A stretch of DNA of 64,000 nt from Sulfurospirillum diekertiae. Lineage in GTDB: Bacteria > Campylobacterota > Campylobacteria > Campylobacterales > Sulfurospirillaceae. The first letter of the stretch is position 1. The number at the start of each line of letters is the position of its first letter. Shown piece by piece: positions 1-64,000 of the stretch. The DNA lies in assembly GCF_011769985.2 (NCBI RefSeq), contig NZ_CP039734.2, positions 310,001 through 374,000 of the forward strand. The letters run 5' to 3'. The notes below the pieces were generated by a model. That model did no database searches and was not told where the DNA came from. It worked only from the letters and a program-made list of their open reading frames with translations. The translations under genes and the position numbers were made by a program.

Positions 1-853
1 ACTTTCAGCGGCTGAAATCAAACGCTTTAGCGATGGTGAGATCAGTGTTCAAGTGAGTGAGAGTGTACGTGGAAAAGATGTTTTTATTATTCAATCAACA
101 TGTGCCCCTGCGAATATTAATTTAATGGAATTGCTTATTCTAACCGATGCTCTACGCAGAAGTTCAGCGAACAGCATTACTGCGGTTATGCCTTATTTTG
201 GCTATGCACGACAAGATAGAAAAGCGGCTCCTCGTGTTCCTATTACGGCAAAACTTGTTGCCAATATGATTCAAACAGCAGGTATTGATCGTGTTGTAAC
301 CATTGACCTTCATGCGGGTCAAATTCAAGGCTTCTTTGATATTCCTGTTGATAACCTTTACGGTTCTATCATATTTAACGATTACGTTAAAGCTAAAAAT
401 CTTAAAAATCCTATCATTGCAAGCCCCGATATTGGTGGTGTTGCACGTGCTCGAAGTTTTGCAAAACTTTTGGGCGTTGATATGGTTATTGTCGATAAGC
501 GTCGCGAAAAAGCCAATGTATCAGAAGTCATGAACATCATTGGTGATGTTGCGGGTAAAGATGTTATTTTGGTTGATGATATGATTGACACAGCAGGTAC
601 CATTGTCAAAGCGGCTGAAGTGTTGAAGAAAAAAGGTGCAACCAGTGTTATGGCATGTTGCACACATGCGGTTTTAAGTGGTCCAGCGTATGAGCGTATT
701 TCTAAAGGTGATTTGGATGAGCTTATCGTTACTGATACTATTCCCCTCAAAGAAGCCAATGATAAAATCAAAGTGCTTAGTGTTGCTCCTGTCTTTGCAG
801 AAGTTATTCGTCGTGTCTATCACAATGAAAGTGTCAATGGATTGTTTGTTTAA
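1..853 (+). CDS. prs: Ribose-phosphate pyrophosphokinase (PRPP synthetase), 5' end cut off by window
   Basis: Makes 5-phosphoribosyl-1-pyrophosphate from ribose 5-phosphate and ATP, feeding purine, pyrimidine, histidine and NAD synthesis in the cytoplasm. The frame is open from base 2, so the true start lies before the window; the GTG at 53 is internal because the codons before it still read the family block [12 protein letters not shown]. Family motifs follow: the YARQDRK flexible loop region, the [13 protein letters not shown] segment and the PRPP-binding loop [13 protein letters not shown]. Only a short N-terminal piece is missing. The stop codon overlaps the lepA start by one base (TAATG), suggesting translational coupling. 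Confidence 0.97.
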
Positions 854-2646
854 TGCAGAAACATATTCGTAATTTTTGTATTATTGCTCATATCGACCAT
901 GGTAAAAGTACCTTAGCCGATCGTCTTATTCAAGAGTGTGGTGCGGTCAGTGCGCGTGAAATGACGGCGCAGATGATGGATACTATGGACATCGAAAAAG
1001 AGCGTGGCATTACCATTAAAGCACAAAGTGTGCGACTGACGTATGTCAAAGATGGACAGCCGTATATTCTCAACCTTATCGACACTCCCGGTCACGTGGA
1101 CTTTTCCTATGAAGTGAGCCGTTCTTTAGCCTCCAGTGATGGCGCACTTTTGGTAGTCGATGCTTCTCAGGGTGTGGAAGCGCAAACCATTGCCAATGTC
1201 TACATTGCCTTGGAAAATAACTTAGAAATTATTCCGGTTCTGAACAAAATAGACCTTCCTGCCGCGGATCCTGAGCGTGTGAAAGATGAAATCGAACATA
1301 CCATCGGGCTTGATTGTTCGGAAGCTTTGAGTGTGAGTGCTAAAAGTGGTATTGGTATCAGAGAACTTCTCGATACATTGGTTGATAAAATCCCTCCTCC
1401 AAAAGGCGATGAAAACGCTCCGACGAAAGCGCTCATTTACGATAGCTGGTTTGACAACTATTTAGGTGCGCTTGCGTTGGTTCGCGTTTATGATGGCGCG
1501 ATCAAAAAAGGGCAAGAAGTCTATGTCATGGGTACGGGTAAAAAGCATGAAGTCTTAAACCTTATGTATCCGCATCCCCTTGTGTTAGAAAAAACACCGA
1601 TGATTAAAACGGGTGAAGTGGGCATTGTTGTACTGGGGCTTAAAAACGTGGGTGATGTTAAAGTCGGCGATACTATTACGGATTTTCGGAATAAAACGAA
1701 AGAGCCGATCGCTGGGTTTAAAGAGGTCAAACAGTTTGTTTTTGCGGGACTTTACCCGATTGAAACTGATAAATTTGAAGAGCTTCGAGACGCACTCGAT
1801 AAGCTGAAACTCAATGACTCAAGTATCTCCTATGAGCCTGAAACGTCTGCCGCACTGGGCTTTGGCTTTCGGGTTGGCTTTTTGGGGCTTTTGCATATGG
1901 AAGTCATTAAAGAGCGTTTGGAGCGAGAGTTTGACCTTGATCTTATCGCAACCGCCCCAACGGTAACCTATAAGGTGAAAACGACCAAAGGGACAGTTTT
2001 AGACATTCAAAACCCAAGTCAACTGCCTCCGGTCAATGAATTTGAAGAGATTCAAGAACCGTATGTCAAAGCAACCGTGTTAACACCGACGGAGTTTTTG
2101 GGCAACATTATTATACTCATGAATAACAAACGTGGTATGCAAAAGAAAATGGACTACCTCAGTCCTGAGCGTGTGCTTTTGGAGTATGAAATTCCACTTA
2201 ACGAAATCGTGATGGACTTTTACGACAAACTCAAATCAGTCTCTAAAGGGTACGCAAGCTTTGATTACGAACCGATTGGGTATCAAGTGGGTGATTTGGT
2301 CAAGCTTGATCTTTTGGTTGCAGGTGAGCCTGTGGATGCGCTTTCCATCATTGTGCCTCGTGTGAGCGCGCAAACTAGAGGACGTGATTTTGTTAAAGCG
2401 ATGAAAGAGATCGTTCCACGACAGCTTTTTGAAGTAGCGATTCAAGCGAGTATTGGCACGAAAGTCATTGCGCGTGAAACGGTTAAATCTATGGGTAAAA
2501 ACGTGACCGCGAAATGTTACGGTGGTGATATTACGAGGAAGCGAAAACTGCTTGATAAACAAAAAGAGGGTAAGAAACGCATGAAATCCATTGGTAAAGT
2601 GCAACTGCCGCAAGAAGCGTTTCTCACCATCCTCAAAATCGACTAA
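853..2646 (+). CDS. lepA: Elongation factor 4 (LepA), ribosomal back-translocase GTPase
   Basis: A 597-residue translational GTPase of normal family length that binds the ribosome and remodels stalled or mis-translocated complexes. The G1 motif AHIDHGKST lies at residues 12-20, G3 DTPGHVDF near 76 and G4 NKID near 130. The C-terminal part carries the LepA-specific segment with [21 protein letters not shown], typical of the basic tail. The start overlaps the prs stop by one base. A 12-bp palindrome TTTACATGTAAA follows the stop, directly before the next gene. Confidence 0.98.
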
Positions 2647-2648
2647 TC

Positions 2649-2660
2649 TTTACATGTAAA
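2649..2660. repeat. Perfect palindrome TTTACATGTAAA, first of at least 18 copies
   Basis: The same 12 bases start at 2649, 3250, 4643, 5951, 13417, 14130, 14301, 20070, 33653, 45301, 47082, 47128, 47551, 51782, 53993, 56295, 56973 and 60748. Near copies are at 3087, 16494, 42831, 43104, 58133 and 62799. At this base composition I estimate about 0.02 copies expected in 64 kb. Nine copies lie inside genes, where they are read as Leu-His-Val-Lys/Asn or Phe-Thr-Cys-Lys. Function is unknown. Confidence 0.95.
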
Positions 2661-3232
2661 TGCGTTGCCATCTTTGTTTAAATCTTAGTTGGCAACCACT
2701 TTGTAAAACCTGCCTGCAAACCATTTTAGCCCCAACGCCTGCTTTTAGGGTGTTGGAAAGCGGACTGAAAGTCTACTCTTTTTATAACTACAACGACATA
2801 GCGCCACTGCTCCACACCAAACATACCTACATCGGCGCTAAAATCTTCGCACAACTTGGGCATCACACCTTCTTTGAATTTTTAAAAACCTTTGAACTCC
2901 CCAAGGGCATTTGTGCCATTCCCATCGACGATCATGTGAGACACGGCTATTCACACAGCGCCATTTTAGCCAAAGCCACCAAACCATTTTTAACACCACT
3001 GTATGGAAGTTTAAGAGCGCAAAATCATGAGAGTTATTCGGGCAAAAGCAGAGCCTTCAGACAAGCCAATAAACGCAATTTCATCGTTACATGTAAAGAT
3101 GAAATGGATGTTATTTTGATTGATGATATTGTCACCACGGGAAGTACTTTGGAAGAGGCGCATGAGACACTTAAACAGCATGGGGTGAACGTATTGTTTG
3201 CACTTGTTTTGGCAGATGCGAAAGAGAACTAA
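2660..3232 (+). CDS. ComF family phosphoribosyltransferase-like protein
   Basis: A 190-residue protein with an N-terminal four-cysteine zinc-binding pattern (CHLC and CKTC in the first 20 residues) and a C-terminal PRTase fold with the loop VILIDDIVTTGSTLEEA. ComF proteins are linked to DNA uptake in naturally competent bacteria, but the substrate is unknown. The start ATG shares its A with the end of the palindrome at 2649-2660, and I see no normal ribosome binding site, so translation may depend on coupling to lepA 13 bases upstream. A one-base-short copy of the same palindrome lies inside the gene at 3087-3097. Confidence 0.85.
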   Translation: MRCHLCLNLSWQPLCKTCLQTILAPTPAFRVLESGLKVYSFYNYNDIAPLLHTKHTYIGAKIFAQLGHHTFFEFLKTFELPKGICAIPIDDHVRHGYSHSAILAKATKPFLTPLYGSLRAQNHESYSGKSRAFRQANKRNFIVTCKDEMDVILIDDIVTTGSTLEEAHETLKQHGVNVLFALVLADAKEN

Positions 3233-3266
3233 TCCAGTCTCTTTCAACATTTACATGTAAAATGTT

Positions 3267-4580
3267 TTAGATATCTTTTGCCAACTCTTTTTCTTTACGA
3301 ATAATATACCAACCAAGAATAGCTCCCAATAAAAAGACAGCGATAACATAAAAACCTGCGGCGTATTTGCTGAAAAAGTTTGCTAGAATTGGGATGAGAA
3401 AAGCAGTTAATGCCCCTGTGATAGCGTAGGAAATATTGAACGAAAAAGCAACGCCACTGTACCTGACTTTTGCAGGAAAGGCTCTTACCATGTAGTAAGG
3501 GAATGCCCCAACGATACCAATACTAAAGCCAACAATGGGATACGTGATGTAGAGCATTTCTCTGCCTGCAGAAAGGGATGAGAGGAATACGATCGTTGCG
3601 ATAACAACAAAAAGGCATCCTATCATAATGACTTGACCAATCGAAAATTTATCGGTAAGGTAGCCATAAAAGACACATCCAAGCGCTAAACCAGCGGTTG
3701 CAAGCAGTCTTGAAATAGAGACATCCATTTCGGAAAAACCAAATTGTCCTTGTAAATAGACATGCGACGTAACGATAATCACCATGATGCCCGCAGAGAG
3801 AACCCAGGTGAGTAAAATAGAAAGTGTCACTTGGGGTAAATAATTGGACAAAACGTCCCAAATAGGTAATTTTTTCGAAATTTCCTTCTCGCCACGTTGT
3901 TGCATTTCAAGAAAAATAGGCGTTTCTTTGAGCCATTGTCTTAGGTACATGGCAATAAAACCGAAAATACCACCCACGATAAAGGGAATTCTCCACGCCC
4001 AAGCATGCATTTCGCTTGCATTAAAATTGCTTTGCATTAAGATAGAAACGATAGAGCCAAGCAGAATGCCAAGTGTCAGGCCCGAAGTCAGTGTTCCACA
4101 CGCAAGCCCAACTTTATCTTTTGGTACATGCTCCGCTACAAAGGTCCAAGCACCGGGTATTTCACCACCGACTGCAAGTCCTTGACAAACACGAAGAAGT
4201 AGAAGAAAAACAGGCGAAAAATAACCCACAACGGCATAGGTTGGTAGACAACCAATCAGAAGTGTAGGAATAGCCATCAGAAGAATACTGAGAGTAAACA
4301 TACGTTTTCTGCCCAGTAAATCGCCAAAATGTGCCATGACAATGCCACCAAAAGGACGTGCTAAATAACCGGCTGCAAAAATACCAAATGTTTGTAATTG
4401 ACTCAGCCACATAGGCATGTCTGCAGGGAAAAACAAGCTACCAATCACTTTGGAAAAAAAGACAAAAATAATAAAGTCATAAAACTCTAATGCTCCACCA
4501 AAAGCAGAAAGGGAAAGTGTTTTGTAATCTTGAGCGCAGAGCATTCTTTTATGCTTCATTGCCGTATGTTGCTGAGCCAT
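3267..4580 (-). CDS. MFS transporter of the metabolite:H+ symporter (MHS) family
   Basis: A 437-residue inner-membrane protein with about 12 hydrophobic segments. The N-terminal stretch GGALEFYDFIIF and the loop RPFGGIVMAHFGDLLGRKR are hallmarks of the MHS group, which includes ProP, KgtP and citrate or dicarboxylate:proton symporters. The substrate cannot be told from sequence. An AAAGGA site seven bases before the ATG at 4580 supports this start. The gene is convergent with the ComF-like gene; a palindrome copy at 3250-3261 sits between the two stops and another at 4643-4654 lies upstream. Confidence 0.88.
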   Translation of the reverse strand: MAQQHTAMKHKRMLCAQDYKTLSLSAFGGALEFYDFIIFVFFSKVIGSLFFPADMPMWLSQLQTFGIFAAGYLARPFGGIVMAHFGDLLGRKRMFTLSILLMAIPTLLIGCLPTYAVVGYFSPVFLLLLRVCQGLAVGGEIPGAWTFVAEHVPKDKVGLACGTLTSGLTLGILLGSIVSILMQSNFNASEMHAWAWRIPFIVGGIFGFIAMYLRQWLKETPIFLEMQQRGEKEISKKLPIWDVLSNYLPQVTLSILLTWVLSAGIMVIIVTSHVYLQGQFGFSEMDVSISRLLATAGLALGCVFYGYLTDKFSIGQVIMIGCLFVVIATIVFLSSLSAGREMLYITYPIVGFSIGIVGAFPYYMVRAFPAKVRYSGVAFSFNISYAITGALTAFLIPILANFFSKYAAGFYVIAVFLLGAILGWYIIRKEKELAKDI

Positions 4581-4721
4581 TGTGCTGTCCTTTGGTTTTT
4601 AAAAGCTTAAATTATAACGAAAATTTATCGGACGCAATAGGTTTTACATGTAAAAAACTGTTTATAAAATAAGCATTGAAAATGGAAAGTGTGGTAGATT
4701 GAATTTTGTTGGTGAGCCAGT

Positions 4722-5240
4722 TTAGACTCTATCACATGAATTTATAAGAATAGGTGATGGGTTATTTTTCTCTACATGTAATTTCATCATCAGCAAAAGT
4801 ATTTGGTACATATCTTTGTCATTGTGTTTAGCAATCGTTTTTAATGTATCTTCATCCTTTTCAACTGCAATATGGTTTTCCAAAAGTTTTTCTCTCATGA
4901 AATCAGCATCAAAATGAAACAGTACACACAGTGCGTGAAAAGATTGATGTTTAGTATTTTGAATCAGAAAGTCTATGTTGTCTTCATTGCGGATATGTTT
5001 GTTCAAAATAATGGCAATACTTTCTTGCAAAAGTTTTCGAATCGTGCATCTTCTCAACCAAGCATGTACGCCTAAAAGCCCGATAATTATAAGTGCAGCC
5101 AGCTTATGTAACAGGAGATTTGAGAATGTATAAGAACCTAATACAAAAGCGATCCCTGTGGTATAAAGAGTAATAAACATCACAATAATGGCTACAATTA
5201 TTATGACTTTAAGAACTGTTTCATTAAAGCGTGTAAACAT
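4722..5240 (-). CDS. Hypothetical membrane protein with two N-terminal TM helices
   Basis: A 172-residue protein I do not recognise. Two hydrophobic segments (about residues 8-32 and 42-62) are followed by a soluble helical C-terminal half of about 105 residues. The second helix has histidines spaced 14 apart (HKLAA and GVHAW), reminiscent of haem-ligand spacing in small membrane cytochromes, but this is only a resemblance. The start is supported by AAAGGA five bases upstream. It is a single gene between the MHS transporter and the transposase-like gene. Confidence 0.7.
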   Translation of the reverse strand: MFTRFNETVLKVIIIVAIIVMFITLYTTGIAFVLGSYTFSNLLLHKLAALIIIGLLGVHAWLRRCTIRKLLQESIAIILNKHIRNEDNIDFLIQNTKHQSFHALCVLFHFDADFMREKLLENHIAVEKDEDTLKTIAKHNDKDMYQILLLMMKLHVEKNNPSPILINSCDRV

Positions 5241-5254
5241 AAAATTCCTTTAAA

Positions 5255-5282
5255 AGGGGTCAGGGCTAAATTTTTAACTTTT
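5255..5282. repeat. Left inverted repeat of the RAYT unit
   Basis: This 28-nt arm matches the reverse complement of 6075-6102 at 27 of 28 positions, including 16 perfect bases with core GGGGTCAGGGCTAAA. The two arms bracket the Y1 transposase-like gene, as REP-type sequences do for RAYT proteins. Confidence 0.9.
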
Positions 5283-5315
5283 TAATATTCCATGTTATAA
5301 TTCTAGCAAAAAAAG

Positions 5316-6083
5316 ATGGTAAGTATGTCACGAAGGTTACGCATTGAAAGTTTAGGCTATCATCATGTCTATAACAGAGGAGTTGCTAAAAGTGCAGTAT
5401 TTATAGACGAGATAGATAAAGCAAAGTTTATAGAACTGATGGCCAGTATGGCGAGAGAGTATAAATTCAATATCCATGCTTTTTGCCTAATGGACAATCA
5501 TTATCACATTTTAGTTCAAAATACACGGGAAAATCTCTCTTCAGGAATGCGTCAACTGGGCGCACAGTATGCAAGTTACTTCAATAAACGCCATTGCAGA
5601 GTAGGGCATTTATGGCAAGATCGCTTTAAGTCATGGTATGTTTTAGATGACAAATACCTCTTCACGCTTTTCAAATACATCGAATCCAATCCGCTTAAAG
5701 CTAAAATGACAAATATAATCGGCGAGTACATGTACTGCGCAACGTATAGCATGCTCAAAGATGCCGTGCCACCTTTCTTGCAAAATTCATTTGTATTGCG
5801 AGATTACAATACACAAGAGTTGTTTGATCTTTTAAGTATTCCTCTAAGTGCTTTGGAGCGTTTAACTATAGACGCATTTCACAAAACAAAGTATAAGCAT
5901 GAAGATGGTCAGATAGCACTTTTACACAAAGAAGAACTATCAAATTACTTTTTACATGTAAAGAATAAAGAACAACGAAATGAAGCGATAAAAAATGCAT
6001 ATGAAGATGGATATAGCAAAACAGATATTGCAAAAAAACTTTCTCTAAGCGTTGCAGGAGTGAGTAAAATTCTCAAAAGTTAA
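5316..6083 (+). CDS. REP-associated tyrosine transposase-like protein (Y1_Tnp, RAYT)
   Basis: A 255-residue HUH-type single-strand nuclease related to IS200/IS605 TnpA. The start region YHHVYNRG, the metal-binding HUH pair in MDNHYHILV near residue 70, and the catalytic Tyr in FKYIESNP near residue 125 are visible. A C-terminal extension ends in a helix-turn-helix-like stretch (YSKTDIAKKLSLSVAGVSKI). The second ATG at 5325 (MSRRLRIE) fits homologues better than the first. The stop codon lies inside the right inverted repeat. The gene also contains a TTTACATGTAAA copy read as Leu-His-Val-Lys. Such proteins are usually domesticated, single-copy genes. Confidence 0.92.
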   Translation: MVSMSRRLRIESLGYHHVYNRGVAKSAVFIDEIDKAKFIELMASMAREYKFNIHAFCLMDNHYHILVQNTRENLSSGMRQLGAQYASYFNKRHCRVGHLWQDRFKSWYVLDDKYLFTLFKYIESNPLKAKMTNIIGEYMYCATYSMLKDAVPPFLQNSFVLRDYNTQELFDLLSIPLSALERLTIDAFHKTKYKHEDGQIALLHKEELSNYFLHVKNKEQRNEAIKNAYEDGYSKTDIAKKLSLSVAGVSKILKS

Positions 6084-6102
6084 AAGTTTAGCCCTGACCC
6101 CT
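6075..6102. repeat. Right inverted repeat of the RAYT unit
   Basis: Partner of 5255-5282 (27 of 28 matches). It contains the transposase stop codon, so the gene end and the element end have evolved together. Confidence 0.9.
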
Positions 6103-6161
6103 ATTGAAACCAAAGGAAAAGTAAAGTACAATGAAACAATTTTACATTGCAAGGCTAATGA

Positions 6162-8690
6162 ATGGATAATATTTTTGATTCGAACCAAGACATCAAAACA
6201 GTAAGTATTGAAGAGTCGATAAAGACCAGTTATCTTGATTATTCGATGAGCGTTATCATTGGGCGTGCACTTCCGGATGCACGAGATGGACTAAAACCCG
6301 TACACAGAAGAATTTTATATGCGATGAATGATCTTGCGATCTCTTCGCGCAGCCCGTACAAGAAATCAGCCCGTATCGTCGGTGATGTTATCGGTAAATA
6401 CCATCCACATGGTGATACAGCGGTTTATGACGCTCTTGTTCGTATGGCACAGCCGTTTTCAATGCGAATTCCGATTGTTGATGGACAAGGAAACTTCGGT
6501 TCAATAGACGGCGATAGTGCGGCAGCGATGCGTTATACGGAAGCGAGAATGACACCACTGGCAGAAGAGCTTCTTCGCGATCTTGATAAAGACACTGTTG
6601 ATTTTGTTCCAAACTATGATGATAGTATGATCGAACCAGACGTATTGCCAAGTCGTGTTCCTAACTTACTTCTTAACGGCTCAAGCGGTATTGCAGTTGG
6701 TATGGCAACGAATATTCCACCACACTGCTTAGACGAGCTTTTAGACGCACTTCTTCTTTTGATTGAAAATCCAGAAGCAACCTTAGATGAGGTGATGGAG
6801 TTTATCAAAGGTCCTGATTTTCCAACTAGTGGTATTATCTTTGGTAAAAAAGGAATTCTTGAGGCGTATAAAACGGGACGCGGTCGTGTAAGAATACGTT
6901 CTAAAGTGCATATTGAGAAAAAAGGCAATAAAGATATCATTGTTATTGATGAGCTACCATATCAAGTCAATAAAGTTCGTTTGATTGAGCAAATTGTAGC
7001 GCTTGTTAAAGACAAGATGATTGAAGGTATCAGTGAAATCAGAGATGAAAGTGATAGAGATGGTATTCGTTTGGTCATTGAGCTTAAACGTGAAGCGATG
7101 AGCGATATCGTTCTCAATAACCTTTATAAATCCACCAATCTTGAAGTGACTTTTGGTGTTATTTTACTTGCAATTCATAACAAAGAGCCAAAAGTCTTTA
7201 CGTTGATTGAGCTTTTACTCCTCTTTTTACGCCACCGTAAAACGGTTATTATTCGCCGTACTATTTTTGAGCTTGAAAAAGCCAAAGCCAAAGCCCATAT
7301 TTTAGAGGGTTTAACAATTGCACTTGATAACATTGATGAGATCATCGCACTTATTAAAGGCAGTGCCGATACGAAGAGTGCAAAAGACGGCTTGATCGAA
7401 CGATTTAATCTCAGCGAAGTTCAAGCGGGCGCTATTTTAGACATGAGACTCCAACGCCTTACAGGACTTGAGAGAGAAAAAATTGAAAATGAGCTTGCAG
7501 AATTGCTTAAAGAGATCCAATATCTTACAGACATTCTTAAAAGTGAAGTTGTGTTAAATGATCTTATCAAAAAAGAACTGATTGAAATTAAAGACAAATT
7601 CAAATCAAAACGTATTACAGAAATCGTTGATGATTATGATGATATTGACGTTGAAGATTTGATCGCCAATGAGTCTATGGTTGTAACCATTACACATCGT
7701 GGTTATATCAAACGTGTACCATTGAAACAGTATGAGAAACAAAAACGTGGTGGTAAAGGTAAAATTGCAGTAACCACATACGATGATGACTTTATCGAGA
7801 GCTTCTTTGTTTCCGATACCCATGACACGTTGATGTTTGTGACAGACCGTGGACAACTCTACTGGCTCAAAGTTTATCGAATTCCAGAAGGAAGTAGAAC
7901 CGCTAAGGGTAAAGCAGTTGTTAACCTCATTCAGTTACAAGCGGATGAAAAAATTATGGCAATTATTCCAACAACCGATTTTGATGAAACCAAATCATTG
8001 GCATTCTTCACGAAAAACGGTGTCATCAAACGTACCAACCTTAGTGAATTTAAAAATATCCGCTCCGTGGGCGTTAGAGCGATTACATTGGATGATGACG
8101 ATGAATTAGTCACCGCAAAAGTCGTAACGCAAGAAACGAAAAATCTTTTCATTGTCACTAAAAAAGGTATGTGTATACGATTTGAAGTAAGTGATGCAAG
8201 AGAGATCGGCAGAACTGCACGAGGGGTCACAGGCATTCGCTTTAAAGAAGAGAATGATCGAGTTGTAGGTGCCGCAGTAATTTATAACGATCAAGAAGAG
8301 CTTTTAACTGTCACTGAAAAAGGTATCGGAAAACGTACAACGGCGGAAGAGTATCGATTGCAAGGCCGTGGTGGTAAAGGTGTGATTGCTATGAAACTTA
8401 CACCGAAAACTGCCGATCTAGTAGGTGTTGTTATTGTTGATGAAGACAAAGACCTTATGGCACTGACAAGCAATGGTAAAATGATTCGTGTTGATATGGA
8501 AACCATCCGAAAAGCAGGACGTAATACCAGTGGTGTTAAGGTTGTTTCAGTTGAAGGTACTGATATTGTTGCAAGTATTGCGCGATGCCCAAAAGAAGAG
8601 ATCGATGAGCTTGAAGGTGAATTTGAAGAAGGAGACGAGGGTTCTAATGAAGGAAGCTTGATCTCTGATATAACTCCAAGCGAAGAGTAA
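6162..8690 (+). CDS. gyrA: DNA gyrase subunit A
   Basis: The 842-residue breakage-reunion subunit that introduces negative supercoils with GyrB. The catalytic tyrosine is Tyr125 in [10 protein letters not shown]. The quinolone-resistance region reads [10 protein letters not shown] with Thr86 and Asp90, the residues of quinolone-susceptible Campylobacter. The GyrA box QKRGGKGK opens the C-terminal beta-pinwheel, and the protein ends in a long acidic tail rich in Glu and Asp. An AAGG site lies seven bases before the ATG. It heads the gene block leading to flgPQR. Confidence 0.98.
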
Positions 8691-8738
8691 TTGGAATAGT
8701 AGTTGCTTAAAGATAAAAAAATATTTAAAGGTGTCCCT

Positions 8739-9179
8739 ATGAATAGATGGTTTGTAACACTTTTGGCAAGTTTGGGTTTAATTTTATTGGTTGCAGGGTG
8801 CTCAGCAAAAAAGGATGAACCACCTAAAAATCCAAAAGACGCTATGTATGATTTTAGTAATGAAAAATCAATTGTCGTTTATGGTGAAGGTATTGCACCT
8901 CAAAATACAGTTTCTCCAGCACAAGCAATTGCATTAGCAAAACGTGCTGCAATTACCGATGGGTATCGCCAACTGGGAGAGAAACTTTATGGTGTCAAAA
9001 TCAATTCTACTGAAACCGTTAGAGATGCAATGTTGAAAGATTCTCGTATTACTGCACAAGTGAATGCTTTGATTAAAGATGCTGCGATTACGGATGCAAC
9101 CTTTAAAGATGGTTTGTACAGTATCCGTATGGAAGTTACTATGAGTGCACGTAGGTGGCAAGAACTTTTTGCTTATTAA
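8739..9179 (+). CDS. flgP: FlgP-like outer-membrane lipoprotein (LPP20 family)
   Basis: About 146 residues with a lipoprotein signal: MNRWFVTLLASLG, then lipobox LVAGC with the lipidated Cys near residue 20. The remainder matches the LPP20/FlgP type (AIALAKRAAITDGYRQLGEKLYG). In Campylobacter jejuni FlgP (downstream of gyrA) is a flagellar basal-disk lipoprotein needed for motility; the same gene order here supports the name. I chose the ATG at 8739, not the TTG at 8703, because of the signal peptide and the AAAGGTG site just before it. Confidence 0.87.
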   Translation: MNRWFVTLLASLGLILLVAGCSAKKDEPPKNPKDAMYDFSNEKSIVVYGEGIAPQNTVSPAQAIALAKRAAITDGYRQLGEKLYGVKINSTETVRDAMLKDSRITAQVNALIKDAAITDATFKDGLYSIRMEVTMSARRWQELFAY

Positions 9180-9544
9180 TAGGTCTGACACAAGCGCTTT
9201 TTTGCAGTGATCTTTTTTGGTTTTCATACAAAATTGTCACTGTAAATGGCCTTGTCGTTTATGAACAAAAAAACATTGCTCCTGTAATGATCCCTTATGA
9301 GGGCAAAGTACAGAAGTTATGCTCTATTGTGCTATCCAACACGCAAAACCTTCCTAAAGAGCAATTTTTGCGAAAACACTTTGATGATATTCTTCCCTGC
9401 TTCTATCAACTTTCCTCACATCTTCTTGCCTGGGATGATCAATATCTGAAACATGGAAATGATAGGATAGAGTTGGTCATCGAGCCGGTGCGCTTTACAG
9501 TAGATTTTAAAGATGAATTCGCTACCATAAATGCCATTAGGTAA
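9155..9544 (+). CDS. flgQ: FlgQ-like small exported protein
   Basis: A 129-residue frame that begins at a GTG overlapping the end of flgP and has a hydrophobic N-terminus (about residues 4-24) fitting a signal peptide or anchor. No catalytic motif is visible. Its position between flgP and flgR matches flgQ of Campylobacter jejuni, a protein required with FlgP for motility. Sequence similarity was judged from position only, so the name is an inference. TTG codons just downstream are alternative starts. Confidence 0.65.
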   Translation: MARTFCLLIGLTQALFCSDLFWFSYKIVTVNGLVVYEQKNIAPVMIPYEGKVQKLCSIVLSNTQNLPKEQFLRKHFDDILPCFYQLSSHLLAWDDQYLKHGNDRIELVIEPVRFTVDFKDEFATINAIR

Positions 9545-9571
9545 AACTTTTTTTGGTAGGATTGATTCAAA

Positions 9572-10735
9572 ATGCATGTTGCAATTGTAGAAGATGATAT
9601 AAATATGAGAAAATCCCTTGAGATAGCACTTGGGGAGTATGAAGAATTTAAAATCTCTACGTACAAAAGCGCACTTGATGCACTTAAAAAGATTGATTCC
9701 AGTGTCGATTTGATTGTGACGGATATTAATATGCCTGGGATGGACGGTATTGAGTTCATTAAAAAACTAGATGGTGCTTATGACATCATCGTTATTACAG
9801 GCAATGCAACACTCAGTCGTGCCATTGAGTCTGTTCGTTTAGGTGTGAAAGATTTTTTGACCAAACCTTTTGAAATTGAAACGCTCGTTGAAGCCATTAA
9901 ACGACACGATAAAATACGAACCAAAGTAAAAGAGAGTTTTGAAAAGATCGATAGTGCTAAAGAGGAAAATGGCGATTTTATAGCCACTTCACCCGAGCTT
10001 GAAAAAGCATTAACGATTGCAAGAAAAGCAGCAAAAACAGATGTGAGTGTGCTTCTTTTAGGAGAAAGTGGTGTGGGTAAAGAGCTTTTTGCCAACTACG
10101 TGCATAAAAACTCTCCGCGCGCTAAAAATCCTTTTGTAGCGATCAATATGGCGGCTATTCCAGAAAACCTTTTGGAAAGTGAGCTTTTTGGTTATGAAAA
10201 AGGCGCATTTACCGATGCTATCGCGGAGAAAAAAGGCTATTTTGAAGTTGCCAATGGCGGAACACTTTTTTTAGATGAAATTGGCGAAATGCCAATGACA
10301 CTTCAAGCCAAGCTTTTAAGAGTCATTCAAGAACGCGTGATGGTGCGTGTGGGTGGAACAAAAGAGTTAACAATCGATGTTCGTATTGTTTCCGCAACAA
10401 ATGCCGATATTAAAAGAAGCATCAAGGAAGGTCACTTTAGGGAAGACCTTTACTATAGGCTCAATACGATCCCTATTGAAATAGCACCGCTTCGACAACG
10501 TAAAGAGGAAATTTTACCGATTTGTGAGGTAATTTTAGAGCGTGTTACAAAGAAATATGGTTTGCAAAAACGCTATTTTTCAGAAGAAGCAATTGAGTCA
10601 TTAATGACGTATCGATGGCCTGGTAATATTCGTGAGTTGATCTCTGTGGTAGAGCGTGCAGTGATCTTAAGTGATACGGAAGCGATTAGCAAAGAAGACC
10701 TTTTCTTAGAGAGTCGTAACTGGTTTAGTTCGTAG
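9572..10735 (+). CDS. flgR: Sigma-54-dependent flagellar response regulator FlgR
   Basis: A 387-residue activator of RpoN-dependent flagellar rod-hook genes, normally phosphorylated by FlgS. The receiver domain (1-115) has phospho-acceptor Asp51 in VTDINMPGMDG and Lys in LTKPF. The AAA+ domain (about 130-360) has Walker A GESGVGKE, the sigma-54 contact loop GAFTDA and the sensor WPGNIREL. The protein ends about 17 residues after the AAA+ lid, leaving no room for a Fis-type DNA-binding domain. This matches what I recall of Helicobacter FlgR, which acts without enhancer DNA. Confidence 0.92.
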   Translation: MHVAIVEDDINMRKSLEIALGEYEEFKISTYKSALDALKKIDSSVDLIVTDINMPGMDGIEFIKKLDGAYDIIVITGNATLSRAIESVRLGVKDFLTKPFEIETLVEAIKRHDKIRTKVKESFEKIDSAKEENGDFIATSPELEKALTIARKAAKTDVSVLLLGESGVGKELFANYVHKNSPRAKNPFVAINMAAIPENLLESELFGYEKGAFTDAIAEKKGYFEVANGGTLFLDEIGEMPMTLQAKLLRVIQERVMVRVGGTKELTIDVRIVSATNADIKRSIKEGHFREDLYYRLNTIPIEIAPLRQRKEEILPICEVILERVTKKYGLQKRYFSEEAIESLMTYRWPGNIRELISVVERAVILSDTEAISKEDLFLESRNWFSS

Positions 10736-10748
10736 TAGACATAACAAT

Positions 10749-10799
10749 AGACTTTTTTGATAACTTAATACCAGCACCATTGGGTTATTAAAAAAGTCT
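10749..10799. terminator. 16-bp hairpin between flgR and asd
   Basis: AGACTTTTTTGATAAC at 10749-10764 pairs with 10784-10799 over 16 positions (one G-U pair), with a 19-nt loop. It could end flgR transcripts or act as an attenuator before asd. No T-run follows directly on the + strand, so a processing or stability role is equally possible. Confidence 0.55.
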
Positions 10800-10823
10800 C
10801 ACATAAAAATCAAGGTAAGAGAA

Positions 10824-11852
10824 ATGAAAAAGTACAATGTAGCAATCGTTGGTGCTACGGGTGCCGTTGGCGAAGAGCTGTGTAGAGTTTTAGAAGAGGT
10901 TGACTTTCCTGTCAATAACCTGATCCCTTTAGCAAGTAGTAAAAGTGCAGGTCTTGAAGTTGAATTCAAAGGCAAAATCTATAAAGTCCTTGAACTCACT
11001 GAAAAAGCGTTTGAAGAGAATGATGTCGAGATCGCATTTTTTAGTGCTGGTGGCGATATTTCCGCACACTATGCTCCCTTTGCCGCAGAAGCAGGTGCTG
11101 TTGTGATTGATAATACAAGTCATTTTAGAATGGATCCAGATGTTCCTTTAGTTGTTCCTGAATGCAATCCTGATGACATTGATCAATGGCAAAATCGAGG
11201 GATTATTGCCAATCCAAACTGTTCGACGATTCAAATGGTGCAAGTGTTAAAACCACTCGATGATATCTTTAATATTACCCGTGTGGATGTTGCAACCTAT
11301 CAAGCGGTGAGTGGCGCAGGAAAAAGTGGTATGGAAGAACTGGTCAATCAGATGCAAGACTTTTTTGCATTTAAACTCGATCAGTGTGAGCCAAAAACAT
11401 TTTCACACCAAATTGCTCTCAATGTTATTCCTCATATTGATGTTTTCATGGATAATGACTATACCAAAGAAGAGATGAAAATGGTCAATGAGACTCAAAA
11501 AATCTTAGGTAAAAAAATGGAAATCAGCGCAACATGCGTTAGGGTTCCTGTTATGAGAAGTCACTCTGAAGCGATTACGATTCATTTTGAAAAAGATGTC
11601 AATTTAGAAAAAGCAGTTGAAGCACTTAAAAATGCAGAAAATGTTGTGGTTCTTGATAATCCAGCTAAAAAAGAGTACCCAATGCCGATTATCTCGACTG
11701 ATACCAATGACACCTATGTGGGAAGAATTCGTAAAGATATCAACCGCGATAATATACTCCATCTTTGGTGTGTTGCTGATCAAATTCGTGTTGGTGCTGC
11801 GACCAATGCGGTGAGAATTGCACAAAAATGGATCAAAAGAGAAGAGGCTTAA
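10824..11852 (+). CDS. asd: Aspartate-semialdehyde dehydrogenase
   Basis: Reduces aspartyl phosphate to aspartate semialdehyde with NADPH, the branch point for lysine/diaminopimelate, methionine and threonine. The 342-residue length is normal. The NADP loop VGATGAVGEELCRVL opens the protein and the catalytic Cys sits in NPNCSTIQMV near residue 130, with the substrate His/Arg block MRSHSEAITI later. It overlaps the next gene by one base (TAATG). Confidence 0.97.
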   Translation: MKKYNVAIVGATGAVGEELCRVLEEVDFPVNNLIPLASSKSAGLEVEFKGKIYKVLELTEKAFEENDVEIAFFSAGGDISAHYAPFAAEAGAVVIDNTSHFRMDPDVPLVVPECNPDDIDQWQNRGIIANPNCSTIQMVQVLKPLDDIFNITRVDVATYQAVSGAGKSGMEELVNQMQDFFAFKLDQCEPKTFSHQIALNVIPHIDVFMDNDYTKEEMKMVNETQKILGKKMEISATCVRVPVMRSHSEAITIHFEKDVNLEKAVEALKNAENVVVLDNPAKKEYPMPIISTDTNDTYVGRIRKDINRDNILHLWCVADQIRVGAATNAVRIAQKWIKREEA

Positions 11853-12367
11853 TGCTAGAAAAATTATTTGAGCGAGGGTTGTGGTCGACACGGCTGATGA
11901 CCCTCTTAGCGGTCATCTTTAGTATTTTAGCCGCTTTTGCGCTTTTCTTTTTAGCCAGTGCCGATCTCTACCATGTTTTGGTATTGACCTATCAGTATTT
12001 TTTCACAAATTTTCATCCTGAAAATTTTCATGCAGATATTGTTGCAGATATTATTGGTGCAATTGATCTTTATCTGATCGCCGTTGTTCTGCTGATCTTT
12101 GGATTTGGTATTTATGAGCTTTTTATTTCTGAAATTGATGTGGCTAAAGGTACGGGTGGCGATAAAATTTTGTATGTGAGCTCTTTAGATGAGCTGAAAG
12201 ATAAAATCGCAAAAGTTATTGTGATGGTATTGATTGTAAGCTTTTTTCAACGTGTACTTCATGCTGAATACAAGGGCGCTTTAGAGATGCTCTATCTTTC
12301 ATTCTCTATTTTGGCTCTTTCTTTAGGGCTTTATTTTTTACATAAAAATGGGGGAAACCACGAATGA
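11852..12367 (+). CDS. UPF0114 (YqhA-like) membrane protein
   Basis: A 171-residue inner-membrane protein with about four hydrophobic segments (near residues 12-35, 70-95, 120-140 and 148-165). The block [14 protein letters not shown] and the following [12 protein letters not shown] are typical of the UPF0114/YqhA family, whose function is unknown. The ATG at 11852 overlaps the asd stop by one base and is preferred over an upstream in-frame ATG inside asd. Its stop overlaps hemE (ATGA), so asd, this gene and hemE appear co-translated. Confidence 0.85.
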
Positions 12368-13386
12368 TTTTTGTTGATGCATGTTTCGGTAAAAAAACGC
12401 CTTATACACCGGTATGGATGATGCGTCAAGCAGGGCGTTATTTGCCTGAGTATATGGAAGTCAGAGCCAAAGCAGGGGATTTTTTATCTCTCTGCAAAGA
12501 CCCTGAAAAAGCATGTGCTGTAACATTGCAACCCGTAGATATCTTGGGTGTGGATGCTGCAATTTTATTTAGCGATATTTTAGTGGTTCCTTTAGAAATG
12601 GGCATGGAACTTCAGTTTTTAAAAGGCGAAGGTCCTGTCTTTTCGCATCCTATTAAAAATCAAGCGGATTTGGATAAGCTCAGTGTTGAAAAAGCGATTG
12701 ATGGTTTGGAATATGTTTATGAAACAATCAAACTGATTCGCGGTAAACTCGCTGCGGATAAAGCGTTGATCGGTTTTTGTGGTGCGCCTTGGACACTTGC
12801 AACCTATATGATCGAAGGACAAGGCACGAAAACGTACGCACTTGTTAAAAAGTTGATTTACTCTAACCCGCAGTTTATGCACGCCCTTTTGAAAAAAGTG
12901 ACGGAAGTGCTTAAAGGGTATATGGAACGTCAGATTCAAAGTGGTGCGAATGTCGTGATGATCTTTGATTCATGGGCAGCTGCTTTGGAAGAGAGCGCGT
13001 ATTTTGAATTTAGCTGGTCGTATATGAAAGAGATTAGTGCGTATCTGAAATTAAAATACCCACATGTTCCCGTCATTTTATTCCCTAAAGGCATTAGTGG
13101 CTATCTTGATAAAATCGATGGTGAATTTGATGTTTTTGGTGTGGATTGGTCAACGCCGATTGAGCTTGCGAAAGCAAAACTAGGAGGCAAATATGTCCTT
13201 CAAGGCAATATGGAACCGACACGTCTTTACAATAAAGAGGCGATTGATGAAGGGATTGAGCATATTGTGAATGTGATGAAAAATGAGAGACATATCTTTA
13301 ATTTAGGACACGGCATTTTGCCAGACATTCCTGTTGAGCACGCTCAATACTTCATTAAACAGGTACAAACTCGTACAAAGATCTAA
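12364..13386 (+). CDS. hemE: Uroporphyrinogen decarboxylase
   Basis: Decarboxylates uroporphyrinogen III to coproporphyrinogen III in haem synthesis. The 340-residue protein opens with the family signature [15 protein letters not shown] and carries the second signature [16 protein letters not shown]. The start overlaps the UPF0114 gene by four bases. A strong hairpin 3 bases after the stop probably ends the operon. Confidence 0.97.
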
Positions 13387-13388
13387 CC

Positions 13389-13413
13389 GTTTGCCCTTTA
13401 TATAAGGGCAAAC
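13389..13413 (+). terminator. Rho-independent-type terminator after hemE
   Basis: GTTTGCCCTT and AAGGGCAAAC form a perfect 10-bp stem with a 5-nt loop, followed by a T-rich stretch (TTCTTT) that runs into a TTTACATGTAAA copy. Confidence 0.75.
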
Positions 13414-13437
13414 TTCTTTACATGTAAAGGATTTCCC

Positions 13438-14349
13438 ATCAGCCAGATTATATTTGGACCCATTACGTCAAGGCGTTTTGGACAGTCACTTGGCATCGAT
13501 CTTAGCCCCTCCATCAAACAATGTAATTTTGATTGCCTCTATTGTGAGCTTAAGGGAGCTAAAACAGTCGATAAGGCGAAAGATGCACCTTCCTTCCTCG
13601 AAGTGTTAGATGCACTTAAAACGGCACTCTCTAAGCATCAGAATCTTGATGTCATCACCCTCACTGCCAATGGTGAGCCCACCCTTTACCCTGAACTTGA
13701 CGCACTGGTGAGTGCAATTCTTAAAATAGAAAATCGCCCAAAACTGCTGATTCTCTCCAATGGTTCTACGATTTATGATGAGGCGATTCAAACAACACTT
13801 TCTAAAATTGATATTGTCAAGCTCTCTTTGGATTGTGTCAGCCCGAAATGCTTTAAGAAGCTTGATCGTGCGCACAAAGGAATTGAAATTGAGCAGATTA
13901 TTGAAGGCATGCAACAGTTTCGAGCACGCTATCAAGGTACTTTAGTCATTGAAATTTTGGTGGTAGAAGGGCTGAATGACACCGAAGAGGAATTTCGTGC
14001 TTTAAATGCGGTATTGCATGACATCAATCCGGATCGCATTGATGTAAGTACCATTGACCGACCGCCTGCTTATGAGGTCAAAGGTGTAAGCATCGAGCGT
14101 TTAGTCGAGCTTTCAAATCTTTTGGAAGATTTACATGTAAACATTGCGTATAAGAAAAATTATATCTCACAAAAACGTTATTTTAGTGAAGAAGAGATTT
14201 ACGAACTTCTTAAACGTAGGCCTCAAAGCTTTGAAGATATAGCGCTCTGTTTTGATGAACAAAGCCTTCAAAATCTCAACTATTTAGTTGAAAAAAATGC
14301 TTTACATGTAAAAAATATTGCAGGGGTGAATTTTTATAAAGTAACATAG
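13438..14349 (+). CDS. Radical SAM protein, apparently with a non-canonical start codon
   Basis: The cluster motif CNFDCLYC (CxxxCxxC) is encoded at 13522-13545, upstream of the first in-frame ATG at 13603, so the real start is earlier. Between the in-frame stop at 13384 and that motif there is no ATG, GTG or TTG in frame. The family N-terminus IIFGPITSRRFGQSLGIDLSP is present, and AAAGGA (13426-13431) sits six bases before ATC at 13438, with ATT at 13447 as an alternative. The predicted protein has about 303 residues and belongs to the radical SAM group (COG0731-like). It follows hemE as in Campylobacter. Two TTTACATGTAAA copies lie inside it. The substrate is unknown. Confidence 0.85.
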   Translation: MSQIIFGPITSRRFGQSLGIDLSPSIKQCNFDCLYCELKGAKTVDKAKDAPSFLEVLDALKTALSKHQNLDVITLTANGEPTLYPELDALVSAILKIENRPKLLILSNGSTIYDEAIQTTLSKIDIVKLSLDCVSPKCFKKLDRAHKGIEIEQIIEGMQQFRARYQGTLVIEILVVEGLNDTEEEFRALNAVLHDINPDRIDVSTIDRPPAYEVKGVSIERLVELSNLLEDLHVNIAYKKNYISQKRYFSEEEIYELLKRRPQSFEDIALCFDEQSLQNLNYLVEKNALHVKNIAGVNFYKVT

Positions 14350-14369
14350 TGGGCAAAATGCCCACTATG
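14345..14369. terminator. Bidirectional hairpin between convergent genes
   Basis: CATAGTGGGC and GCCCACTATG form a perfect 10-bp stem with loop AAAAT, between the radical SAM gene and the TRAP permease, which converge here. It overlaps the radical SAM stop codon. Confidence 0.65.
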
Positions 14370-14372
14370 CTA

Positions 14373-16448
14373 TTAAGCAAGCGCTAATTGCTGTTTTTTG
14401 TATTTGACTCTTTGTCCAAAGTAGATTAAACCATAGAGTGTAAAACCGATTACATACGCAAAATAATAGCTCGGAAGTCCCAATTTTGCTGCCATAAGTT
14501 TTGGGAGCATTAAAAATGGAATGACGACAATCAATAAAATTCTCTCAATATTGTTAATCTTGGTTAAGATAAAACTTTGTGTTGCCGATGTAAAGGCAAA
14601 CATACCAAAGATGGCTCCACCAAAAATAAGCGCTATTTCAAACGGATTGGTAATCCAAATCCATTTCGAAGGATCATTGGGATCATTCGCATCAACACCA
14701 CCAATTAACAGTAGCTCATTATTAAAGAAGAACATAAACGGCAAGATACCAGTTCTAATGTCATAAATAAAGGCTTGAATTCCTGTAATAATAGGATCAC
14801 TCTTCGCAACAGCTGCTGCGGCATACGCTGCCATACCAACCGGAGGTGTGTCATCCGCTAAAATACCAAAATAGAAAACGAACATATGTGCGGCAAGGGC
14901 AGGAATAAGATATCCATTGCTTCCTGCAAGATCCATGATAATCGGTGCGGTTAAAGCGGCCATAACAATATAGTTCGCGGTGGTTGGAAGTCCCATACCC
15001 AAAACCAAAGAGACAAACGCTGTTAAGAAAAGAACACCTAAAATATAGCCATTGGCTAAGTTATCAATTACTTCGGCAAGTACGAGTCCAATACCTGTTA
15101 GGGTAACGGAGCCTACAATGATACCCGCAACAGCAGTTGCAATCGCAACCGAAACCATATTTTTGCCACCATTGACCATACCATGTCCAATATCTGCCAG
15201 CCCTTCTACAAAGAGCGATAAGGTTACTTTCTCTTGATGGATCAAGGCTTTGAGTGGCTTTTGCACAAGCATGATGATCATCAAAAACATAATGGCGCTA
15301 AAAGCGGCACTTTGTGCAGATTGTCTCAGTACCACAAGGGTATAGATTAAGAAGAAAATAGGAATAAGGTAGTGAATTCCGTGAATAAAGATAGGCCAGA
15401 CACGACCAAGTATATTGGGGTCTTCACCTTTAAGACCATTTTTCTTCGCTTCTAAGTGAACAATGTAAAAAAGAGCAATGTAACACGTAAAGGCAGGAAT
15501 AAAAGCTGCAAAAACGATGTCAGTATAATCCAGACCCAAAAATTCTGCCATAATAAATGCGGCAGCACCCATAATTGGAGGCATCAGCTGACCATTGACT
15601 GAAGCAGCTGTCTCAACAGCGGCAGCTTTGTGAGAACTAAAGCCAAGGCGTTTCATCAATGGAATGGTAAAAGTACCCACGGTGACCGTATTTGCGATGG
15701 ATGAACCTGAGATCATACCAAACATACCTGAAGCGGCAACGGCAGCTTTGGCAGGACCTCCATCGTAACGTCCCAAAATAGTGTAGGCAAGTTTGATGAA
15801 GTATTCACCCGCACCTGCTCGATCCAAAAGTGCGCCAAAAAGAACAAATAAAAAGACAAAACTTGCACTTACCCCCAGTGGTACACCAAAAATACCTTCG
15901 GTTGTGAGAACCATTTGTCCGACAATTTTATTAAGACTCGCCCCTTTATGGGCAATCATATCCGGTAAATAAGGGCCAAAGTAGTCATAGGCTAAAAAGA
16001 CCATTGCCACAACCATCAATGGGAGTCCCATGACTCTTCGTGAGGCTTCAAGAACAACCAAAATGGTTGTAACACCAACGATAATATCGGTTTGTGTCCA
16101 TGCACCTGAGCGCATAGCAAGGTCTTTATAGGCATACCATTGGTATAAAACAGCAGTAATACCTACAATCATAATACCAAAGTCATACCATGTAATGGTT
16201 AACTGAAGTTTAGGGCTTTTAGACATAGCATGCATTGAAAATGCGAGAGCAAGGCCAAAGGCTAAGTGAATAGCTCTCGCATGAGCGCTATTACCTGGTT
16301 CAATGACCATATAAAGTTGGAATAAAGACCATGAAAAAGCAATAGCAGCTATAAGCCAGTAATGCCAACTCCCTTTTTCAAAATCTCTATGTCCTTCAAA
16401 TTCGCTGATGAGTTTTTCGTCATCCAGTCTTTCTTCGAGTGTTTTCAC
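14373..16448 (-). CDS. TRAP transporter, fused small and large permease (DctQM type)
   Basis: A 691-residue inner-membrane protein with many hydrophobic segments. The N-terminal 4-helix DctQ-like part is fused to the DctM part, the arrangement usual for TAXI-type TRAP systems. Recognisable stretches include GMFGMISGSSIANTVTVG, GQLMPPIMGAAAFIMAEFLG and GMGLPTTANYIV. Ion gradients drive uptake of an organic acid-like solute. The start is GTG at 16448, with AAAGG seven bases before it. The gene lies downstream of its binding protein in the same operon; a 12-bp CTTACATGTAAG palindrome (16494-16505) separates them. Confidence 0.93.
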   Translation of the reverse strand: MKTLEERLDDEKLISEFEGHRDFEKGSWHYWLIAAIAFSWSLFQLYMVIEPGNSAHARAIHLAFGLALAFSMHAMSKSPKLQLTITWYDFGIMIVGITAVLYQWYAYKDLAMRSGAWTQTDIIVGVTTILVVLEASRRVMGLPLMVVAMVFLAYDYFGPYLPDMIAHKGASLNKIVGQMVLTTEGIFGVPLGVSASFVFLFVLFGALLDRAGAGEYFIKLAYTILGRYDGGPAKAAVAASGMFGMISGSSIANTVTVGTFTIPLMKRLGFSSHKAAAVETAASVNGQLMPPIMGAAAFIMAEFLGLDYTDIVFAAFIPAFTCYIALFYIVHLEAKKNGLKGEDPNILGRVWPIFIHGIHYLIPIFFLIYTLVVLRQSAQSAAFSAIMFLMIIMLVQKPLKALIHQEKVTLSLFVEGLADIGHGMVNGGKNMVSVAIATAVAGIIVGSVTLTGIGLVLAEVIDNLANGYILGVLFLTAFVSLVLGMGLPTTANYIVMAALTAPIIMDLAGSNGYLIPALAAHMFVFYFGILADDTPPVGMAAYAAAAVAKSDPIITGIQAFIYDIRTGILPFMFFFNNELLLIGGVDANDPNDPSKWIWITNPFEIALIFGGAIFGMFAFTSATQSFILTKINNIERILLIVVIPFLMLPKLMAAKLGLPSYYFAYVIGFTLYGLIYFGQRVKYKKQQLALA

Positions 16449-16514
16449 GCATAAACCTTTATGTCAATCTGTAAGACTTCTCTTTCAAAAAGCCTTACAT
16501 GTAAGAAATTTATT

Positions 16515-17468
16515 TTATTTAAGTAGTCCAGCCTCTTTAAATGCTCTCATTGCACCTGGATGTTGTGGCACACTTAAGCCTTCGAGCAAGCTTTCTTTGG
16601 TAATTGTTTTGTAAGAAGGGTGAAGTTCTTTAAATTTATCGAAGTTGTCAAGAATCGTTTTTACTACTTGGTAAACTACTTCATCTTTAACTTTGCTACT
16701 GGTCACAAGAACCGCTTTAACACCAATACTTGGAACATCATTTGGCACACCTTTGTAGTATGTACCTGAGATAGTACCTTTAGCATAATAAGGATATTTT
16801 TTAACCAACGCATCAATCGCAGGACCTTCAATAGGAACAATGTTGATGTCCACAGAACTCGCTGCATCTTTAATGTTTGCTGTTGGATGACCTGCTACAA
16901 AGAAGTAACCATCAATATGATTGTCTTGGAGCATTGTTGGACCTTCTGTTGACTTGAGTTCATTGACAAGCGCTAAGTCTGAACGTTTAATACCAAGTGC
17001 TTCAAAAACAACATCAACCGTCATATTGGTTCCTGAACCTGGAGAGTCTAAATTCAGTCTTTTACCTTTAAGGTCTGCCATCGTCTTAATCCCCGATTTT
17101 TGGCTGACAACAAGGGCAAGAAGTTCTGGGTAAATCGCAATGGCACTGCGAAGTTCTGGCACAGCAGCAGCACCTTCAAATTTACCTTCGCCTTTATACG
17201 CTTGGTAAGCTGTATCGCTTTGAGCAATACCAAAATCAAGTTCGCCAGCTTTGATGGTATTAACATTATAAACGGAGCCACCGGTAGATTCTACTGAGCA
17301 GCGAATATTCGTCTCTTTTTTATTTTTATTGACCATCTGGCAAATAGCACCGCCTGTTGGATAGTATGTTCCAGTAACGCCACCTGTACCAATTGTAATA
17401 AACTCCGCTGCAAACAGAGAGATACTTAGCGTTCCCATAAGCGCTAATGTAGTGAGTATTCTATTCAT
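16515..17468 (-). CDS. TAXI family TRAP transporter solute-binding protein
   Basis: A 317-residue periplasmic binding protein with a Sec signal peptide (residues 1-20, ending SLFAAEF). The block FITIGTGGVTGTYYPTGGAICQMVN is the TAXI/imp family hallmark, and LNLDSPGSGTNMTVDVVFEALG follows. TAXI proteins bind small acids such as glutamate or dicarboxylates; the ligand here is not predictable. It is the first gene of the operon with the fused permease. Confidence 0.93.
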   Translation of the reverse strand: MNRILTTLALMGTLSISLFAAEFITIGTGGVTGTYYPTGGAICQMVNKNKKETNIRCSVESTGGSVYNVNTIKAGELDFGIAQSDTAYQAYKGEGKFEGAAAVPELRSAIAIYPELLALVVSQKSGIKTMADLKGKRLNLDSPGSGTNMTVDVVFEALGIKRSDLALVNELKSTEGPTMLQDNHIDGYFFVAGHPTANIKDAASSVDINIVPIEGPAIDALVKKYPYYAKGTISGTYYKGVPNDVPSIGVKAVLVTSSKVKDEVVYQVVKTILDNFDKFKELHPSYKTITKESLLEGLSVPQHPGAMRAFKEAGLLK

Positions 17469-17617
17469 CTTGACTCCTTGAATTGTAGTGTTTCATTTAA
17501 TGCTACTACGTTTTTTCTTACTGTTACTTGAATAAATCTATAAAAGGGTGGTTTGATTATGTTTTTTTTAAGATTAGTACAACAAATTTTTCTTGAATAA
17601 TTATTTTTAAATAAGTC

Positions 17618-17646
17618 TTGACAATAATTTTTTTTTTGACTATAAT
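17618..17646 (+). promoter_or_regulatory. Sigma-70 promoter of tRNA-Asn
   Basis: Consensus TTGACA at 17618-17623 and TATAAT at 17641-17646 with a 17-base spacer, 20 bases before the tRNA. Both hexamers are perfect. Confidence 0.85.
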
Positions 17647-17666
17647 TTCGACCTCATTCAAAGTGT

Positions 17667-17748
<82 letters not shown>

Positions 17749-17855
17749 ATCTAACATCCTCCAAAATAGTCTAAAAATCCCTATAAAATCGGCATTCTTT
17801 CGCAGATATTCATCTAATACAATACAACACAATTTAACCCAAACTAAGAGTCAAA

Positions 17856-17875
17856 GTAGTAATATTGGTAGTAAT
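17856..17875. promoter_or_regulatory. Left paired integrase arm-type sites (candidate)
   Basis: GTAGTAAT occurs twice, 12 bases apart (17856 and 17868). The same pair with the same 12-base spacing occurs at the other island end (37285 and 37297). Paired direct repeats flanking both core sites are what P4-type integrases use as arm sites. Confidence 0.6.
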
Positions 17876-17913
17876 TTTTGATAATTTCTACTTTTCTAAG
17901 GAGAATGACTACT

Positions 17914-19125
17914 ATGGCATCAAAACTCCTGAAAGACTTGCAAGTACGTAATGCCAAGCCTTTAGCACAAGATTACAGACTGACAGATGGAGAAGGTTTA
18001 TATCTTCTCGTGAAACCCAATGGTAGTAAACTTTGGCGTTACAACTACTCTTTTGAGAACAACAAGTATGTCTATTCGATTGGAAAATATCCTGAGATCA
18101 GCCTTGAAAGAGCAAGAATTTTACATCAAGATGCAATTAGACTTAAAGCTGATGGCATTAACCCTGTTGATCAAAAGCGAAAAGCGAAACTTGAGAAGAA
18201 ACTAGCTACGGTTAATACCTTTAAAGCTATTGCAAAAGAATGGCTTGAAAAGAAAAAGAGGGAATTAGCAGAAAAGACTTTTGAGGGTGTTGAGCAGAGG
18301 GTTGAAAAGAATCTTTATCCGATTTTGGGTGATATGGATATTCGTGAAATCAAAAAGCAAGACGTTGCAAGTGCTTTAAAAATTGCAGATTTACGTAGTC
18401 CTGAAGTAGCTAGTCGTTGTTTAGGCTATGCTAAAAATATTTTTGAGTACGCAGAAGATTTAGGGGTTATTGAGTTTAGCGTTATATCTTCTATGACAGC
18501 TGGTAAATTTTTAACCAAATATGAGAATGAAAGATTTGCACACATTACAGACCCGAAAAGATTAAAAGAGCTTTTAATTGCAATTGATTCATATTCTGGT
18601 GAATATGTTGTTAGACAGCTTTTGAGATTATTGCCATTAGTTGCTTTACGTCCAACCGAAGCAAGAGCGGCAACATGGAATGAAATCGACTTTGAAAAAA
18701 AGATTTGGTCTATCGGAAAAGAGCGTATGAAAATGAGAAAGGATCATATCGTACCCCTTTCATCCCAAACATTAAGAATCTTAGAAGAACTATACCCTTA
18801 CACAAAAAACAGTAAATATATTTTTCAAAGCCCTCGAAAATCGGATACTCCGTTATCGGATAATTCTATCAACAAGGCCTTGTCAATTTTAGGCTTTAAG
18901 GATGAACAAACCGGACACGGTTTTCGCCATATTTTCAGCACAACGTGCCACAGCAACTTAAGGGAGCATCAATTTGATTCTCTTGTTATTGAAGCATGTT
19001 TATCGCACAAAGATAAAAATAAAGAACGTGACGTATATAATGGTGCTAAATATATACCCGAGAGAATGCAATTGATGCAATGGTACGCAAATTATTTGGA
19101 TGATTTGAAAAATAGCAAGAATTGA
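17914..19125 (+). CDS. Tyrosine site-specific integrase, P4 type
   Basis: About 403 residues. The N-terminal arm-binding domain (DUF4102-like: LTDGEGLYLLVKPNGSK) is followed by a core-binding region and a catalytic domain. Visible catalytic residues are Arg in LRPTEARAATW, His-x-x-Arg in GHGFRHIF and Tyr in ERDVYNGAKY. It presumably inserts and excises the island at tRNA-Asn, which begins 247 bases upstream. The ATG at 17914 has AAGGAG ten bases before it; the ATG at 17905 is too close to that site, and the TTG at 17878 lacks one. Confidence 0.95.
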   Translation: MASKLLKDLQVRNAKPLAQDYRLTDGEGLYLLVKPNGSKLWRYNYSFENNKYVYSIGKYPEISLERARILHQDAIRLKADGINPVDQKRKAKLEKKLATVNTFKAIAKEWLEKKKRELAEKTFEGVEQRVEKNLYPILGDMDIREIKKQDVASALKIADLRSPEVASRCLGYAKNIFEYAEDLGVIEFSVISSMTAGKFLTKYENERFAHITDPKRLKELLIAIDSYSGEYVVRQLLRLLPLVALRPTEARAATWNEIDFEKKIWSIGKERMKMRKDHIVPLSSQTLRILEELYPYTKNSKYIFQSPRKSDTPLSDNSINKALSILGFKDEQTGHGFRHIFSTTCHSNLREHQFDSLVIEACLSHKDKNKERDVYNGAKYIPERMQLMQWYANYLDDLKNSKN

Positions 19126-19329
19126 TTGACTTATCCAGTCCATTTGGTGAATTGATGATTTCCCCAAAGTCCTAAAATAGGAATTATCTTATATATTTTG
19201 GTTATCTCATTAATCCGAAAAAATTTGTATAAAGAGATAATTTATGATATATCTTATAACTCTTATTTTGATTTGGATAAAATAAACATATAATTTTCTC
19301 ACAAAGTATTAACACAAGGCATATGTTCA
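19126..19329. promoter_or_regulatory. Probable promoter region of the defence operon
   Basis: A 204-base AT-rich gap without a gene. TTATCTC (19202-19208) and GAGATAA (19234-19240) form an inverted repeat that could be an operator, and TATAAT lies at 19289-19294, 35 bases before the methyltransferase ATG. The -35 match is weak. Confidence 0.35.
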
Positions 19330-21990
19330 ATGACTGTCGTAGAAATAGAAAATAATCTTCATAATCTAGTAGCGAATTTTGACAAAGAAAACTTCATCTT
19401 CGAGCTACTCTTAGCATACGGTATTCCAAAATCAACCATCAAACGACTGCAAGGAAGCGATCACGACAAGCTTACATCACATGGTGAACTTGTTATGAGA
19501 AAAAAGCTTTTTTTCAAAGTGACAGATAATGAACTACATGCCACGATAGATGAACTTAAATCTTCAAAAGAAGTTCTTAAACACTCATCAAGATTTGTTC
19601 TTGTAACAGACTATGAAACACTACTTGCCTATGATGTTAAGACAGAAGATAGCCTCGATATTGAACTCTTAAACATTATCAATCATTACGATTTTTTCTT
19701 GCCTCTCGCGGGGATGGAAAAGGCGACCTTTGCCGACGAAAATCCTGCCGATGTAAAAGCATCGCTCAAGATGGCAAAACTCTATGACGAGCTCCAAAAA
19801 AACAATGAATTTAAAACCAAAGAAGAGATACACGCACTGAATGTCTTTCTCACAAGGTTACTATTTTGCTACTTTGCTGAAGATACCAACATCTTTCCTG
19901 ACAATCTCTTCACCTCTTCACTCTCATCGCACACGCAAATAGACGGGAGCGATTTGGATGCTTACTTGCAAAGACTTTTTACCATTTTCAACACGCCAAA
20001 TACGAAAAGAGAGCCAAACACACCCGCATACCTAAACGCATTTCCTTATGTCAATGGCGGACTTTTTGCTTTACATGTAAAGCTTCCAACTTTCACAACT
20101 CGTTCACGCTCCCTCATGCTAGAAATCGGACAGTTAAAATGGTCACAGATAAACCCAGACATCTTCGGAAGTATGATACAAGCAGTCGTAACACCAGAGC
20201 ATCGTGGTGGAATGGGCATGCACTACACCTCTGTACCCAACATCATGAAAGTCATCGAACCTCTATTTTTAGATGAACTCTATGTCGAATTTGAAAAAAG
20301 CTATGAAAGCAAAACTAAACTCAAAGCTTTACGTGTAAGGCTCTCAAAACTCAAAATCTTTGACCCAGCGTGTGGAAGTGGCAACTTTCTCATCATCGCC
20401 TATAAGAAACTAAGAGAACTTGAGATGAGTATCTTGCAACGCATAGATAGCCTTAGTCGTGAGCGGAGTTTTGTCTTTAGCGAGATAAAACTAACCCAAT
20501 TTTACGGCATAGAACTAGACGACTTCGCCCATGAAGTTGCACTTCTTTCCCTTTGGCTAGCAGAGCATCAAATGAACTTAGAGTTTTACAAAGCATTTGG
20601 ACGAACAAGTCCTAGCTTACCGCTTCAAGATGGAGGCAATATCGTTCACGGTAATGCCACGAGATTGAATTGGGAAGAAGTTTGCCCGAAAAATGGGGGA
20701 GATGAGATATATATTTTGGGAAATCCGCCGTATTTGGGTTTTAGAAATTGGGATAATAAACAAAAAGAAGAAATGGAATTGGTTTTTAGTGAACTTGGAA
20801 ATGTTAAAAGACTGGATTATATAAGCTGTTGGTTTAAAAAAGCTACAGATTTTATTTATAAGATTAATTCAAAATATTCTTTTGTTTCAACAAATTCAAT
20901 ATCACAAGGAGAACAAGTATCTCTAATATGGCCATATATATTTGATAGCGAGCAAGAAATTTCGTTTGCACACCAATCTTTTAAATGGCAAAACAATGCA
21001 AAAGATAATGCTGGAGTAACCGTAGTTATCATTGGCATTAGAAATAAATCAGATAATAAAAAATATTTGTATCAAAATATGATAAAAAAGGTGGTATATA
21101 ACATTAATCCATATTTATTAGAAGGCAGTAATATTTATATAAAACAACGAAATACACCTATCTCAAATTTTCCAGAAATGGCTTTGGGCAGCAGTAGTAT
21201 AGATGGAGGTTTTTTGATATTAAGTCCAGAGGAAAGATGTGAATTTATTCAAGCGGATAGTAATTCAGAAAAATTTATAAAAAAATATATTGGTGGAAAT
21301 GATTTCTTGAACGGATTAACAAGATATTGTCTATGGATCGAAGATAGTCAAGTTGAAGAAGCGAATAAAATAACAAAAATAAAAGAAAGAATAGAAAAAT
21401 GTAAAGATTATAGATTAAGTGCAGGAAGAGATGCAAAAAAAGCAGCCGCAACTCCTCATAGATTTTTTTATAGAAAATATAAAGAAGAAATTTCTATGAT
21501 TTTACCATTCACAAGTTCTGAAAATCGAGATTATTTGCCTGTCGGTTTTGAAAAAGAAGGTACGATCATTAGTAATGGACTTTTTGTTATTTATGATTCA
21601 AGTATATTTATATTTGGTGTACTTAGCTCTAAGCTTCATAATCTATGGACAAAAGTTGTTTCTGGTAAACTTGAGTCAAGAATAAGATACTCCGTAAACT
21701 TAGTTTATAACAATTTCCCATTCCCAAATATCTCACAAAAACAAAAAAATGAAATTACCGAGCTTGTATTTGGCGTACTCGATGAGCGAGAAAAACACAG
21801 CCAAAAAACCCTAGCCCAGCTCTACGACCCCGACAAAATGCCAGAAGGCTTACGAAAAGCCCACCACGCCTTAGATAAAGCCATAGAACAATGCTATCGC
21901 CCCAAACCATTTGAAAGCGATGAAGAAAGACTCGAATACCTCTTTAAAATGTATGAAGAGATGGTGAGCATAGAGAGGAAGAAAAAATGA
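19330..21990 (+). CDS. N6-adenine DNA methyltransferase, YeeA/MmeI-like large type
   Basis: An 886-residue SAM-dependent methyltransferase. Motif I FDPACGSGNFLI is near residue 345 and motif IV GNPPY near 463, as in N6-adenine enzymes. The N-terminal 300 residues lack the PD-(D/E)xK pattern of a type IIL nuclease, so cleavage must come from other genes. The region after motif IV is the likely target recognition domain. It is much richer in A+T (20700-21740) than the gene's two ends, suggesting exchange of that module. The stop overlaps the next ATG (ATGA). A TTTACATGTAAA copy at 20070 is read Leu-His-Val-Lys. Likely the modification arm of the operon. Confidence 0.9.
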   Translation: MTVVEIENNLHNLVANFDKENFIFELLLAYGIPKSTIKRLQGSDHDKLTSHGELVMRKKLFFKVTDNELHATIDELKSSKEVLKHSSRFVLVTDYETLLAYDVKTEDSLDIELLNIINHYDFFLPLAGMEKATFADENPADVKASLKMAKLYDELQKNNEFKTKEEIHALNVFLTRLLFCYFAEDTNIFPDNLFTSSLSSHTQIDGSDLDAYLQRLFTIFNTPNTKREPNTPAYLNAFPYVNGGLFALHVKLPTFTTRSRSLMLEIGQLKWSQINPDIFGSMIQAVVTPEHRGGMGMHYTSVPNIMKVIEPLFLDELYVEFEKSYESKTKLKALRVRLSKLKIFDPACGSGNFLIIAYKKLRELEMSILQRIDSLSRERSFVFSEIKLTQFYGIELDDFAHEVALLSLWLAEHQMNLEFYKAFGRTSPSLPLQDGGNIVHGNATRLNWEEVCPKNGGDEIYILGNPPYLGFRNWDNKQKEEMELVFSELGNVKRLDYISCWFKKATDFIYKINSKYSFVSTNSISQGEQVSLIWPYIFDSEQEISFAHQSFKWQNNAKDNAGVTVVIIGIRNKSDNKKYLYQNMIKKVVYNINPYLLEGSNIYIKQRNTPISNFPEMALGSSSIDGGFLILSPEERCEFIQADSNSEKFIKKYIGGNDFLNGLTRYCLWIEDSQVEEANKITKIKERIEKCKDYRLSAGRDAKKAAATPHRFFYRKYKEEISMILPFTSSENRDYLPVGFEKEGTIISNGLFVIYDSSIFIFGVLSSKLHNLWTKVVSGKLESRIRYSVNLVYNNFPFPNISQKQKNEITELVFGVLDEREKHSQKTLAQLYDPDKMPEGLRKAHHALDKAIEQCYRPKPFESDEERLEYLFKMYEEMVSIERKKK

Positions 21991-24179
21991 TTACTTCCAT
22001 AAAATTAAAAAGTGTTGCTAGTTATACGCATGAAAGAACACTCAATACAGATAAAAAAATAAACCTTGTCTATGGACTGAACGGAACGGGAAAAACAACT
22101 TTTTCAAATTTTTTAAAAGATAAAAACAATAGTAAATTTAGTGATTGTTCAATCTCTGGTGGAGAAACAGCAAAAATACTTGTATATAATCAGGAGTTTA
22201 TTGATGAAAATTTTTATGAAAAAGATGATTTAAAAGGTGTCTTTACAATATCAGAGCCAAATGTTATAGCTGAAGAAAATGTAAAAAATGCAAAAGCTGA
22301 AATTGAAAAATTAGAAACTCAAGAAAAAGCAAAAAAGACGGAATTGGATGAAATAAATGGAGCTAATGGCAAGAAAAAAAAGAAATTGTCAGAATCCACT
22401 GAAAAAATATGGAACATTAAAACAACTTTTAGTGGCGGGGATAGAATCTTAGATTACTGCCTAGAAGGTGTTAAGGGTAGTAAAGATGTACTATTTAATC
22501 ATATTAAATCATTAGCAAAGCCCTTGATTAAACCTGCAAAAATAACAGATGATTTAAAAAAGGAGATTTCAAAAATTGAAGGTGATGATGCTATCAATTT
22601 AGATACTCTCCAGAAAATTGTTTTAAATGGTGTAATTGAAATTGAAAACAACAGTATTTTTGATGAAGTTATTGTAGGAAATAAAAATAGTACAGTTGCA
22701 AATTTAATAGGAACATTTCAAAATTCTGATTGGGTGAAACTGGGTCTAGGTTATTTACCGAATGAGATAAACGAAACTGTAAATTGCCCATTTTGTCAAC
22801 AAAAAACAGTTACAAAGAATTTAGCTGATGAGATAAAAAATTATTTTGATAAAACTTACGAGGATAAGATTGATTTACTAAAAGGATTAAAATCTCAATA
22901 TCAGACAATAAAAAATACTATGTCAGCTATAGATTCATTTTTAGTTAATGATTATGCAAATGCCGTAAAAATAGAACTTGAAAGCTTACACACAAAATTA
23001 CTTACAGTTTTATCCAAAAACATAACTACTATCGAAAATAAAATAAAACTTCCAAGCAATAAAGTGACTCTTCAAAGTTCTAGCCAAGCATTGAAAGATT
23101 TTAATGAACTCGTAGAAAAAATCAATCAAGAAATTACAGAACACAATCAAAAAATAAAAAATAAAAAAACGGTAAAAGACAGCATTAAAAAAGAGTTTTG
23201 GGAAATAATGCGATGGGAATATGATGTATATATTTCAGCTTATGTAAATGATTTGAAAGATTTGGAAAAAGAAGAAGCAAAAATAAATATAGTACTTCAA
23301 AAAACCCAAGATGATATAAAAACCCAAAGAGATATTATCAAGGAAAATCAAGACAAAACAATCAATATTGAAAAAGCTATAGAATCAATTAATTATCAAT
23401 TAGCGTTGCTAGGACTGCATGGTTTTGAGATAAAGCCTTTTGAAGATAAGTTTTACAGAATTGTAAGAGAGAATGAAAGTAAGCCAGAGTTTAAATCGTT
23501 AAGTGAAGGCGAAAAAATGATTATAAGTTTTCTTTACTTTGTGGAACTTTGCAAAGGTAAAGAGAATGAAACAGAAGAGATTCAAAATAAAATAATTGTA
23601 ATAGATGACCCTATATCTAGCTTATCTCATAACTATATTTTTAATATTGCTCAACTAATCAAAAAAGAATTTTTTGAGAGTGCAAATTATTTGCAAACTT
23701 TTGTCTTAACACATAGCATGTATTTTTTTCATGAGCTTGTTCATTATTTTCAATACAAAAAAGCAAATGAAATTAAGTTATTTAGAATTATAAGAACAGC
23801 AGATAAATCATCGTTGATATTAGCAATGGATAAAAACGAGATACAAAATGATTATCAGGCTTATTGGCAGATTTTAAAAGATCATGAAAGCGGAAATGCT
23901 CATGACAATATTTTGGCAAATGCTATGCGAAATATACTTGAGAATTTTTTTGGATTTATTGATAATGAAAAGATGGATAAATCAGTAAGCAAACTTGATT
24001 CTATAAAATATGGTGCATTTTTAAGATACATTAATAGAGAGTCTCATTCAGATCAAATAAATATTTCTGATGTAAAAGAGATTGATGTGAGTTTGTTTAA
24101 AGAAGCATTTAAAACAATATTTGAAGAATCTGGCAATATTAAACATTATAATAAGATGATGGATGTTGAAAATGATTGA
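21987..24179 (+). CDS. AAA_13-type ABC/SMC-like ATPase with long coiled coil
   Basis: A 730-residue protein. Walker A GLNGTGKT at 30-37, ABC signature LSEGEK at 505-510, Walker B IIVIDD at 536-541 and an H-loop His in VLTHSMYFF. Between them is a long charged coiled coil with a CPFC pair at 267-270. The architecture matches AAA_13 proteins and recalls RloC, an anticodon nuclease with an ABC ATPase head and CxxC zinc hook found near restriction systems. The C-terminal block RYINRESHSD is the place to look for a nuclease-like site, but I cannot assign one. It overlaps both neighbours, so it is co-expressed with them. Confidence 0.82.
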   Translation: MITSIKLKSVASYTHERTLNTDKKINLVYGLNGTGKTTFSNFLKDKNNSKFSDCSISGGETAKILVYNQEFIDENFYEKDDLKGVFTISEPNVIAEENVKNAKAEIEKLETQEKAKKTELDEINGANGKKKKKLSESTEKIWNIKTTFSGGDRILDYCLEGVKGSKDVLFNHIKSLAKPLIKPAKITDDLKKEISKIEGDDAINLDTLQKIVLNGVIEIENNSIFDEVIVGNKNSTVANLIGTFQNSDWVKLGLGYLPNEINETVNCPFCQQKTVTKNLADEIKNYFDKTYEDKIDLLKGLKSQYQTIKNTMSAIDSFLVNDYANAVKIELESLHTKLLTVLSKNITTIENKIKLPSNKVTLQSSSQALKDFNELVEKINQEITEHNQKIKNKKTVKDSIKKEFWEIMRWEYDVYISAYVNDLKDLEKEEAKINIVLQKTQDDIKTQRDIIKENQDKTINIEKAIESINYQLALLGLHGFEIKPFEDKFYRIVRENESKPEFKSLSEGEKMIISFLYFVELCKGKENETEEIQNKIIVIDDPISSLSHNYIFNIAQLIKKEFFESANYLQTFVLTHSMYFFHELVHYFQYKKANEIKLFRIIRTADKSSLILAMDKNEIQNDYQAYWQILKDHESGNAHDNILANAMRNILENFFGFIDNEKMDKSVSKLDSIKYGAFLRYINRESHSDQINISDVKEIDVSLFKEAFKTIFEESGNIKHYNKMMDVEND

Positions 24180-26580
24180 TTATGACTTCTCAACATTAAA
24201 TGATAAAGAGTTTGAAAATTTATCTGTAGATTTAATTTCAAAAGATAGAGATAAAAGATTTGAGCGATTTAAAGCTGGAAAAGATGGTGGAATTGATGGA
24301 AGGTTTTATCATGATAATGGTTTACAGGAAATAGTTCAATGTAAGCATTATTTAAAAACTGGTTTTAGTGGATTGATAACTTCATTAAACAAGAAAAATG
24401 ATAAAGGCATCAATGAGATTGAAAAAGTTAAAAATCTAAATGCATCAAACTATATTTTTGTAACATCGTTACCATTATCTGCTGAAAACAAAAAAACAAT
24501 CAAAGAGCTTTTTGACCCATACATAAAAAATGACAATGATATTTATGGGCGAGAAGATTTAAATCAAATACTTGGGAATCATCCAGATATTGAAAAAAAA
24601 TACTATAAACTTTGGCTTAGTAGTACCGTTGTATTGGATAGAATCATTAATAATGCTATTGAAAGTAGAAGCGAGTTTTTACTTGAACATATAAAAGAAA
24701 AATCAAAATACTATGCTGTAACTGAAAATCATCAAAAAGCTATAGATAAACTTGAAGAGTCTCATATAATTATTATTGCAGGTGAACCAGGAATCGGTAA
24801 GACTACATTAGCGGAACATTTGGCTTTGTGGTACATCGAACAAAATTTTAAATTTTATGATATAGAAAACTCTATCAATGAAGCAGAAAGCATTTTTAAA
24901 AAGGATGAAAAGCAACTATTTTATTTTGATGATTTTTTAGGTGCAAACTATCTAAACGCAATAGAAGATAAAAAAGATTCTCATATCGTTAAATTTATGG
25001 ATAGAATAAAAAAAGATAAAACAAAACGATTTATTCTTACTAGTCGAACAAATATTTTTAATCAAGGCTTGGCACTTAGTGATACTTTTAAAAGTAAAAA
25101 TATAGAAAATGAAGAGTTCATCATAAAAATTGAATCTTTAAAAGATATTGATAAAGCACATATCCTTTACAATCATATTTGGAATAGTGATTTGAATGAA
25201 GAATTTATTGATGAGATTTATGTGAATAAAAGATACAAAGAAATCATCAAGCATAAAAATTTTAACCCTCGTTTGATAGATTTTATTACTGATATTAAAA
25301 AGATACAACTAGGGCAAATCGAAGCCAAAAATTATTGGGACTATGTAGTTGATAAGTTGAATAATCCACAAGATGTATGGCAGAAAGCTTTTGATAAAGA
25401 TAGTGATGAATTTAATCGTATAATAGTCATACTAACTGTTTTTAATGGTAATAGAATAGAGGAAGATAAACTTAGAAATTCTTATAACAGATATGTTGAA
25501 TTGGCAGGATTAACTAACAATTCTCACACATCAAAAGATTTTGACAGTGTCGTCAAAGAAGTTGTCAAATATTTTTTAAATAGAAATTTTAAATTTTATA
25601 TTGAAGGACGAGAGTATATACCTTTCATTCATAATAAAGATGAAGCAATACAAATAATTGAATATAATCTTTTTAATCCTTCAATTGCTGATTATATCTT
25701 AAATAAATATAAGAATAATCAAAAAGTTTTGATTGATATTTTCAAGTCTCTTCAAACCTTTAAAGCACTAGCAACAATGGTTAGCCTATATTTCAAAGAT
25801 TATATGAAACATGCATTATATAAAGAGATTTTAGGTTCTATCGACTATAGTGAAAATACAAATATAGACTTTTTAGTTAAATTAATTCATATGATTTATA
25901 ATGAATTTGAAGAAGGAACATTAACAGAAAATGAAAAATTAAATTTTGAAAATAAGATACATAGTATTATGAAAATAATAAGTATGAAAAAAGAAAATAT
26001 TGAAAGCAGTAATGTATTGTTATTGATACAAACGATTTCTTATCCTGATTATAAAAAAAATATTGAAATTTCTGTTGATTTGTTTTATAAAATTATTGAA
26101 TCTATCGATGGCGAATACCAAAGTGATATGAGGGAGTTAATATATTTTATTGAAAACAATCAATCTTTATTAGATTTAAAATCTAAACATCTCCTTGAGA
26201 TTTTACAAAATAAGTTAGAAAAGTACATAGTATCCAATATTGAATCAGTTTCTTTAAAAGAAAATAGTATCAAAAAAATAGAAAATATAATTAGAGATGA
26301 TATAAAAAATCAAACTGATGATCTTTTCCAAGAGCTAGTTAGTAATCTTGGACTCAATCATGATAATTTATACTTTGACAAGAAAAGAACTAATGCTTTG
26401 AAGGAAAGTTTGCAGAATGCAAGTATTGAGAATATTGTAGATGAGCTTGGTTCTAAACTGTTTAAAGAAAAATTTGAAACTCAAAAATATTCAATGATTG
26501 AAGATGGAGAGAAGCGAGATTCTGCAATTGATGCGAATATAGAGAATGATACTAAAATTGATGATTTATTTCAGAGGTAA
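24163..26580 (+). CDS. Restriction endonuclease-like domain fused to STAND NTPase (nSTAND3 type)
   Basis: An 805-residue two-part protein. Residues about 1-130 form a PD-(D/E)xK nuclease of Mrr type: GGID (Asp45) and QCK (Gln59, Lys61). Residues about 180-400 form a P-loop NTPase with Walker A GEPGIGKT at 207-214 and Walker B FYFDDF near 253, as in nSTAND3 ATPases. The long C-terminal half is helical and probably senses a trigger. STAND-nuclease fusions such as Avs proteins are phage sensors that degrade DNA when activated. Start candidates are ATG 24163 and ATG 24172, both overlapping the preceding gene. Very AT-rich. Confidence 0.85.
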   Translation: MLKMIDYDFSTLNDKEFENLSVDLISKDRDKRFERFKAGKDGGIDGRFYHDNGLQEIVQCKHYLKTGFSGLITSLNKKNDKGINEIEKVKNLNASNYIFVTSLPLSAENKKTIKELFDPYIKNDNDIYGREDLNQILGNHPDIEKKYYKLWLSSTVVLDRIINNAIESRSEFLLEHIKEKSKYYAVTENHQKAIDKLEESHIIIIAGEPGIGKTTLAEHLALWYIEQNFKFYDIENSINEAESIFKKDEKQLFYFDDFLGANYLNAIEDKKDSHIVKFMDRIKKDKTKRFILTSRTNIFNQGLALSDTFKSKNIENEEFIIKIESLKDIDKAHILYNHIWNSDLNEEFIDEIYVNKRYKEIIKHKNFNPRLIDFITDIKKIQLGQIEAKNYWDYVVDKLNNPQDVWQKAFDKDSDEFNRIIVILTVFNGNRIEEDKLRNSYNRYVELAGLTNNSHTSKDFDSVVKEVVKYFLNRNFKFYIEGREYIPFIHNKDEAIQIIEYNLFNPSIADYILNKYKNNQKVLIDIFKSLQTFKALATMVSLYFKDYMKHALYKEILGSIDYSENTNIDFLVKLIHMIYNEFEEGTLTENEKLNFENKIHSIMKIISMKKENIESSNVLLLIQTISYPDYKKNIEISVDLFYKIIESIDGEYQSDMRELIYFIENNQSLLDLKSKHLLEILQNKLEKYIVSNIESVSLKENSIKKIENIIRDDIKNQTDDLFQELVSNLGLNHDNLYFDKKRTNALKESLQNASIENIVDELGSKLFKEKFETQKYSMIEDGEKRDSAIDANIENDTKIDDLFQR

Positions 26581-26587
26581 GATAAAA

Positions 26588-26866
26588 ATGAAAAACACAA
26601 CTATCGACATCCTTTCAAGTAAAATACACATTATCTGTAGGTTTCAAGTGATGTTATATAGAGGTTTGGCAGAGCTTTTTGGAAGAGATGTAAAAACTAT
26701 AGGAAAGCATATCGGTAATGTTTTTGATGATGGTGAACTTGAAAAGGTTTCAGTTATTGCAAATTTTGCGACAACTTCGACTGAATTTAAAAGATTTTGG
26801 CAAAAAGTGGTTCGCTTTTTCAAAGTTGAGATAGAAGCTTTGGAAATTTTGGGGAGGTTAATATGA
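26588..26866 (+). pseudogene. RhuM-family remnant
   Basis: About 92 residues from ATG 26588. The middle block LAELFGRDVKTIGKHIGNVF followed by GELEKVSVIANFATT matches the N-terminal HTH-like part of RhuM (virulence RhuM/Fic-associated) proteins. The usual residues before it and the roughly 200 residues after it are missing or replaced, so this looks like a decayed or truncated copy. Its stop overlaps the Fic start (ATGA), so it may persist as a leader cistron. RhuM-like genes often neighbour Fic/Doc genes in defence islands. Confidence 0.6.
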
Positions 26867-27999
26867 ACATAAAAGATTTTAAATCAGGTACGCTGAGACA
26901 AGAGTATCAATATAAAAGTTTTTTGCCAGAATTTATCAATCATACTTTTACATGGGATGACCCTCAAATCAACACTATGCTTGAAAATGCAACTAGAGCA
27001 CTTGGGGAACTTAACGCTTTTACGAGGATCGTACCCAATGTAGATATGTTTATACAGATGCATATCACAAAAGAAGCGAATACATCAAGTAAGATAGAGG
27101 GCACAAAAACAGAAATGGATGAAGTGCTTATTGCAAAAGAGCAGATCAATCCTGAAAAAAGAGATGACTGGCAAGAGGTACGAAACTATATTGATGCTAT
27201 GAATAGTGCTATCAAAGAGCTTGAAACTTTACCTATCTCAAATCGTCTTATCAAAAACATTCATGCAATTTTGCTCAATAGCGTAAGAGGTGAAGCAAAA
27301 CAACCGGGTGAATTTAGAAGATCTCAAAACTGGATAGGCGGTGCTAGTTTGGCAACAGCTTATTATATTCCCCCTCATCACAATGAAGTTGGGGAACTCA
27401 TGAGTGATTTGGAGAAATTTTTGCACAACGAAGAGATATTTGTGCCACATCTTATAAAAATAGCAATTGCTCACTATCAGTTTGAGACGATCCACCCATT
27501 TTTGGATGGAAATGGGCGTATTGGCAGATTACTCATAACACTGTATTTAGTGAGTAAAGGATTACTTAGAAAACCATCTTTGTATCTCTCTGATTTTATC
27601 GAAAAAAATAAATCAGCTTACTATGAAGCACTGACAAAAGTAAGAACAGATAATGATTTGATTCATTGGATAAAGTTTTTTCTTGAAGCAGTGATTGTGA
27701 CTGCCAATAATGGCGTACAAACGTTTCAAAATATTCTGACTCTCAAACAAGAGATGGATGCACTTATAGTAGGATTTGGTAAAAAGGCACACAACGCGAG
27801 CAAGTTAATAGAATTTTTATATCAAAGACCTATTATCTCAATTAGTGAAATCATAGAGCCTTTGGAGATTAGCAAACCTACGGCAAATACTTTAGTCAAA
27901 GAGTTTGAGGCCAAGGGTATTTTAAAAGAAATTACAGGGTATGAGAGAAACAAACTATTTGTATTTGATAGGTATTTGACAATATATAGTAAAAATTAA
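26863..27999 (+). CDS. Fic family protein (class II, N-terminal inhibitory motif)
   Basis: A 378-residue predicted AMP-transferase. The catalytic Fic loop HPFLDGNGRIGR lies at 211-222 and the flap region is normal. The inhibitory motif (S/T)xxxE(G/N) is seen as SSKIEG at 75-80, placing it in class II, where the same chain holds the enzyme off. The C-terminal ~80 residues look like a winged helix (SISEIIEPLEISKPTANTLVKEF). It is the last gene of the tightly overlapping run that starts at the methyltransferase. Target proteins are unknown. Confidence 0.92.
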   Translation: MNIKDFKSGTLRQEYQYKSFLPEFINHTFTWDDPQINTMLENATRALGELNAFTRIVPNVDMFIQMHITKEANTSSKIEGTKTEMDEVLIAKEQINPEKRDDWQEVRNYIDAMNSAIKELETLPISNRLIKNIHAILLNSVRGEAKQPGEFRRSQNWIGGASLATAYYIPPHHNEVGELMSDLEKFLHNEEIFVPHLIKIAIAHYQFETIHPFLDGNGRIGRLLITLYLVSKGLLRKPSLYLSDFIEKNKSAYYEALTKVRTDNDLIHWIKFFLEAVIVTANNGVQTFQNILTLKQEMDALIVGFGKKAHNASKLIEFLYQRPIISISEIIEPLEISKPTANTLVKEFEAKGILKEITGYERNKLFVFDRYLTIYSKN

Positions 28000-28004
28000 A
28001 GTCA

Positions 28005-28079
28005 TAAATTTTACTAAGAGAATTTTATAGTTAAAGTTAGGATCCTAAATTTTACTAAGAGAATTTTATAGTTAAAGTT
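28005..28079. repeat. Two 34-bp direct repeats between Fic and helicase genes
   Basis: 28005-28038 and 28046-28079 are identical 34-base units (TAAATTTTACTAAGAG at their start) separated by 7 bases containing GGATCC. They fill the gap between the Fic stop and the helicase gene, 32 bases before its ATG. They could be paired operators controlling the helicase-nuclease half. Confidence 0.85.
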
Positions 28080-28110
28080 CAAGCCAATTTTTTGAATTAG
28101 AGAGGGATGA

Positions 28111-30033
28111 ATGACAAATATCATAGATGTAACTTATGGGCAAACAGGTGAGAGCAAAAAAACAAATAATTTTGGCATGAGAGATATGCAAGCCAAAGCT
28201 TATGAAGCTCGAAACGAGCAGTACCTCCTCCTTAAAGCTCCCCCTGCATCTGGAAAATCAAGAGCTTTGATGTTCATCGCGTTAGACAAACTTTACCATC
28301 AAAATATTGCCAAAGTCATTGTTGCTGTACCTGAGCGATCTATCGGCGGTTCTTTTGAAAAGACTGATTTAAAATCAAACGGTTTTTTTGCTTCATGGGA
28401 ACCAAACCCTCTGTATAATCTTTGTACTCCCGGAGGAGAAAAGAGTAAAGTAGAAGCATTTAAAAAGTTTATGAGTAGTGATGAAAAAATTCTGATTTGC
28501 ACCCATGCAACACTTAGGTTTGCTTTTAAAGAGCTAGATGATGCAAAATTTGATAATTGTGTACTAGCGATTGATGAGTTTCACCATGTCTCAGCTGATG
28601 GAGAAAACCAGTTAGGAGAACTTATTCGCTCTGTTATGCAAAATTCTAAAGCACATATTGTTGCTATGACAGGTTCGTATTTCAGAGGCGATAGCGTACC
28701 GGTTCTGATGCCCGAAGATGAAAGCCAATTTTCAAAAGTGACTTATAACTACTATGAACAATTAAATGGTTATGAATATTTAAAATCATTGGGTATTGGG
28801 TATCACTTTTATCAAGGGCGTTATACAAGTGCTATACACGAAATTTTAGATACCAATAAAAAAACAATTTTACACATTCCAAATGTCAATTCTGGTGAAT
28901 CTACAAAAGATAAACACAAAGAGGTAGATACTATTTTAGATACTATCGGAACAGTGGAGCAGATTACCGAGGAGGGGATTATCATCGTTAAACGAAAAGA
29001 TGATGGTAAGCTTCTTAAGGTAGCTGATTTAGTCAATGATGAACCAAAAGCAAGAGAGAAAGTCGTAACATACCTACGCAACATCAAAAATGTTGATGAT
29101 ATGGATTTGATTATAGCCCTTGGTATGGCAAAAGAGGGTTTTGATTGGCCTTATTGCGAGCATGCTTTGACTGTTGGTTATAGAAGTTCTTTAACAGAGA
29201 TCATTCAAATCATTGGAAGAGCAACAAGAGATAGCAATAATAAAGCTCATGCACAGTTTACAAATCTTATAGCCCAGCCTGATGCGCAGGACTCTGAAGT
29301 AAAACTTAGCGTCAATAATATGCTCAAAGCCATTACAGCATCATTATTGATGGAACAAGTTTTAGCACCAAATTTTAAATTTAAACCACGATTTGATGGC
29401 GATGATGAACCTAATCAGAAAGGTGAACTCAAAATTAGAGGTTTTAAAAAACCAACAAGCAAAAGAGTGGAAGACATCATCGAATCAGATTTGAATGATT
29501 TAAAAGCTGCTATCTTGCAAGATGAAGTGATGATAAAAGCCATTCCGGGAAATCTTGATGCAGAAGTGATCAATCGAGTTTTGATCCCCAAAATTATCAA
29601 GGTTAAATATCCTGATTTGAATGATAATGAAGTGGAAGAGCTAAGGCAGCATGTCGTTGTTGATAGTGTCGTTAAAAATGGGCATATCATAGAAAGCGGT
29701 GATAAAAAATTTATAAAAATGGCAGACAAATTTGTCAATATAGATGAACTTAATATTGATTTGATAGATCAGATCAATCCATTTCAAAGGGCTTTTGAAA
29801 TCTTATCAAAATCAGTGACGACGCATGTGCTAAAATTGATTCAAGAGAGCATTGAGGCAACAAGAATAGAAATGACACCGGAAGAAGCTGTCATACTTTA
29901 TAAAAAAATTCCTGTATTTAAAAGCGAGCATGGAAGAATGCCTGATTTGAACAGCAGAGATTTTACAGAAAAAAGAATGGCAGAAGCACTCATTTACCTC
30001 AATAAGCTTCGACGTGAGAAAGTCAATGGTTGA
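28111..30033 (+). CDS. Superfamily 2 DEAD/DEAH-type helicase, YeeB-like
   Basis: A 640-residue helicase. Walker A APPASGKS at 43-50, motif II DEFHH at 155-159, motif III TGSYFRGD near 187 and motif VI QIIGRATRD near 370 are clear; motif V reads MAKEGFDWPYC. The C-terminal 250 residues show no known domain. By content and order it corresponds to the helicase of methyltransferase-helicase-GIY-YIG sets such as Bacillus yeeABC and likely supplies DNA translocation for restriction. It overlaps the next gene. Confidence 0.9.
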   Translation: MTNIIDVTYGQTGESKKTNNFGMRDMQAKAYEARNEQYLLLKAPPASGKSRALMFIALDKLYHQNIAKVIVAVPERSIGGSFEKTDLKSNGFFASWEPNPLYNLCTPGGEKSKVEAFKKFMSSDEKILICTHATLRFAFKELDDAKFDNCVLAIDEFHHVSADGENQLGELIRSVMQNSKAHIVAMTGSYFRGDSVPVLMPEDESQFSKVTYNYYEQLNGYEYLKSLGIGYHFYQGRYTSAIHEILDTNKKTILHIPNVNSGESTKDKHKEVDTILDTIGTVEQITEEGIIIVKRKDDGKLLKVADLVNDEPKAREKVVTYLRNIKNVDDMDLIIALGMAKEGFDWPYCEHALTVGYRSSLTEIIQIIGRATRDSNNKAHAQFTNLIAQPDAQDSEVKLSVNNMLKAITASLLMEQVLAPNFKFKPRFDGDDEPNQKGELKIRGFKKPTSKRVEDIIESDLNDLKAAILQDEVMIKAIPGNLDAEVINRVLIPKIIKVKYPDLNDNEVEELRQHVVVDSVVKNGHIIESGDKKFIKMADKFVNIDELNIDLIDQINPFQRAFEILSKSVTTHVLKLIQESIEATRIEMTPEEAVILYKKIPVFKSEHGRMPDLNSRDFTEKRMAEALIYLNKLRREKVNG

Positions 30034-31177
30034 ATTTTCATTAGATGATATTTTAGCCAATGACCCACTAGGGCTTTTGAATGAGCCGAAAGCCATAACA
30101 AAAGCTTTAAATGAGGATGATAGGCTGATATCAAGTTTTGAAGAGATTAGCACTTTTGTTGAACAAAATGGACATGAGCCTCAAAAATCGGCTAATATTC
30201 AGGAGCGTACTTTGTATTCGAGATTGCAAGGCATACGTGAAAACCCTGAAAAGATAAAGGCTCTTAAGCCTTATGACCGATTGAATATCCTGCAAGAGAT
30301 TGAGATTAATTCCATTGATGATATTATAAATAACGATGCGTTTGGATTGCTTGGCGATGCAAATGAGAATGATATATTTACTTTGAAGCATATTCCAAAA
30401 GAACGTGAGCAGACAGATTTCGTTGCACAAAGAAAACCATGTAAAAAATTTGATAAATATGAGCCTCTTTTTAAAGAAGTACATCAAGATCTAAAAAAAG
30501 GCACAAGGAAATTATCTAAATTTAATGAAAAGTTTTTTGAAGAAGGTAGTTTTTTTATTTTAAAAGGGGTATTGGCTTATTTAGAAAAAATTGATGATCC
30601 CAAAAAAGATAAATTTAATAAGCTAGATTCCAGAACAAGAATTATCTTTGAAAATGGAACTGAGTCAAATATGCTTTTGAGATCTTTTGGAAAGGGTTTG
30701 TATGAGGATGGATATTTCGTAAGTCTACAAGATGATAGAGTGCTAGATAAATTATCTCAAATTTCAGAAGAAGATAATAAAACGGGTTATATTTATATTT
30801 TGGAATCTTTAAGTTCAGATACCAAAATTGCATCTATCAAAAACTTATACAAAGTGGGTTATTCAACAACTGAAGTTACAGAAAGAATTAAAAATGCCGT
30901 TAATGAGCCGACATATTTGATGGCTCCCGTTAAAATTGTCAGTGTTTATGAGACCTATAACATGAACACGCAAAAATTTGAACAACTTATTCATAAATTT
31001 TTTGGCAAAGTATGTCTAAATATTGATATTTTTGGAGATGCTAGTAAACGATATACTCCAAGAGAGTGGTTTGTGGTGTCGCTCGATATTATTGAAAAAG
31101 CAATAGAACTTATTATTAGTGGTGAAATCATACACTACAGGTATGATGAAAAATCAGACAAACTAATTATGATTTAA
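30026..31177 (+). CDS. GIY-YIG (T5orf172) nuclease-like protein, YeeC-like
   Basis: About 383 residues. The C-terminal third carries a GIY-YIG/T5orf172 signature: GYIYILES, then LYKVGYSTTEVTERI with the conserved Arg-like position, and a later Glu/Asn region (TQKFEQLIHKFFG). The N-terminal two thirds have short repeated segments (DDILANDPLGLL and DDIINNDAFGLL) that resemble each other. The ATG at 30026 overlaps the helicase stop; GTG 30014 is an alternative start. It is the candidate DNA-cutting partner of the helicase. Confidence 0.82.
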   Translation: MVEFSLDDILANDPLGLLNEPKAITKALNEDDRLISSFEEISTFVEQNGHEPQKSANIQERTLYSRLQGIRENPEKIKALKPYDRLNILQEIEINSIDDIINNDAFGLLGDANENDIFTLKHIPKEREQTDFVAQRKPCKKFDKYEPLFKEVHQDLKKGTRKLSKFNEKFFEEGSFFILKGVLAYLEKIDDPKKDKFNKLDSRTRIIFENGTESNMLLRSFGKGLYEDGYFVSLQDDRVLDKLSQISEEDNKTGYIYILESLSSDTKIASIKNLYKVGYSTTEVTERIKNAVNEPTYLMAPVKIVSVYETYNMNTQKFEQLIHKFFGKVCLNIDIFGDASKRYTPREWFVVSLDIIEKAIELIISGEIIHYRYDEKSDKLIMI

Positions 31178-31218
31178 AGACCATAATGTTTTAGAAAATT
31201 TAATATACTCAACAAATA

Positions 31219-31341
31219 TTATTTTGTAGTTTTCTTCATTTGAGGTATCAAATCCCTAACTTCCAACCCAAACTCTTGAGCGATTTTGTAAAGGTGCTCA
31301 AGGTTATAACTGACATCATGTTTACGGGTTTCTATCTTTGC
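31219..31341 (-). pseudogene. 3' fragment of an XRE-type regulator cut by the IS21 element
   Basis: The minus strand encodes 40 residues (AKIETRKHDVSYNLEHLYKI, then AQEFGLEVRDLIP) that match the C-terminal half of a helix-turn-helix XRE domain and end at a stop. The frame runs straight into the IS left end. The sequence on the other side can be joined in frame (SPSRV before KIE) but meets a stop soon after, so the N-terminal half has decayed or been lost. Confidence 0.6.
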
Positions 31342-31399
31342 TGTCAAGCGAAGCGCAGAACTGGTCAGTTTATAGTGTAAAAAAGTTGCGAATTGAAAC

Positions 31400-32214
31400 T
31401 TAAACCACCTCTTGATTTTGACCTTCTATGTTTGAAGATTTAGCTTCAAACTTATAGATTTCTGAGTGTAAAACTCCTGTTTGTTTCTTCTCTTTAAGTC
31501 GGTAGCTATCTCCTTGAATATTGATGATATGTGAGTGATGTAACACTCGATCTAATATAGCGGTTGTAACGATTTTATCTCCTGCAAAGACTTGAACCCA
31601 TTTACTAAATACAAGATTTGAAGTAAAAATGGTAGAGCTTTTTTCATAGCGTTTAGAAATAATTTGAAAAAAGTGATTGGCTTCTTCTTTGCTCATATTG
31701 AAATATCCAATCTCATCAATGACAAGTACCGATGGAGAGGCGATAGATTTCAAGAAGCTATCATATTTTTTCTCTTTTTTGGCTCTATTTGCATTACTTA
31801 AAAGCTCACTTATGGTGGTAAATCTTACTTTATAGCGATGTTGCACCGCTTTGAGTGCTAGCGCAATAGCAAGATGTGTTTTACCCACACCACTTTCACC
31901 TAAGAGGATGATGTTCTCATACTTTTTAACAAATATTAGGCTTGAGAGTTCTTCAATCTGTTTACGGTTCACGCCAACGGAGAAAGTGTAATCAAACTGC
32001 TCTAATGTCTTAATAACTGGGAATCCTGCGAGTTTGGTCAACATATTTTTAGACCTAGTCTATTATCTACTTCCACTCGTAATACCTCCTCCAAGAACTG
32101 TGTATATTGCCAATTCTCTTTAGCTGCCATACTGGCAATATCATGATATTTTTCGCCTATGATAGAGAGCTTGAGTTCTTTACATAACTCATCGATAGAG
32201 GTATCTAACTCCAT
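31400..32214 (-). pseudogene. istB: IS21 helper ATPase IstB, frameshifted
   Basis: The ATPase that assists IstA transposition. The N-terminal part starts at ATG 32214 (MELDTSIDELCKEL) and runs to a stop after LGLKIC; the rest continues in another frame from MLTKLAGFPVIKTLEQFDY, with Walker A LLGESGVGKTHLA and Walker B VLVIDEIGYF. Adding one A to the A-run near 32043-32047 restores one frame (LGLKNMLTKLAG). The start overlaps the istA stop by 10 bases, as usual for IS21. Slippage or reinitiation at ATG 32044 could give partial product. Confidence 0.8.
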
Positions 32215-33316
32215 AATGCACCACCATAAAATCCAACAGGAAGGATGATGTTTGCAACCATGGGTATAAACTCATCGTAACATTGAATGTCTCTATTGGG
32301 GATATATAATTTTTCCAAGTCTTTGTGAGAATTGATTGGGGAATATTTTTAGCTACACTTTCAATCAAAGCTTTAGGGTGGATTCCTTGATAGGCTTTAG
32401 GCACAGGAAGTAGCTGTAACTGCTCCTGTGCTAACAACTCAAATGGCATCTGTAATGTCGTTTGGTGGATGCGTTTATTGGCGGTATTGTCCAACCATTT
32501 TAGAACTTCCGCATTTGCATTATCAAGCGTTAATGTGTAATGTTTCATAGAGAGTCTCACTCGTAATCCATTATGAAAGTTATACCGCAGATAATGGTTA
32601 AATCTCTCAACTTTTCCTTTGGTTTTAGCGCGATAGGGTTTGCATACTTTGATACTAAATCCACAGTGTTTGGCAAAGTCAGCAAACAAGGGATTGAATC
32701 TATGATCACCTTTACCATAGTCATTTCGTGACAATATGACAGTTTTCATATTGTCATATAAACACTCTTTTGGAACACCACCAAAGTAGGCAAAAGCGTT
32801 CATATGGCACCCTATCAAGGTCTCAATCTTCTCATTATTAACGTATTCCACATAAGATGCTCTAGAGTAACCCATCGTCGCTACAAAGGCGGATAAATTA
32901 TCCTTGGGAAACTCTACCCAGTCAACTTGCATCTGCTGGGCTGGTTTGGTTTCAAAGCGTATAATAGGCTCATCTAATTTGGCTCGAGCTCTAAGCTCAT
33001 ATCTTAGTATGACTTGTTGAAGCCACCTTAGACTTCCATCATATCCAAGCTTCTTAATCTCTTCATAAATGACGGTTAAGGGTATTTCACTTTTCTGCTG
33101 CTCTGCCGTCTCTAACATCTTGGCGATATGTGGCAAATAAGGATCAACACTGTTAATCACAGGAGGTCTATTGATATGGGGAATATAATCATCTGGAAGA
33201 TTGGCATAGCGCCTTACAGTTTCTCTTGAAATACCTAACTTTCTAGCAATGGCACTTTTACTAAACCCTTCAGCTAAAAACTTCTTTATCATTTTAATTT
33301 CACCTTTTTTTAACAT
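32205..33316 (-). pseudogene. istA: IS21 transposase IstA, frameshifted near the C-terminus
   Basis: A DDE transposase with an N-terminal helix-turn-helix (SKSAIARKLGISRETVRRY) and DDE-core parts QVDWVEF and YRAKTKGKVERFNHYLRYNF (DDE Glu in KVERF). Near 32340, in a run of four C, the frame shifts; the expected C-terminus (NRDIQCYDEFIP) is in the next frame and ends at 32205. The open frame as written ends at 32189. One missing C would explain it. Confidence 0.8.
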
Positions 33317-33451
33317 TCAACTCCTTTCCAAAAAATTGAAAATGGAGTTTAACCAATTTAACTTGGTTCTTTAAGGTTTTAAATCAAAATGCAACTCTCA
33401 AATTACATTTTCTACTGACCAGTTTAGCAGTTCGTTTGACATTTACTCGAC

Positions 33452-33739
33452 TTGGAGAAAAATAGCTCTGTTTTTCCTTGGAGATACGAACGTATTACCG
33501 GAGCTCAGAAGTACTGCACCTATCATGGCGGTGAACTCTTTGTTTCGAATGCCTTAACACAATTTAAACCTATTACGATGGATGAATATCTTTTTATGCG
33601 TTTAGAGACTATGAATCCAACAACGATCAATGTTTTTATGAATCAAGAGACCTTTACATGTAAAAACAAAACTACTCCAGCACAGAGCTTTATATTGATT
33701 CATACCGATAAACAACTGGAATACAAAAAAGGGGAATAA
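33452..33739 (+). CDS. Hypothetical protein fragment next to IS21
   Basis: A 95-residue frame from TTG 33452 that I do not recognise. It begins ten bases right of the IS end, and the frame upstream is closed by a stop inside the IS, so the gene may have lost its 5' part when the IS inserted. It contains YERITGAQKYCTYHGGELF and a TTTACATGTAAA copy (33653-33664) read Phe-Thr-Cys-Lys. Whether it is expressed is unclear. Confidence 0.4.
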   Translation: MEKNSSVFPWRYERITGAQKYCTYHGGELFVSNALTQFKPITMDEYLFMRLETMNPTTINVFMNQETFTCKNKTTPAQSFILIHTDKQLEYKKGE

Positions 33740-33817
33740 GACATTTCCCTTTGGTGATTTAGAACAATTTGTTCTATAATTTCTAAAGCATAAAACAAAA
33801 ACATGGAAGGATTAACG

Positions 33818-33952
33818 ATGACATGGTTTAATATCATATTTGGCACATTATCTCTTATTGTAGCTGCTCTAGCGATTGCTAAACTTCGTTATGAGTCTGG
33901 CTATTCCACATACAGCCCATATTATAAAGGCAATCAACACGCTACGAAATAA
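33818..33952 (+). CDS. 44-residue single-pass membrane peptide
   Basis: ATG at 33818 with GGAAGG seven bases before it. The peptide has one hydrophobic helix (about residues 4-21, IIFGTLSLIVAALAIA) followed by a polar tail rich in Tyr and Ser (YSTYSPYY). Size and shape fit small membrane proteins or hydrophobic toxins of type I toxin-antitoxin pairs, but no antisense RNA can be shown. Confidence 0.55.
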   Translation: MTWFNIIFGTLSLIVAALAIAKLRYESGYSTYSPYYKGNQHATK

Positions 33953-34087
33953 CTCAAAAGAAGAAGTATGGTAAATCTCTGCTAAAGCTTCTTTTGAAAA
34001 AATTCCTCCTAAAATAAAAATATTTCAACGATTTGCTAGTCATCTTTAGTTTGTACCTTTGTTATCACTCCAAAGTGTTTGGTACAT

Positions 34088-34242
34088 CACTATTCACTAT
34101 CGTTCATATATAAGCCATTTTTGTAACAAAAAATAGAATTTTTCAGATTATTTTTTCTACCTCTATAAGAGGTATAGGCTATTTTCGTAACAAAACTTTT
34201 TTTATCATAACATACTATATATATGCCATTTTTGTAACAAAA
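34088..34242. repeat. Array A: leader plus three GCCATTTTTGTAACAAAA sites
   Basis: A leader (CACTATTCACT then ATCGTTCATA, 34088-34108) is followed by three 18-base sites at 34114-34131, 34178-34195 (GCTATTTTCGTAACAAAA) and 34225-34242. Each is preceded by a TATA-rich stretch. The second is preceded by a small hairpin. Array B repeats this plan with a different six-base centre. Confidence 0.85.
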
Positions 34243-34308
34243 TATTCATAGAAGATTTCAAGCATTGCAGTTAATTTTTTCAGAGGGGATTTTAAAGCCT
34301 TTATACAG

Positions 34309-34456
34309 CACTATTCACTGTCGTTCATAATATAGGGGTTTTATTCCCAAAAATGATTTTAGATGCTACCTCTTTAGAGGATATGTGCATTTTATTCCCA
34401 AATAGTAAAACATCCCTACGTAACTATATATAATATAGGCATTTTATTCCCAAAAA
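34309..34456. repeat. Array B: leader plus three GCATTTTATTCCCAAAA sites
   Basis: The leader (34309-34329) differs from that of array A at one base. Sites with core TTTTATTCCCAAAA start at 34339, 34390 and 34442; the second is shortened by one A. Context before each site matches the corresponding site of array A (hairpin before the second, TATATA before the third). Confidence 0.85.
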
Positions 34457-34633
34457 TAAAATTCTTTAACAAATAAAATATTTTACACCTATAATCATTT
34501 ACTCAATACTAAAAATTTTTACTATATATTGTTCGTTTAGTTAGTTTATATATTTACGTTAAATAGTATATATAAAAAGTAAATATTTGAGATATTTTTT
34601 AGTATAATAACCAAAAGAGGTAAAAGGCTAAAA

Positions 34634-35266
34634 ATGGCTCATGCAATAGGTTATATTCGTGTCAGTACAGACAAGCAAGATTTCCAGAATCAACACCATG
34701 CTATTCTTGCGTATGTTAATCAAAAAGGCTTAGGCACAGTTTCATTTGTTGAAGTAAAAATGAGCAGCAAAAAGAGTGAAGAAGATCGAAAGATCGATGA
34801 ACTATTATCAACCCTACAACCACATGATCATTTAATCGTCTCAGAGTTAAGTAGGATTGGTCGTAGCGTGGTCAATGTCGTCACGATTGTGAATCAGCTT
34901 ATTGCAAAGAAAGTCAATATTCATATCATCAAAGAACATCTTATGATCGAACCGGATACCCAAAACCCATTTACCGACTTTCAAATCAATATCTTCTCCT
35001 CTTTTGCCCAACTAGAGAGAGATTTGATTAGCCAACGTACCAAAGAGGCATTGCAAGCTCGAAAAGCCAAAGGAATCAAACTGGGTAAGCCAAAAGGTAC
35101 GATTCAAGAGAGTATCTACGATAAAGATCAATCCAAAATCAAAGAGCTTTATGACTTAGGCGTCAGTCTCACGAATATTTCAAAAAAACATTTGGGATAT
35201 GGCACTATCAAGAGCTTGAGCGAATATGTTAAAAATAAGCTAAATAAAAAGGAGAACCATGCGTAA
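34634..35266 (+). CDS. Serine recombinase of the resolvase/invertase family
   Basis: A 210-residue recombinase. The catalytic Ser is in YIRVSTDKQ near residue 10, with the Arg block ELSRIGRS near 75 and E-helix QLERDLISQRTKEALQARKAKG near 130, and a C-terminal helix-turn-helix (SLTNISKKHLGYGTI). Such enzymes resolve cointegrates or invert DNA. It lies just downstream of the paired arrays, which may be its sites, and overlaps the next small gene, which has AAGGAG before its start. Confidence 0.93.
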   Translation: MAHAIGYIRVSTDKQDFQNQHHAILAYVNQKGLGTVSFVEVKMSSKKSEEDRKIDELLSTLQPHDHLIVSELSRIGRSVVNVVTIVNQLIAKKVNIHIIKEHLMIEPDTQNPFTDFQINIFSSFAQLERDLISQRTKEALQARKAKGIKLGKPKGTIQESIYDKDQSKIKELYDLGVSLTNISKKHLGYGTIKSLSEYVKNKLNKKENHA

Positions 35267-35489
35267 TGATAAAGTCTTAACGGTTATGTCCGATGAATTT
35301 AGAGCCTCTTATGATTTTTATGAAGAATATGATGATATGGTTATTCACAAAATATCCAGACAAATTTTCAAACTCAATTTTGTTCACGGTATGGCACAAC
35401 TTGTTCCCGTATCCAATGATGCTGCTATCACCAAAATAGAGTCTAGTATGCAATCGTTTGTTGACATGCTCAAGAAGCAAGGATTTTAG
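35259..35489 (+). CDS. Hypothetical 76-residue protein coupled to the recombinase
   Basis: ATG 35259 overlaps the recombinase stop, with AAGGAG six bases before it. The acidic N-terminal half (FYEEYDDMV) is followed by a helical C-terminal part. I recognise no family. Coupling suggests an accessory of the recombinase or of island maintenance. Confidence 0.6.
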   Translation: MRNDKVLTVMSDEFRASYDFYEEYDDMVIHKISRQIFKLNFVHGMAQLVPVSNDAAITKIESSMQSFVDMLKKQGF

Positions 35490-35524
35490 AGCAGAAGAAA
35501 AAATCGTTAAAATATGATCATATA

Positions 35525-36229
35525 CTATGACTGAAAAACTCCTCGATGAGCTTTAATAACCATCGGACTCATAGTCCTTTCAAGCAAAATTAGGACAGTA
35601 TCTGTTTGTTCAATTAATAGTTGACATTCACTTTCTGTAAAATCACTATCAATAAGTTCTGTAATATCTTGTTTAATTTTTTCTGTAAATGCTGGTTGAT
35701 TTTTCCAAGAAAATGTTTTGAAATTCTGGATAGTCTCAATAATAAATTGTTTTGCATTTTGGATAGTAGTGTTAGGTTGATTTTTGGCAACTGATATTAT
35801 TTGAAAAACATAATATAAAAAAAGAAATGGTCGCTGCCTTACATGACTACCTAAGGAAAAAGCATCTAATAGTTTGACAAAAGTACCTTCTTTAATAATA
35901 CCTTTTACTCTTTTGAGAAGGGCTTCTATTAGAATTTCACGTAATTTTTGTGCTAATTCATCTTGAGAAAACAATGAAGATAAATCATTTAAAAGATAAC
36001 CAGTTTCAATGGAAACCTGAGGAGTGGCAGATAATAAGTGAGGTTCTTGACCAAAAAAAAGAAAAGTTGGATTTGCGTTAAGCGTTTCACAATACTTTTT
36101 AATTACTGATGAAGATGGGGAAATGGACTGAGATTCGTATTTTGCCAATGTCGCTTGTTGAATTTCTAATTTTTCAAAAGCTTCTTTTTGTGAAATTCCA
36201 AGTTTATCTCTAAATTCTTTAAAAAACAT
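35525..36229 (-). CDS. XRE-family (CI-like) transcriptional regulator
   Basis: A 234-residue protein. The N-terminal helix-turn-helix (LGISQKEAFEKLEIQQATLAKYE, residues about 10-32) continues to about residue 60; the C-terminal region is helical without a LexA-type protease pattern. It is transcribed divergently from the phage-type replication gene, so it is the likely repressor of the island's replication genes through sites in the 133-base gap between them. Confidence 0.8.
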   Translation of the reverse strand: MFFKEFRDKLGISQKEAFEKLEIQQATLAKYESQSISPSSSVIKKYCETLNANPTFLFFGQEPHLLSATPQVSIETGYLLNDLSSLFSQDELAQKLREILIEALLKRVKGIIKEGTFVKLLDAFSLGSHVRQRPFLFLYYVFQIISVAKNQPNTTIQNAKQFIIETIQNFKTFSWKNQPAFTEKIKQDITELIDSDFTESECQLLIEQTDTVLILLERTMSPMVIKAHRGVFQS

Positions 36230-36247
36230 ATGGTAATTCCTTTAAAT

Positions 36248-36338
36248 ATGTTTTATGCAACATAATAAGTTAATTGTAACATATTTTAAGCAATATATAA
36301 AATTCAAGTTGTATAATATGTCATATATAACATATTAT
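36248..36338. promoter_or_regulatory. Candidate operators between repressor and replication gene
   Basis: Two inverted repeats: ATGTTTTATGCAACAT (36248-36263) and ATAATATG (36313-36320) with CATATTAT (36331-36338). A related half site ATGTTACAATTA (reverse strand) lies between. Their place between divergent genes is that of a phage immunity switch. Confidence 0.5.
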
Positions 36339-36362
36339 GTATGATTATGGAGTGCAATCACT

Positions 36363-37103
36363 GTGATGATGAAAAAATACTTTTGGTTAAAATTAAAAAA
36401 TGATTTTTTTGATCGAGAAGAAATCAAGCTTATTGAAGCCATGCCAAATGGAAAAGACTACATAATTTTTTATATGAAACTTCTTTTAAAAAGTATAGAA
36501 AATAATGGAGAACTCTTTTTTAGAAATACTATACCATATAGTGCAGAGATGCTTGCAAATGTGACAAATACAAATATCGATACTGTCAAAGTATCTGTTG
36601 ACATATTTTTGAAATTTGAATTGATGGAAAAATGGGATGATGGCACACTATTCATGGTAGAAACTCAAAATATGATAGGCAGTGAATCAAAGTGGGCTAG
36701 TTATAAGAGGATAGAGCGACAGAAAAAAACAGAAATTGGACATTGTCAAAAAATGTCAAAAAAAAATCCAATAGAGCTAGATATAGAATTAGAGAAAAAT
36801 ATAGAATCCTCTCTCTCCTTCTTCCCTGCAAATGAAATAGAGAGGATAGATTTTAAATCTTTCAAAAAAAAGTTACTCAATTCTTTTCCTAGTTATGAAT
36901 TTAAATTAAAACAATTAGATGGTGAAAATTTTCTTTGTACTCATCAGGGCTTTTGTTTAAAAAATGGTTATATCTATAATCTTCAAACAAAGAGGCTTTG
37001 TGATTCAACTGAGAGTTTTAAAATTTGGGAATATTTATATAGCGTTAGAAGTGCTGTTTTTGAACAAGCATTTATTCAAAATAATCAAAAGAGTGTTTTA
37101 TGA
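36363..37103 (+). CDS. Phage replisome organizer-like replication protein
   Basis: A 246-residue protein whose first 110 residues match the phage replisome organizer N-terminal domain (YFWLKLKNDFFDREEIKLIE, then KDYIIFYMKLLLKSIENNGELFF). The domain is a winged helix that loads helicase at phage or plasmid origins. The C-terminal half is low in known features. A start at ATG 36366 or 36369 is equally possible. It suggests the excised island can replicate. Its stop overlaps the next gene. Confidence 0.8.
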   Translation: MMMKKYFWLKLKNDFFDREEIKLIEAMPNGKDYIIFYMKLLLKSIENNGELFFRNTIPYSAEMLANVTNTNIDTVKVSVDIFLKFELMEKWDDGTLFMVETQNMIGSESKWASYKRIERQKKTEIGHCQKMSKKNPIELDIELEKNIESSLSFFPANEIERIDFKSFKKKLLNSFPSYEFKLKQLDGENFLCTHQGFCLKNGYIYNLQTKRLCDSTESFKIWEYLYSVRSAVFEQAFIQNNQKSVL

Positions 37104-37285
37104 AAAATCAAATGGAAAAAGAATTTTTTCGCCCAAAAGAAGCAGCACAGTTTCTTTGTATTGGATTGTCAACTCTATGGCTCCATATAAAAAATAATAA
37201 AATCAAAACCTTGAAACCATCTCCAAAAACCACTATAATTAGCCGAGAAGAGTTATTGTCTTTTCTAAACAGTCATGTTTTGTAG
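37100..37285 (+). CDS. AlpA/MerR-like helix-turn-helix protein, possible excisionase
   Basis: A 61-residue protein with the MerR-type fold of excisionases and AlpA regulators: FFRPKEAAQFLCIGLSTLWL, then a basic wing and ISREELLSFLNSH. The ATG overlaps the stop of the replication gene. Its place directly before the right integrase arm sites and attR fits a recombination directionality factor. Confidence 0.78.
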   Translation: MKNQMEKEFFRPKEAAQFLCIGLSTLWLHIKNNKIKTLKPSPKTTIISREELLSFLNSHVL

Positions 37286-37304
37286 TAGTAATTATAGTAG
37301 TAAT
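37285..37304. promoter_or_regulatory. Right paired integrase arm-type sites (candidate)
   Basis: GTAGTAAT at 37285 and 37297, 12 bases apart, the same unit and spacing as at 17856 and 17868. It begins within the last codons of the AlpA-like gene. Confidence 0.6.
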
Positions 37305-37362
37305 TTAGAAGGAAGTAGTTTTATCAAATCCCTTAAATAAAGGGTTCTTATAGTGTTGTTTA

Positions 37363-37388
37363 AATCCAGCATTCGGAGCCACTCTTTT
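37363..37388. other. attR core
   Basis: 26 bases identical to the tRNA-Asn 3' end repeat at 17723-17748. A small hairpin CCCTT/AAGGG lies at 37330-37344 just inside the island. Confidence 0.93.
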
Positions 37389-37580
37389 TATAAATCCCTT
37401 CAAAAAAATCATCAAAAATAAATTTTCAAGTCCTTGGATACATTATAATCAATCTAACAATCTTTTGTACTTTTTGGTTAAATTGGTACATCAATAGCTT
37501 AACATACAGTATACTATTGCCATTATTTAAGTAGAAATTTTTTAACTAAAAATTAATCATTAGTAAAAATATTAAATTAC

Positions 37581-37609
37581 TTGACATTAAATACCATTTG
37601 CGTTACACT
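37581..37609 (+). promoter_or_regulatory. Probable metQNI promoter
   Basis: TTGACA and TACACT separated by 17 bases, 40 bases before the metQ ATG. AAGGAG precedes the ATG. I see no S-box riboswitch. Confidence 0.55.
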
Positions 37610-37649
37610 TCCATAAATTAATAACCATTATACAGTTCAAGGAGAAAAA

Positions 37650-38477
37650 ATGGCATTGAAACAATGGAAATCCAAATTATCCATTTTGGTTATAGTACTG
37701 TTCATTTTTACGGCAAATGCATTTGCAGAGAATAAACATTTAATTATTGGTATATCACCAGGCCCTTACGGTGATCTTTTTAAACAAGCGATTGCACCTA
37801 GTCTTGCACAAAAAGGGTATACCATAGAGATTAAAGAATTCAGTGATTATGTACAACCCAATCTTGCCCTTGCCAATAAATCAATTGATGCGAATCTCTT
37901 TCAACACCCCATGTATTTGAAAAAGTTTGCAGCGGACAAAGGTCTTAAACTCTCCGCACTGATCAGCGTTCCAACGGCAGGCGTTGGTATTTACTCTAAA
38001 AAATATAAATCGATTGCGGAAATTAAAGAGGGCTCTTCCCTTACCCTTGCCAATGACCCCACAAATCTAGCAAGAGCACTTCGTTATTTACAATCAGTAG
38101 GCCTTATTAAAATTAAACCAGAGATTGATGCAACGAAAGCTTCAGAGAAAGACATTGTGGAAAATCCAAAAAAACTTAAAATTCATCCGCTTGAGGCAGC
38201 TCAAATTCCTCGCACACTGGACAGTGTAGACATTGCTGTTGCTTCTGGAAATTATGCGATTTCTTCAGGTATTTATCCAACTGCGATTGATCGAGAAATT
38301 ATTCCTGAAGACTATATCAACATCATTGCGGTCAGAACCGATGATTTAGATGCACAATATGTGAAAGATATCAAAGAAGTGGTTGAATCAGAGGCCTTTG
38401 CAAATATTATGAGTGATCCTGCTAAAATCTTCAAAGATTTTCAAAAACCTGCGTGGTTAAAAGCAAAAACAAAATAG
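37650..38477 (+). CDS. metQ: Methionine ABC transporter substrate-binding protein
   Basis: A 275-residue NlpA/MetQ family protein. A Sec signal (to NAFAEN, about residue 26) lacks a lipobox Cys, so it seems to be free in the periplasm, not anchored as in Escherichia coli. Family blocks include QHPMYLKKFAADKG and LANDPTNLARALRYLQ. It binds methionine or a related sulfur amino acid for MetNI, encoded directly downstream. Gene order metQ-metN-metI differs from the enterobacterial metN-metI-metQ. Confidence 0.92.
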   Translation: MALKQWKSKLSILVIVLFIFTANAFAENKHLIIGISPGPYGDLFKQAIAPSLAQKGYTIEIKEFSDYVQPNLALANKSIDANLFQHPMYLKKFAADKGLKLSALISVPTAGVGIYSKKYKSIAEIKEGSSLTLANDPTNLARALRYLQSVGLIKIKPEIDATKASEKDIVENPKKLKIHPLEAAQIPRTLDSVDIAVASGNYAISSGIYPTAIDREIIPEDYINIIAVRTDDLDAQYVKDIKEVVESEAFANIMSDPAKIFKDFQKPAWLKAKTK

Positions 38478-38539
38478 AGTGTGAAGTACGGTATGTTTGT
38501 TGCATACCGTATGGATAGATTATTGGAGATTAGGTCATT

Positions 38540-39547
38540 ATGGTAAATATCGAAAATGTAACGGTTACGTTTCAAACTAAAGAAGCCTCTTTTAAAGCCG
38601 TTGATGCTATTAATTTGCAGATTCAAGAGGGTGAAATATTTGGTATTGTGGGCACGAGTGGTGCTGGTAAAAGTACCCTTATTCGTACTATTAACCTTCT
38701 TCAAAAACCAACCTCAGGAAAGATATGGATTGCGGGAGAAGATATTACAGAATATACAGGATTAAAACTTAGAACCATCCGTCATACTATTGGGATGATT
38801 TTTCAGCATTTTAATCTCATTCATACAAAAACTGTTTTTGACAATGTCGCTTTTCCTATGGTTATTGCAGGAGCTTCTAAAGAGGCGATTTTACAAAGGG
38901 TTCCTGCACTTTTAGAGCTTGTCGGGTTATCGGACAAAATGCATGTTTATCCTTCCACCCTTTCAGGCGGGCAAAAACAACGTGTTGGTATTGCTCGGTC
39001 TCTTGCAAATAACCCTAGAATTCTTTTATGTGATGAACCTACCTCTGCGCTTGATCTTGAGACAACCAATGCAATTTTAGATCTTCTTAAAGAGATCAAC
39101 AAAAAATTAGGCATTACGACCATTCTGATTACTCATGAGATGGATGTGATTAAAAAAATTTGTAACAAAGTTGCCGTGATGGATAAAGGTGTCGTGGTTG
39201 AAACAGGTAGTGTTTACGATATTTTCTCTCTTCCAAAACACCCTTTTACACAAAAATTAGTCGCACATACGCTTAATCTTGAGTTACCCTCTCGTATTTT
39301 GCAAGATGTGCAAGGGCGTCTCATTAAAGTTGTTTATAATGGAGATAGAGCAGAAGAACCCATATTAAGTGACGCGATTCGTACTTTTGGAGTAGACATT
39401 AATGTATTACATGGAAAAATTGAGTATATTGATGAAAAACCTCTGGGTGTACTTCTTTTAAATATTAATGCAAGTAGTGCTCAGATTGAACAAATTATAA
39501 GTTATCTTAAAGAACGCACTGCATCAGTGGAGGTATTTCATGGATAG
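38540..39547 (+). CDS. metN: Methionine ABC transporter ATP-binding protein
   Basis: A 335-residue ATPase. Walker A GTSGAGKST near residue 37, Q-loop region MIFQHFNLI, signature LSGGQKQR and Walker B ILLCDEPTSALD. The C-terminal ~80 residues form the NIL regulatory domain, which senses cytoplasmic methionine in MetN proteins. The stop overlaps metI by eight bases. Confidence 0.95.
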   Translation: MVNIENVTVTFQTKEASFKAVDAINLQIQEGEIFGIVGTSGAGKSTLIRTINLLQKPTSGKIWIAGEDITEYTGLKLRTIRHTIGMIFQHFNLIHTKTVFDNVAFPMVIAGASKEAILQRVPALLELVGLSDKMHVYPSTLSGGQKQRVGIARSLANNPRILLCDEPTSALDLETTNAILDLLKEINKKLGITTILITHEMDVIKKICNKVAVMDKGVVVETGSVYDIFSLPKHPFTQKLVAHTLNLELPSRILQDVQGRLIKVVYNGDRAEEPILSDAIRTFGVDINVLHGKIEYIDEKPLGVLLLNINASSAQIEQIISYLKERTASVEVFHG

Positions 39548-40199
39548 TTTTATTGAACTTTTGCCCGATCTTTTAAAAGCATTTTGGGAAACATTACAAA
39601 TGGTGGGTATCTCTTTTTTCTTCTCCATTATTTTAGGTATTCCTCTGGGGCTTTTTCTTTTCATAACTGACAAAGGGCTTTTTTGGGAAAATAAATTTCT
39701 CAATCTATTCAGTGGTTTGCTCATCAATGTTGTGCGTTCAACTCCCTATGTTATATTGTTGGTTTTACTTCTTCCTTTGACACAAATGCTCATTGGCTCA
39801 ACCATAGGCCCCATTGCTGCTTCTTTTTCACTTTCCGTTGCAGCGATTGCTTTTTATGCGAGATTGGTGCAAGTATCATTGTGTGAAGTTGATAAAGGCG
39901 TTATTGAGGCGGCTACTGCTTATGGTGCAACACCGTTCCAAATTATTAAAAATGTTTTGCTCCCTGAAGCACTTCCTGGGCTTATTAGGGGACTCACAGT
40001 CACAGGCATCAGCCTTGTAGGATACTCTGCCATGGCAGGTATTGTGGGTGGTGGAGGCGTGGGCGATCTTGCAATTCGTTTTGGATATTATCGTTATGAA
40101 ACGAACGTAATGATTATTACCGTTGTCATTCTTATTATTTTAGTGCAAATTCTCCAAGTATTTGGAGATAGCATTGCTACGAAAGTCGATAAAAAATAA
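39540..40199 (+). CDS. metI: Methionine ABC transporter permease
   Basis: A 219-residue inner-membrane protein with five hydrophobic segments and the EAA loop (EAATAYGATPFQIIKNVLLPEALPG cut to its core EAATAYGATPFQ). Works with MetN and MetQ. Starts inside metN, so translation is coupled. Confidence 0.94.
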   Translation: MDSFIELLPDLLKAFWETLQMVGISFFFSIILGIPLGLFLFITDKGLFWENKFLNLFSGLLINVVRSTPYVILLVLLLPLTQMLIGSTIGPIAASFSLSVAAIAFYARLVQVSLCEVDKGVIEAATAYGATPFQIIKNVLLPEALPGLIRGLTVTGISLVGYSAMAGIVGGGGVGDLAIRFGYYRYETNVMIITVVILIILVQILQVFGDSIATKVDKK

Positions 40200-40351
40200 T
40201 TGTAGGCTCTAATTGTAGAGCCTTGGAGTAATTTTAGAATACTAAATTAACCCCGAAATAGTGCAGCACTTAAAGAATCATCTTTCTATTAAAGCAAAAA
40301 AACCATATTGATTTGGTAAAGTAACATTACTAAAAATTAGGATGATAATCT

Positions 40352-41836
40352 ATGTCTGTACTTTGGGACGCTTTAACAAATGTTGATAATCTTACAATTG
40401 CTTTACTTCTTTTATCGCTAGGAATTGCTCTCTTTTATGAAATGATTAATGGTTTTCACGATACTGCCAATGCCGTTGCGATGATTATTTATACGCATTC
40501 TATGAAGGCACGTGACTCGGTTATTATGTCAGGTGTCATGAATTTTTTAGGTGTTTTAATGGGTGGAATTGGCGTTGCCTATGCTATTGTTCATCTGCTT
40601 CCTGTGGATATTATGGTTGCAACCAACAAAAATGCTTCCCTAGCAATGGTCTACGCACTTCTTATTTCTGCGGTCATATGGAATTTAGGGACATGGTATT
40701 TTGCCCTTCCAGTTTCAAGCTCGCATTCACTCATTGGCTCTATCATTGGCGTCAGTGCAACGTTTGGCGTTTTGAATGGGTTTGATATTTCCCAAAGTGT
40801 TAACTGGAAAGTCGTTTATGGTGTGCTTGCAGGCTTAGCCATTTCTCCTGTCATCGGCTTTGGTGTTGCATTTTTTATGATGCGGTTAGCTCGAAAATAT
40901 ATCGATAGTCCCAAATTATTTAAATCACCGACACAAGAAGAAAAACGTAAACACCCTAATTTTTGGGCACGTATGGGTATTATTGCCACAGGTGCAGGGG
41001 TTAGTTTTGCGCATGGCTCGAATGATGGTCAAAAGGGCATTGGTCTTATTATGATTATTCTCATTGGTATCTTACCTAATTATTATGCCCTCAATATGAA
41101 CTCACATCAGTATAAAATAACTCAAACAAAAGACGCCGCCAACAATTTAGCGAGGTTTTATGCCGATAATAACGAAACATTGGTTCAAATGGTAAGTGAA
41201 AAAAGGCTTACGAGTGCCCTTAAAACAAAAAATACCATTGCAGAGTGTAACGTTGATCAAGTCGGTACATCGGCATCTTTGGTTGCTCAAAAGCTCGATA
41301 ATTTAAAATCCTACGAAGACCTTATAGCAGAAGATATCTGGAGTGTTCGTACTACGATTTTATGTTCCGATAATTTCTTTGCTCAAGCGGAGAAGATATA
41401 CCTTATTGGGGACAAAGACAAGTCAGACTACATTGCTACGCAGAGAAAAGCACTTGTTTCTCCCATAGAGTATGCCCCTACGTGGGTCATTATGGCTGTT
41501 GCTCTTGCGATTGGTATTGGTACGATGATAGGATATAAAAGAATTGTTGAAACTATTGGTGAAAAAATTGGTGCTAAACCGATTAATTATATGCAGGGAA
41601 CGATTTCTCAATTGACAACAATGATCACCATTTTATTGGCAAACTTTGTACATGCTCCTGTGAGCACCACACATATTCTCTCCAGTGCCGTAACGGGTTC
41701 AATGGTCGCAGAACCTGATGGTGGTATCCAAAGAAGCACGGTGAAAATGATTGTTCTTTCATGGATTTTTACGTTACCCGTTACAGCAGTTCTTGGCTCA
41801 GCGATCTATATGCTTTTGAATTTTTTTATGAAATAA
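40352..41836 (+). CDS. PiT-family inorganic phosphate transporter
   Basis: A 494-residue membrane symporter with the two inverted PiT signatures: GFHDTANAVAMIIYT at the N-terminus and NFVHAPVSTTHILSS near the C-terminus, and the repeat GVSFAHGSNDGQKG in the middle. A soluble insert of about 130 residues (about 250-380) separates the halves. Low-affinity uptake of phosphate with metal ions and protons. The 152-base gap before it shows no clear PhoB box. Confidence 0.9.
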   Translation: MSVLWDALTNVDNLTIALLLLSLGIALFYEMINGFHDTANAVAMIIYTHSMKARDSVIMSGVMNFLGVLMGGIGVAYAIVHLLPVDIMVATNKNASLAMVYALLISAVIWNLGTWYFALPVSSSHSLIGSIIGVSATFGVLNGFDISQSVNWKVVYGVLAGLAISPVIGFGVAFFMMRLARKYIDSPKLFKSPTQEEKRKHPNFWARMGIIATGAGVSFAHGSNDGQKGIGLIMIILIGILPNYYALNMNSHQYKITQTKDAANNLARFYADNNETLVQMVSEKRLTSALKTKNTIAECNVDQVGTSASLVAQKLDNLKSYEDLIAEDIWSVRTTILCSDNFFAQAEKIYLIGDKDKSDYIATQRKALVSPIEYAPTWVIMAVALAIGIGTMIGYKRIVETIGEKIGAKPINYMQGTISQLTTMITILLANFVHAPVSTTHILSSAVTGSMVAEPDGGIQRSTVKMIVLSWIFTLPVTAVLGSAIYMLLNFFMK

Positions 41837-41941
41837 AGGAATTTTGATTGCCAAAAGCTTGGATACGTTGAAATGCTTATTTTTTAACATAGCCACTTTT
41901 GTAAAGGATGTTATAATTTCGCATTATTTCAAAGGAAATGT

Positions 41942-42871
41942 ATGCGTGTAGGAATTATCGGAGCGGGTGGTGTTGGTGTTGAATTGGTCAGCTATCTTTT
42001 GACGTTGGGCAATATGAGTGAGATCGTTTTAGTGAATCGCAATAAAGACAAAGCATGGGCAGAAATAGAAGATTTTTCCTATGTTGCATCTTTTACCTAC
42101 GCACGAAATACCCACTTGCATCATGGCGATTACACCGATTGTACGGGATGTGATGTGATCGTCATTACCGCTGGAGCAACCCTCAAAGGCAATCAAACCA
42201 GAGATGAACTTCTAGACGAAAATGCCACATTGATCAAAACCATCGTTCATGAATTACATACCTATGCCCCCAATGCCATTTTACTTATGGTGACCAATCC
42301 CGTAGATATTCTTACTCACATCGCCTTTAAAGAGGGACTTTATCCACGGGAACGTCTTATCAGTGCAGGCACTTTGGTGGATACCGCGCGTTTTATGAAA
42401 ATTGTCAGCCAGAAAGTAGGCATTGATCCTAAGAATATTAATGGCTATGTTTTGGGTGAACATGGCAAAGGAAGTACGCTTCCATGGAGTATTTGCAATA
42501 TTTGTGGTCTGGATGTTGACACCTTTTGTGAACTCAATGGCTTGCCGTTGTTAGATAAAGCACAGATCTATCAAGATGTCATTCATGCAGGATTTGAAAT
42601 TTTTTACAAAAAGGGCAATACGAATCATAGTATTGCGGCCAGTGTTTTTCGCATCATCCGTGCCATTGCGAATGATGAGCACTCTGTCCTCCCTCTAGGG
42701 GTTTATCTTGATGGCGAATATGGATTGAGCGATGTTGTTCTTAATGTCCCCGTCGTCGTTACCCGCGAAGGGGCAACTAAAATTCTTCATTACAAACTGC
42801 TTCCAGAAGAGCTTGAAGCGTTACATGTAAGCGCACGCGTGATGCAAAAAATGGCGCGTGAAGTGCTTTAG
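41942..42871 (+). CDS. Lactate/malate dehydrogenase family protein
   Basis: A 309-residue NAD(P)-dependent 2-hydroxyacid dehydrogenase. GAGGVG opens the Rossmann fold; catalytic His174 in GEHGKGS, Asp147 and Arg150 in LVDTARF and Arg87 are present. The specificity residue, Gln in lactate and Arg in malate dehydrogenases, aligns with Leu81 in the loop ATLKGNQTR, so the substrate cannot be assigned. After the second beta strand it has VNRN where NAD-specific enzymes have Asp, which may favour NADP. An AAAGGA site precedes ATG. Its stop overlaps the convergent phosphoketolase stop by four bases. Confidence 0.87.
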
Positions 42872-45234
42872 CGCTCCCTCGCCCACTTCCAGTTTAAAAT
42901 CTCTGGCATATCTTGCCCATACAGCTCAATGTAGGTTTTATGCTCACACAGTTTAGCACGCATTTTTGTTTTAATTACCTCGGCAAAAGGCTTCATTTTA
43001 GGCACGCGATCCATCACATCCATGACTAAATGAAATCGGTCCATATCGTTTAAAACGACCATATCAAAGGGTGTGGTAGTCGTTCCTTCTTCTTTATACC
43101 CTCTTACATGTAAATGATCATGATTGGCTCTTCGATATGCCAAACGGTGAATTAACCATGGGTAGCCATGATAGGCAAAAATAACCGGTGTATCTTTTGG
43201 GAAGAGACAATTAAAGGCTTCATGACTTAAACCATGTTGATGCTCTTCGTGAGGTTCAAGTGTCATTAAATCAACAACGTTGATAAAACGAATTTTAAGT
43301 TTTGGTACGACATCATTGAGAATACTCACTGCCGCTAAGGACTCTAGCGTGGGAACATCACCACAACATGCCATCACCACATCAGGCTCGCATCCTTCAT
43401 CATTACTTGCCCATTCCCAAATACCAATTCCTTTTTCGCAATGTTCGATTGCTGCTTCCATACCAAGCCACTGAAGTTCAGGCTGTTTGCCTGCAACGAT
43501 GACATTAATGGCATTGAGACTTTTAAGGCAGTGCGCTCCAACCCACAAAAGGGTGTTAGCATCAGGGGGAAAATAGACATTGACAATATGAGCCTTTTTA
43601 TTGACAACAACATCAATAAATCCGGGGTCTTGGTGCGAAAAACCGTTGTGGTCTTGTCTCCAAACATGTGAGGTTAAAAGATAGTTGAGTGATGCAATGG
43701 GTTTACGCCATGGTATTTCACGACTGGTGACCTTCAGCCATTTGGCATGTTGATTAAACATGGAGTCGATGATGTGGATAAAGGCTTCATAACAGGAGAA
43801 AAAGCCATGTCTTCCCGTTAGGAGATATCCCTCAAGCCAGCCTTGGCAAGTATGTTCAGAGAGTATTTCCATCACTCTACCATCTTGAGTGAGATGGTCA
43901 TCGGTTTCGTAGTGCTCTGCCATCCAGACGCGATTCGTCACTTCAAAAAGAGCTCCTAGACGATTGGACGCCGTTTCATCAGGGCCAAATACACGAAAGT
44001 TGTGCATGTTCTGGCGCATGACATCTCGTAAAAAATTGCCTAAAATACGGGTAGATTCGGCACTCGTTTTTCCATGATGCTGAACGTCTACTGCATAAGT
44101 TTTAAAATCAGGTAAATGCAAAGGTTGAAGGAGCGCTCCACCGTTGGTGTGAGGGTTTGCTCCCATACGTTTCGTGCCTTTGGGTGCGAGCGAAGCGAGT
44201 TTAGGGATAAGTTTGCCCTTTTTATCAAAAAGCTCTTCGGGTTGATAGCTTTTCATCCAGTTTTCAAGAATGGTGATGTGTTCAGGTTTTTGATCAAGTG
44301 CTGAGAGCGGCACTTGGTGTGAACGCCATGAGCCTTCTGTTTTGAGCCCATCGACCTCTTTAGGACCGCTCCAGCCTTTGGGACTTCGTAGAATAATCAT
44401 TGGCCAAGAAGGACGCTCTGTACTTCCGTTGACTCTGGATTCATGCCAAATCGTTTTAATTTTGGAGATGATGCTATCCATCGTTTCAGCCATTTTTTGA
44501 TGCATTGCCATTGGCTCATCGCCTTCAACAAAATAAGGCTCATAACCATATCCGATGAAGAGTTTTTCAAGTTCATCGTGTGAAATACGCGCCAATACCG
44601 TTGGATTGGCGATTTTGTAGCCATTAAGATGCAAGATAGGAAGCACTACCCCATCACGTTTGGGGTTTAAAAATTTATTGGAATGCCATGCGGTAGCCAG
44701 TGGGCCTGTTTCGGCCTCACCATCGCCTACTACGCAACACGCAATCAAATCAGGATTATCAAAGACTGCACCATACGCATGGGAGAGGGCATAACCCAGT
44801 TCACCTCCTTCATGAATAGAACCCGGTGTTTCAGGTGCGGCGTGGCTAGGAATGCCGCCTGGAAAAGAGAACTGTTTAAAGAGCTTTTGAAGTCCCTTCT
44901 CATCTTGTGAAATATCAGGATAAATTTCGCTGTATGTTCCTTCTAAATATGTATTGGCAACGACAGCGGGTCCTCCATGTCCAGGTCCTGCGATAAAGAA
45001 CATATTGAGATCATCTTGAATGATAACACGGTTCATGTGCGCATAGATAAAATTAAGCCCTGGTGTTGTACCCCAATGTCCTAAAAGGCGAGGTTTAATA
45101 TGCTTTAAACTCAAAGGTTCTTTCAAAAGGGGGTTATCAAGCAAATAAATCTGCCCAACGGAAAGATAATTAGCGGCACGCCAATAAGCATGAATTTTTT
45201 GAAGTTCTTGGTGTGAAAGTGGTTGATGTTTCAT
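42868..45234 (-). CDS. xfp: Xylulose-5-phosphate/fructose-6-phosphate phosphoketolase
   Basis: A 788-residue thiamine diphosphate enzyme that splits sugar phosphates with phosphate to give acetyl phosphate. The N-terminus [20 protein letters not shown], signature GPGHGGPA near residue 70 and the second signature [15 protein letters not shown] are clear. The start at 45234 has AAAGGAG five bases before it; the upstream ATG at 45258 does not. No acetate kinase gene is adjacent. Phosphoketolases are not common in Campylobacterota as far as I know, so transfer is possible, though base composition looks like its neighbours. Confidence 0.95.
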
Positions 45235-45384
45235 AACAACTCCTTTAGGATGAGTCATGATTATGCTACTTCAATTTTACTTAAAACATACGTATTATAT
45301 TTTACATGTAAACGTAAAAAAGCGTTTTATGTTTTGCAAACTATGCTACAATTTGCGCTTAATTTACATATAAAAAGGCTGAAT

Positions 45385-46299
45385 ATGGGAATTAGCATTA
45401 AAAAGCTTGAAGCATTGGTAGATGATGTTGTTTTACCCTTTGAACAATTTATTATGGAAGATACAAGATTGGCTCGCTATTTATCCAATCCAGATGTTGC
45501 AAAAGTACATAACTTAGCCGTTGCAAAACTCACGGTTTACATTTATTCTAATCTTAAACATGCGTATGGCTTAATCCAAGAAGGGGCACAAAAACATAAG
45601 CTCAAGGAAATTCCCCTTGAAAATCTTAGAGAGTTTTATTCGCTCTATTTTGTACTTTGCCGTGAATGGAATCAACAGCATTTTGAAGCCGAAGATCGTT
45701 TTGGAAAAAACTTGGAGATCATAGAGCAGTTTGTGTATGACTCTTTTGCGAAAGAAAATGAGAGCAAAGAAGAATTTTTTATCTATGATTCACCTGAAAT
45801 TTCGCAAGATATAGCCAAAATGCACTATAAAGACGATGCTAAAATCAGTGCCGTGAATTTTTGTGCAGAAGGGAGCATTGACGAGCTCGATATTCAAGAT
45901 ATTTTAGAAAGTTGTGATGAGCTGGCTGAAGTGGTACAAGACTATAACATCGCGTATGATGAAGCCTATTTTTTAGGTGTTAAAGAGCGTCTAGATTCGT
46001 ATGCAACCGTTTTGGAAAAGAATTTAGAATTTCGCGATTTAGGTTATAGCATCGCAAAGCTCTCTTTATCGCTGGAAGAACATCTTGATTTTTTACCCAA
46101 TCATGCCAATAAAAAGAAAATTCTAGTCATTTTAAATGCTATTGTTGAAGATTTAATTGGTTGGACAAATGCTATTTTAAAAGAAAAAACAGCGATCGAT
46201 ATCCACTATTTAGATGCGTCACTTTTCTCAAGCATTATTCAGTTTGAAATGATGCTCGCACCCGTCGTTGAAGAGGAAGATTCATTAGAATTTTTCTAA
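45385..46299 (+). CDS. Hypothetical helical protein
   Basis: A 304-residue cytoplasmic protein that I do not recognise. It is almost all helical, acidic, without signal or membrane segments; the end is EEEDSLEFF. The N-terminal block VLPFEQFIMEDTRLARYL is a handle for finding homologues. The ATG at 45385 has AAAGG ten bases before it; the frame continues upstream, but those 54 codons cross the divergent phosphoketolase start and a palindrome copy (45301-45312). Confidence 0.75.
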   Translation: MGISIKKLEALVDDVVLPFEQFIMEDTRLARYLSNPDVAKVHNLAVAKLTVYIYSNLKHAYGLIQEGAQKHKLKEIPLENLREFYSLYFVLCREWNQQHFEAEDRFGKNLEIIEQFVYDSFAKENESKEEFFIYDSPEISQDIAKMHYKDDAKISAVNFCAEGSIDELDIQDILESCDELAEVVQDYNIAYDEAYFLGVKERLDSYATVLEKNLEFRDLGYSIAKLSLSLEEHLDFLPNHANKKKILVILNAIVEDLIGWTNAILKEKTAIDIHYLDASLFSSIIQFEMMLAPVVEEEDSLEFF

Positions 46300-46328
46300 T
46301 TTTGTGTGTTGTATCATAAGGATTGAAT

Positions 46329-47099
46329 ATGCTTTTAGCCATTACCCATCTGCCTTCACCTAAACTTCAAAACTGTGAGCTTACCTTTTTGCAAAGCGAG
46401 CCCATTTCGATTGAAAAAGCCAACGAACAACATCAACAGTATTGCACCATGTTAGAGCGCTGTGGTGCGAAAGTGATTGTTTTAGAGAATAATGTCGCGT
46501 ATCCCGATAGTGTTTTTGTGGAAGATCCGATCATTGTTTTTGATGAGGTAGCTGTGCTGACATCTATGGGCGTGGAATCACGCAGGGCTGAGAGTGCGTA
46601 CATGGAAAAAATCTTTTTGAAGTACCGTAAAATTGAGCGCATAGCTTTACCTGCTAAAATTGAAGGCGGTGATGTTTTAAAAGTAGGCAAAAAAATATTT
46701 GTGGGTGAATCTGCTCGTACCAATATGGAGGGTATTCAAGCCCTTGAAGCCATCATAAAACCTTTTGGCTATGCGGTAATCTCAGTCAAAGTTACTGGAT
46801 GTCTACATCTTAAAACGGGAGTGACTGCATTGGATGATCAGACAATTTTGATTAACGCAAACTGGGTCGATGCTGATGCCTTTGAGGGCTTTAGTAAAGT
46901 CGAAGTTCCCGATGATGAGCCGTTTGGTGCGAACGTTCTTCAAATTGGCGACATTGTGTGTATGAATGAAGCATTCCCTAAAACCATGATGCTTGTAAAA
47001 TCTTTAGGTTATAAAGTGGATTCAGCAAATATCAGTGAGTTTGTCAAAGCCGAAGCAGGACTTACCTGCATGAGTGTGCCGTTTACATGTAAAGAGTAG
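46329..47099 (+). CDS. Dimethylarginine dimethylaminohydrolase (DDAH)-like protein
   Basis: A 256-residue member of the amidinotransferase/arginine deiminase superfamily. PDSVFVEDPIIVFDEVAVLT, the His in CLHLKTGVT and the catalytic Cys in AGLTCMSVPF near residue 248 match DDAH, which turns dimethylarginine into citrulline; small arginine deiminase-like activities are possible. ATG 46329 is used, since the frame before it only has TTG. The last codons read Phe-Thr-Cys-Lys from a TTTACATGTAAA copy just before the stop. Confidence 0.87.
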   Translation: MLLAITHLPSPKLQNCELTFLQSEPISIEKANEQHQQYCTMLERCGAKVIVLENNVAYPDSVFVEDPIIVFDEVAVLTSMGVESRRAESAYMEKIFLKYRKIERIALPAKIEGGDVLKVGKKIFVGESARTNMEGIQALEAIIKPFGYAVISVKVTGCLHLKTGVTALDDQTILINANWVDADAFEGFSKVEVPDDEPFGANVLQIGDIVCMNEAFPKTMMLVKSLGYKVDSANISEFVKAEAGLTCMSVPFTCKE

Positions 47100-47139
47100 A
47101 TGCGGAAGAAAGAGGCAAATTTATCTCTTTACATGTAAA
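47082..47139. terminator. Paired palindromes forming a long hairpin between convergent genes
   Basis: Two TTTACATGTAAA copies (47082-47093 and 47128-47139) extend into a 15-bp perfect inverted repeat (TTTACATGTAAAGAG and CTCTTTACATGTAAA) with a 28-base loop, between the DDAH and cytochrome stops. It could end transcription from both sides. Confidence 0.5.
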
Positions 47140-47150
47140 GTTAGAATGCG

Positions 47151-49040
47151 TTATTTTAAAGCCTTCACATAAACTAAAGGATCGTTTAAAAGAGGCAGAT
47201 ATTCGCCATCATACAACGCGTCTTTTTCATCGATTAATGTCTCAGTAATACCTGCACCTTCGGTTAAAATGGCCTCTTTTTCCACAGGGCGATCGGTGAT
47301 GATTTCGCCTATCTGATAGGGTCTGCCATCAAGATGCGTGTAGGCTTCTTTGGCATTTCTAAAATAACGAAAGGTAAAAGGCGTTTTGGCAAACACATCT
47401 TTTCCTAAAGTAAAGCGTTGGGTCGCAACCACTTTTCGATACCCTATTGCGCCATTCAATGCCTCTCTTTCGGTGGGATAGAGCAAGCTTGGTTGAATAA
47501 ATCCCTCTGGCGTGAGATACGCTTTGCGGTCCACACATTCGCCCATGAGCTTTACATGTAAACGTTGTTGTGACACTAAAGTCTCAGGGTGCTGTAAATC
47601 CAAAGCACGCCAATCATCGCTAAAACCGTGTGCTTTCGTGATCGTTTCCATCAAAAAGGCTTCCATGCTTGCAGGCATCACTCCGTACAAATTCGCCCCC
47701 ACAACATGCTTTAAAAAATACCCAAATTCGCCTTGCTGTGTTTTGCGGTTGAGCGGATCGCCTCTGTTTGAAGTCGCTTTCCCCTCTTTAAGCGTGTAAG
47801 CGAGATAATCCATCTCCGCCCAGCCAAGCTTTTCAGGGAATTTACGTGGAAATGCCCACGTCGAATCAATCGTATTGCTACTGCCCGAAGTAAAGGCGGA
47901 AGGTTCAAAGCCGTAATTGTCGCTGTGGCAACCGATGCATTGCATCAACTCTTCGGCTTTTTGAGGGCGTAGATTTCCTTTGGCATCTTCGATAAATCCT
48001 GCCAAAAGCCAACCTGCACCGTTGTTGATCCAGCCTTGTTTTTCGTTGAGATAGATAGGCGCATCTTCATCTTTTTCGACCGCTTCTCCTGGGTAAAACA
48101 TCTTGGTTTTCACCATGTAGCGTATCTCTTTCACGCGAGTTGCACGTGTTCCTTTCGCGCGCAAATCGACATAATGCAATGGGTGAGCAAACTCCGTGTA
48201 AAGCGGATAAATCCCACGATGCACTTCTACATCATGTGCTTTGCCATAGTACGTTTGAGGATCGTTCGCTTCAAGCCTGTCGGTAATCACACGCTCTAAA
48301 AGATCAAGATTTTGGGCATAAATGGCTTCACTCCATGCTCCTTTTTCATCTTGCATAAACGTTTTAGGCAAACGAATATAAATACCCGAAACACTGCCAC
48401 TCATCGGTGTGAAAATACCATACGGCATAAAATTAATCGCACGCCAGCCTGTCATGTCACCAAAAATGGCACGTTCTTTACTTTGGGTACGCACAAAACC
48501 ATCTTCTTTTGCAGGAAGATCGGAAGGCGAAAGGTCGGGGAAAAGCCTCCAAGGAGAGCTGTCTTGTCCATTGTCCCAACCCATTTTTCCACCACGCTTG
48601 GCATAAGCATCGCTCCAATTATCGTGTTTAAGATACTCAAGCATTGTGCTTTCATCAAAGCGGTTGGCACTTTTTTGATACGCTGCTTCGAGTCGCTCAG
48701 GATAGAGGGTATTTTCCCAAGGGTTGATTGTCGCCGCAATGGTTTGTTGGGTGACAGGAGCAAAGCTATAGGTGGTTTGAAGATTGCCCGTGACAGTAGA
48801 AAGTCCCGCTTGGGGGTTGTTGTTTCCCAAATGCGCTCGTGCAGGGGCGTTGGTATGGCAAAACATGCAGGCATTTTGAGTCCCGCCACCGGTTTCGATG
48901 TAACATTGTGCGGGAATATTGGCATAAGGATTGTGAAGTGTCGTACGGCTGATAAATTCACCCATCAATGTGCCGCCAAAGCCCACAATGGGGCTAAGGC
49001 AGAGCAGAGAGATGAGGCGATTAAAGCCCAGGGATGCCAT
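47151..49040 (-). CDS. Periplasmic multi-domain c-type cytochrome-like protein
   Basis: About 629 residues from ATG 49040, with a signal peptide (to about residue 25). Two haem c motifs are visible, CMFCH near residue 57 and CIGCH near 370. I do not know a named family; a peroxidase-like or electron-transfer role is possible. It follows the PhoX-like gene and overlaps its end by about 20 bases, so they form one operon. A TTTACATGTAAA copy at 47551 is read Leu-His-Val-Lys. Confidence 0.82.
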   Translation of the reverse strand: MASLGFNRLISLLCLSPIVGFGGTLMGEFISRTTLHNPYANIPAQCYIETGGGTQNACMFCHTNAPARAHLGNNNPQAGLSTVTGNLQTTYSFAPVTQQTIAATINPWENTLYPERLEAAYQKSANRFDESTMLEYLKHDNWSDAYAKRGGKMGWDNGQDSSPWRLFPDLSPSDLPAKEDGFVRTQSKERAIFGDMTGWRAINFMPYGIFTPMSGSVSGIYIRLPKTFMQDEKGAWSEAIYAQNLDLLERVITDRLEANDPQTYYGKAHDVEVHRGIYPLYTEFAHPLHYVDLRAKGTRATRVKEIRYMVKTKMFYPGEAVEKDEDAPIYLNEKQGWINNGAGWLLAGFIEDAKGNLRPQKAEELMQCIGCHSDNYGFEPSAFTSGSSNTIDSTWAFPRKFPEKLGWAEMDYLAYTLKEGKATSNRGDPLNRKTQQGEFGYFLKHVVGANLYGVMPASMEAFLMETITKAHGFSDDWRALDLQHPETLVSQQRLHVKLMGECVDRKAYLTPEGFIQPSLLYPTEREALNGAIGYRKVVATQRFTLGKDVFAKTPFTFRYFRNAKEAYTHLDGRPYQIGEIITDRPVEKEAILTEGAGITETLIDEKDALYDGEYLPLLNDPLVYVKALK

Positions 49041-50862
49041 AGATGTATCCAACTGGCGCTTGAAATTTATCGATCAGTGGTGTCAGTTTTTGTTGAAGCT
49101 CTTTACTCGTGGTTTTAGTAAAATCACCAAGATGTTGCGCGTTACTCATGATGTACGCGTAGCCGTTGAGGTTTTCAACGACTTGAAGCCCTGTGGACTC
49201 AGCTCCCGCAGGAATGGAGAGGATACGAGAAAGTTTTTTCGTGTCGATGTTATACGCCCATAGGTAGTTGTTGACGTGTGCGCCACTGTCTTCACCAATG
49301 AAAAGTGTGCGAGCGCGTGAAGAGTAAAAGAGGTTGTCGGTATTGGCGATTTTATCAACCACGCAGGTATTGCCATCTTTGTCCATTGCCATTTCTTCTC
49401 CTAAAAGCATGCTTGGTACATGCATGGAGATGGGAACAAAGTCGCTTGCGATCGGCTCATTGTTACTGTCTTTAATATTGCCTGAAAGGGCTAGCTCATA
49501 CGTACCACCACAGCGATTTTTGGCGACTTTAATGTCATCGTTGGCAAAGGTACTGTCTTTAGCCATCCCTTTTTCGATGTAGGACATGGCGATGTAGAGT
49601 TTTTTATCTTCTGGGTTAAAGGCAACCCCTTCCATTTTGTTAAACTCGGTCGTCGCTCCAAGATACGCGGCGTAACGTCTCGTTTCTAAGAAAGCCGCCA
49701 CTTTTTCCATGCCCGGTTTGAGTTTGAGGTATTCGATGTCTGAATGGCCTGCTTTGATCGCTTTAAACCCTTCGTGTTTGCTTGCATCAAAGCTTGCAGG
49801 TGCATACGCTTCAAAAATATCATTAAACGTATATTTCTCTTTCCACTCCATCACTTCTTTGGTAGAGGCATGCCCTAATTTGATCCATGAAAGCGTTGCT
49901 TGACCGCCATCTTTGGCACCGTCTTCACTGGTTTGATGCCATTTTGCCGCGTACATCGACCCATTGTCTAAATCACCTTTGGCGTCGCCTATGTACATGA
50001 ACAGACCGACATTGGTGCCATCATCGCCGAAAAAAGCGGTTTTACCATCGCTCATAATTTTCGCCATCTCCCATGTGCCTCGACCCATCGCAAAATGTTT
50101 GGTGACATTGGTTTTGCCATTTTTATCGACAGCCACTTCGGTGATGTGACCGTAATCGTAAGGATTGGCCTCTTTTTTGCCCTCAAAGTAGAGCTCGCTC
50201 ATCGCTTTTAAGCCTTTTTGCGCTTTTTTGAACTCTTTGCCACTGGAAGCGGTGAAGAAAAGATCATAATCTTCTTCGGTTCCTAGGTGGGTATTCCAAG
50301 GCGTTTGCGAGCCTGCACAGGGAATCCAAATGCCACCCACTTTGGAGAAGTCAATCGGGTATTGATCAACGGCTTTGAGTTTGCCATTTTTAGCATCTTG
50401 CTTGATGGAAGTCAGTGTCATACTCATCGGTGCTCGCTCGTGCCACACATCGGTTTTCTCTGCCGAAGAGCCATCGCTTAAAATCCAGTCGTACTCATAG
50501 TGTGTGACAAGATAGAGTGAACCGTCCACATTTAAAAGTGAGTTGCTATCAGGAGTTTCAGCAATGAGTGGTTTGCCAAAAGGGTCAAGCAAAGGCTTCA
50601 TGGAAGCGGTGTAAAGTTGTCCTGCGGGGTTTTTATTGGTTCCGACTTTGTCTTTGACGCCAAAGAGTGTTTGGTACGAGAGATTGCGCTCAATCATTCC
50701 GCCACTTGCAGTGTGAATAATTACTTTGGCTTCCGAGTAAGCTTTTGCCATCTGCTCAGGAGTTTTGGGTGCATCCATTCCTATAAATTCGACTGAGCCT
50801 GCTGCACATAAGCTTGAAGCAACAAAAGAGAGCGATACACAGAGTGTTGTAAACGATTTCAC
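49021..50862 (-). CDS. PhoX-family (DUF839) phosphatase-like protein
   Basis: A 613-residue exported protein. The signal peptide (MKSFTTLCVSLSFVASSLCA) is of Sec type, whereas classic PhoX enzymes carry a twin-arginine signal. Family blocks NKMEGVAFNPEDKKLYIAMS and MAMDKDGNTCVVDKI are present, with the calcium/iron-binding pattern of PhoX. PhoX removes phosphate from organic esters in the periplasm. Pairing with a diheme cytochrome is unusual and suggests another activity for this DUF839 member. Confidence 0.85.
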   Translation of the reverse strand: MKSFTTLCVSLSFVASSLCAAGSVEFIGMDAPKTPEQMAKAYSEAKVIIHTASGGMIERNLSYQTLFGVKDKVGTNKNPAGQLYTASMKPLLDPFGKPLIAETPDSNSLLNVDGSLYLVTHYEYDWILSDGSSAEKTDVWHERAPMSMTLTSIKQDAKNGKLKAVDQYPIDFSKVGGIWIPCAGSQTPWNTHLGTEEDYDLFFTASSGKEFKKAQKGLKAMSELYFEGKKEANPYDYGHITEVAVDKNGKTNVTKHFAMGRGTWEMAKIMSDGKTAFFGDDGTNVGLFMYIGDAKGDLDNGSMYAAKWHQTSEDGAKDGGQATLSWIKLGHASTKEVMEWKEKYTFNDIFEAYAPASFDASKHEGFKAIKAGHSDIEYLKLKPGMEKVAAFLETRRYAAYLGATTEFNKMEGVAFNPEDKKLYIAMSYIEKGMAKDSTFANDDIKVAKNRCGGTYELALSGNIKDSNNEPIASDFVPISMHVPSMLLGEEMAMDKDGNTCVVDKIANTDNLFYSSRARTLFIGEDSGAHVNNYLWAYNIDTKKLSRILSIPAGAESTGLQVVENLNGYAYIMSNAQHLGDFTKTTSKELQQKLTPLIDKFQAPVGYIYGIPGL

Positions 50863-51018
50863 GAAAGCCTCCAGATAAAAATTTTGATAGTATAATCGTA
50901 GGCAAGAAGAGTTACAAAGATGTTACAATCTTAAAAATAAGTGCTAATTTAGACAGCTATGTAGGAGTTGAAGTAAGCTGATTTAGAATAAAATGTCTTA
51001 AATTTATAAGGAGGAAAA

Positions 51019-51759
51019 ATGAAAACATTTGTAGCATTTTTTATGCTTTTCATGTGTGCAACCCTCTCGTTCGCCAAAGAGGGATTTGTCACGTATGTTG
51101 TTGATGGTAAAACGTATGAAGGGTACTATACTACGCCTTCGGATGAAGCACCGTTAGTTTTTATCGTACACGATTGGGATGGACTGAATGAATACGAAAT
51201 GACACGTGCGAAGATGCTTAATGCTCTTGGCTATGGTGCTTTTGCCATAGATCTTTTTGGACAGGGCGTGAAACCTGTTACGATTGAAGAAAAAAAAGCT
51301 TTAACCAATGCACTTTATAATGACCGTGCAAAAATGCGTAAACTTCTTGATGCAGGTTATCAAGCGGCTAAAAAAGAGGGTGCAAACGTCTCTAATGCCA
51401 TAGGTATTGGTTACTGTTTTGGTGGTGCGGCGCTTTTGGAGATGGCACGTATGGGAACACCCCTTAAAGGTTTTGCGATTTTTCACGGTGGCTTAGCAAC
51501 ACCAGCAGGTGAAGACTATACACAAACAAAAGGGTTTATTTTGGTTTTACACGGTTCAGCCGATGAGAGTGTGAGTCTGGATGAATTTACAGGCCTTGCG
51601 AAAGAGCTTGAAAAAACAGGCATTAAGCATGAAATGATCACGTACAGTGGCGCTCCGCATGCGTTTAGCGTGTTTGGAACTGATCGTTACAGAGAAGATG
51701 CAGATAAAAAATCATGGCGAAGATTGGTCGAATTTTTAGGAGAGATGCTTTCAAAATAG
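51019..51759 (+). CDS. Exported dienelactone hydrolase-family protein
   Basis: A 246-residue alpha/beta hydrolase with a Sec signal (to SFAKEG, about residue 20). The nucleophile is Cys in GYCFGG, the acid Asp in HGSADESV and the His in GAPHAFSVFG, the triad of dienelactone hydrolases. Export to the periplasm points to a role different from aromatic breakdown. An AAGGAGG site precedes the ATG. Confidence 0.9.
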   Translation: MKTFVAFFMLFMCATLSFAKEGFVTYVVDGKTYEGYYTTPSDEAPLVFIVHDWDGLNEYEMTRAKMLNALGYGAFAIDLFGQGVKPVTIEEKKALTNALYNDRAKMRKLLDAGYQAAKKEGANVSNAIGIGYCFGGAALLEMARMGTPLKGFAIFHGGLATPAGEDYTQTKGFILVLHGSADESVSLDEFTGLAKELEKTGIKHEMITYSGAPHAFSVFGTDRYREDADKKSWRRLVEFLGEMLSK

Positions 51760-51804
51760 AGGTATATTTTTTGCTTGTATCTTTACATGTAAAAGGAGTT
51801 AGCC

Positions 51805-52176
51805 ATGGATAGCAGACTATTTCAAATTGATCCGTATGCAGGTATCAGTTATGGGCTTTACAATTCAATTAAAGGTGATAAAGGAAGCTTTGAAGATTTT
51901 TTGTTGCACTATGATTCTACAGGTGCTAACAATGAAGACAGTTCGTGGTTAACCAAACTTGTCAAAGACGATAACAACAAAGCACTAAGCTCTCCTGCTG
52001 TATGGGAAGCAATGAATACCCTTGGCGTTAATGGACTTGATCTTATGAGCTCAGTAAGTTCATCTGATTTTTTTGATACACAAGCAAGTGCACTCAAACT
52101 TCAACTGATGCAAGCGTTTAGCAAACGAGAAGATTATGCTCAGATGAAGCCGTTACTTGAACAACTGATGAGTTAA
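51805..52176 (+). CDS. Hypothetical 123-residue protein
   Basis: Unrecognised soluble protein, Ser- and Asp-rich, starting MDSRLFQIDPYAGISYGL. The palindrome TTTACATGTAAA (51782-51793) runs directly into its AAAAGGAG ribosome binding site. The stop overlaps the next convergent gene by four bases. Confidence 0.65.
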   Translation: MDSRLFQIDPYAGISYGLYNSIKGDKGSFEDFLLHYDSTGANNEDSSWLTKLVKDDNNKALSSPAVWEAMNTLGVNGLDLMSSVSSSDFFDTQASALKLQLMQAFSKREDYAQMKPLLEQLMS

Positions 52177-52517
52177 CGGCACACATAGGAAACAATATCT
52201 GACTCAATGGTGCCAATTGCTGGTTGGTACCATTCTGTGAGATTATTCGCTGGAATATTCCGTGCAGACTTTGCGTTATAACCAATTTGTCTGAAGTATC
52301 GTGAAGGACAATTAATTTCTGCTTTAATATATAAAATCGTGTCAAAGCTTTGACGTCTCAAGACAACATAATTCACCGTTGCTTGTTTACCTACTTCCAG
52401 TAGATAGTATTTGTAGATGTCTTTATAGGCAGTCCGTGGAATTTCGATGTCTTGAGATTTTTGCGCACTATAGGCACTAAGAGCCATAATAAGGCTCAAA
52501 AATATTCGTATCATCAT
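52173..52517 (-). CDS. Hypothetical exported protein
   Basis: About 114 residues with a short signal peptide (MMIRIFLSLIMALSAYSA). The mature part is small and contains Tyr-rich segments (YKDIYKYYLLEV) and two cysteines that could form a disulfide. GGAGG five bases before ATG 52517 decides the start. Unknown function. Confidence 0.65.
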   Translation of the reverse strand: MMIRIFLSLIMALSAYSAQKSQDIEIPRTAYKDIYKYYLLEVGKQATVNYVVLRRQSFDTILYIKAEINCPSRYFRQIGYNAKSARNIPANNLTEWYQPAIGTIESDIVSYVCR

Positions 52518-52685
52518 GTGTTCCTCCATTGTAAATCTTTCAATTTATTGTATCAAAAGCAGCCTCAAACAGATATGAGTAAGAACTTTTTAGATAGAAA
52601 AACTATAAAGCAATTTCATAATTTTGTCATCTTTTAGGTACAATAACTTTATAGCACTAGCACAAGTTTGACAAAAGGGCTTTGT

Positions 52686-54194
52686 ATGAGAAATAGTGTG
52701 AACAACAATCAAGAACAACAAGATAAGATCAAATTTCTTACACAAGAACTCCTTCGCGTGCAGAAAAATCTTGTTGAACAGTTTTACACAGACTCTCTGA
52801 CACGCCTTCCCAATCTCTATCAGCTCCGACACGACCTTGAAGAAGGGAGTGACTTTACGCTTATTATTGCAAACATCGACAATTTTAAATTACTGAATGA
52901 TTTTTATGGCTTTGTTGTGGGTGATTTTATTTTAGAGTCCTTCGCAAAGAGTTTGAAAACAGAACTTGATGAAGTCTCTGTTTACCGCATTGCGGGTGAT
53001 GAATTTGCTATATTAGTAGGTAAAAGGATGAGTTTTTATCTGCTCAAAAATTATCTGACGCATCTTTCCAAACAACTCACCCATCTCAAATATGCTTATG
53101 CGCAGACCGAAATTTATGTAGACTGCACGCTCTCTTCCAGTGCAAGTTTTACCAGTGATGACATCTTTTCTAAAGTCAATATGGCACTCAAATACGCCAA
53201 AAAAGAGCAGTTGAAATTTTGGATATACGAAGACACGATGAATTTTTCGCAAGAGTACGAGAGCAATCTCAAATATGCTACAAAAGTGCGTAAAGCCATT
53301 GTGGATTTTTCAGGTATTGTGCCTTATTTTCAACCTATTATTGACAACAAGACCAATGAAATTATTAAGTTTGAAGCACTTTCACGCCTGGTGGATGAGG
53401 ACGGTGCAATTCATTCACCGCACAACTTCATTCCCGTTGCAAAGATGATTAAAGTGTATGATAAAATCACGATGGCTATCATCGATAAGAGCTTTCAGGT
53501 TTTTAAATCCCATGCGTTCGATTTTAGCATCAACCTCTCATTTGAGGATATCATTAACCAAGATATTTACGATTTCATTATCTCTAAATTACGTGATTCT
53601 AACATGGGACATAGAGTCACATTTGAGCTTTTAGAGTCAGAGAAAGTCAATGACTTTAACAAGGTGATCCATTTTTTTAATGAGATCAAACGCTATGGAG
53701 CCAAAGTGGCGATTGACGATTTTGGAAGCGGTTTTTCCAACTTCTCTTACATCACCAAACTTAGTCCTGATTTTATTAAAATAGATGGTAGTCTCATCAA
53801 AGACATCGACCAAGACAAAAATGCTCAGATTATTGTAGAGACGATCGTGGACTTTTCCAAAAAACTGGGCATAAAAACCGTTGCAGAGTTTGTTCACTCT
53901 AGCACGGTTCTCTCCACCGTTAAACAGCTGGGTATCGACTATTCTCAGGGCTATTTTCGATATGCCTTCTCCTCACATTCTCAAATAAACACTTTACATG
54001 TAAAGCTTACGCGACCTCGGTATCCCATAAAATTACTCACCCCGTATTCGGGATCGGGAATGACATATTTGAAATATTCACTCGTTCCTTTTCGCCCATG
54101 CAACCGCACCGCAATTTGCCCCTCTTTTAAAAGCTGTTTCATTTCATATTCGCTGAGGCTTCGCTTATTCCAGCGCAAAAAAGTATTCGAGTAA
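52686..54194 (+). CDS. GGDEF-EAL cyclic-di-GMP protein with a 3' frameshift
   Basis: The first ~435 residues hold a GGDEF domain (motif AGDEF, with DSLTRLPN before it) and an EAL domain (FEALSRL, DDFGSGFSN, KIDGSLIKDI), for making or breaking c-di-GMP. There is no membrane or sensor domain; the N-terminus is a short coiled coil. After SQGYF the frame reads into the convergent gene to 54194. Removing one T from the run at 53954-53957 restores the usual ending SQGYFDMPSPHILK and a stop at 53986-53988, so this copy, or the read, carries one extra T. Start ATG 52686 follows AAAGGG; upstream TTG 52668 is unlikely. Confidence 0.87.
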   Translation: MRNSVNNNQEQQDKIKFLTQELLRVQKNLVEQFYTDSLTRLPNLYQLRHDLEEGSDFTLIIANIDNFKLLNDFYGFVVGDFILESFAKSLKTELDEVSVYRIAGDEFAILVGKRMSFYLLKNYLTHLSKQLTHLKYAYAQTEIYVDCTLSSSASFTSDDIFSKVNMALKYAKKEQLKFWIYEDTMNFSQEYESNLKYATKVRKAIVDFSGIVPYFQPIIDNKTNEIIKFEALSRLVDEDGAIHSPHNFIPVAKMIKVYDKITMAIIDKSFQVFKSHAFDFSINLSFEDIINQDIYDFIISKLRDSNMGHRVTFELLESEKVNDFNKVIHFFNEIKRYGAKVAIDDFGSGFSNFSYITKLSPDFIKIDGSLIKDIDQDKNAQIIVETIVDFSKKLGIKTVAEFVHSSTVLSTVKQLGIDYSQGYFRYAFSSHSQINTLHVKLTRPRYPIKLLTPYSGSGMTYLKYSLVPFRPCNRTAICPSFKSCFISYSLRLRLFQRKKVFE

Positions 54195-54361
54195 ACCCGA
54201 AACCGACACGTTGCATCACTGCTAAACACATAATCATCGTTGATGTCCCGCTCTTTTTTCGCATGCTCGCAACTGTAAAGATTGACCTTTTGACCTTGAA
54301 TGGTAAGCTTTTGCGAGATTACCGCACCTCCACAATACGGGCATTTGCCAAGAACCATCAT
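53981..54361 (-). CDS. Hypothetical zinc-finger protein
   Basis: A 126-residue protein with CPYCGG at the N-terminus and Cys at two later places (SCEHA and TCRFRV), which could bind zinc in the way of topoisomerase C4 fingers. The C-terminal half has RLHGRKGTSEYFKYVI. It ends in Phe-Thr-Cys-Lys, encoded by a TTTACATGTAAA copy. The second ATG (54358) is better spaced from GAGG. Confidence 0.65.
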   Translation of the reverse strand: MMVLGKCPYCGGAVISQKLTIQGQKVNLYSCEHAKKERDINDDYVFSSDATCRFRVYSNTFLRWNKRSLSEYEMKQLLKEGQIAVRLHGRKGTSEYFKYVIPDPEYGVSNFMGYRGRVSFTCKVFI

Positions 54362-54439
54362 GCACCTCAGTTTTGATTTATAAAGTTATGATAGCAAAGT
54401 GAGAGAAGAGGGGTTTAAAATATTTCAGAATGAAAGATT

Positions 54440-55699
54440 TTACTCTTTGAGCAAAATGCCACTTTCGACAAAATTACTGATTTTATTCACAACTTCTATA
54501 TCGTTTTGTGAAAAGTATTTTTTGTGAAAGAAATATTTGTAAATTATAAATAGCATATTTTTGTTTTGTTCAATATATGCAAAATGATAATTTAAAGCTT
54601 CCGTTGGGATAGTTTTACTTTCACTGGAAGAGTATCTTTGTTCAACTCGCTTTTTTAGTTCATGTAAAAAAACTTCTATTATTGGTGGATTTTTAGTATC
54701 AATGACTTCCAAAGAGTATGAAACTTTTTCAGGAATATTTATATAGAAATCAGGGGATATTTCTTTTTTTGAATCAGAAGAATTTAGTCTTCTTGGAATG
54801 TTTACAGATAATCGGATAATGAGATTATATTTTGAAAAAATTACTGTTATTAGTGTCAAAAGATAAATAGCTCTTTCATTAGTATCTTTTATTTTTTCGA
54901 CATATTCTAAACAATTATTGAGCACTTGAATATAAATACGCGCATTTTTTTCTTCACTGAGTTTAATAGCGTCTAAAATAGTTGTTTTATAAGATTGAAG
55001 AGGCGCGTATTTCTCATCTTGATAGATGACCTCGAAAAGCTCTTCAATCGTTGGATTATAGAGTATAAATTTATTTACACTTTTTTCTTTAACGGTATTG
55101 AAAACATTTGTATCATGGTCTTGAAAAAACTCTTGATTTAAAATGATGATGGTTTTGGTTTGGAAGTTTTCGGTGAGGTTTGTGATAAAACCAAAAAGAT
55201 CGTTAAGGTCGATTTTGGAAGATTTTCGCTCAAAATCGTCAAAACAAATAACGCCTCCATTCAAAAGTGCATCGGTACCTTTTTTAAGTTTTTCATTGTT
55301 GTTTAATTCTTCGATTTGTTTGCTTGTATTGCTTGCATCAATTCCTACGCCAAATACAGTTATTTTAGGCATAAGACTTGTCATTTTTGTAAAAACAGAA
55401 TAGGTTTGGCTAATGATATCCGTCTCTCTAGATTGGACGAAACTATATGATTTTTGCAAAATTTCATTTTGAAGTTCTTCGATAGAATCCTTGCCATAAA
55501 GACTCACGAAAATATAACTTTTCTTTTTGTCTTTTATTTTTGGAATTAAATCTGTTTCAATGATATTTTTCCAAAAGTGGGTTTTTCCTGAACCCCATAC
55601 ACCTGAGAGCATCAAAATAGTGCCATTATTATCATCGTTATCTAAATACGATTTATTACCTTCAATAAGGTATTTTTTGATGCTCTCAGAATTTGCCAT
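54440..55699 (-). CDS. KAP-like P-loop NTPase
   Basis: A 419-residue ATPase with Walker A GVWGSGKT near residue 33 and Walker B ICFDDFER near 150, a pattern of KAP-family P-loop NTPases, many of which belong to phage defence. No membrane helix is evident. It is AT-rich compared with trxC next to it and stands alone, so it may be a small acquired gene. The four bases between its stop-side neighbour and trxC are not shared; it is upstream of nothing obviously related. Confidence 0.75.
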   Translation of the reverse strand: MANSESIKKYLIEGNKSYLDNDDNNGTILMLSGVWGSGKTHFWKNIIETDLIPKIKDKKKSYIFVSLYGKDSIEELQNEILQKSYSFVQSRETDIISQTYSVFTKMTSLMPKITVFGVGIDASNTSKQIEELNNNEKLKKGTDALLNGGVICFDDFERKSSKIDLNDLFGFITNLTENFQTKTIIILNQEFFQDHDTNVFNTVKEKSVNKFILYNPTIEELFEVIYQDEKYAPLQSYKTTILDAIKLSEEKNARIYIQVLNNCLEYVEKIKDTNERAIYLLTLITVIFSKYNLIIRLSVNIPRRLNSSDSKKEISPDFYINIPEKVSYSLEVIDTKNPPIIEVFLHELKKRVEQRYSSSESKTIPTEALNYHFAYIEQNKNMLFIIYKYFFHKKYFSQNDIEVVNKISNFVESGILLKE

Positions 55700-55702
55700 A
55701 AA

Positions 55703-56125
55703 TTACAAAAACCTCTCCACAAAACGATCCAAATCTTCATCGCTCAAAGCCCCTGAAACACGCTCTACTTCTTTCCCATTTTTGAAAACGATCAGCGTAG
55801 GAATAGAACGAATCTTAAAGCGTGAGGCTAAAAACTGCTCGGCTTCGGTGTCGACTTTGGCGAACAAAACACGCAAAGGGTACGCTCGCGCTGCTTGTTG
55901 GAAGGTGGGGGCGAAGCCTTTGCACGGACCACACCACGGCGCCCAAAAGTCTACAATGACGGGAACATCGGTACTCTCAATGACTGCTTCAAGGGTGTCG
56001 CTAGTGAGTGCGATGGGGTGTGGGTCGAGTAAGGAAGCTTTACATTTACCACAGTTGACTTTTTTGTAAACTTCCTGTTTAGGGACATTATTGGTTGCAA
56101 GGCAAGAGGGACAAATAACTTTCAT
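55703..56125 (-). CDS. trxC: Thioredoxin 2 (TrxC-like)
   Basis: A 140-residue thioredoxin with an N-terminal zinc module (CPSC and CGKC in the first 30 residues) and the redox motif WCGPC near residue 67, followed by the cis-Pro in SIPTLIVF. Reduces disulfides in the cytoplasm and is often oxidative-stress related. Three bases separate it from the DUF4392 gene upstream, so they are likely co-transcribed. Confidence 0.95.
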   Translation of the reverse strand: MKVICPSCLATNNVPKQEVYKKVNCGKCKASLLDPHPIALTSDTLEAVIESTDVPVIVDFWAPWCGPCKGFAPTFQQAARAYPLRVLFAKVDTEAEQFLASRFKIRSIPTLIVFKNGKEVERVSGALSDEDLDRFVERFL

Positions 56126-56128
56126 GGG

Positions 56129-56965
56129 TTATCCTTTCGTTGCGTAGTCTTTAAGTGCTTGGAGAATCTCGGGCTCTATGGCCCACTCTTTACCATCAAC
56201 GGACATGACGGACTCTCGTTTGATGCCATCCACTGAGCCTTTGGAAACGATAAAAGCAAGGTACTGCTCTAGCTCTTCAAAACTCGGTAGAACATTTACA
56301 TGTAAAACTCTTTCAAGTTCGGCGATGAAGCCATACCCACCCCAATTTGAGACCGAAGCGATCATTGGGTAGTCGCAGGGGATGACACAGTAATCGTAAA
56401 AAAGTTCTTTATTTTTCAGCACAGCAGCGAAGCTTCCCATGCCGACTTCATTACCACCATCGCCGATACCAAAACTAGGAGCGGTTTGACTGCCCAGTTT
56501 GAAAAGCTCGTCCACAGGTGCGGTAAACTCTTTGATATCAACGCCACGTGAGTTGAGGTAAAGTCCTTCGTGATTTTGACCGCAACGCTCGATGGAAAGA
56601 TGCGCTACGGGTTTGTACGTGTCTAAAAGTATCTTGTACCCTTGATTTTCTAATCCCTCAATCGGAATGTAGAGGGTTTTAATATCAAAAAAATAATCCT
56701 CGCAAAAACTATCGGTGATGATAACAGGAGTATAGCCAAGTTTTTCAAAAGCTTTTGCAAGAAAGTAAGCGCCCAAAGGGCCATCAGTCTCAGCGTAACC
56801 AGCGACGTAAAAACCTGTATAGATAAAAACAACACCTTTGTCGAGTTTTAAAAAAGCTTGAACGGCATTTTTAGTGTGTTCATTAGGAAAGTGGGCTTGA
56901 ATTTTGTCCATATTGCGGGTGGAGTGTTGAAGAACGATCTCTTCAATTGTATGAAAATTGCGCAT
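56129..56965 (-). CDS. DUF4392 protein, C-terminal half of a D-glutamate cyclase
   Basis: About 278 residues from ATG 56965. The motif GDGGNEVGMG at 168-177 and ETDGPLGA at 59-66 match DUF4392, the C-terminal part of vertebrate D-glutamate cyclase. The divergent neighbour carries the N-terminal DUF1445 part. The start is preferred over 57031 because AAAGG lies five bases before it; this site is the end of a TTTACATGTAAA copy (56973-56984). A second copy at 56295 lies inside the gene. Likely turns D-glutamate into 5-oxo-D-proline together with its neighbour. Confidence 0.82.
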   Translation of the reverse strand: MRNFHTIEEIVLQHSTRNMDKIQAHFPNEHTKNAVQAFLKLDKGVVFIYTGFYVAGYAETDGPLGAYFLAKAFEKLGYTPVIITDSFCEDYFFDIKTLYIPIEGLENQGYKILLDTYKPVAHLSIERCGQNHEGLYLNSRGVDIKEFTAPVDELFKLGSQTAPSFGIGDGGNEVGMGSFAAVLKNKELFYDYCVIPCDYPMIASVSNWGGYGFIAELERVLHVNVLPSFEELEQYLAFIVSKGSVDGIKRESVMSVDGKEWAIEPEILQALKDYATKG

Positions 56966-57045
56966 GAAAGCCTTTACATGTAAAAAATTTACTGAAAAAA
57001 TTGTATCTAAAATTTGATACAATTTAACCAAAAAAAGGGATTAAA

Positions 57046-57813
57046 ATGTATCCAAAAGAATTACGATCTAAAATAGCCAAAGGCGAATTTACTAGACCAA
57101 CAGCAGGTGAATGTCCTGGGTATATTCAAATGAATATGGTAGCCCTTCCAAGAGAGTACGCCAAACGTTTTGAAGCGTTTGCAAAAGAAAATTCCAAAGC
57201 AATTCCTGTATTGGAAATTATTCAGGAAGGACATTTCTCCAAGGTTTTGGCTCCGGGAGCTGACATTTTAAACGAAATTCCAAAGTATAATATTTTAAAA
57301 GACGGTGTTGTCGTTGAAACCGTGACGGACATAACACCGTATTACAATCTTGATTTGGTCTTTTTCTTGATTGGGTGTAGTTTTTCGTTTGAAACGGCAC
57401 TGATTGAAAATGGTATGCCACTGCGCCATGTCGATCAGCAAAAAAATGTTGCAATGTACCGCACGAACATTGCCCTCAAACCTGTTGAAGGTTTTGCGGG
57501 TGAGATGGTCGTCAGCATGCGCCCGATTAAAAAAGAGAAAGTGGCAGATGCGTGTGTTGTCACGAGTCATTTTCCACGTATGCACGGCTCACCGATACAA
57601 GTGGGTTACCCTGAAATGATCGGTATTCGTGATGTTTCAAAGCCTGATTATGGTGATGCGATTGAGATCAAAGCGGACGAAATTCCACTCTTTTGGCCAT
57701 GTGGCGTAACACCTCAAAATGTCATAACCGCCATGAAACTTCCCTTTGCAATCACGCATGCGCCGGGGCATATGTTTGTAACCGATAAAAAAGACAGCGA
57801 ATACTACGAATAA
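57046..57813 (+). CDS. DUF1445 (YcsI-like) putative hydro-lyase, N-terminal half of D-glutamate cyclase
   Basis: A 255-residue protein with the DUF1445 signature GCSFSFE at 110-116 and other family blocks (TRPTAGECPGYIQMN, FPRMHGSPIQVG). In animals this domain is fused ahead of DUF4392 in D-glutamate cyclase. Here the two domains are separate, divergent genes 80 bases apart. Length matches the family. A role in removing D-glutamate from peptidoglycan turnover is inferred. Confidence 0.87.
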   Translation: MYPKELRSKIAKGEFTRPTAGECPGYIQMNMVALPREYAKRFEAFAKENSKAIPVLEIIQEGHFSKVLAPGADILNEIPKYNILKDGVVVETVTDITPYYNLDLVFFLIGCSFSFETALIENGMPLRHVDQQKNVAMYRTNIALKPVEGFAGEMVVSMRPIKKEKVADACVVTSHFPRMHGSPIQVGYPEMIGIRDVSKPDYGDAIEIKADEIPLFWPCGVTPQNVITAMKLPFAITHAPGHMFVTDKKDSEYYE

Positions 57814-57816
57814 AAG

Positions 57817-58716
57817 TTACGGCACAAATGCTTCTTGAAGACTGTGGAACTGGTAAGTTTTAACCACTTCAGGAAGCTTCTTCTCTAACATCGTTATCCC
57901 TAGAGGCTCATTTTTATTGCCATGAATGAGAATGAAACTTCCTGTTTTAATGGGCTCATTTTTTGCAATCCATGCGTTAGCCGACAAAGGAATTAAAAAA
58001 TAGGTTTCACGAAGCTCACGCATTAATTTTTCATCAGAGATGAGACCCGGAAATCGAAAAAAGACCGAGGGCGTAATGCCTTCTTCTAGGAGTTTTTTCT
58101 CAACACCAAGTATTTCTGTTTTGACATCGGTGTTTACATGTAACATAAAATTTTCACGCTCAGGAAGATGGGAATCGTAAAAATGGGTATGCGTATGGTT
58201 TACCCACGTTATCTGTAAAAGAGGATTGTTCACAAGGGCAGTAAACTCTTTTTCGTGGTGGTCTTTCCATGCGGAGCTTATGGCAATAGCAATCGGTGTT
58301 TTACCATTTTGCTTGGTTAACTGCTCAATAAAATCACTTTCATACCCTTTTTTAGTGGAAGGACAAAGATCCATCGTTAGATAGATAGCTTTATCCTTTT
58401 GCGTGGTCGCATGGGTTGCTCCCCCTTTTGCCGCTAAAGCAGTTGCGTTATTGAGTTGTTGTGCAAAGGGAGTTTTTGAAAAATTTTCATCTAACGGCGT
58501 TAATTTTGAAGTATCGAGTGGGAGGACTTTAGTTTGCAGGGTTTGCGTATTGGTAGTGAGGTAAAATGTCACGCCACTCAGTTCAAAACGCCGTGAAACA
58601 AGCAAGAGAGTGTCGTTTTCTTGGTATTGTTTGACAAATATTTCATAGTGCTTAATATACTCAATAGCAGACAATGGAAGCCAACACAGCATTAAAAATA
58701 AAATGAGTCGCATCAT
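57817..58716 (-). CDS. Exported polysaccharide deacetylase-like protein
   Basis: About 299 residues with a signal peptide (MMRLILFLMLCWLPLSA). A NodB-like domain shows a modified first motif TMDLCPS in place of TFDDGP, the zinc motif HTHTH near residue 183 and FRFPG near 227. The first Asp remains but the second is Leu, so activity may differ. AAAGGA six bases before ATG 58716 sets the start. Stops three bases from the convergent DUF1445 gene. Confidence 0.8.
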   Translation of the reverse strand: MMRLILFLMLCWLPLSAIEYIKHYEIFVKQYQENDTLLLVSRRFELSGVTFYLTTNTQTLQTKVLPLDTSKLTPLDENFSKTPFAQQLNNATALAAKGGATHATTQKDKAIYLTMDLCPSTKKGYESDFIEQLTKQNGKTPIAIAISSAWKDHHEKEFTALVNNPLLQITWVNHTHTHFYDSHLPERENFMLHVNTDVKTEILGVEKKLLEEGITPSVFFRFPGLISDEKLMRELRETYFLIPLSANAWIAKNEPIKTGSFILIHGNKNEPLGITMLEKKLPEVVKTYQFHSLQEAFVP

Positions 58717-58858
58717 ATACATTCCTTTTACGAGAATTTTAGCTCTTTTTTGAAAAAATATGATTATAATTTTGCTAATTATTGTCTAGGCGGTGTTTGA
58801 GTTTTCAAACGGATTATTGAGGGCTGTAAAGCCTAAGCGAAATAATGAGAATGAGAGA

Positions 58859-59116
58859 ATGACGGTCAACGAAGCAGTTTTAGAGATGCGTTACAGTGGA
58901 ATCCCTGAAGAAGATATTGAGGCGATTCTCGAGATTTGCAAGAAGAAGGGTTTAACCCCTCAAAATATCGATAAAGAGCTTGAAGCTAAAGGGTTAGATA
59001 AAGTTTTTGAGCTTGAATACGATGCAAGCGAGAGTTGGTTTGAGCGTGGAGCAACCAGTAGTGCTCCTTCCCATAAAGCGCCAGCAAAGCAGGGATTAGA
59101 AAAGGAAAAAAAGTAG
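58859..59116 (+). CDS. Hypothetical 85-residue protein
   Basis: Small acidic protein from ATG 58859 (MTVNEAVLEMRYSGIPEEDI), with a UBA-like helical start and a Lys/Ala-rich tail. The frame extends back to about 58793, but there is no better ribosome binding site. It abuts the next gene without a gap (TAG followed by ATG). Confidence 0.6.
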   Translation: MTVNEAVLEMRYSGIPEEDIEAILEICKKKGLTPQNIDKELEAKGLDKVFELEYDASESWFERGATSSAPSHKAPAKQGLEKEKK

Positions 59117-59533
59117 ATGTCAAAACAGATAAAACAGATCATTGAAGAGTATTACGATGTCCTGTGGAATGAGAAAAAGCTCGACCAAGCCAATCGTTTT
59201 TTAGACCCTTCCCTCAATTTTAGAGGTTCTTTGGGTATGAGAGTTGATAGCATCAATGGTTTTTGTGACTATGCAAAGATGCTTTTTAGTGCGTTTCCCA
59301 ATCTTTACCATGTGATTGAAGATATTGTCATTGAAGGCGATAAAGCTGCCGTAAGACTTGTTTATACGGCAACACACTCTGGAAAACTCTTTGGATTTGA
59401 ACCTACGGGAAATCGAATCCGTTACTCTGGAGCGTGTTTTTTTAAATTTGAAAATGAAAAAATTGTCGATGCATGGGTTTTGGGAGACTTAAACGCATTG
59501 TATGGGCAGCTTAATGCCATTGAACATCGTTAA
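59117..59533 (+). CDS. SnoaL-like/ester cyclase family protein
   Basis: A 138-residue protein of the NTF2-like SnoaL group (EEYYDVLWNEKKLDQANRFL, then GDKAAVRLVYTATHSGKLFG). Members bind small hydrophobic ligands or act as cyclases or isomerases; no reaction can be assigned. Its 3' end overlaps the convergent EamA gene by 23 bases. Confidence 0.78.
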   Translation: MSKQIKQIIEEYYDVLWNEKKLDQANRFLDPSLNFRGSLGMRVDSINGFCDYAKMLFSAFPNLYHVIEDIVIEGDKAAVRLVYTATHSGKLFGFEPTGNRIRYSGACFFKFENEKIVDAWVLGDLNALYGQLNAIEHR

Positions 59534-60383
59534 TTTTTGCCTCTTTATGGGCCATCATTGAGTGAACGATTAATGTCGTCACGATGATGGCCCCTCCCAT
59601 CAATGTATTGATATGCGGTTTTTCATCCATTAAAATCCACACCCAAAAAGGTGCAAGAACGGGTTCAATAATCGTCAAAAGTGCCACTTCCACAGAGGGT
59701 AAAAATTTTGTTCCTATCCCAATAAATGCACGTGAAAGTGGTGTGAGCAACGCTCCCATAAAGACAATAATCCAAAGTGAATAACTATCAGGAACACTAA
59801 TCGGTGCTGTAACAGCGGCTAAAAGTGAAGCAATGAGCGCTCCTGTTCCAAAACAGGCAAGTCGGTTAGCCTCTTTGTCTCGCTCTAAAACGGACAACAT
59901 CGATACAAAGGCAAATACGCATCCAAAAGCGTAAAGATTTCCTTCCATATTTCCAAGTTCTAAGTCATTGAACAAAATAATAGAAAGCCCTATAAAAACA
60001 AAGAAGATTGCTCCAAAGGTACGGCGTGGTGTTTTTTGTTTAAACAAGATAAACGCAATCATCGCACTTACCAATGGTCCGGTACTTAAAATAAACACGG
60101 CACTGGCAACGCTAGTATGTTTGATGGCGAGAATAAATAAAAGATTGCTCAGTCCTATACAAAATCCACTCCATAAAATAGTAGAGAGATGATTTATATA
60201 GATGGAAACGATGTTGTTTTGATGCTTTGAGTACAAGGTGATATTCATCGTTAAAAACATACACAGACCAAAGTAAAAGGTAAAATTTTGAGCAGGCACA
60301 TGCGTCATTTTAATCAGGGGTGATTCAAAGCTCATAAGAAGCATGCCAAGGGAAGTAATCCCAAAGGCTTTCGTGTAAGTCAT
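59511..60383 (-). CDS. EamA/DMT-family transporter
   Basis: About 290 residues with ten hydrophobic segments in two EamA repeats (SPLIKMTHVPAQNFTFY; second half SRAFIGIGTKFLPSVEVALL and EPVLAPFWVW). Exports or imports small metabolites. The start at ATG 60383 is five bases after the VF530 stop and fits the first helix; the frame's upstream part overlaps that gene. Confidence 0.87.
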   Translation of the reverse strand: MTYTKAFGITSLGMLLMSFESPLIKMTHVPAQNFTFYFGLCMFLTMNITLYSKHQNNIVSIYINHLSTILWSGFCIGLSNLLFILAIKHTSVASAVFILSTGPLVSAMIAFILFKQKTPRRTFGAIFFVFIGLSIILFNDLELGNMEGNLYAFGCVFAFVSMLSVLERDKEANRLACFGTGALIASLLAAVTAPISVPDSYSLWIIVFMGALLTPLSRAFIGIGTKFLPSVEVALLTIIEPVLAPFWVWILMDEKPHINTLMGGAIIVTTLIVHSMMAHKEAKINDVQWH

Positions 60384-60387
60384 AGGA

Positions 60388-60621
60388 TTACTTCGTTTGA
60401 TTTTTACGGAAATTGATGTAGAGTTTTTCGATTTTTTCGCGTGCCCAAGGGGTTTTGCGGAAAAATTTGAGACATGAGTTAATGCTTGGCTTTTCATGAA
60501 AACAGTTCATACGTAGCATTTCATCGAGTTTTTCCCAGCCATAATGTGCTTGGAGTTCCGTGACGAGCTTTTCGAGCGTGACACCATGAAGGGGATTGTT
60601 GTTGTGTTCGTTGTTATTCAT
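60388..60621 (-). CDS. VF530-family DNA-binding protein
   Basis: A 77-residue protein matching VF530/DUF2132: PLHGVTLEKLVTELQAHYGW, then CFHEKPSINSCLKFFRKTPWAR. The family has a DNA-binding structure and unknown role. It is directly upstream of the EamA gene. Confidence 0.87.
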   Translation of the reverse strand: MNNNEHNNNPLHGVTLEKLVTELQAHYGWEKLDEMLRMNCFHEKPSINSCLKFFRKTPWAREKIEKLYINFRKNQTK

Positions 60622-60637
60622 GTATTCCTCAAAATTA

Positions 60638-60740
60638 AAAGCACCAAAGGTGCGCGGGCTTTGTGTCGAGCAAAACCCAGTGTTAACTACGTCCTTAGAG
60701 CTTTACTTTAAAGACGTAGTAAGAGTTTTGAAAAAACTCT
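60638..60740. repeat. Left arm of ~100-nt inverted repeat around the SDR gene
   Basis: A 24-base perfect block (60638-60661, core GCACCAAAGGTGCGCGGGC) and a 10-base block CAGTGTTAAC (60678-60687) match the reverse strand at 61623-61646 and 61597-61606. The arm folds into several small hairpins, including ACTACGTC/GACGTAGT (60686-60720) and AGAGTTTT/AAAACTCT (60722-60740). Confidence 0.8.
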
Positions 60741-60764
60741 ATTTGCTTTTACATGTAAAAAGGT

Positions 60765-61517
60765 TTAGTTACGCTCTACACTAAGACCTGCATAGCTTTG
60801 AACGGTTGGCATAATCTCAATGCGATTGACGTTAATATGCGCTGGAAGTTCTGCCAGTGAGAAGATGGCATTGGCAATATCTTCTTTTGAAAGCGGTGTT
60901 GTATTTTGATACACAGAGTCTGCTTTGGCTTTATCTCCTTTAAAACGAACATCGGAAAATTCGGTCAGTGAAAAACCAGGTTCAATATTGGTCACACGAA
61001 CGTGTGTGCCTTTAAGGTCGGTTCTAAGGTTAAGCGAGAACTGTTTGACAAAGGCTTTGGTCGCACCATACACATTGCCACCCTCATATGGCCAACTGCC
61101 TGCGGTTGAACCAATGTTGAAGATATAGCCCGTTTTGCGCTCAACCATAACAGGCAGAACGGCTTTCGTCATGTACAGCAGTCCTTTGATATTCGTGTCG
61201 ATCATCTTCTCCCAATCATCCAAACTCGCTTCATTGGCATGTTCAAGTCCAAGAGCAAGACCCGCATTATTAACTAAAATATCAATAGATTTATACGCTT
61301 CAGGAAGGGAAGCAATCGCACCAAAGACCTCGTCTTTTTTGGTAATATCAAAACAAAGTGTTACTATATCACAGTGTGCTAGACGAGCTTTGAGTGCATC
61401 TAAACGCTCTTTTCGACGACCTGTTGCAATCACTTTATAGCCAGCATTTGCAAATTTTTCAGCGGTTGCTTCTCCAAAACCAGAAGTTGCACCTGTAATC
61501 AAGACAATTTTTGACAT
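60765..61517 (-). CDS. SDR-family oxidoreductase (YdfG-like)
   Basis: A 250-residue short-chain dehydrogenase. The cofactor loop GATSGFGEATAEKF with following TGRRKERLD suggests NADPH; NNAG and catalytic YGATK (Tyr near 150) with Ser in IGSTAGSW are present. YdfG-type enzymes reduce 3-hydroxy acids such as L-allo-threonine. The gene is flanked on both sides by inverted repeats of about 100 nt. Confidence 0.93.
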   Translation of the reverse strand: MSKIVLITGATSGFGEATAEKFANAGYKVIATGRRKERLDALKARLAHCDIVTLCFDITKKDEVFGAIASLPEAYKSIDILVNNAGLALGLEHANEASLDDWEKMIDTNIKGLLYMTKAVLPVMVERKTGYIFNIGSTAGSWPYEGGNVYGATKAFVKQFSLNLRTDLKGTHVRVTNIEPGFSLTEFSDVRFKGDKAKADSVYQNTTPLSKEDIANAIFSLAELPAHINVNRIEIMPTVQSYAGLSVERN

Positions 61518-61544
61518 GACACATCCTTTGCATTTTTTGATTTA

Positions 61545-61646
61545 GAGTTCGATAAGAACTCTGAATACGCTTTTAAAGCAAAGCTTTAAAAACTACGTTA
61601 ACACTGAGTTTACTTCGGCAGTAAGCCCGCGCACCTTTGGTGCTTT
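61545..61646. repeat. Right arm of ~100-nt inverted repeat around the SDR gene
   Basis: Mirror copy of 60638-60740. The blocks between the perfect parts have diverged, but each arm keeps its own hairpins, for example AGAGTTC/GAACTCT at the outer end near 61545-61562. Confidence 0.8.
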
Positions 61647-61710
61647 GACTACTTTGAACTTTTGTTATGAAAAAAGTCTATTATACAAGATGGAGGTATA
61701 ATCATACCTT

Positions 61711-61743
61711 TTGTTGAAAATTGCATCATATTTTTTTCAACAA
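61711..61743. promoter_or_regulatory. Inverted repeat upstream of liv operon
   Basis: Perfect 10-bp arms TTGTTGAAAA and TTTTCAACAA with a 13-base spacer, about 110 bases before the livJ-like start. It could be an operator or part of the leader. Confidence 0.45.
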
Positions 61744-61854
61744 TGTTGTCAAAATATATTAAGATACCTTGATGTACAAAAGTGTTTTTTTTAGTAATTT
61801 TAAATTTTAATAAGGCACAATGTGACACATAAAAAATTAAACAAAGGAGAAAGA

Positions 61855-62985
61855 GTGAAGAAAATGTTTTCAAAGTTAACGGTTTCTTTGGCAGCCTGCT
61901 CAATGCTAGTCAGTGCGAGTGTCGCGGCAACGAATGTGATTAAGATTGGTGTGCAAGCGCCTATTACAGGGCAATATGCTAATGAAGGCCAAAGCATCGA
62001 TAACGGTGTGAAGCTGATTGTGGATCAGTACAATGCTAAAGGTGGCGTTTTAGGCAAAAAAATCGAAGTCGTCACCTGTGATGACCAAGGTACAGCACAA
62101 CAAGCAGCCATTTGTGCTAAAAAACTGGTCAATGAAGGTGTCAAAGCGGTTATTGGCTCTTACACATCTGGTGCAACGGAAGCAGCCCAAACCACTTATA
62201 ACAGAGCAGGGGTACTTCAAACCAGCGATGGCACAAGTGACTCATTGATCGCACATAAATATTGGACATTTTTCAGAAACTCTTTCCCCAACAGTGCTGA
62301 GGCAGATTACACAGCTAAATACTTTGTGGATGGCAAACAGTACAAAAAAATCGTTATTCTCTCAGACTACTCCAGCTACTCAACAGACCTAGCCGATGCG
62401 ACGATCAAAGCACTCAAAGCTAAAAATGCCAATATCATTTATGAAGGCAAAATCAAATCAGGCTCTCAGAACTTCACAGCTACTTTGACAAAAATCAAAG
62501 CCATGGAACCCGATGTGATTTATTTTAGTGGCTACTATACCGATGGAGGACTTTTACGCGCACAACAAATGCAGTTAGGCATTAAAGCAGACTTTGTTGG
62601 AGGCGACTCTAATGACAATCCTGATTATATGAAACTAGCAGGGGAGAGCGCTCAAGGGACACTTTTGATTAATGTACCGACCCCAGATATTTTACCGTAT
62701 GATATTGCTAAAACGTTTTTAGTGGATTATAAAGCAAAATTCAATGCGATGCCAGCATCTATTTGGTCATTGATGAACGTAGATGGTCTTCGTGTTATTT
62801 TACATGTAATGGAGCAAACCAAATCTGAAGACACCAAAGTGATTGCTGAAGAGATGCATAAACTCAAAGATTTCCCCGGTATTACAGGCCCTGTGACCTT
62901 TAGAGAAGATGGTGAACGAACCGGTGGTGGCTATATGACGTATGAAGTTCAAGCGGATAAAAGCTACAAAATCGTTTATCAATAA
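61855..62985 (+). CDS. livJ: Branched-chain amino acid ABC transporter substrate-binding protein
   Basis: About 376 residues with a Sec signal (to SVAATN). Ligand-binding family blocks: IKIGVQAPITGQYANEGQSI, and VIGSYTSGATEAAQ. Start GTG 61855 has AAAGGAG five bases upstream; ATG 61864 is internal and ATG 61822 lacks a site. First gene of the Liv operon with livH and livM downstream. Confidence 0.93.
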   Translation: MKKMFSKLTVSLAACSMLVSASVAATNVIKIGVQAPITGQYANEGQSIDNGVKLIVDQYNAKGGVLGKKIEVVTCDDQGTAQQAAICAKKLVNEGVKAVIGSYTSGATEAAQTTYNRAGVLQTSDGTSDSLIAHKYWTFFRNSFPNSAEADYTAKYFVDGKQYKKIVILSDYSSYSTDLADATIKALKAKNANIIYEGKIKSGSQNFTATLTKIKAMEPDVIYFSGYYTDGGLLRAQQMQLGIKADFVGGDSNDNPDYMKLAGESAQGTLLINVPTPDILPYDIAKTFLVDYKAKFNAMPASIWSLMNVDGLRVILHVMEQTKSEDTKVIAEEMHKLKDFPGITGPVTFREDGERTGGGYMTYEVQADKSYKIVYQ

Positions 62986-63067
62986 GCATTTTACTGGTAC
63001 ACTTTCAGCGCACATTGCCAAAGAGAGCTCTCTTTGGCAATCTCACTCTATTAGAATAAGGTTCTCT

Positions 63068-63970
63068 ATGGATATTTTTTTACAACAAATGGTCAACGGC
63101 CTTACTATTGGAAGCCTTTATGCACTGGTTGCTTTAGGGTATACAATGGTGTATGGCGTTATGCGGCTTATCAATTTTGCGCATGGTGACCTCGTTGCTT
63201 TTTCTGCTTTTATAGGACTCAGTGTTTACGCACAAATTTTTGGGGAGAGTGCAACCTCTTTGGGTGTCATTATCACGGTGTTTGCATTGACAGCTCTGAG
63301 TGTTGCTTGTGTGGGTGTACTTCTTGAGCGCCTAGCGTATAGACCTTTACGAACTGCACCACGCCTCAGTGCCGTGGTATCTGCCCTTGGAGCAGGACTT
63401 GTCATTCAAAATTCTGTCATGCTGATTTGGGGACCCAATATGAAAATATTTCCCTCTAATCTTTTTCCTTCTACGATTTGGGCTGTTGGTGGCATTGTGA
63501 TTACCTTTACGCAAGTGATGATCTTGGGCGTTTCATCGGTTTTGATGGTTGGTCTTTATTTTTTCATTCACCAGACCAAAATTGGTACAGCCATTCGCGC
63601 CGTTGCGATTGACCAAGATGCTGCAAAACTGATGGGCATTAATGTCAATCGTATTATTATGATTATCTTCATTATCGGCTCCGCACTGGGTGCTGTTGCA
63701 GGGCTTTTTATAGGCTCTTACTACCGTGGAATCACCTTTGATATGGGATGGATGTATGGGCTTAATGCCTTTGTCGCCGCCATCATGGGAGGCATCGGCA
63801 ATATCCCCGGTGCAATGCTTGGAGGGCTTCTTTTAGGGCTTTTCAATGCAATGATTACAGGGTATATTTCAACGCAATGGGCAGAAACTTTTACCTTTGT
63901 GCTTTTAATTGCGATTTTAGTCTTGAGACCAACGGGAATTCTTGGCGAAACAGTGGCGGAGAAAGTATGA
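63068..63970 (+). CDS. livH: Branched-chain amino acid ABC transporter permease LivH
   Basis: A 300-residue inner-membrane permease (MDIFLQQMVNGLTIGSLYAL; VYGVMRLINFAHGDL; late GGIGNIPGAMLGG). ATG 63068 with AAGG six bases before it; the frame upstream overlaps livJ. The stop overlaps livM (ATGA). Confidence 0.95.
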   Translation: MDIFLQQMVNGLTIGSLYALVALGYTMVYGVMRLINFAHGDLVAFSAFIGLSVYAQIFGESATSLGVIITVFALTALSVACVGVLLERLAYRPLRTAPRLSAVVSALGAGLVIQNSVMLIWGPNMKIFPSNLFPSTIWAVGGIVITFTQVMILGVSSVLMVGLYFFIHQTKIGTAIRAVAIDQDAAKLMGINVNRIIMIIFIIGSALGAVAGLFIGSYYRGITFDMGWMYGLNAFVAAIMGGIGNIPGAMLGGLLLGLFNAMITGYISTQWAETFTFVLLIAILVLRPTGILGETVAEKV

Positions 63971-64000
63971 TGAATAAAAGCACACTTATAACCCTTTGTT
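63967..64000 (+). CDS. livM: Start of LivM-like permease gene, cut by window end
   Basis: ATG 63967 (or ATG 63970) opens a frame MMNKSTLITLC that overlaps the livH stop by four bases. The position in the operon and the hydrophobic start suggest livM; only 11 codons are visible. Confidence 0.6.
   Translation, partial: MMNKSTLITLC

What the first reader, a model, noticed from the sequence alone, without database searches (positions are those of the whole stretch)
56129..57813. D-glutamate cyclase split into two divergent genes
DUF1445 and DUF4392, fused in vertebrate D-glutamate cyclase, are here adjacent, divergent, single-domain genes. The fusion in animals predicts that the two proteins act together on D-glutamate. 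Sharing an 80-base promoter gap supports joint control. A bacterial two-subunit form is, to my knowledge, little studied.
Basis: partly seen in the sequence, partly recalled or inferred. Interest (0 to 1): 0.56.

Follow-up and report, generated by a model that had tools for sequence, protein, structure and literature searches.

The report
Split D-glutamate cyclase gene pair
Two genes whose products are joined into one D-glutamate-handling protein in vertebrates sit side by side as separate genes in this bacterium; related bacteria keep them together and often place them beside the enzyme that recycles 5-oxoproline to glutamate, which points to a bacterial route from D-glutamate through 5-oxoproline whose chemistry is still untested.

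Summary
Window 56129-56965 (-) is a DUF4392 protein (GLUCM-like_C) and 57046-57813 (+) a DUF1445 protein (D-Glu_cyclase), both far over Pfam cut-offs, with exactly 80 bases between start codons.

The link is real and wide. In 397 Campylobacterota genomes all 20 with DUF4392 also have DUF1445 (34 of 397 overall), as neighbours. The rule repeats in a Chloroflexota class (15 of 15) and, more weakly, in Lachnospiraceae (5 of 7).

The new element is the pathway. All 34 Campylobacterota genomes with DUF1445 also encode PxpA (84 of 397 overall). In sister genomes the order is TRAP transporter, DUF1445, DUF4392, PxpABC, and the TRAP receptor is closest to pyroglutamate receptors. DUF4392 is also found fused to PxpA and to PxpC.

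'Two subunits of one enzyme' is not shown. Each protein keeps its own conserved polar residues, and each occurs without the other. I favour two enzymes of one D-glutamate/5-oxoproline route.

The 80-base gap holds two TACAAT hexamers on opposite strands, kept in 15 of 15 congeneric genomes. The split form is already tabulated in print; the pathway reading was not found in nine literature searches.

The parts
56129..56965 (-). DUF4392 / GLUCM-like_C protein, 278 aa; ATG at 56965; metal ligands E59, D61, E126, D169, E173, D257
   Evidence: Pfam PF14336 E 2.6e-69; closest solved structure TON_0340; the six acidic residues conserved at 1.00 in 94 sequences; AF2 model pLDDT 95.5 matches 4fc5 at Z 35.8, rmsd 1.8, 255 aligned
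57046..57813 (+). DUF1445 / D-Glu_cyclase ('putative hydro-lyase', UPF0317) protein, 255 aa; invariant C111, C219, H180, H238, E116, R159
   Evidence: Pfam PF07286 E 1.1e-65; NF003969 over cut-off; 3db9/2pif; invariants in 83 sequences; AF2 model pLDDT 95.0 matches 2pif at Z 35.7, rmsd 1.5, 242 aligned
56966..57045 (.). 80-base divergent intergenic region
   Evidence: read directly; divergent, directly adjacent arrangement in 17 of 20 Campylobacterota genomes that have the pair
57000..57005 (-). ATTGTA on + = TACAAT on -, candidate -10 hexamer for DUF4392
   Evidence: conserved in 15 of 15 same-genus genomes; inference, no transcription data
57018..57023 (+). TACAAT preceded by TG (57015-57016), candidate extended -10 for DUF1445
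   Evidence: hexamer conserved in 15 of 15 same-genus genomes; inference, no transcription data
55703..56125 (-). thioredoxin TrxC (with Zn-ribbon), 3 bases downstream of DUF4392, probably same transcript
   Evidence: NF008229 TrxC over cut-off; directly downstream of DUF4392 in 15 of 15 same-genus genomes and in none of the 5 others with the pair

Best explanation
The two genes encode two separate, complete enzymes of one small pathway that joins D-glutamate and 5-oxoproline (pyroglutamate) metabolism, the bacterial counterpart of the fused vertebrate D-glutamate cyclase. Shown here: the families, the strong co-occurrence, the conserved neighbourhood, the association with 5-oxoprolinase PxpABC, and intact conserved residues in both proteins. 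Inferred: DUF4392, with a two-manganese site on a DHH-phosphoesterase-like scaffold, closes D-glutamate to 5-oxo-D-proline (or opens it) by polarising the gamma-carboxylate/lactam carbonyl; DUF1445, whose occurrence follows 5-oxoprolinase, acts on the 5-oxoproline side; PxpABC then spends ATP to make glutamate. In this genus the pair has separated from pxpABC (1.75 Mb away in this genome) but has stayed together behind a pair of back-to-back promoters, with DUF4392 leading a short run with trxC.
For: Co-occurrence: Campylobacterota 20/20 DUF4392 genomes have DUF1445 (34 of 397; Fisher 6e-25) and 34/34 DUF1445 genomes have PxpA (84 of 397; 2e-26); Lachnospiraceae 5/7 and 9/9 (of 120; 1.3e-5, 2.8e-8); Chloroflexota class 15/15 (18 of 197; 7e-20). 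Operons DctPQM-DUF1445-DUF4392-PxpABC-USP in L062, L063, L082 (Pfam on L062 and profile search on L082; L063 by ORF order and positions); the L062 DctP's nearest solved relatives are 2pfz, 6wgm, 2pfy, which I recall as pyroglutamate receptors. DUF1445 - PxpA - DUF4392 on a Pseudoalteromonas plasmid. Natural fusions PxpA-DUF4392 (L118) and PxpC-DUF4392 (L156). In 14 Campylobacterota genomes with DUF1445 but no DUF4392, PxpA is within 4.1 kb in 13 (positions). Pairwise distances of the two proteins correlate (rho 0.79 over 67 pairs, 0 of 2000 permutations as high; no species-tree control). Metal ligands and Cys/His/Arg residues conserved. The mouse fusion makes 5-oxo-D-proline from D-glutamate (PMC5339696, passages); TON_0340 is Mn-dependent (PMC5132392, passages).
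Against: No bacterial member has a demonstrated D-glutamate cyclase activity that I could find. TON_0340, a lone DUF4392, was reported as a weak Mn-dependent phosphatase (PMC5132392). The direction is awkward: a cyclase followed by an ATP-using 5-oxoprolinase of the same hand would be a futile cycle, so the hand of each step matters and is unknown. In 17 of 20 Campylobacterota pair genomes, including this one, PxpA is not next to the pair. DUF4392 occurs without DUF1445 in 17 of 36 whole genomes tested (27 of the 36 had been chosen for lacking a nearby DUF1445; most are MAGs and may be incomplete). Fisher tests ignore shared descent.
Confidence: 0.6

Rival explanations
1. Two-subunit enzyme: DUF1445 and DUF4392 bind each other and only the complex is a D-glutamate cyclase, as in the vertebrate fusion.
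For: Fusion in vertebrates (PMC5132392, PMC5339696); adjacency kept through inversions and operon changes; the commonest order, DUF1445 then DUF4392 on one strand (47 of 53 linked loci), equals the N-to-C order of the fusion; correlated divergence.
Against: Each protein keeps a full set of invariant polar residues of its own; DUF1445 occurs without DUF4392 in 14 of 34 Campylobacterota genomes and in the B. subtilis control; DUF4392 occurs without DUF1445 in 17 of 36 genomes tested; Pxp genes lie between the two genes in 10 of 53 linked loci. No complex was modelled (the tool folds one chain).
Confidence: 0.2
2. DUF1445 alone is the D-glutamate cyclase (as its Pfam name says) and DUF4392 is an accessory Mn-dependent phosphatase, for example of a phosphorylated by-product.
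For: TON_0340 hydrolyses phosphate compounds with Mn2+ (PMC5132392); the model resembles DHH phosphoesterases RecJ/NrnA at Z about 11; DUF1445 alone goes with 5-oxoprolinase.
Against: The phosphatase activity was described by its authors as very low, best with AMP. Lone DUF4392 genes are sometimes beside amino-acid racemases or MurD/MurL genes. The Pfam name presumably comes from the fused vertebrate protein and does not tell the domains apart.
Confidence: 0.12
3. Neighbourhood by descent only: the pair hitch-hikes and the proteins serve unrelated steps.
For: In this genus the pair is one conserved block (15 of 15) with trxC, so descent contributes.
Against: Independent arrangements (divergent; codirectional; Pxp genes between; fusions of DUF4392 to PxpA and PxpC) in Campylobacterota, Bacillota, Chloroflexota, Actinomycetota and Gammaproteobacteria and the vertebrate fusion.
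Confidence: 0.05

Closest known systems
Vertebrate D-glutamate cyclase (DGLUCY/GLUCM, C14orf159, mouse 9030617O03Rik)
   Same: Same two domains, DUF1445 and DUF4392; order DUF1445 then DUF4392 matches the usual bacterial gene order
   Different: Here two separate genes, divergent, in a bacterium; no activity shown; bacterial relatives sit in 5-oxoprolinase operons
Split GLUCM homologs of gut bacteria (Rendina et al., PMC11580864 / PMC12547972, Table 1)
   Same: Both domains encoded by nearby genes in bacteria (6 split, 0 full-length)
   Different: That survey required the same strand, gave one table row and, in the passages I saw, no pathway; here divergent, with Campylobacterota, Chloroflexota and PxpABC context
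TON_0340 (Thermococcus), DUF4392 alone, 4fc5/5gl2-5gl4
   Same: Same fold (Z 35.8, rmsd 1.8, 255 aligned) and same six acidic metal ligands
   Different: Archaeal, no DUF1445 partner reported; reported as a weak Mn-dependent phosphatase
Atu3911 / PSPTO_5379 (UPF0317) and B. subtilis YcsI in the pxpA-ycsG-ycsI operon
   Same: Same DUF1445 family; YcsI lies in the 5-oxoprolinase operon (PMC10448178, passages)
   Different: No DUF4392 was found in the B. subtilis control genome; the operon carries an NRAMP Mn importer instead

Membership tests
D-glutamate cyclase (GLUCM/DGLUCY) | DUF1445 (D-Glu_cyclase) domain over curated cut-off | tested here: met
   PF07286 220 bits against 25, 143 of 143 positions
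D-glutamate cyclase (GLUCM/DGLUCY) | DUF4392 (GLUCM-like_C) domain over curated cut-off | tested here: met
   PF14336 234 bits against 27.9, 291 of 291 positions
D-glutamate cyclase (GLUCM/DGLUCY) | Both domains in one polypeptide | tested here: not met
   Two genes on opposite strands, 80 bases apart. So it is not filed as a GLUCM protein, only as its split counterpart
D-glutamate cyclase (GLUCM/DGLUCY) | Conversion of D-glutamate to 5-oxo-D-proline | not testable with these tools
   Needs enzyme assay
TON_0340-like DUF4392 proteins | Six acidic metal ligands (Glu59, Asp61, Glu115, Asp157, Glu161, Asp246 in TON_0340) | tested here: met
   E59, D61, E126, D169, E173, D257 aligned and conserved at 1.00 in 94 sequences
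TON_0340-like DUF4392 proteins | Same fold | tested here: met
   AF2 model, Z 35.8 to 4fc5, rmsd 1.8, 255 aligned
UPF0317 / PRK05463 putative hydro-lyase | Equivalog model over cut-off | tested here: met
   NF003969 366 bits against 324
5-oxoprolinase operon member | pxpABC next to the gene | tested here: not met
   In this genome pxpABC is at G000:C1:2112310-2114644 (L061), about 1.75 Mb from the pair; met in 3 of 20 Campylobacterota pair genomes
DHH phosphoesterase superfamily (RecJ, NrnA) | Same fold with two-Mn site | tested here: inconclusive
   DUF4392 model against RecJ 1ir6: Z 11.5, rmsd 3.5, 162 aligned, 9% identity; ligand-by-ligand match not tested

The most novel reading that the evidence does not exclude
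The pair is not a split cyclase but two consecutive enzymes that, with 5-oxoprolinase, form an unrecognised bacterial route from D-glutamate to L-glutamate: DUF4392 (Mn) closes D-glutamate to 5-oxo-D-proline, DUF1445 inverts it to 5-oxo-L-proline by a two-cysteine mechanism (invariant C111 and C219), and PxpABC opens it to L-glutamate. It would explain why DUF1445 follows 5-oxoprolinase with or without DUF4392, why lone DUF4392 is sometimes beside amino-acid racemases or MurD/MurL genes, and why DUF4392 can be fused to PxpA or PxpC. Against it: as I recall, the mouse fusion works stereospecifically on the D forms, and I could not measure the distance between the two cysteines.
Probability: 0.2. 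Interest if true: 0.75.

Novelty: new variant of a known kind. Interest (0 to 1): 0.5.

Why it matters
D-glutamate is a cell-wall amino acid, and the only enzyme I know of that has been tied from a gene to its conversion into 5-oxoproline is the vertebrate fusion, whose two domains have no separate assigned roles. The bacterial pair separates the domains in nature and ties them to a pathway (5-oxoprolinase, and in some relatives a likely pyroglutamate importer), so single-protein assays and gene removals could tell which domain does what, in bacteria and in the human protein. It would also give roles to two families that carry placeholder names ('putative hydro-lyase', 'glutamate cyclase domain-containing protein').

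Tried and rejected
Chance adjacency: rejected by co-occurrence in three sampled groups. Regulator palindrome in the gap: the inverted repeat AAATTGTATC-N8-GATACAATTT is perfect in this genome, but across 15 same-genus genomes only the two hexamers ATTGTA/TACAAT are constant while the inner arm bases and the spacing drift, so I prefer two -10 boxes to an operator; a consensus scan that demands a -35 box gives 1 site against 1.0 expected, no support either way. Looking for the relatives' TRAP receptor in this genome: the L077 receptor has only a 29% match elsewhere. The TRAP receptor beside the pair in G330 (L077) is not of the pyroglutamate type (best 4xeq), so I claim a transporter link only for L062, L063 and L082, of which only the L062 receptor was compared with the PDB. 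Structural relatives of DUF1445 outside its family: one, the NrpR-like domain 3nek (Z 10.0, rmsd 4.0, 167 aligned, 12% identity), a nitrogen regulator that I recall as a 2-oxoglutarate sensor; suggestive of a five-carbon acid pocket, no more. Racemase folds were not in the list, which excludes nothing. Rfam search of the window gave one tRNA only. Conserved neighbours of DUF4392 loci lacking DUF1445 were mostly unrelated genes (Thy1, acyltransferase, aminotransferase V, MmgE/PrpD). DUF1445 tree: orphans (13 of 83 rows) need 5 changes on the tree, so paired and orphan DUF1445 are not two clean clades. Literature: nine searches; no title or shown abstract joined DUF4392 or D-glutamate cyclase with 5-oxoprolinase; one paper (PMC12547972) holds both words and is the table-row paper.

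Full report
What is there. The minus-strand gene at 56129-56965 and the plus-strand gene at 57046-57813 are full-length members of PF14336 (GLUCM-like_C, old DUF4392) and PF07286 (D-Glu_cyclase, old DUF1445). The start codons are 80 bases apart. The window lies in a 2.78 Mb Campylobacterota genome that holds one copy of each family; its nearest named relative in the scan is a Sulfurospirillum MAG (L081, 81% identity for DUF4392), so the genus is probably Sulfurospirillum (inference).

Is the link real? I sampled whole genomes. Campylobacterota (397 genomes): DUF4392 in 20, DUF1445 in 34, PxpA (PF03746) in 84. All 20 DUF4392 genomes have DUF1445; all 34 DUF1445 genomes have PxpA (Fisher 6e-25 and 2e-26). 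The two genes are neighbours in all 20: directly divergent in 17 (15 of the window's genus, 2 of a second genus), codirectional DUF1445 then DUF4392 then pxpA in 2 (G164, G347), and in G173 DUF4392 is divergent from pxpA with the start of DUF1445 after it at the contig end. Lachnospiraceae (120): 7 with DUF4392, of which 5 have DUF1445 (9 of 120), 3 of the 5 within a few kilobases; 9 of 9 DUF1445 genomes have PxpA (21 of 120). A Chloroflexota class (197): 15 with DUF4392, all 15 with DUF1445 (18 of 197), 13 of the 15 within 4 kb on one contig. The P values take no account of shared descent.

A wider look. A scan of genome contigs kept the best 80 of 508 relatives of DUF4392, so it leans to close relatives. 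With profiles built from Campylobacterota proteins, 53 of 80 loci hold DUF1445 within the fetched flanks (up to 8 kb): 36 codirectional, adjacent, DUF1445 first; 9 codirectional with Pxp genes between; 2 codirectional and spaced; 1 with DUF4392 first; 5 divergent, one of these with Pxp genes between. Twelve of the 53 also hold Pxp genes. Of the 27 without, 10 genomes have DUF1445 elsewhere and 17 do not (36 genomes searched, 27 of them these; mostly MAGs).

The pathway. In G164 (L062) the order is DctP, DctQ, DctM, DUF1445, DUF4392, PxpA, PxpB, PxpC and a universal-stress protein (Pfam and NCBIfam); L082 shows the same by profile search, and L063 by ORF order and by the family positions (ORFs). 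The L062 DctP is closest in the PDB to 2pfz, 6wgm and 2pfy (E 5e-46 to 3e-35); I recall these as pyroglutamate receptors, and a paper states that B. pertussis DctP6/DctP7 bind 5-oxoproline (PMC13274462, passages). DUF4392 is fused to the end of PxpA in a Clostridia MAG (L118, 523-residue stop-to-stop frame) and to the end of PxpC in a Porticoccaceae MAG (L156, 621-residue frame). A Pseudoalteromonas plasmid has 'putative hydro-lyase', PxpA and 'glutamate cyclase domain-containing protein' in a row. In Campylobacterota genomes that have DUF1445 but not DUF4392 (14), PxpA is within 4.1 kb in 13 (positions), and an NRAMP transporter is in the run in the two checked by Pfam (L066, L067), as in the B. 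subtilis pxpA-ycsG-ycsI operon (PMC10448178, passages). In the window's own genome pxpABC is 1.75 Mb from the pair.

What each protein looks like. DUF4392: the six acidic residues that bind metal in TON_0340 are E59, D61, E126, D169, E173 and D257 here and are conserved at 1.00 in 94 sequences. The AF2 model (pLDDT 95.5) gives TON_0340 at Z 35.8, then RecJ/NrnA-type DHH phosphoesterases at Z about 11 with rmsd 3.5-4. DUF1445: T19, Q28, N30, C111, E116, R159, H180, C219, T237 and H238 are at 1.00 in 83 sequences; the model (pLDDT 95.0) gives 2pif at Z 35.7 and, outside the family, only the NrpR-like 3nek at Z 10.0. So each protein looks like a complete enzyme, which is why I do not accept 'two halves of one enzyme' as shown.

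Contexts of the lone forms. Lone DUF1445 goes with 5-oxoprolinase. Lone DUF4392 is sometimes in D-amino-acid settings: beside MurD-type ligases in 4 of the 27 loci without DUF1445, 3 of these with a MurL-like epimerase (below that model's equivalog cut-off); beside an annotated alanine racemase in Paraburkholderia and Bradyrhizobium and an aspartate/glutamate racemase in Pseudohalocynthiibacter. Of the 8 plasmid neighbourhoods read (chosen from 68 records with a match), 1 has DUF1445 and PxpA, 3 have a racemase, and 4 have neither (Agrobacterium, Rhizobium, Sagittula, S. meliloti). This is suggestive, not uniform.

The divergent promoter. In 15 of 15 same-genus genomes (two of them, G000 and G205, one species) the gap contains ATTGTA and TACAAT separated by 12 or 13 bases; bases of the arms outside the hexamers vary, and the spacing changes by one. 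In the two genomes of the second genus it is absent. I read this as two -10 hexamers facing apart with no -35 box, as I recall for Campylobacterota; each gene has a purine-rich AAAGG before its ATG (seen). DUF4392 is followed after 3 bases by trxC here, and trxC lies directly downstream in 15 of 15 same-genus genomes and in none of the 5 others.

Mechanism. Best reading: D-Glu to 5-oxo-D-proline by the DUF4392 two-Mn site, a second step by DUF1445, and ATP-driven opening by PxpABC. Steps shown: families, conservation, linkage. Steps inferred: every reaction. The hand of the 5-oxoproline at each step is the weak point. I recall that the mouse enzyme is stereospecific for the D forms and stimulated by Mn2+ in the forward direction (Katane 2018, nothing seen here).

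Known or new. The fusion of a TON_0340-like and an Atu3911-like domain was noted in 2016, with the guess that they do sequentially linked steps (PMC5132392, section 14 read). Mouse activity: PMC5339696 (passages). The split form appears as one table row, 6 split and 0 full-length gut homologs (PMC11580864, passages). In nine searches I found no paper that joins the pair to 5-oxoprolinase. Mirror-tree correlation: rho 0.79 (67 pairs), 0.64 (35 mostly Chloroflexota), 0.89 (22 Campylobacterota), none of 2000 permutations as high, without a species-tree control.

Noticed in passing
L104:3237-6852, L108:5199-8801, L109:7992-11648, L107:7998-10404: DUF4392 beside a MurD-type ligase (TIGR01087 over cut-off) in four unrelated genomes, three of them (not L107) also with a MurL-like UDP-MurNAc-L-Ala-L-Glu epimerase (NF041275 E 7e-81 to 1e-63, below its equivalog cut-off). 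Possible link of DUF4392 to the MurD2/MurL route, which makes D-Glu on the wall precursor.
   Followed up: partly
L118:2040-3608 and L156:6945-8807: Natural fusions PxpA-DUF4392 (Clostridia) and PxpC-DUF4392 (Porticoccaceae).
   Followed up: partly
G588:C73:13365-15038: Two DUF4392 matches in one open frame of 656 aa in a Chloroflexota genome: a tandem duplication within one protein.
   Followed up: no
window 55703-56125: trxC follows DUF4392 by 3 bases and is conserved there in 15 of 15 same-genus genomes; a thioredoxin in the same transcript might matter for a partner protein with two invariant cysteines.
   Followed up: partly
window 54440-55699: KAP-family P-loop NTPase (PF07693, just over cut-off) downstream of trxC; found within the fetched flank in 2 of the 14 other same-genus genomes, G108 and the same-species G205, so it looks like a variable insertion.
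   Followed up: partly
L069:10481-11949: In G121 (DUF1445 without DUF4392) a carbon-nitrogen hydrolase and an RraA-like protein lie directly before DUF1445 after a TRAP set, as possible stand-ins for DUF4392.
   Followed up: no
G158:C39:19246-19671: DUF1445 interrupted by a TGA near PxpA, probably a decaying copy; intact copies exist in other genomes.
   Followed up: no
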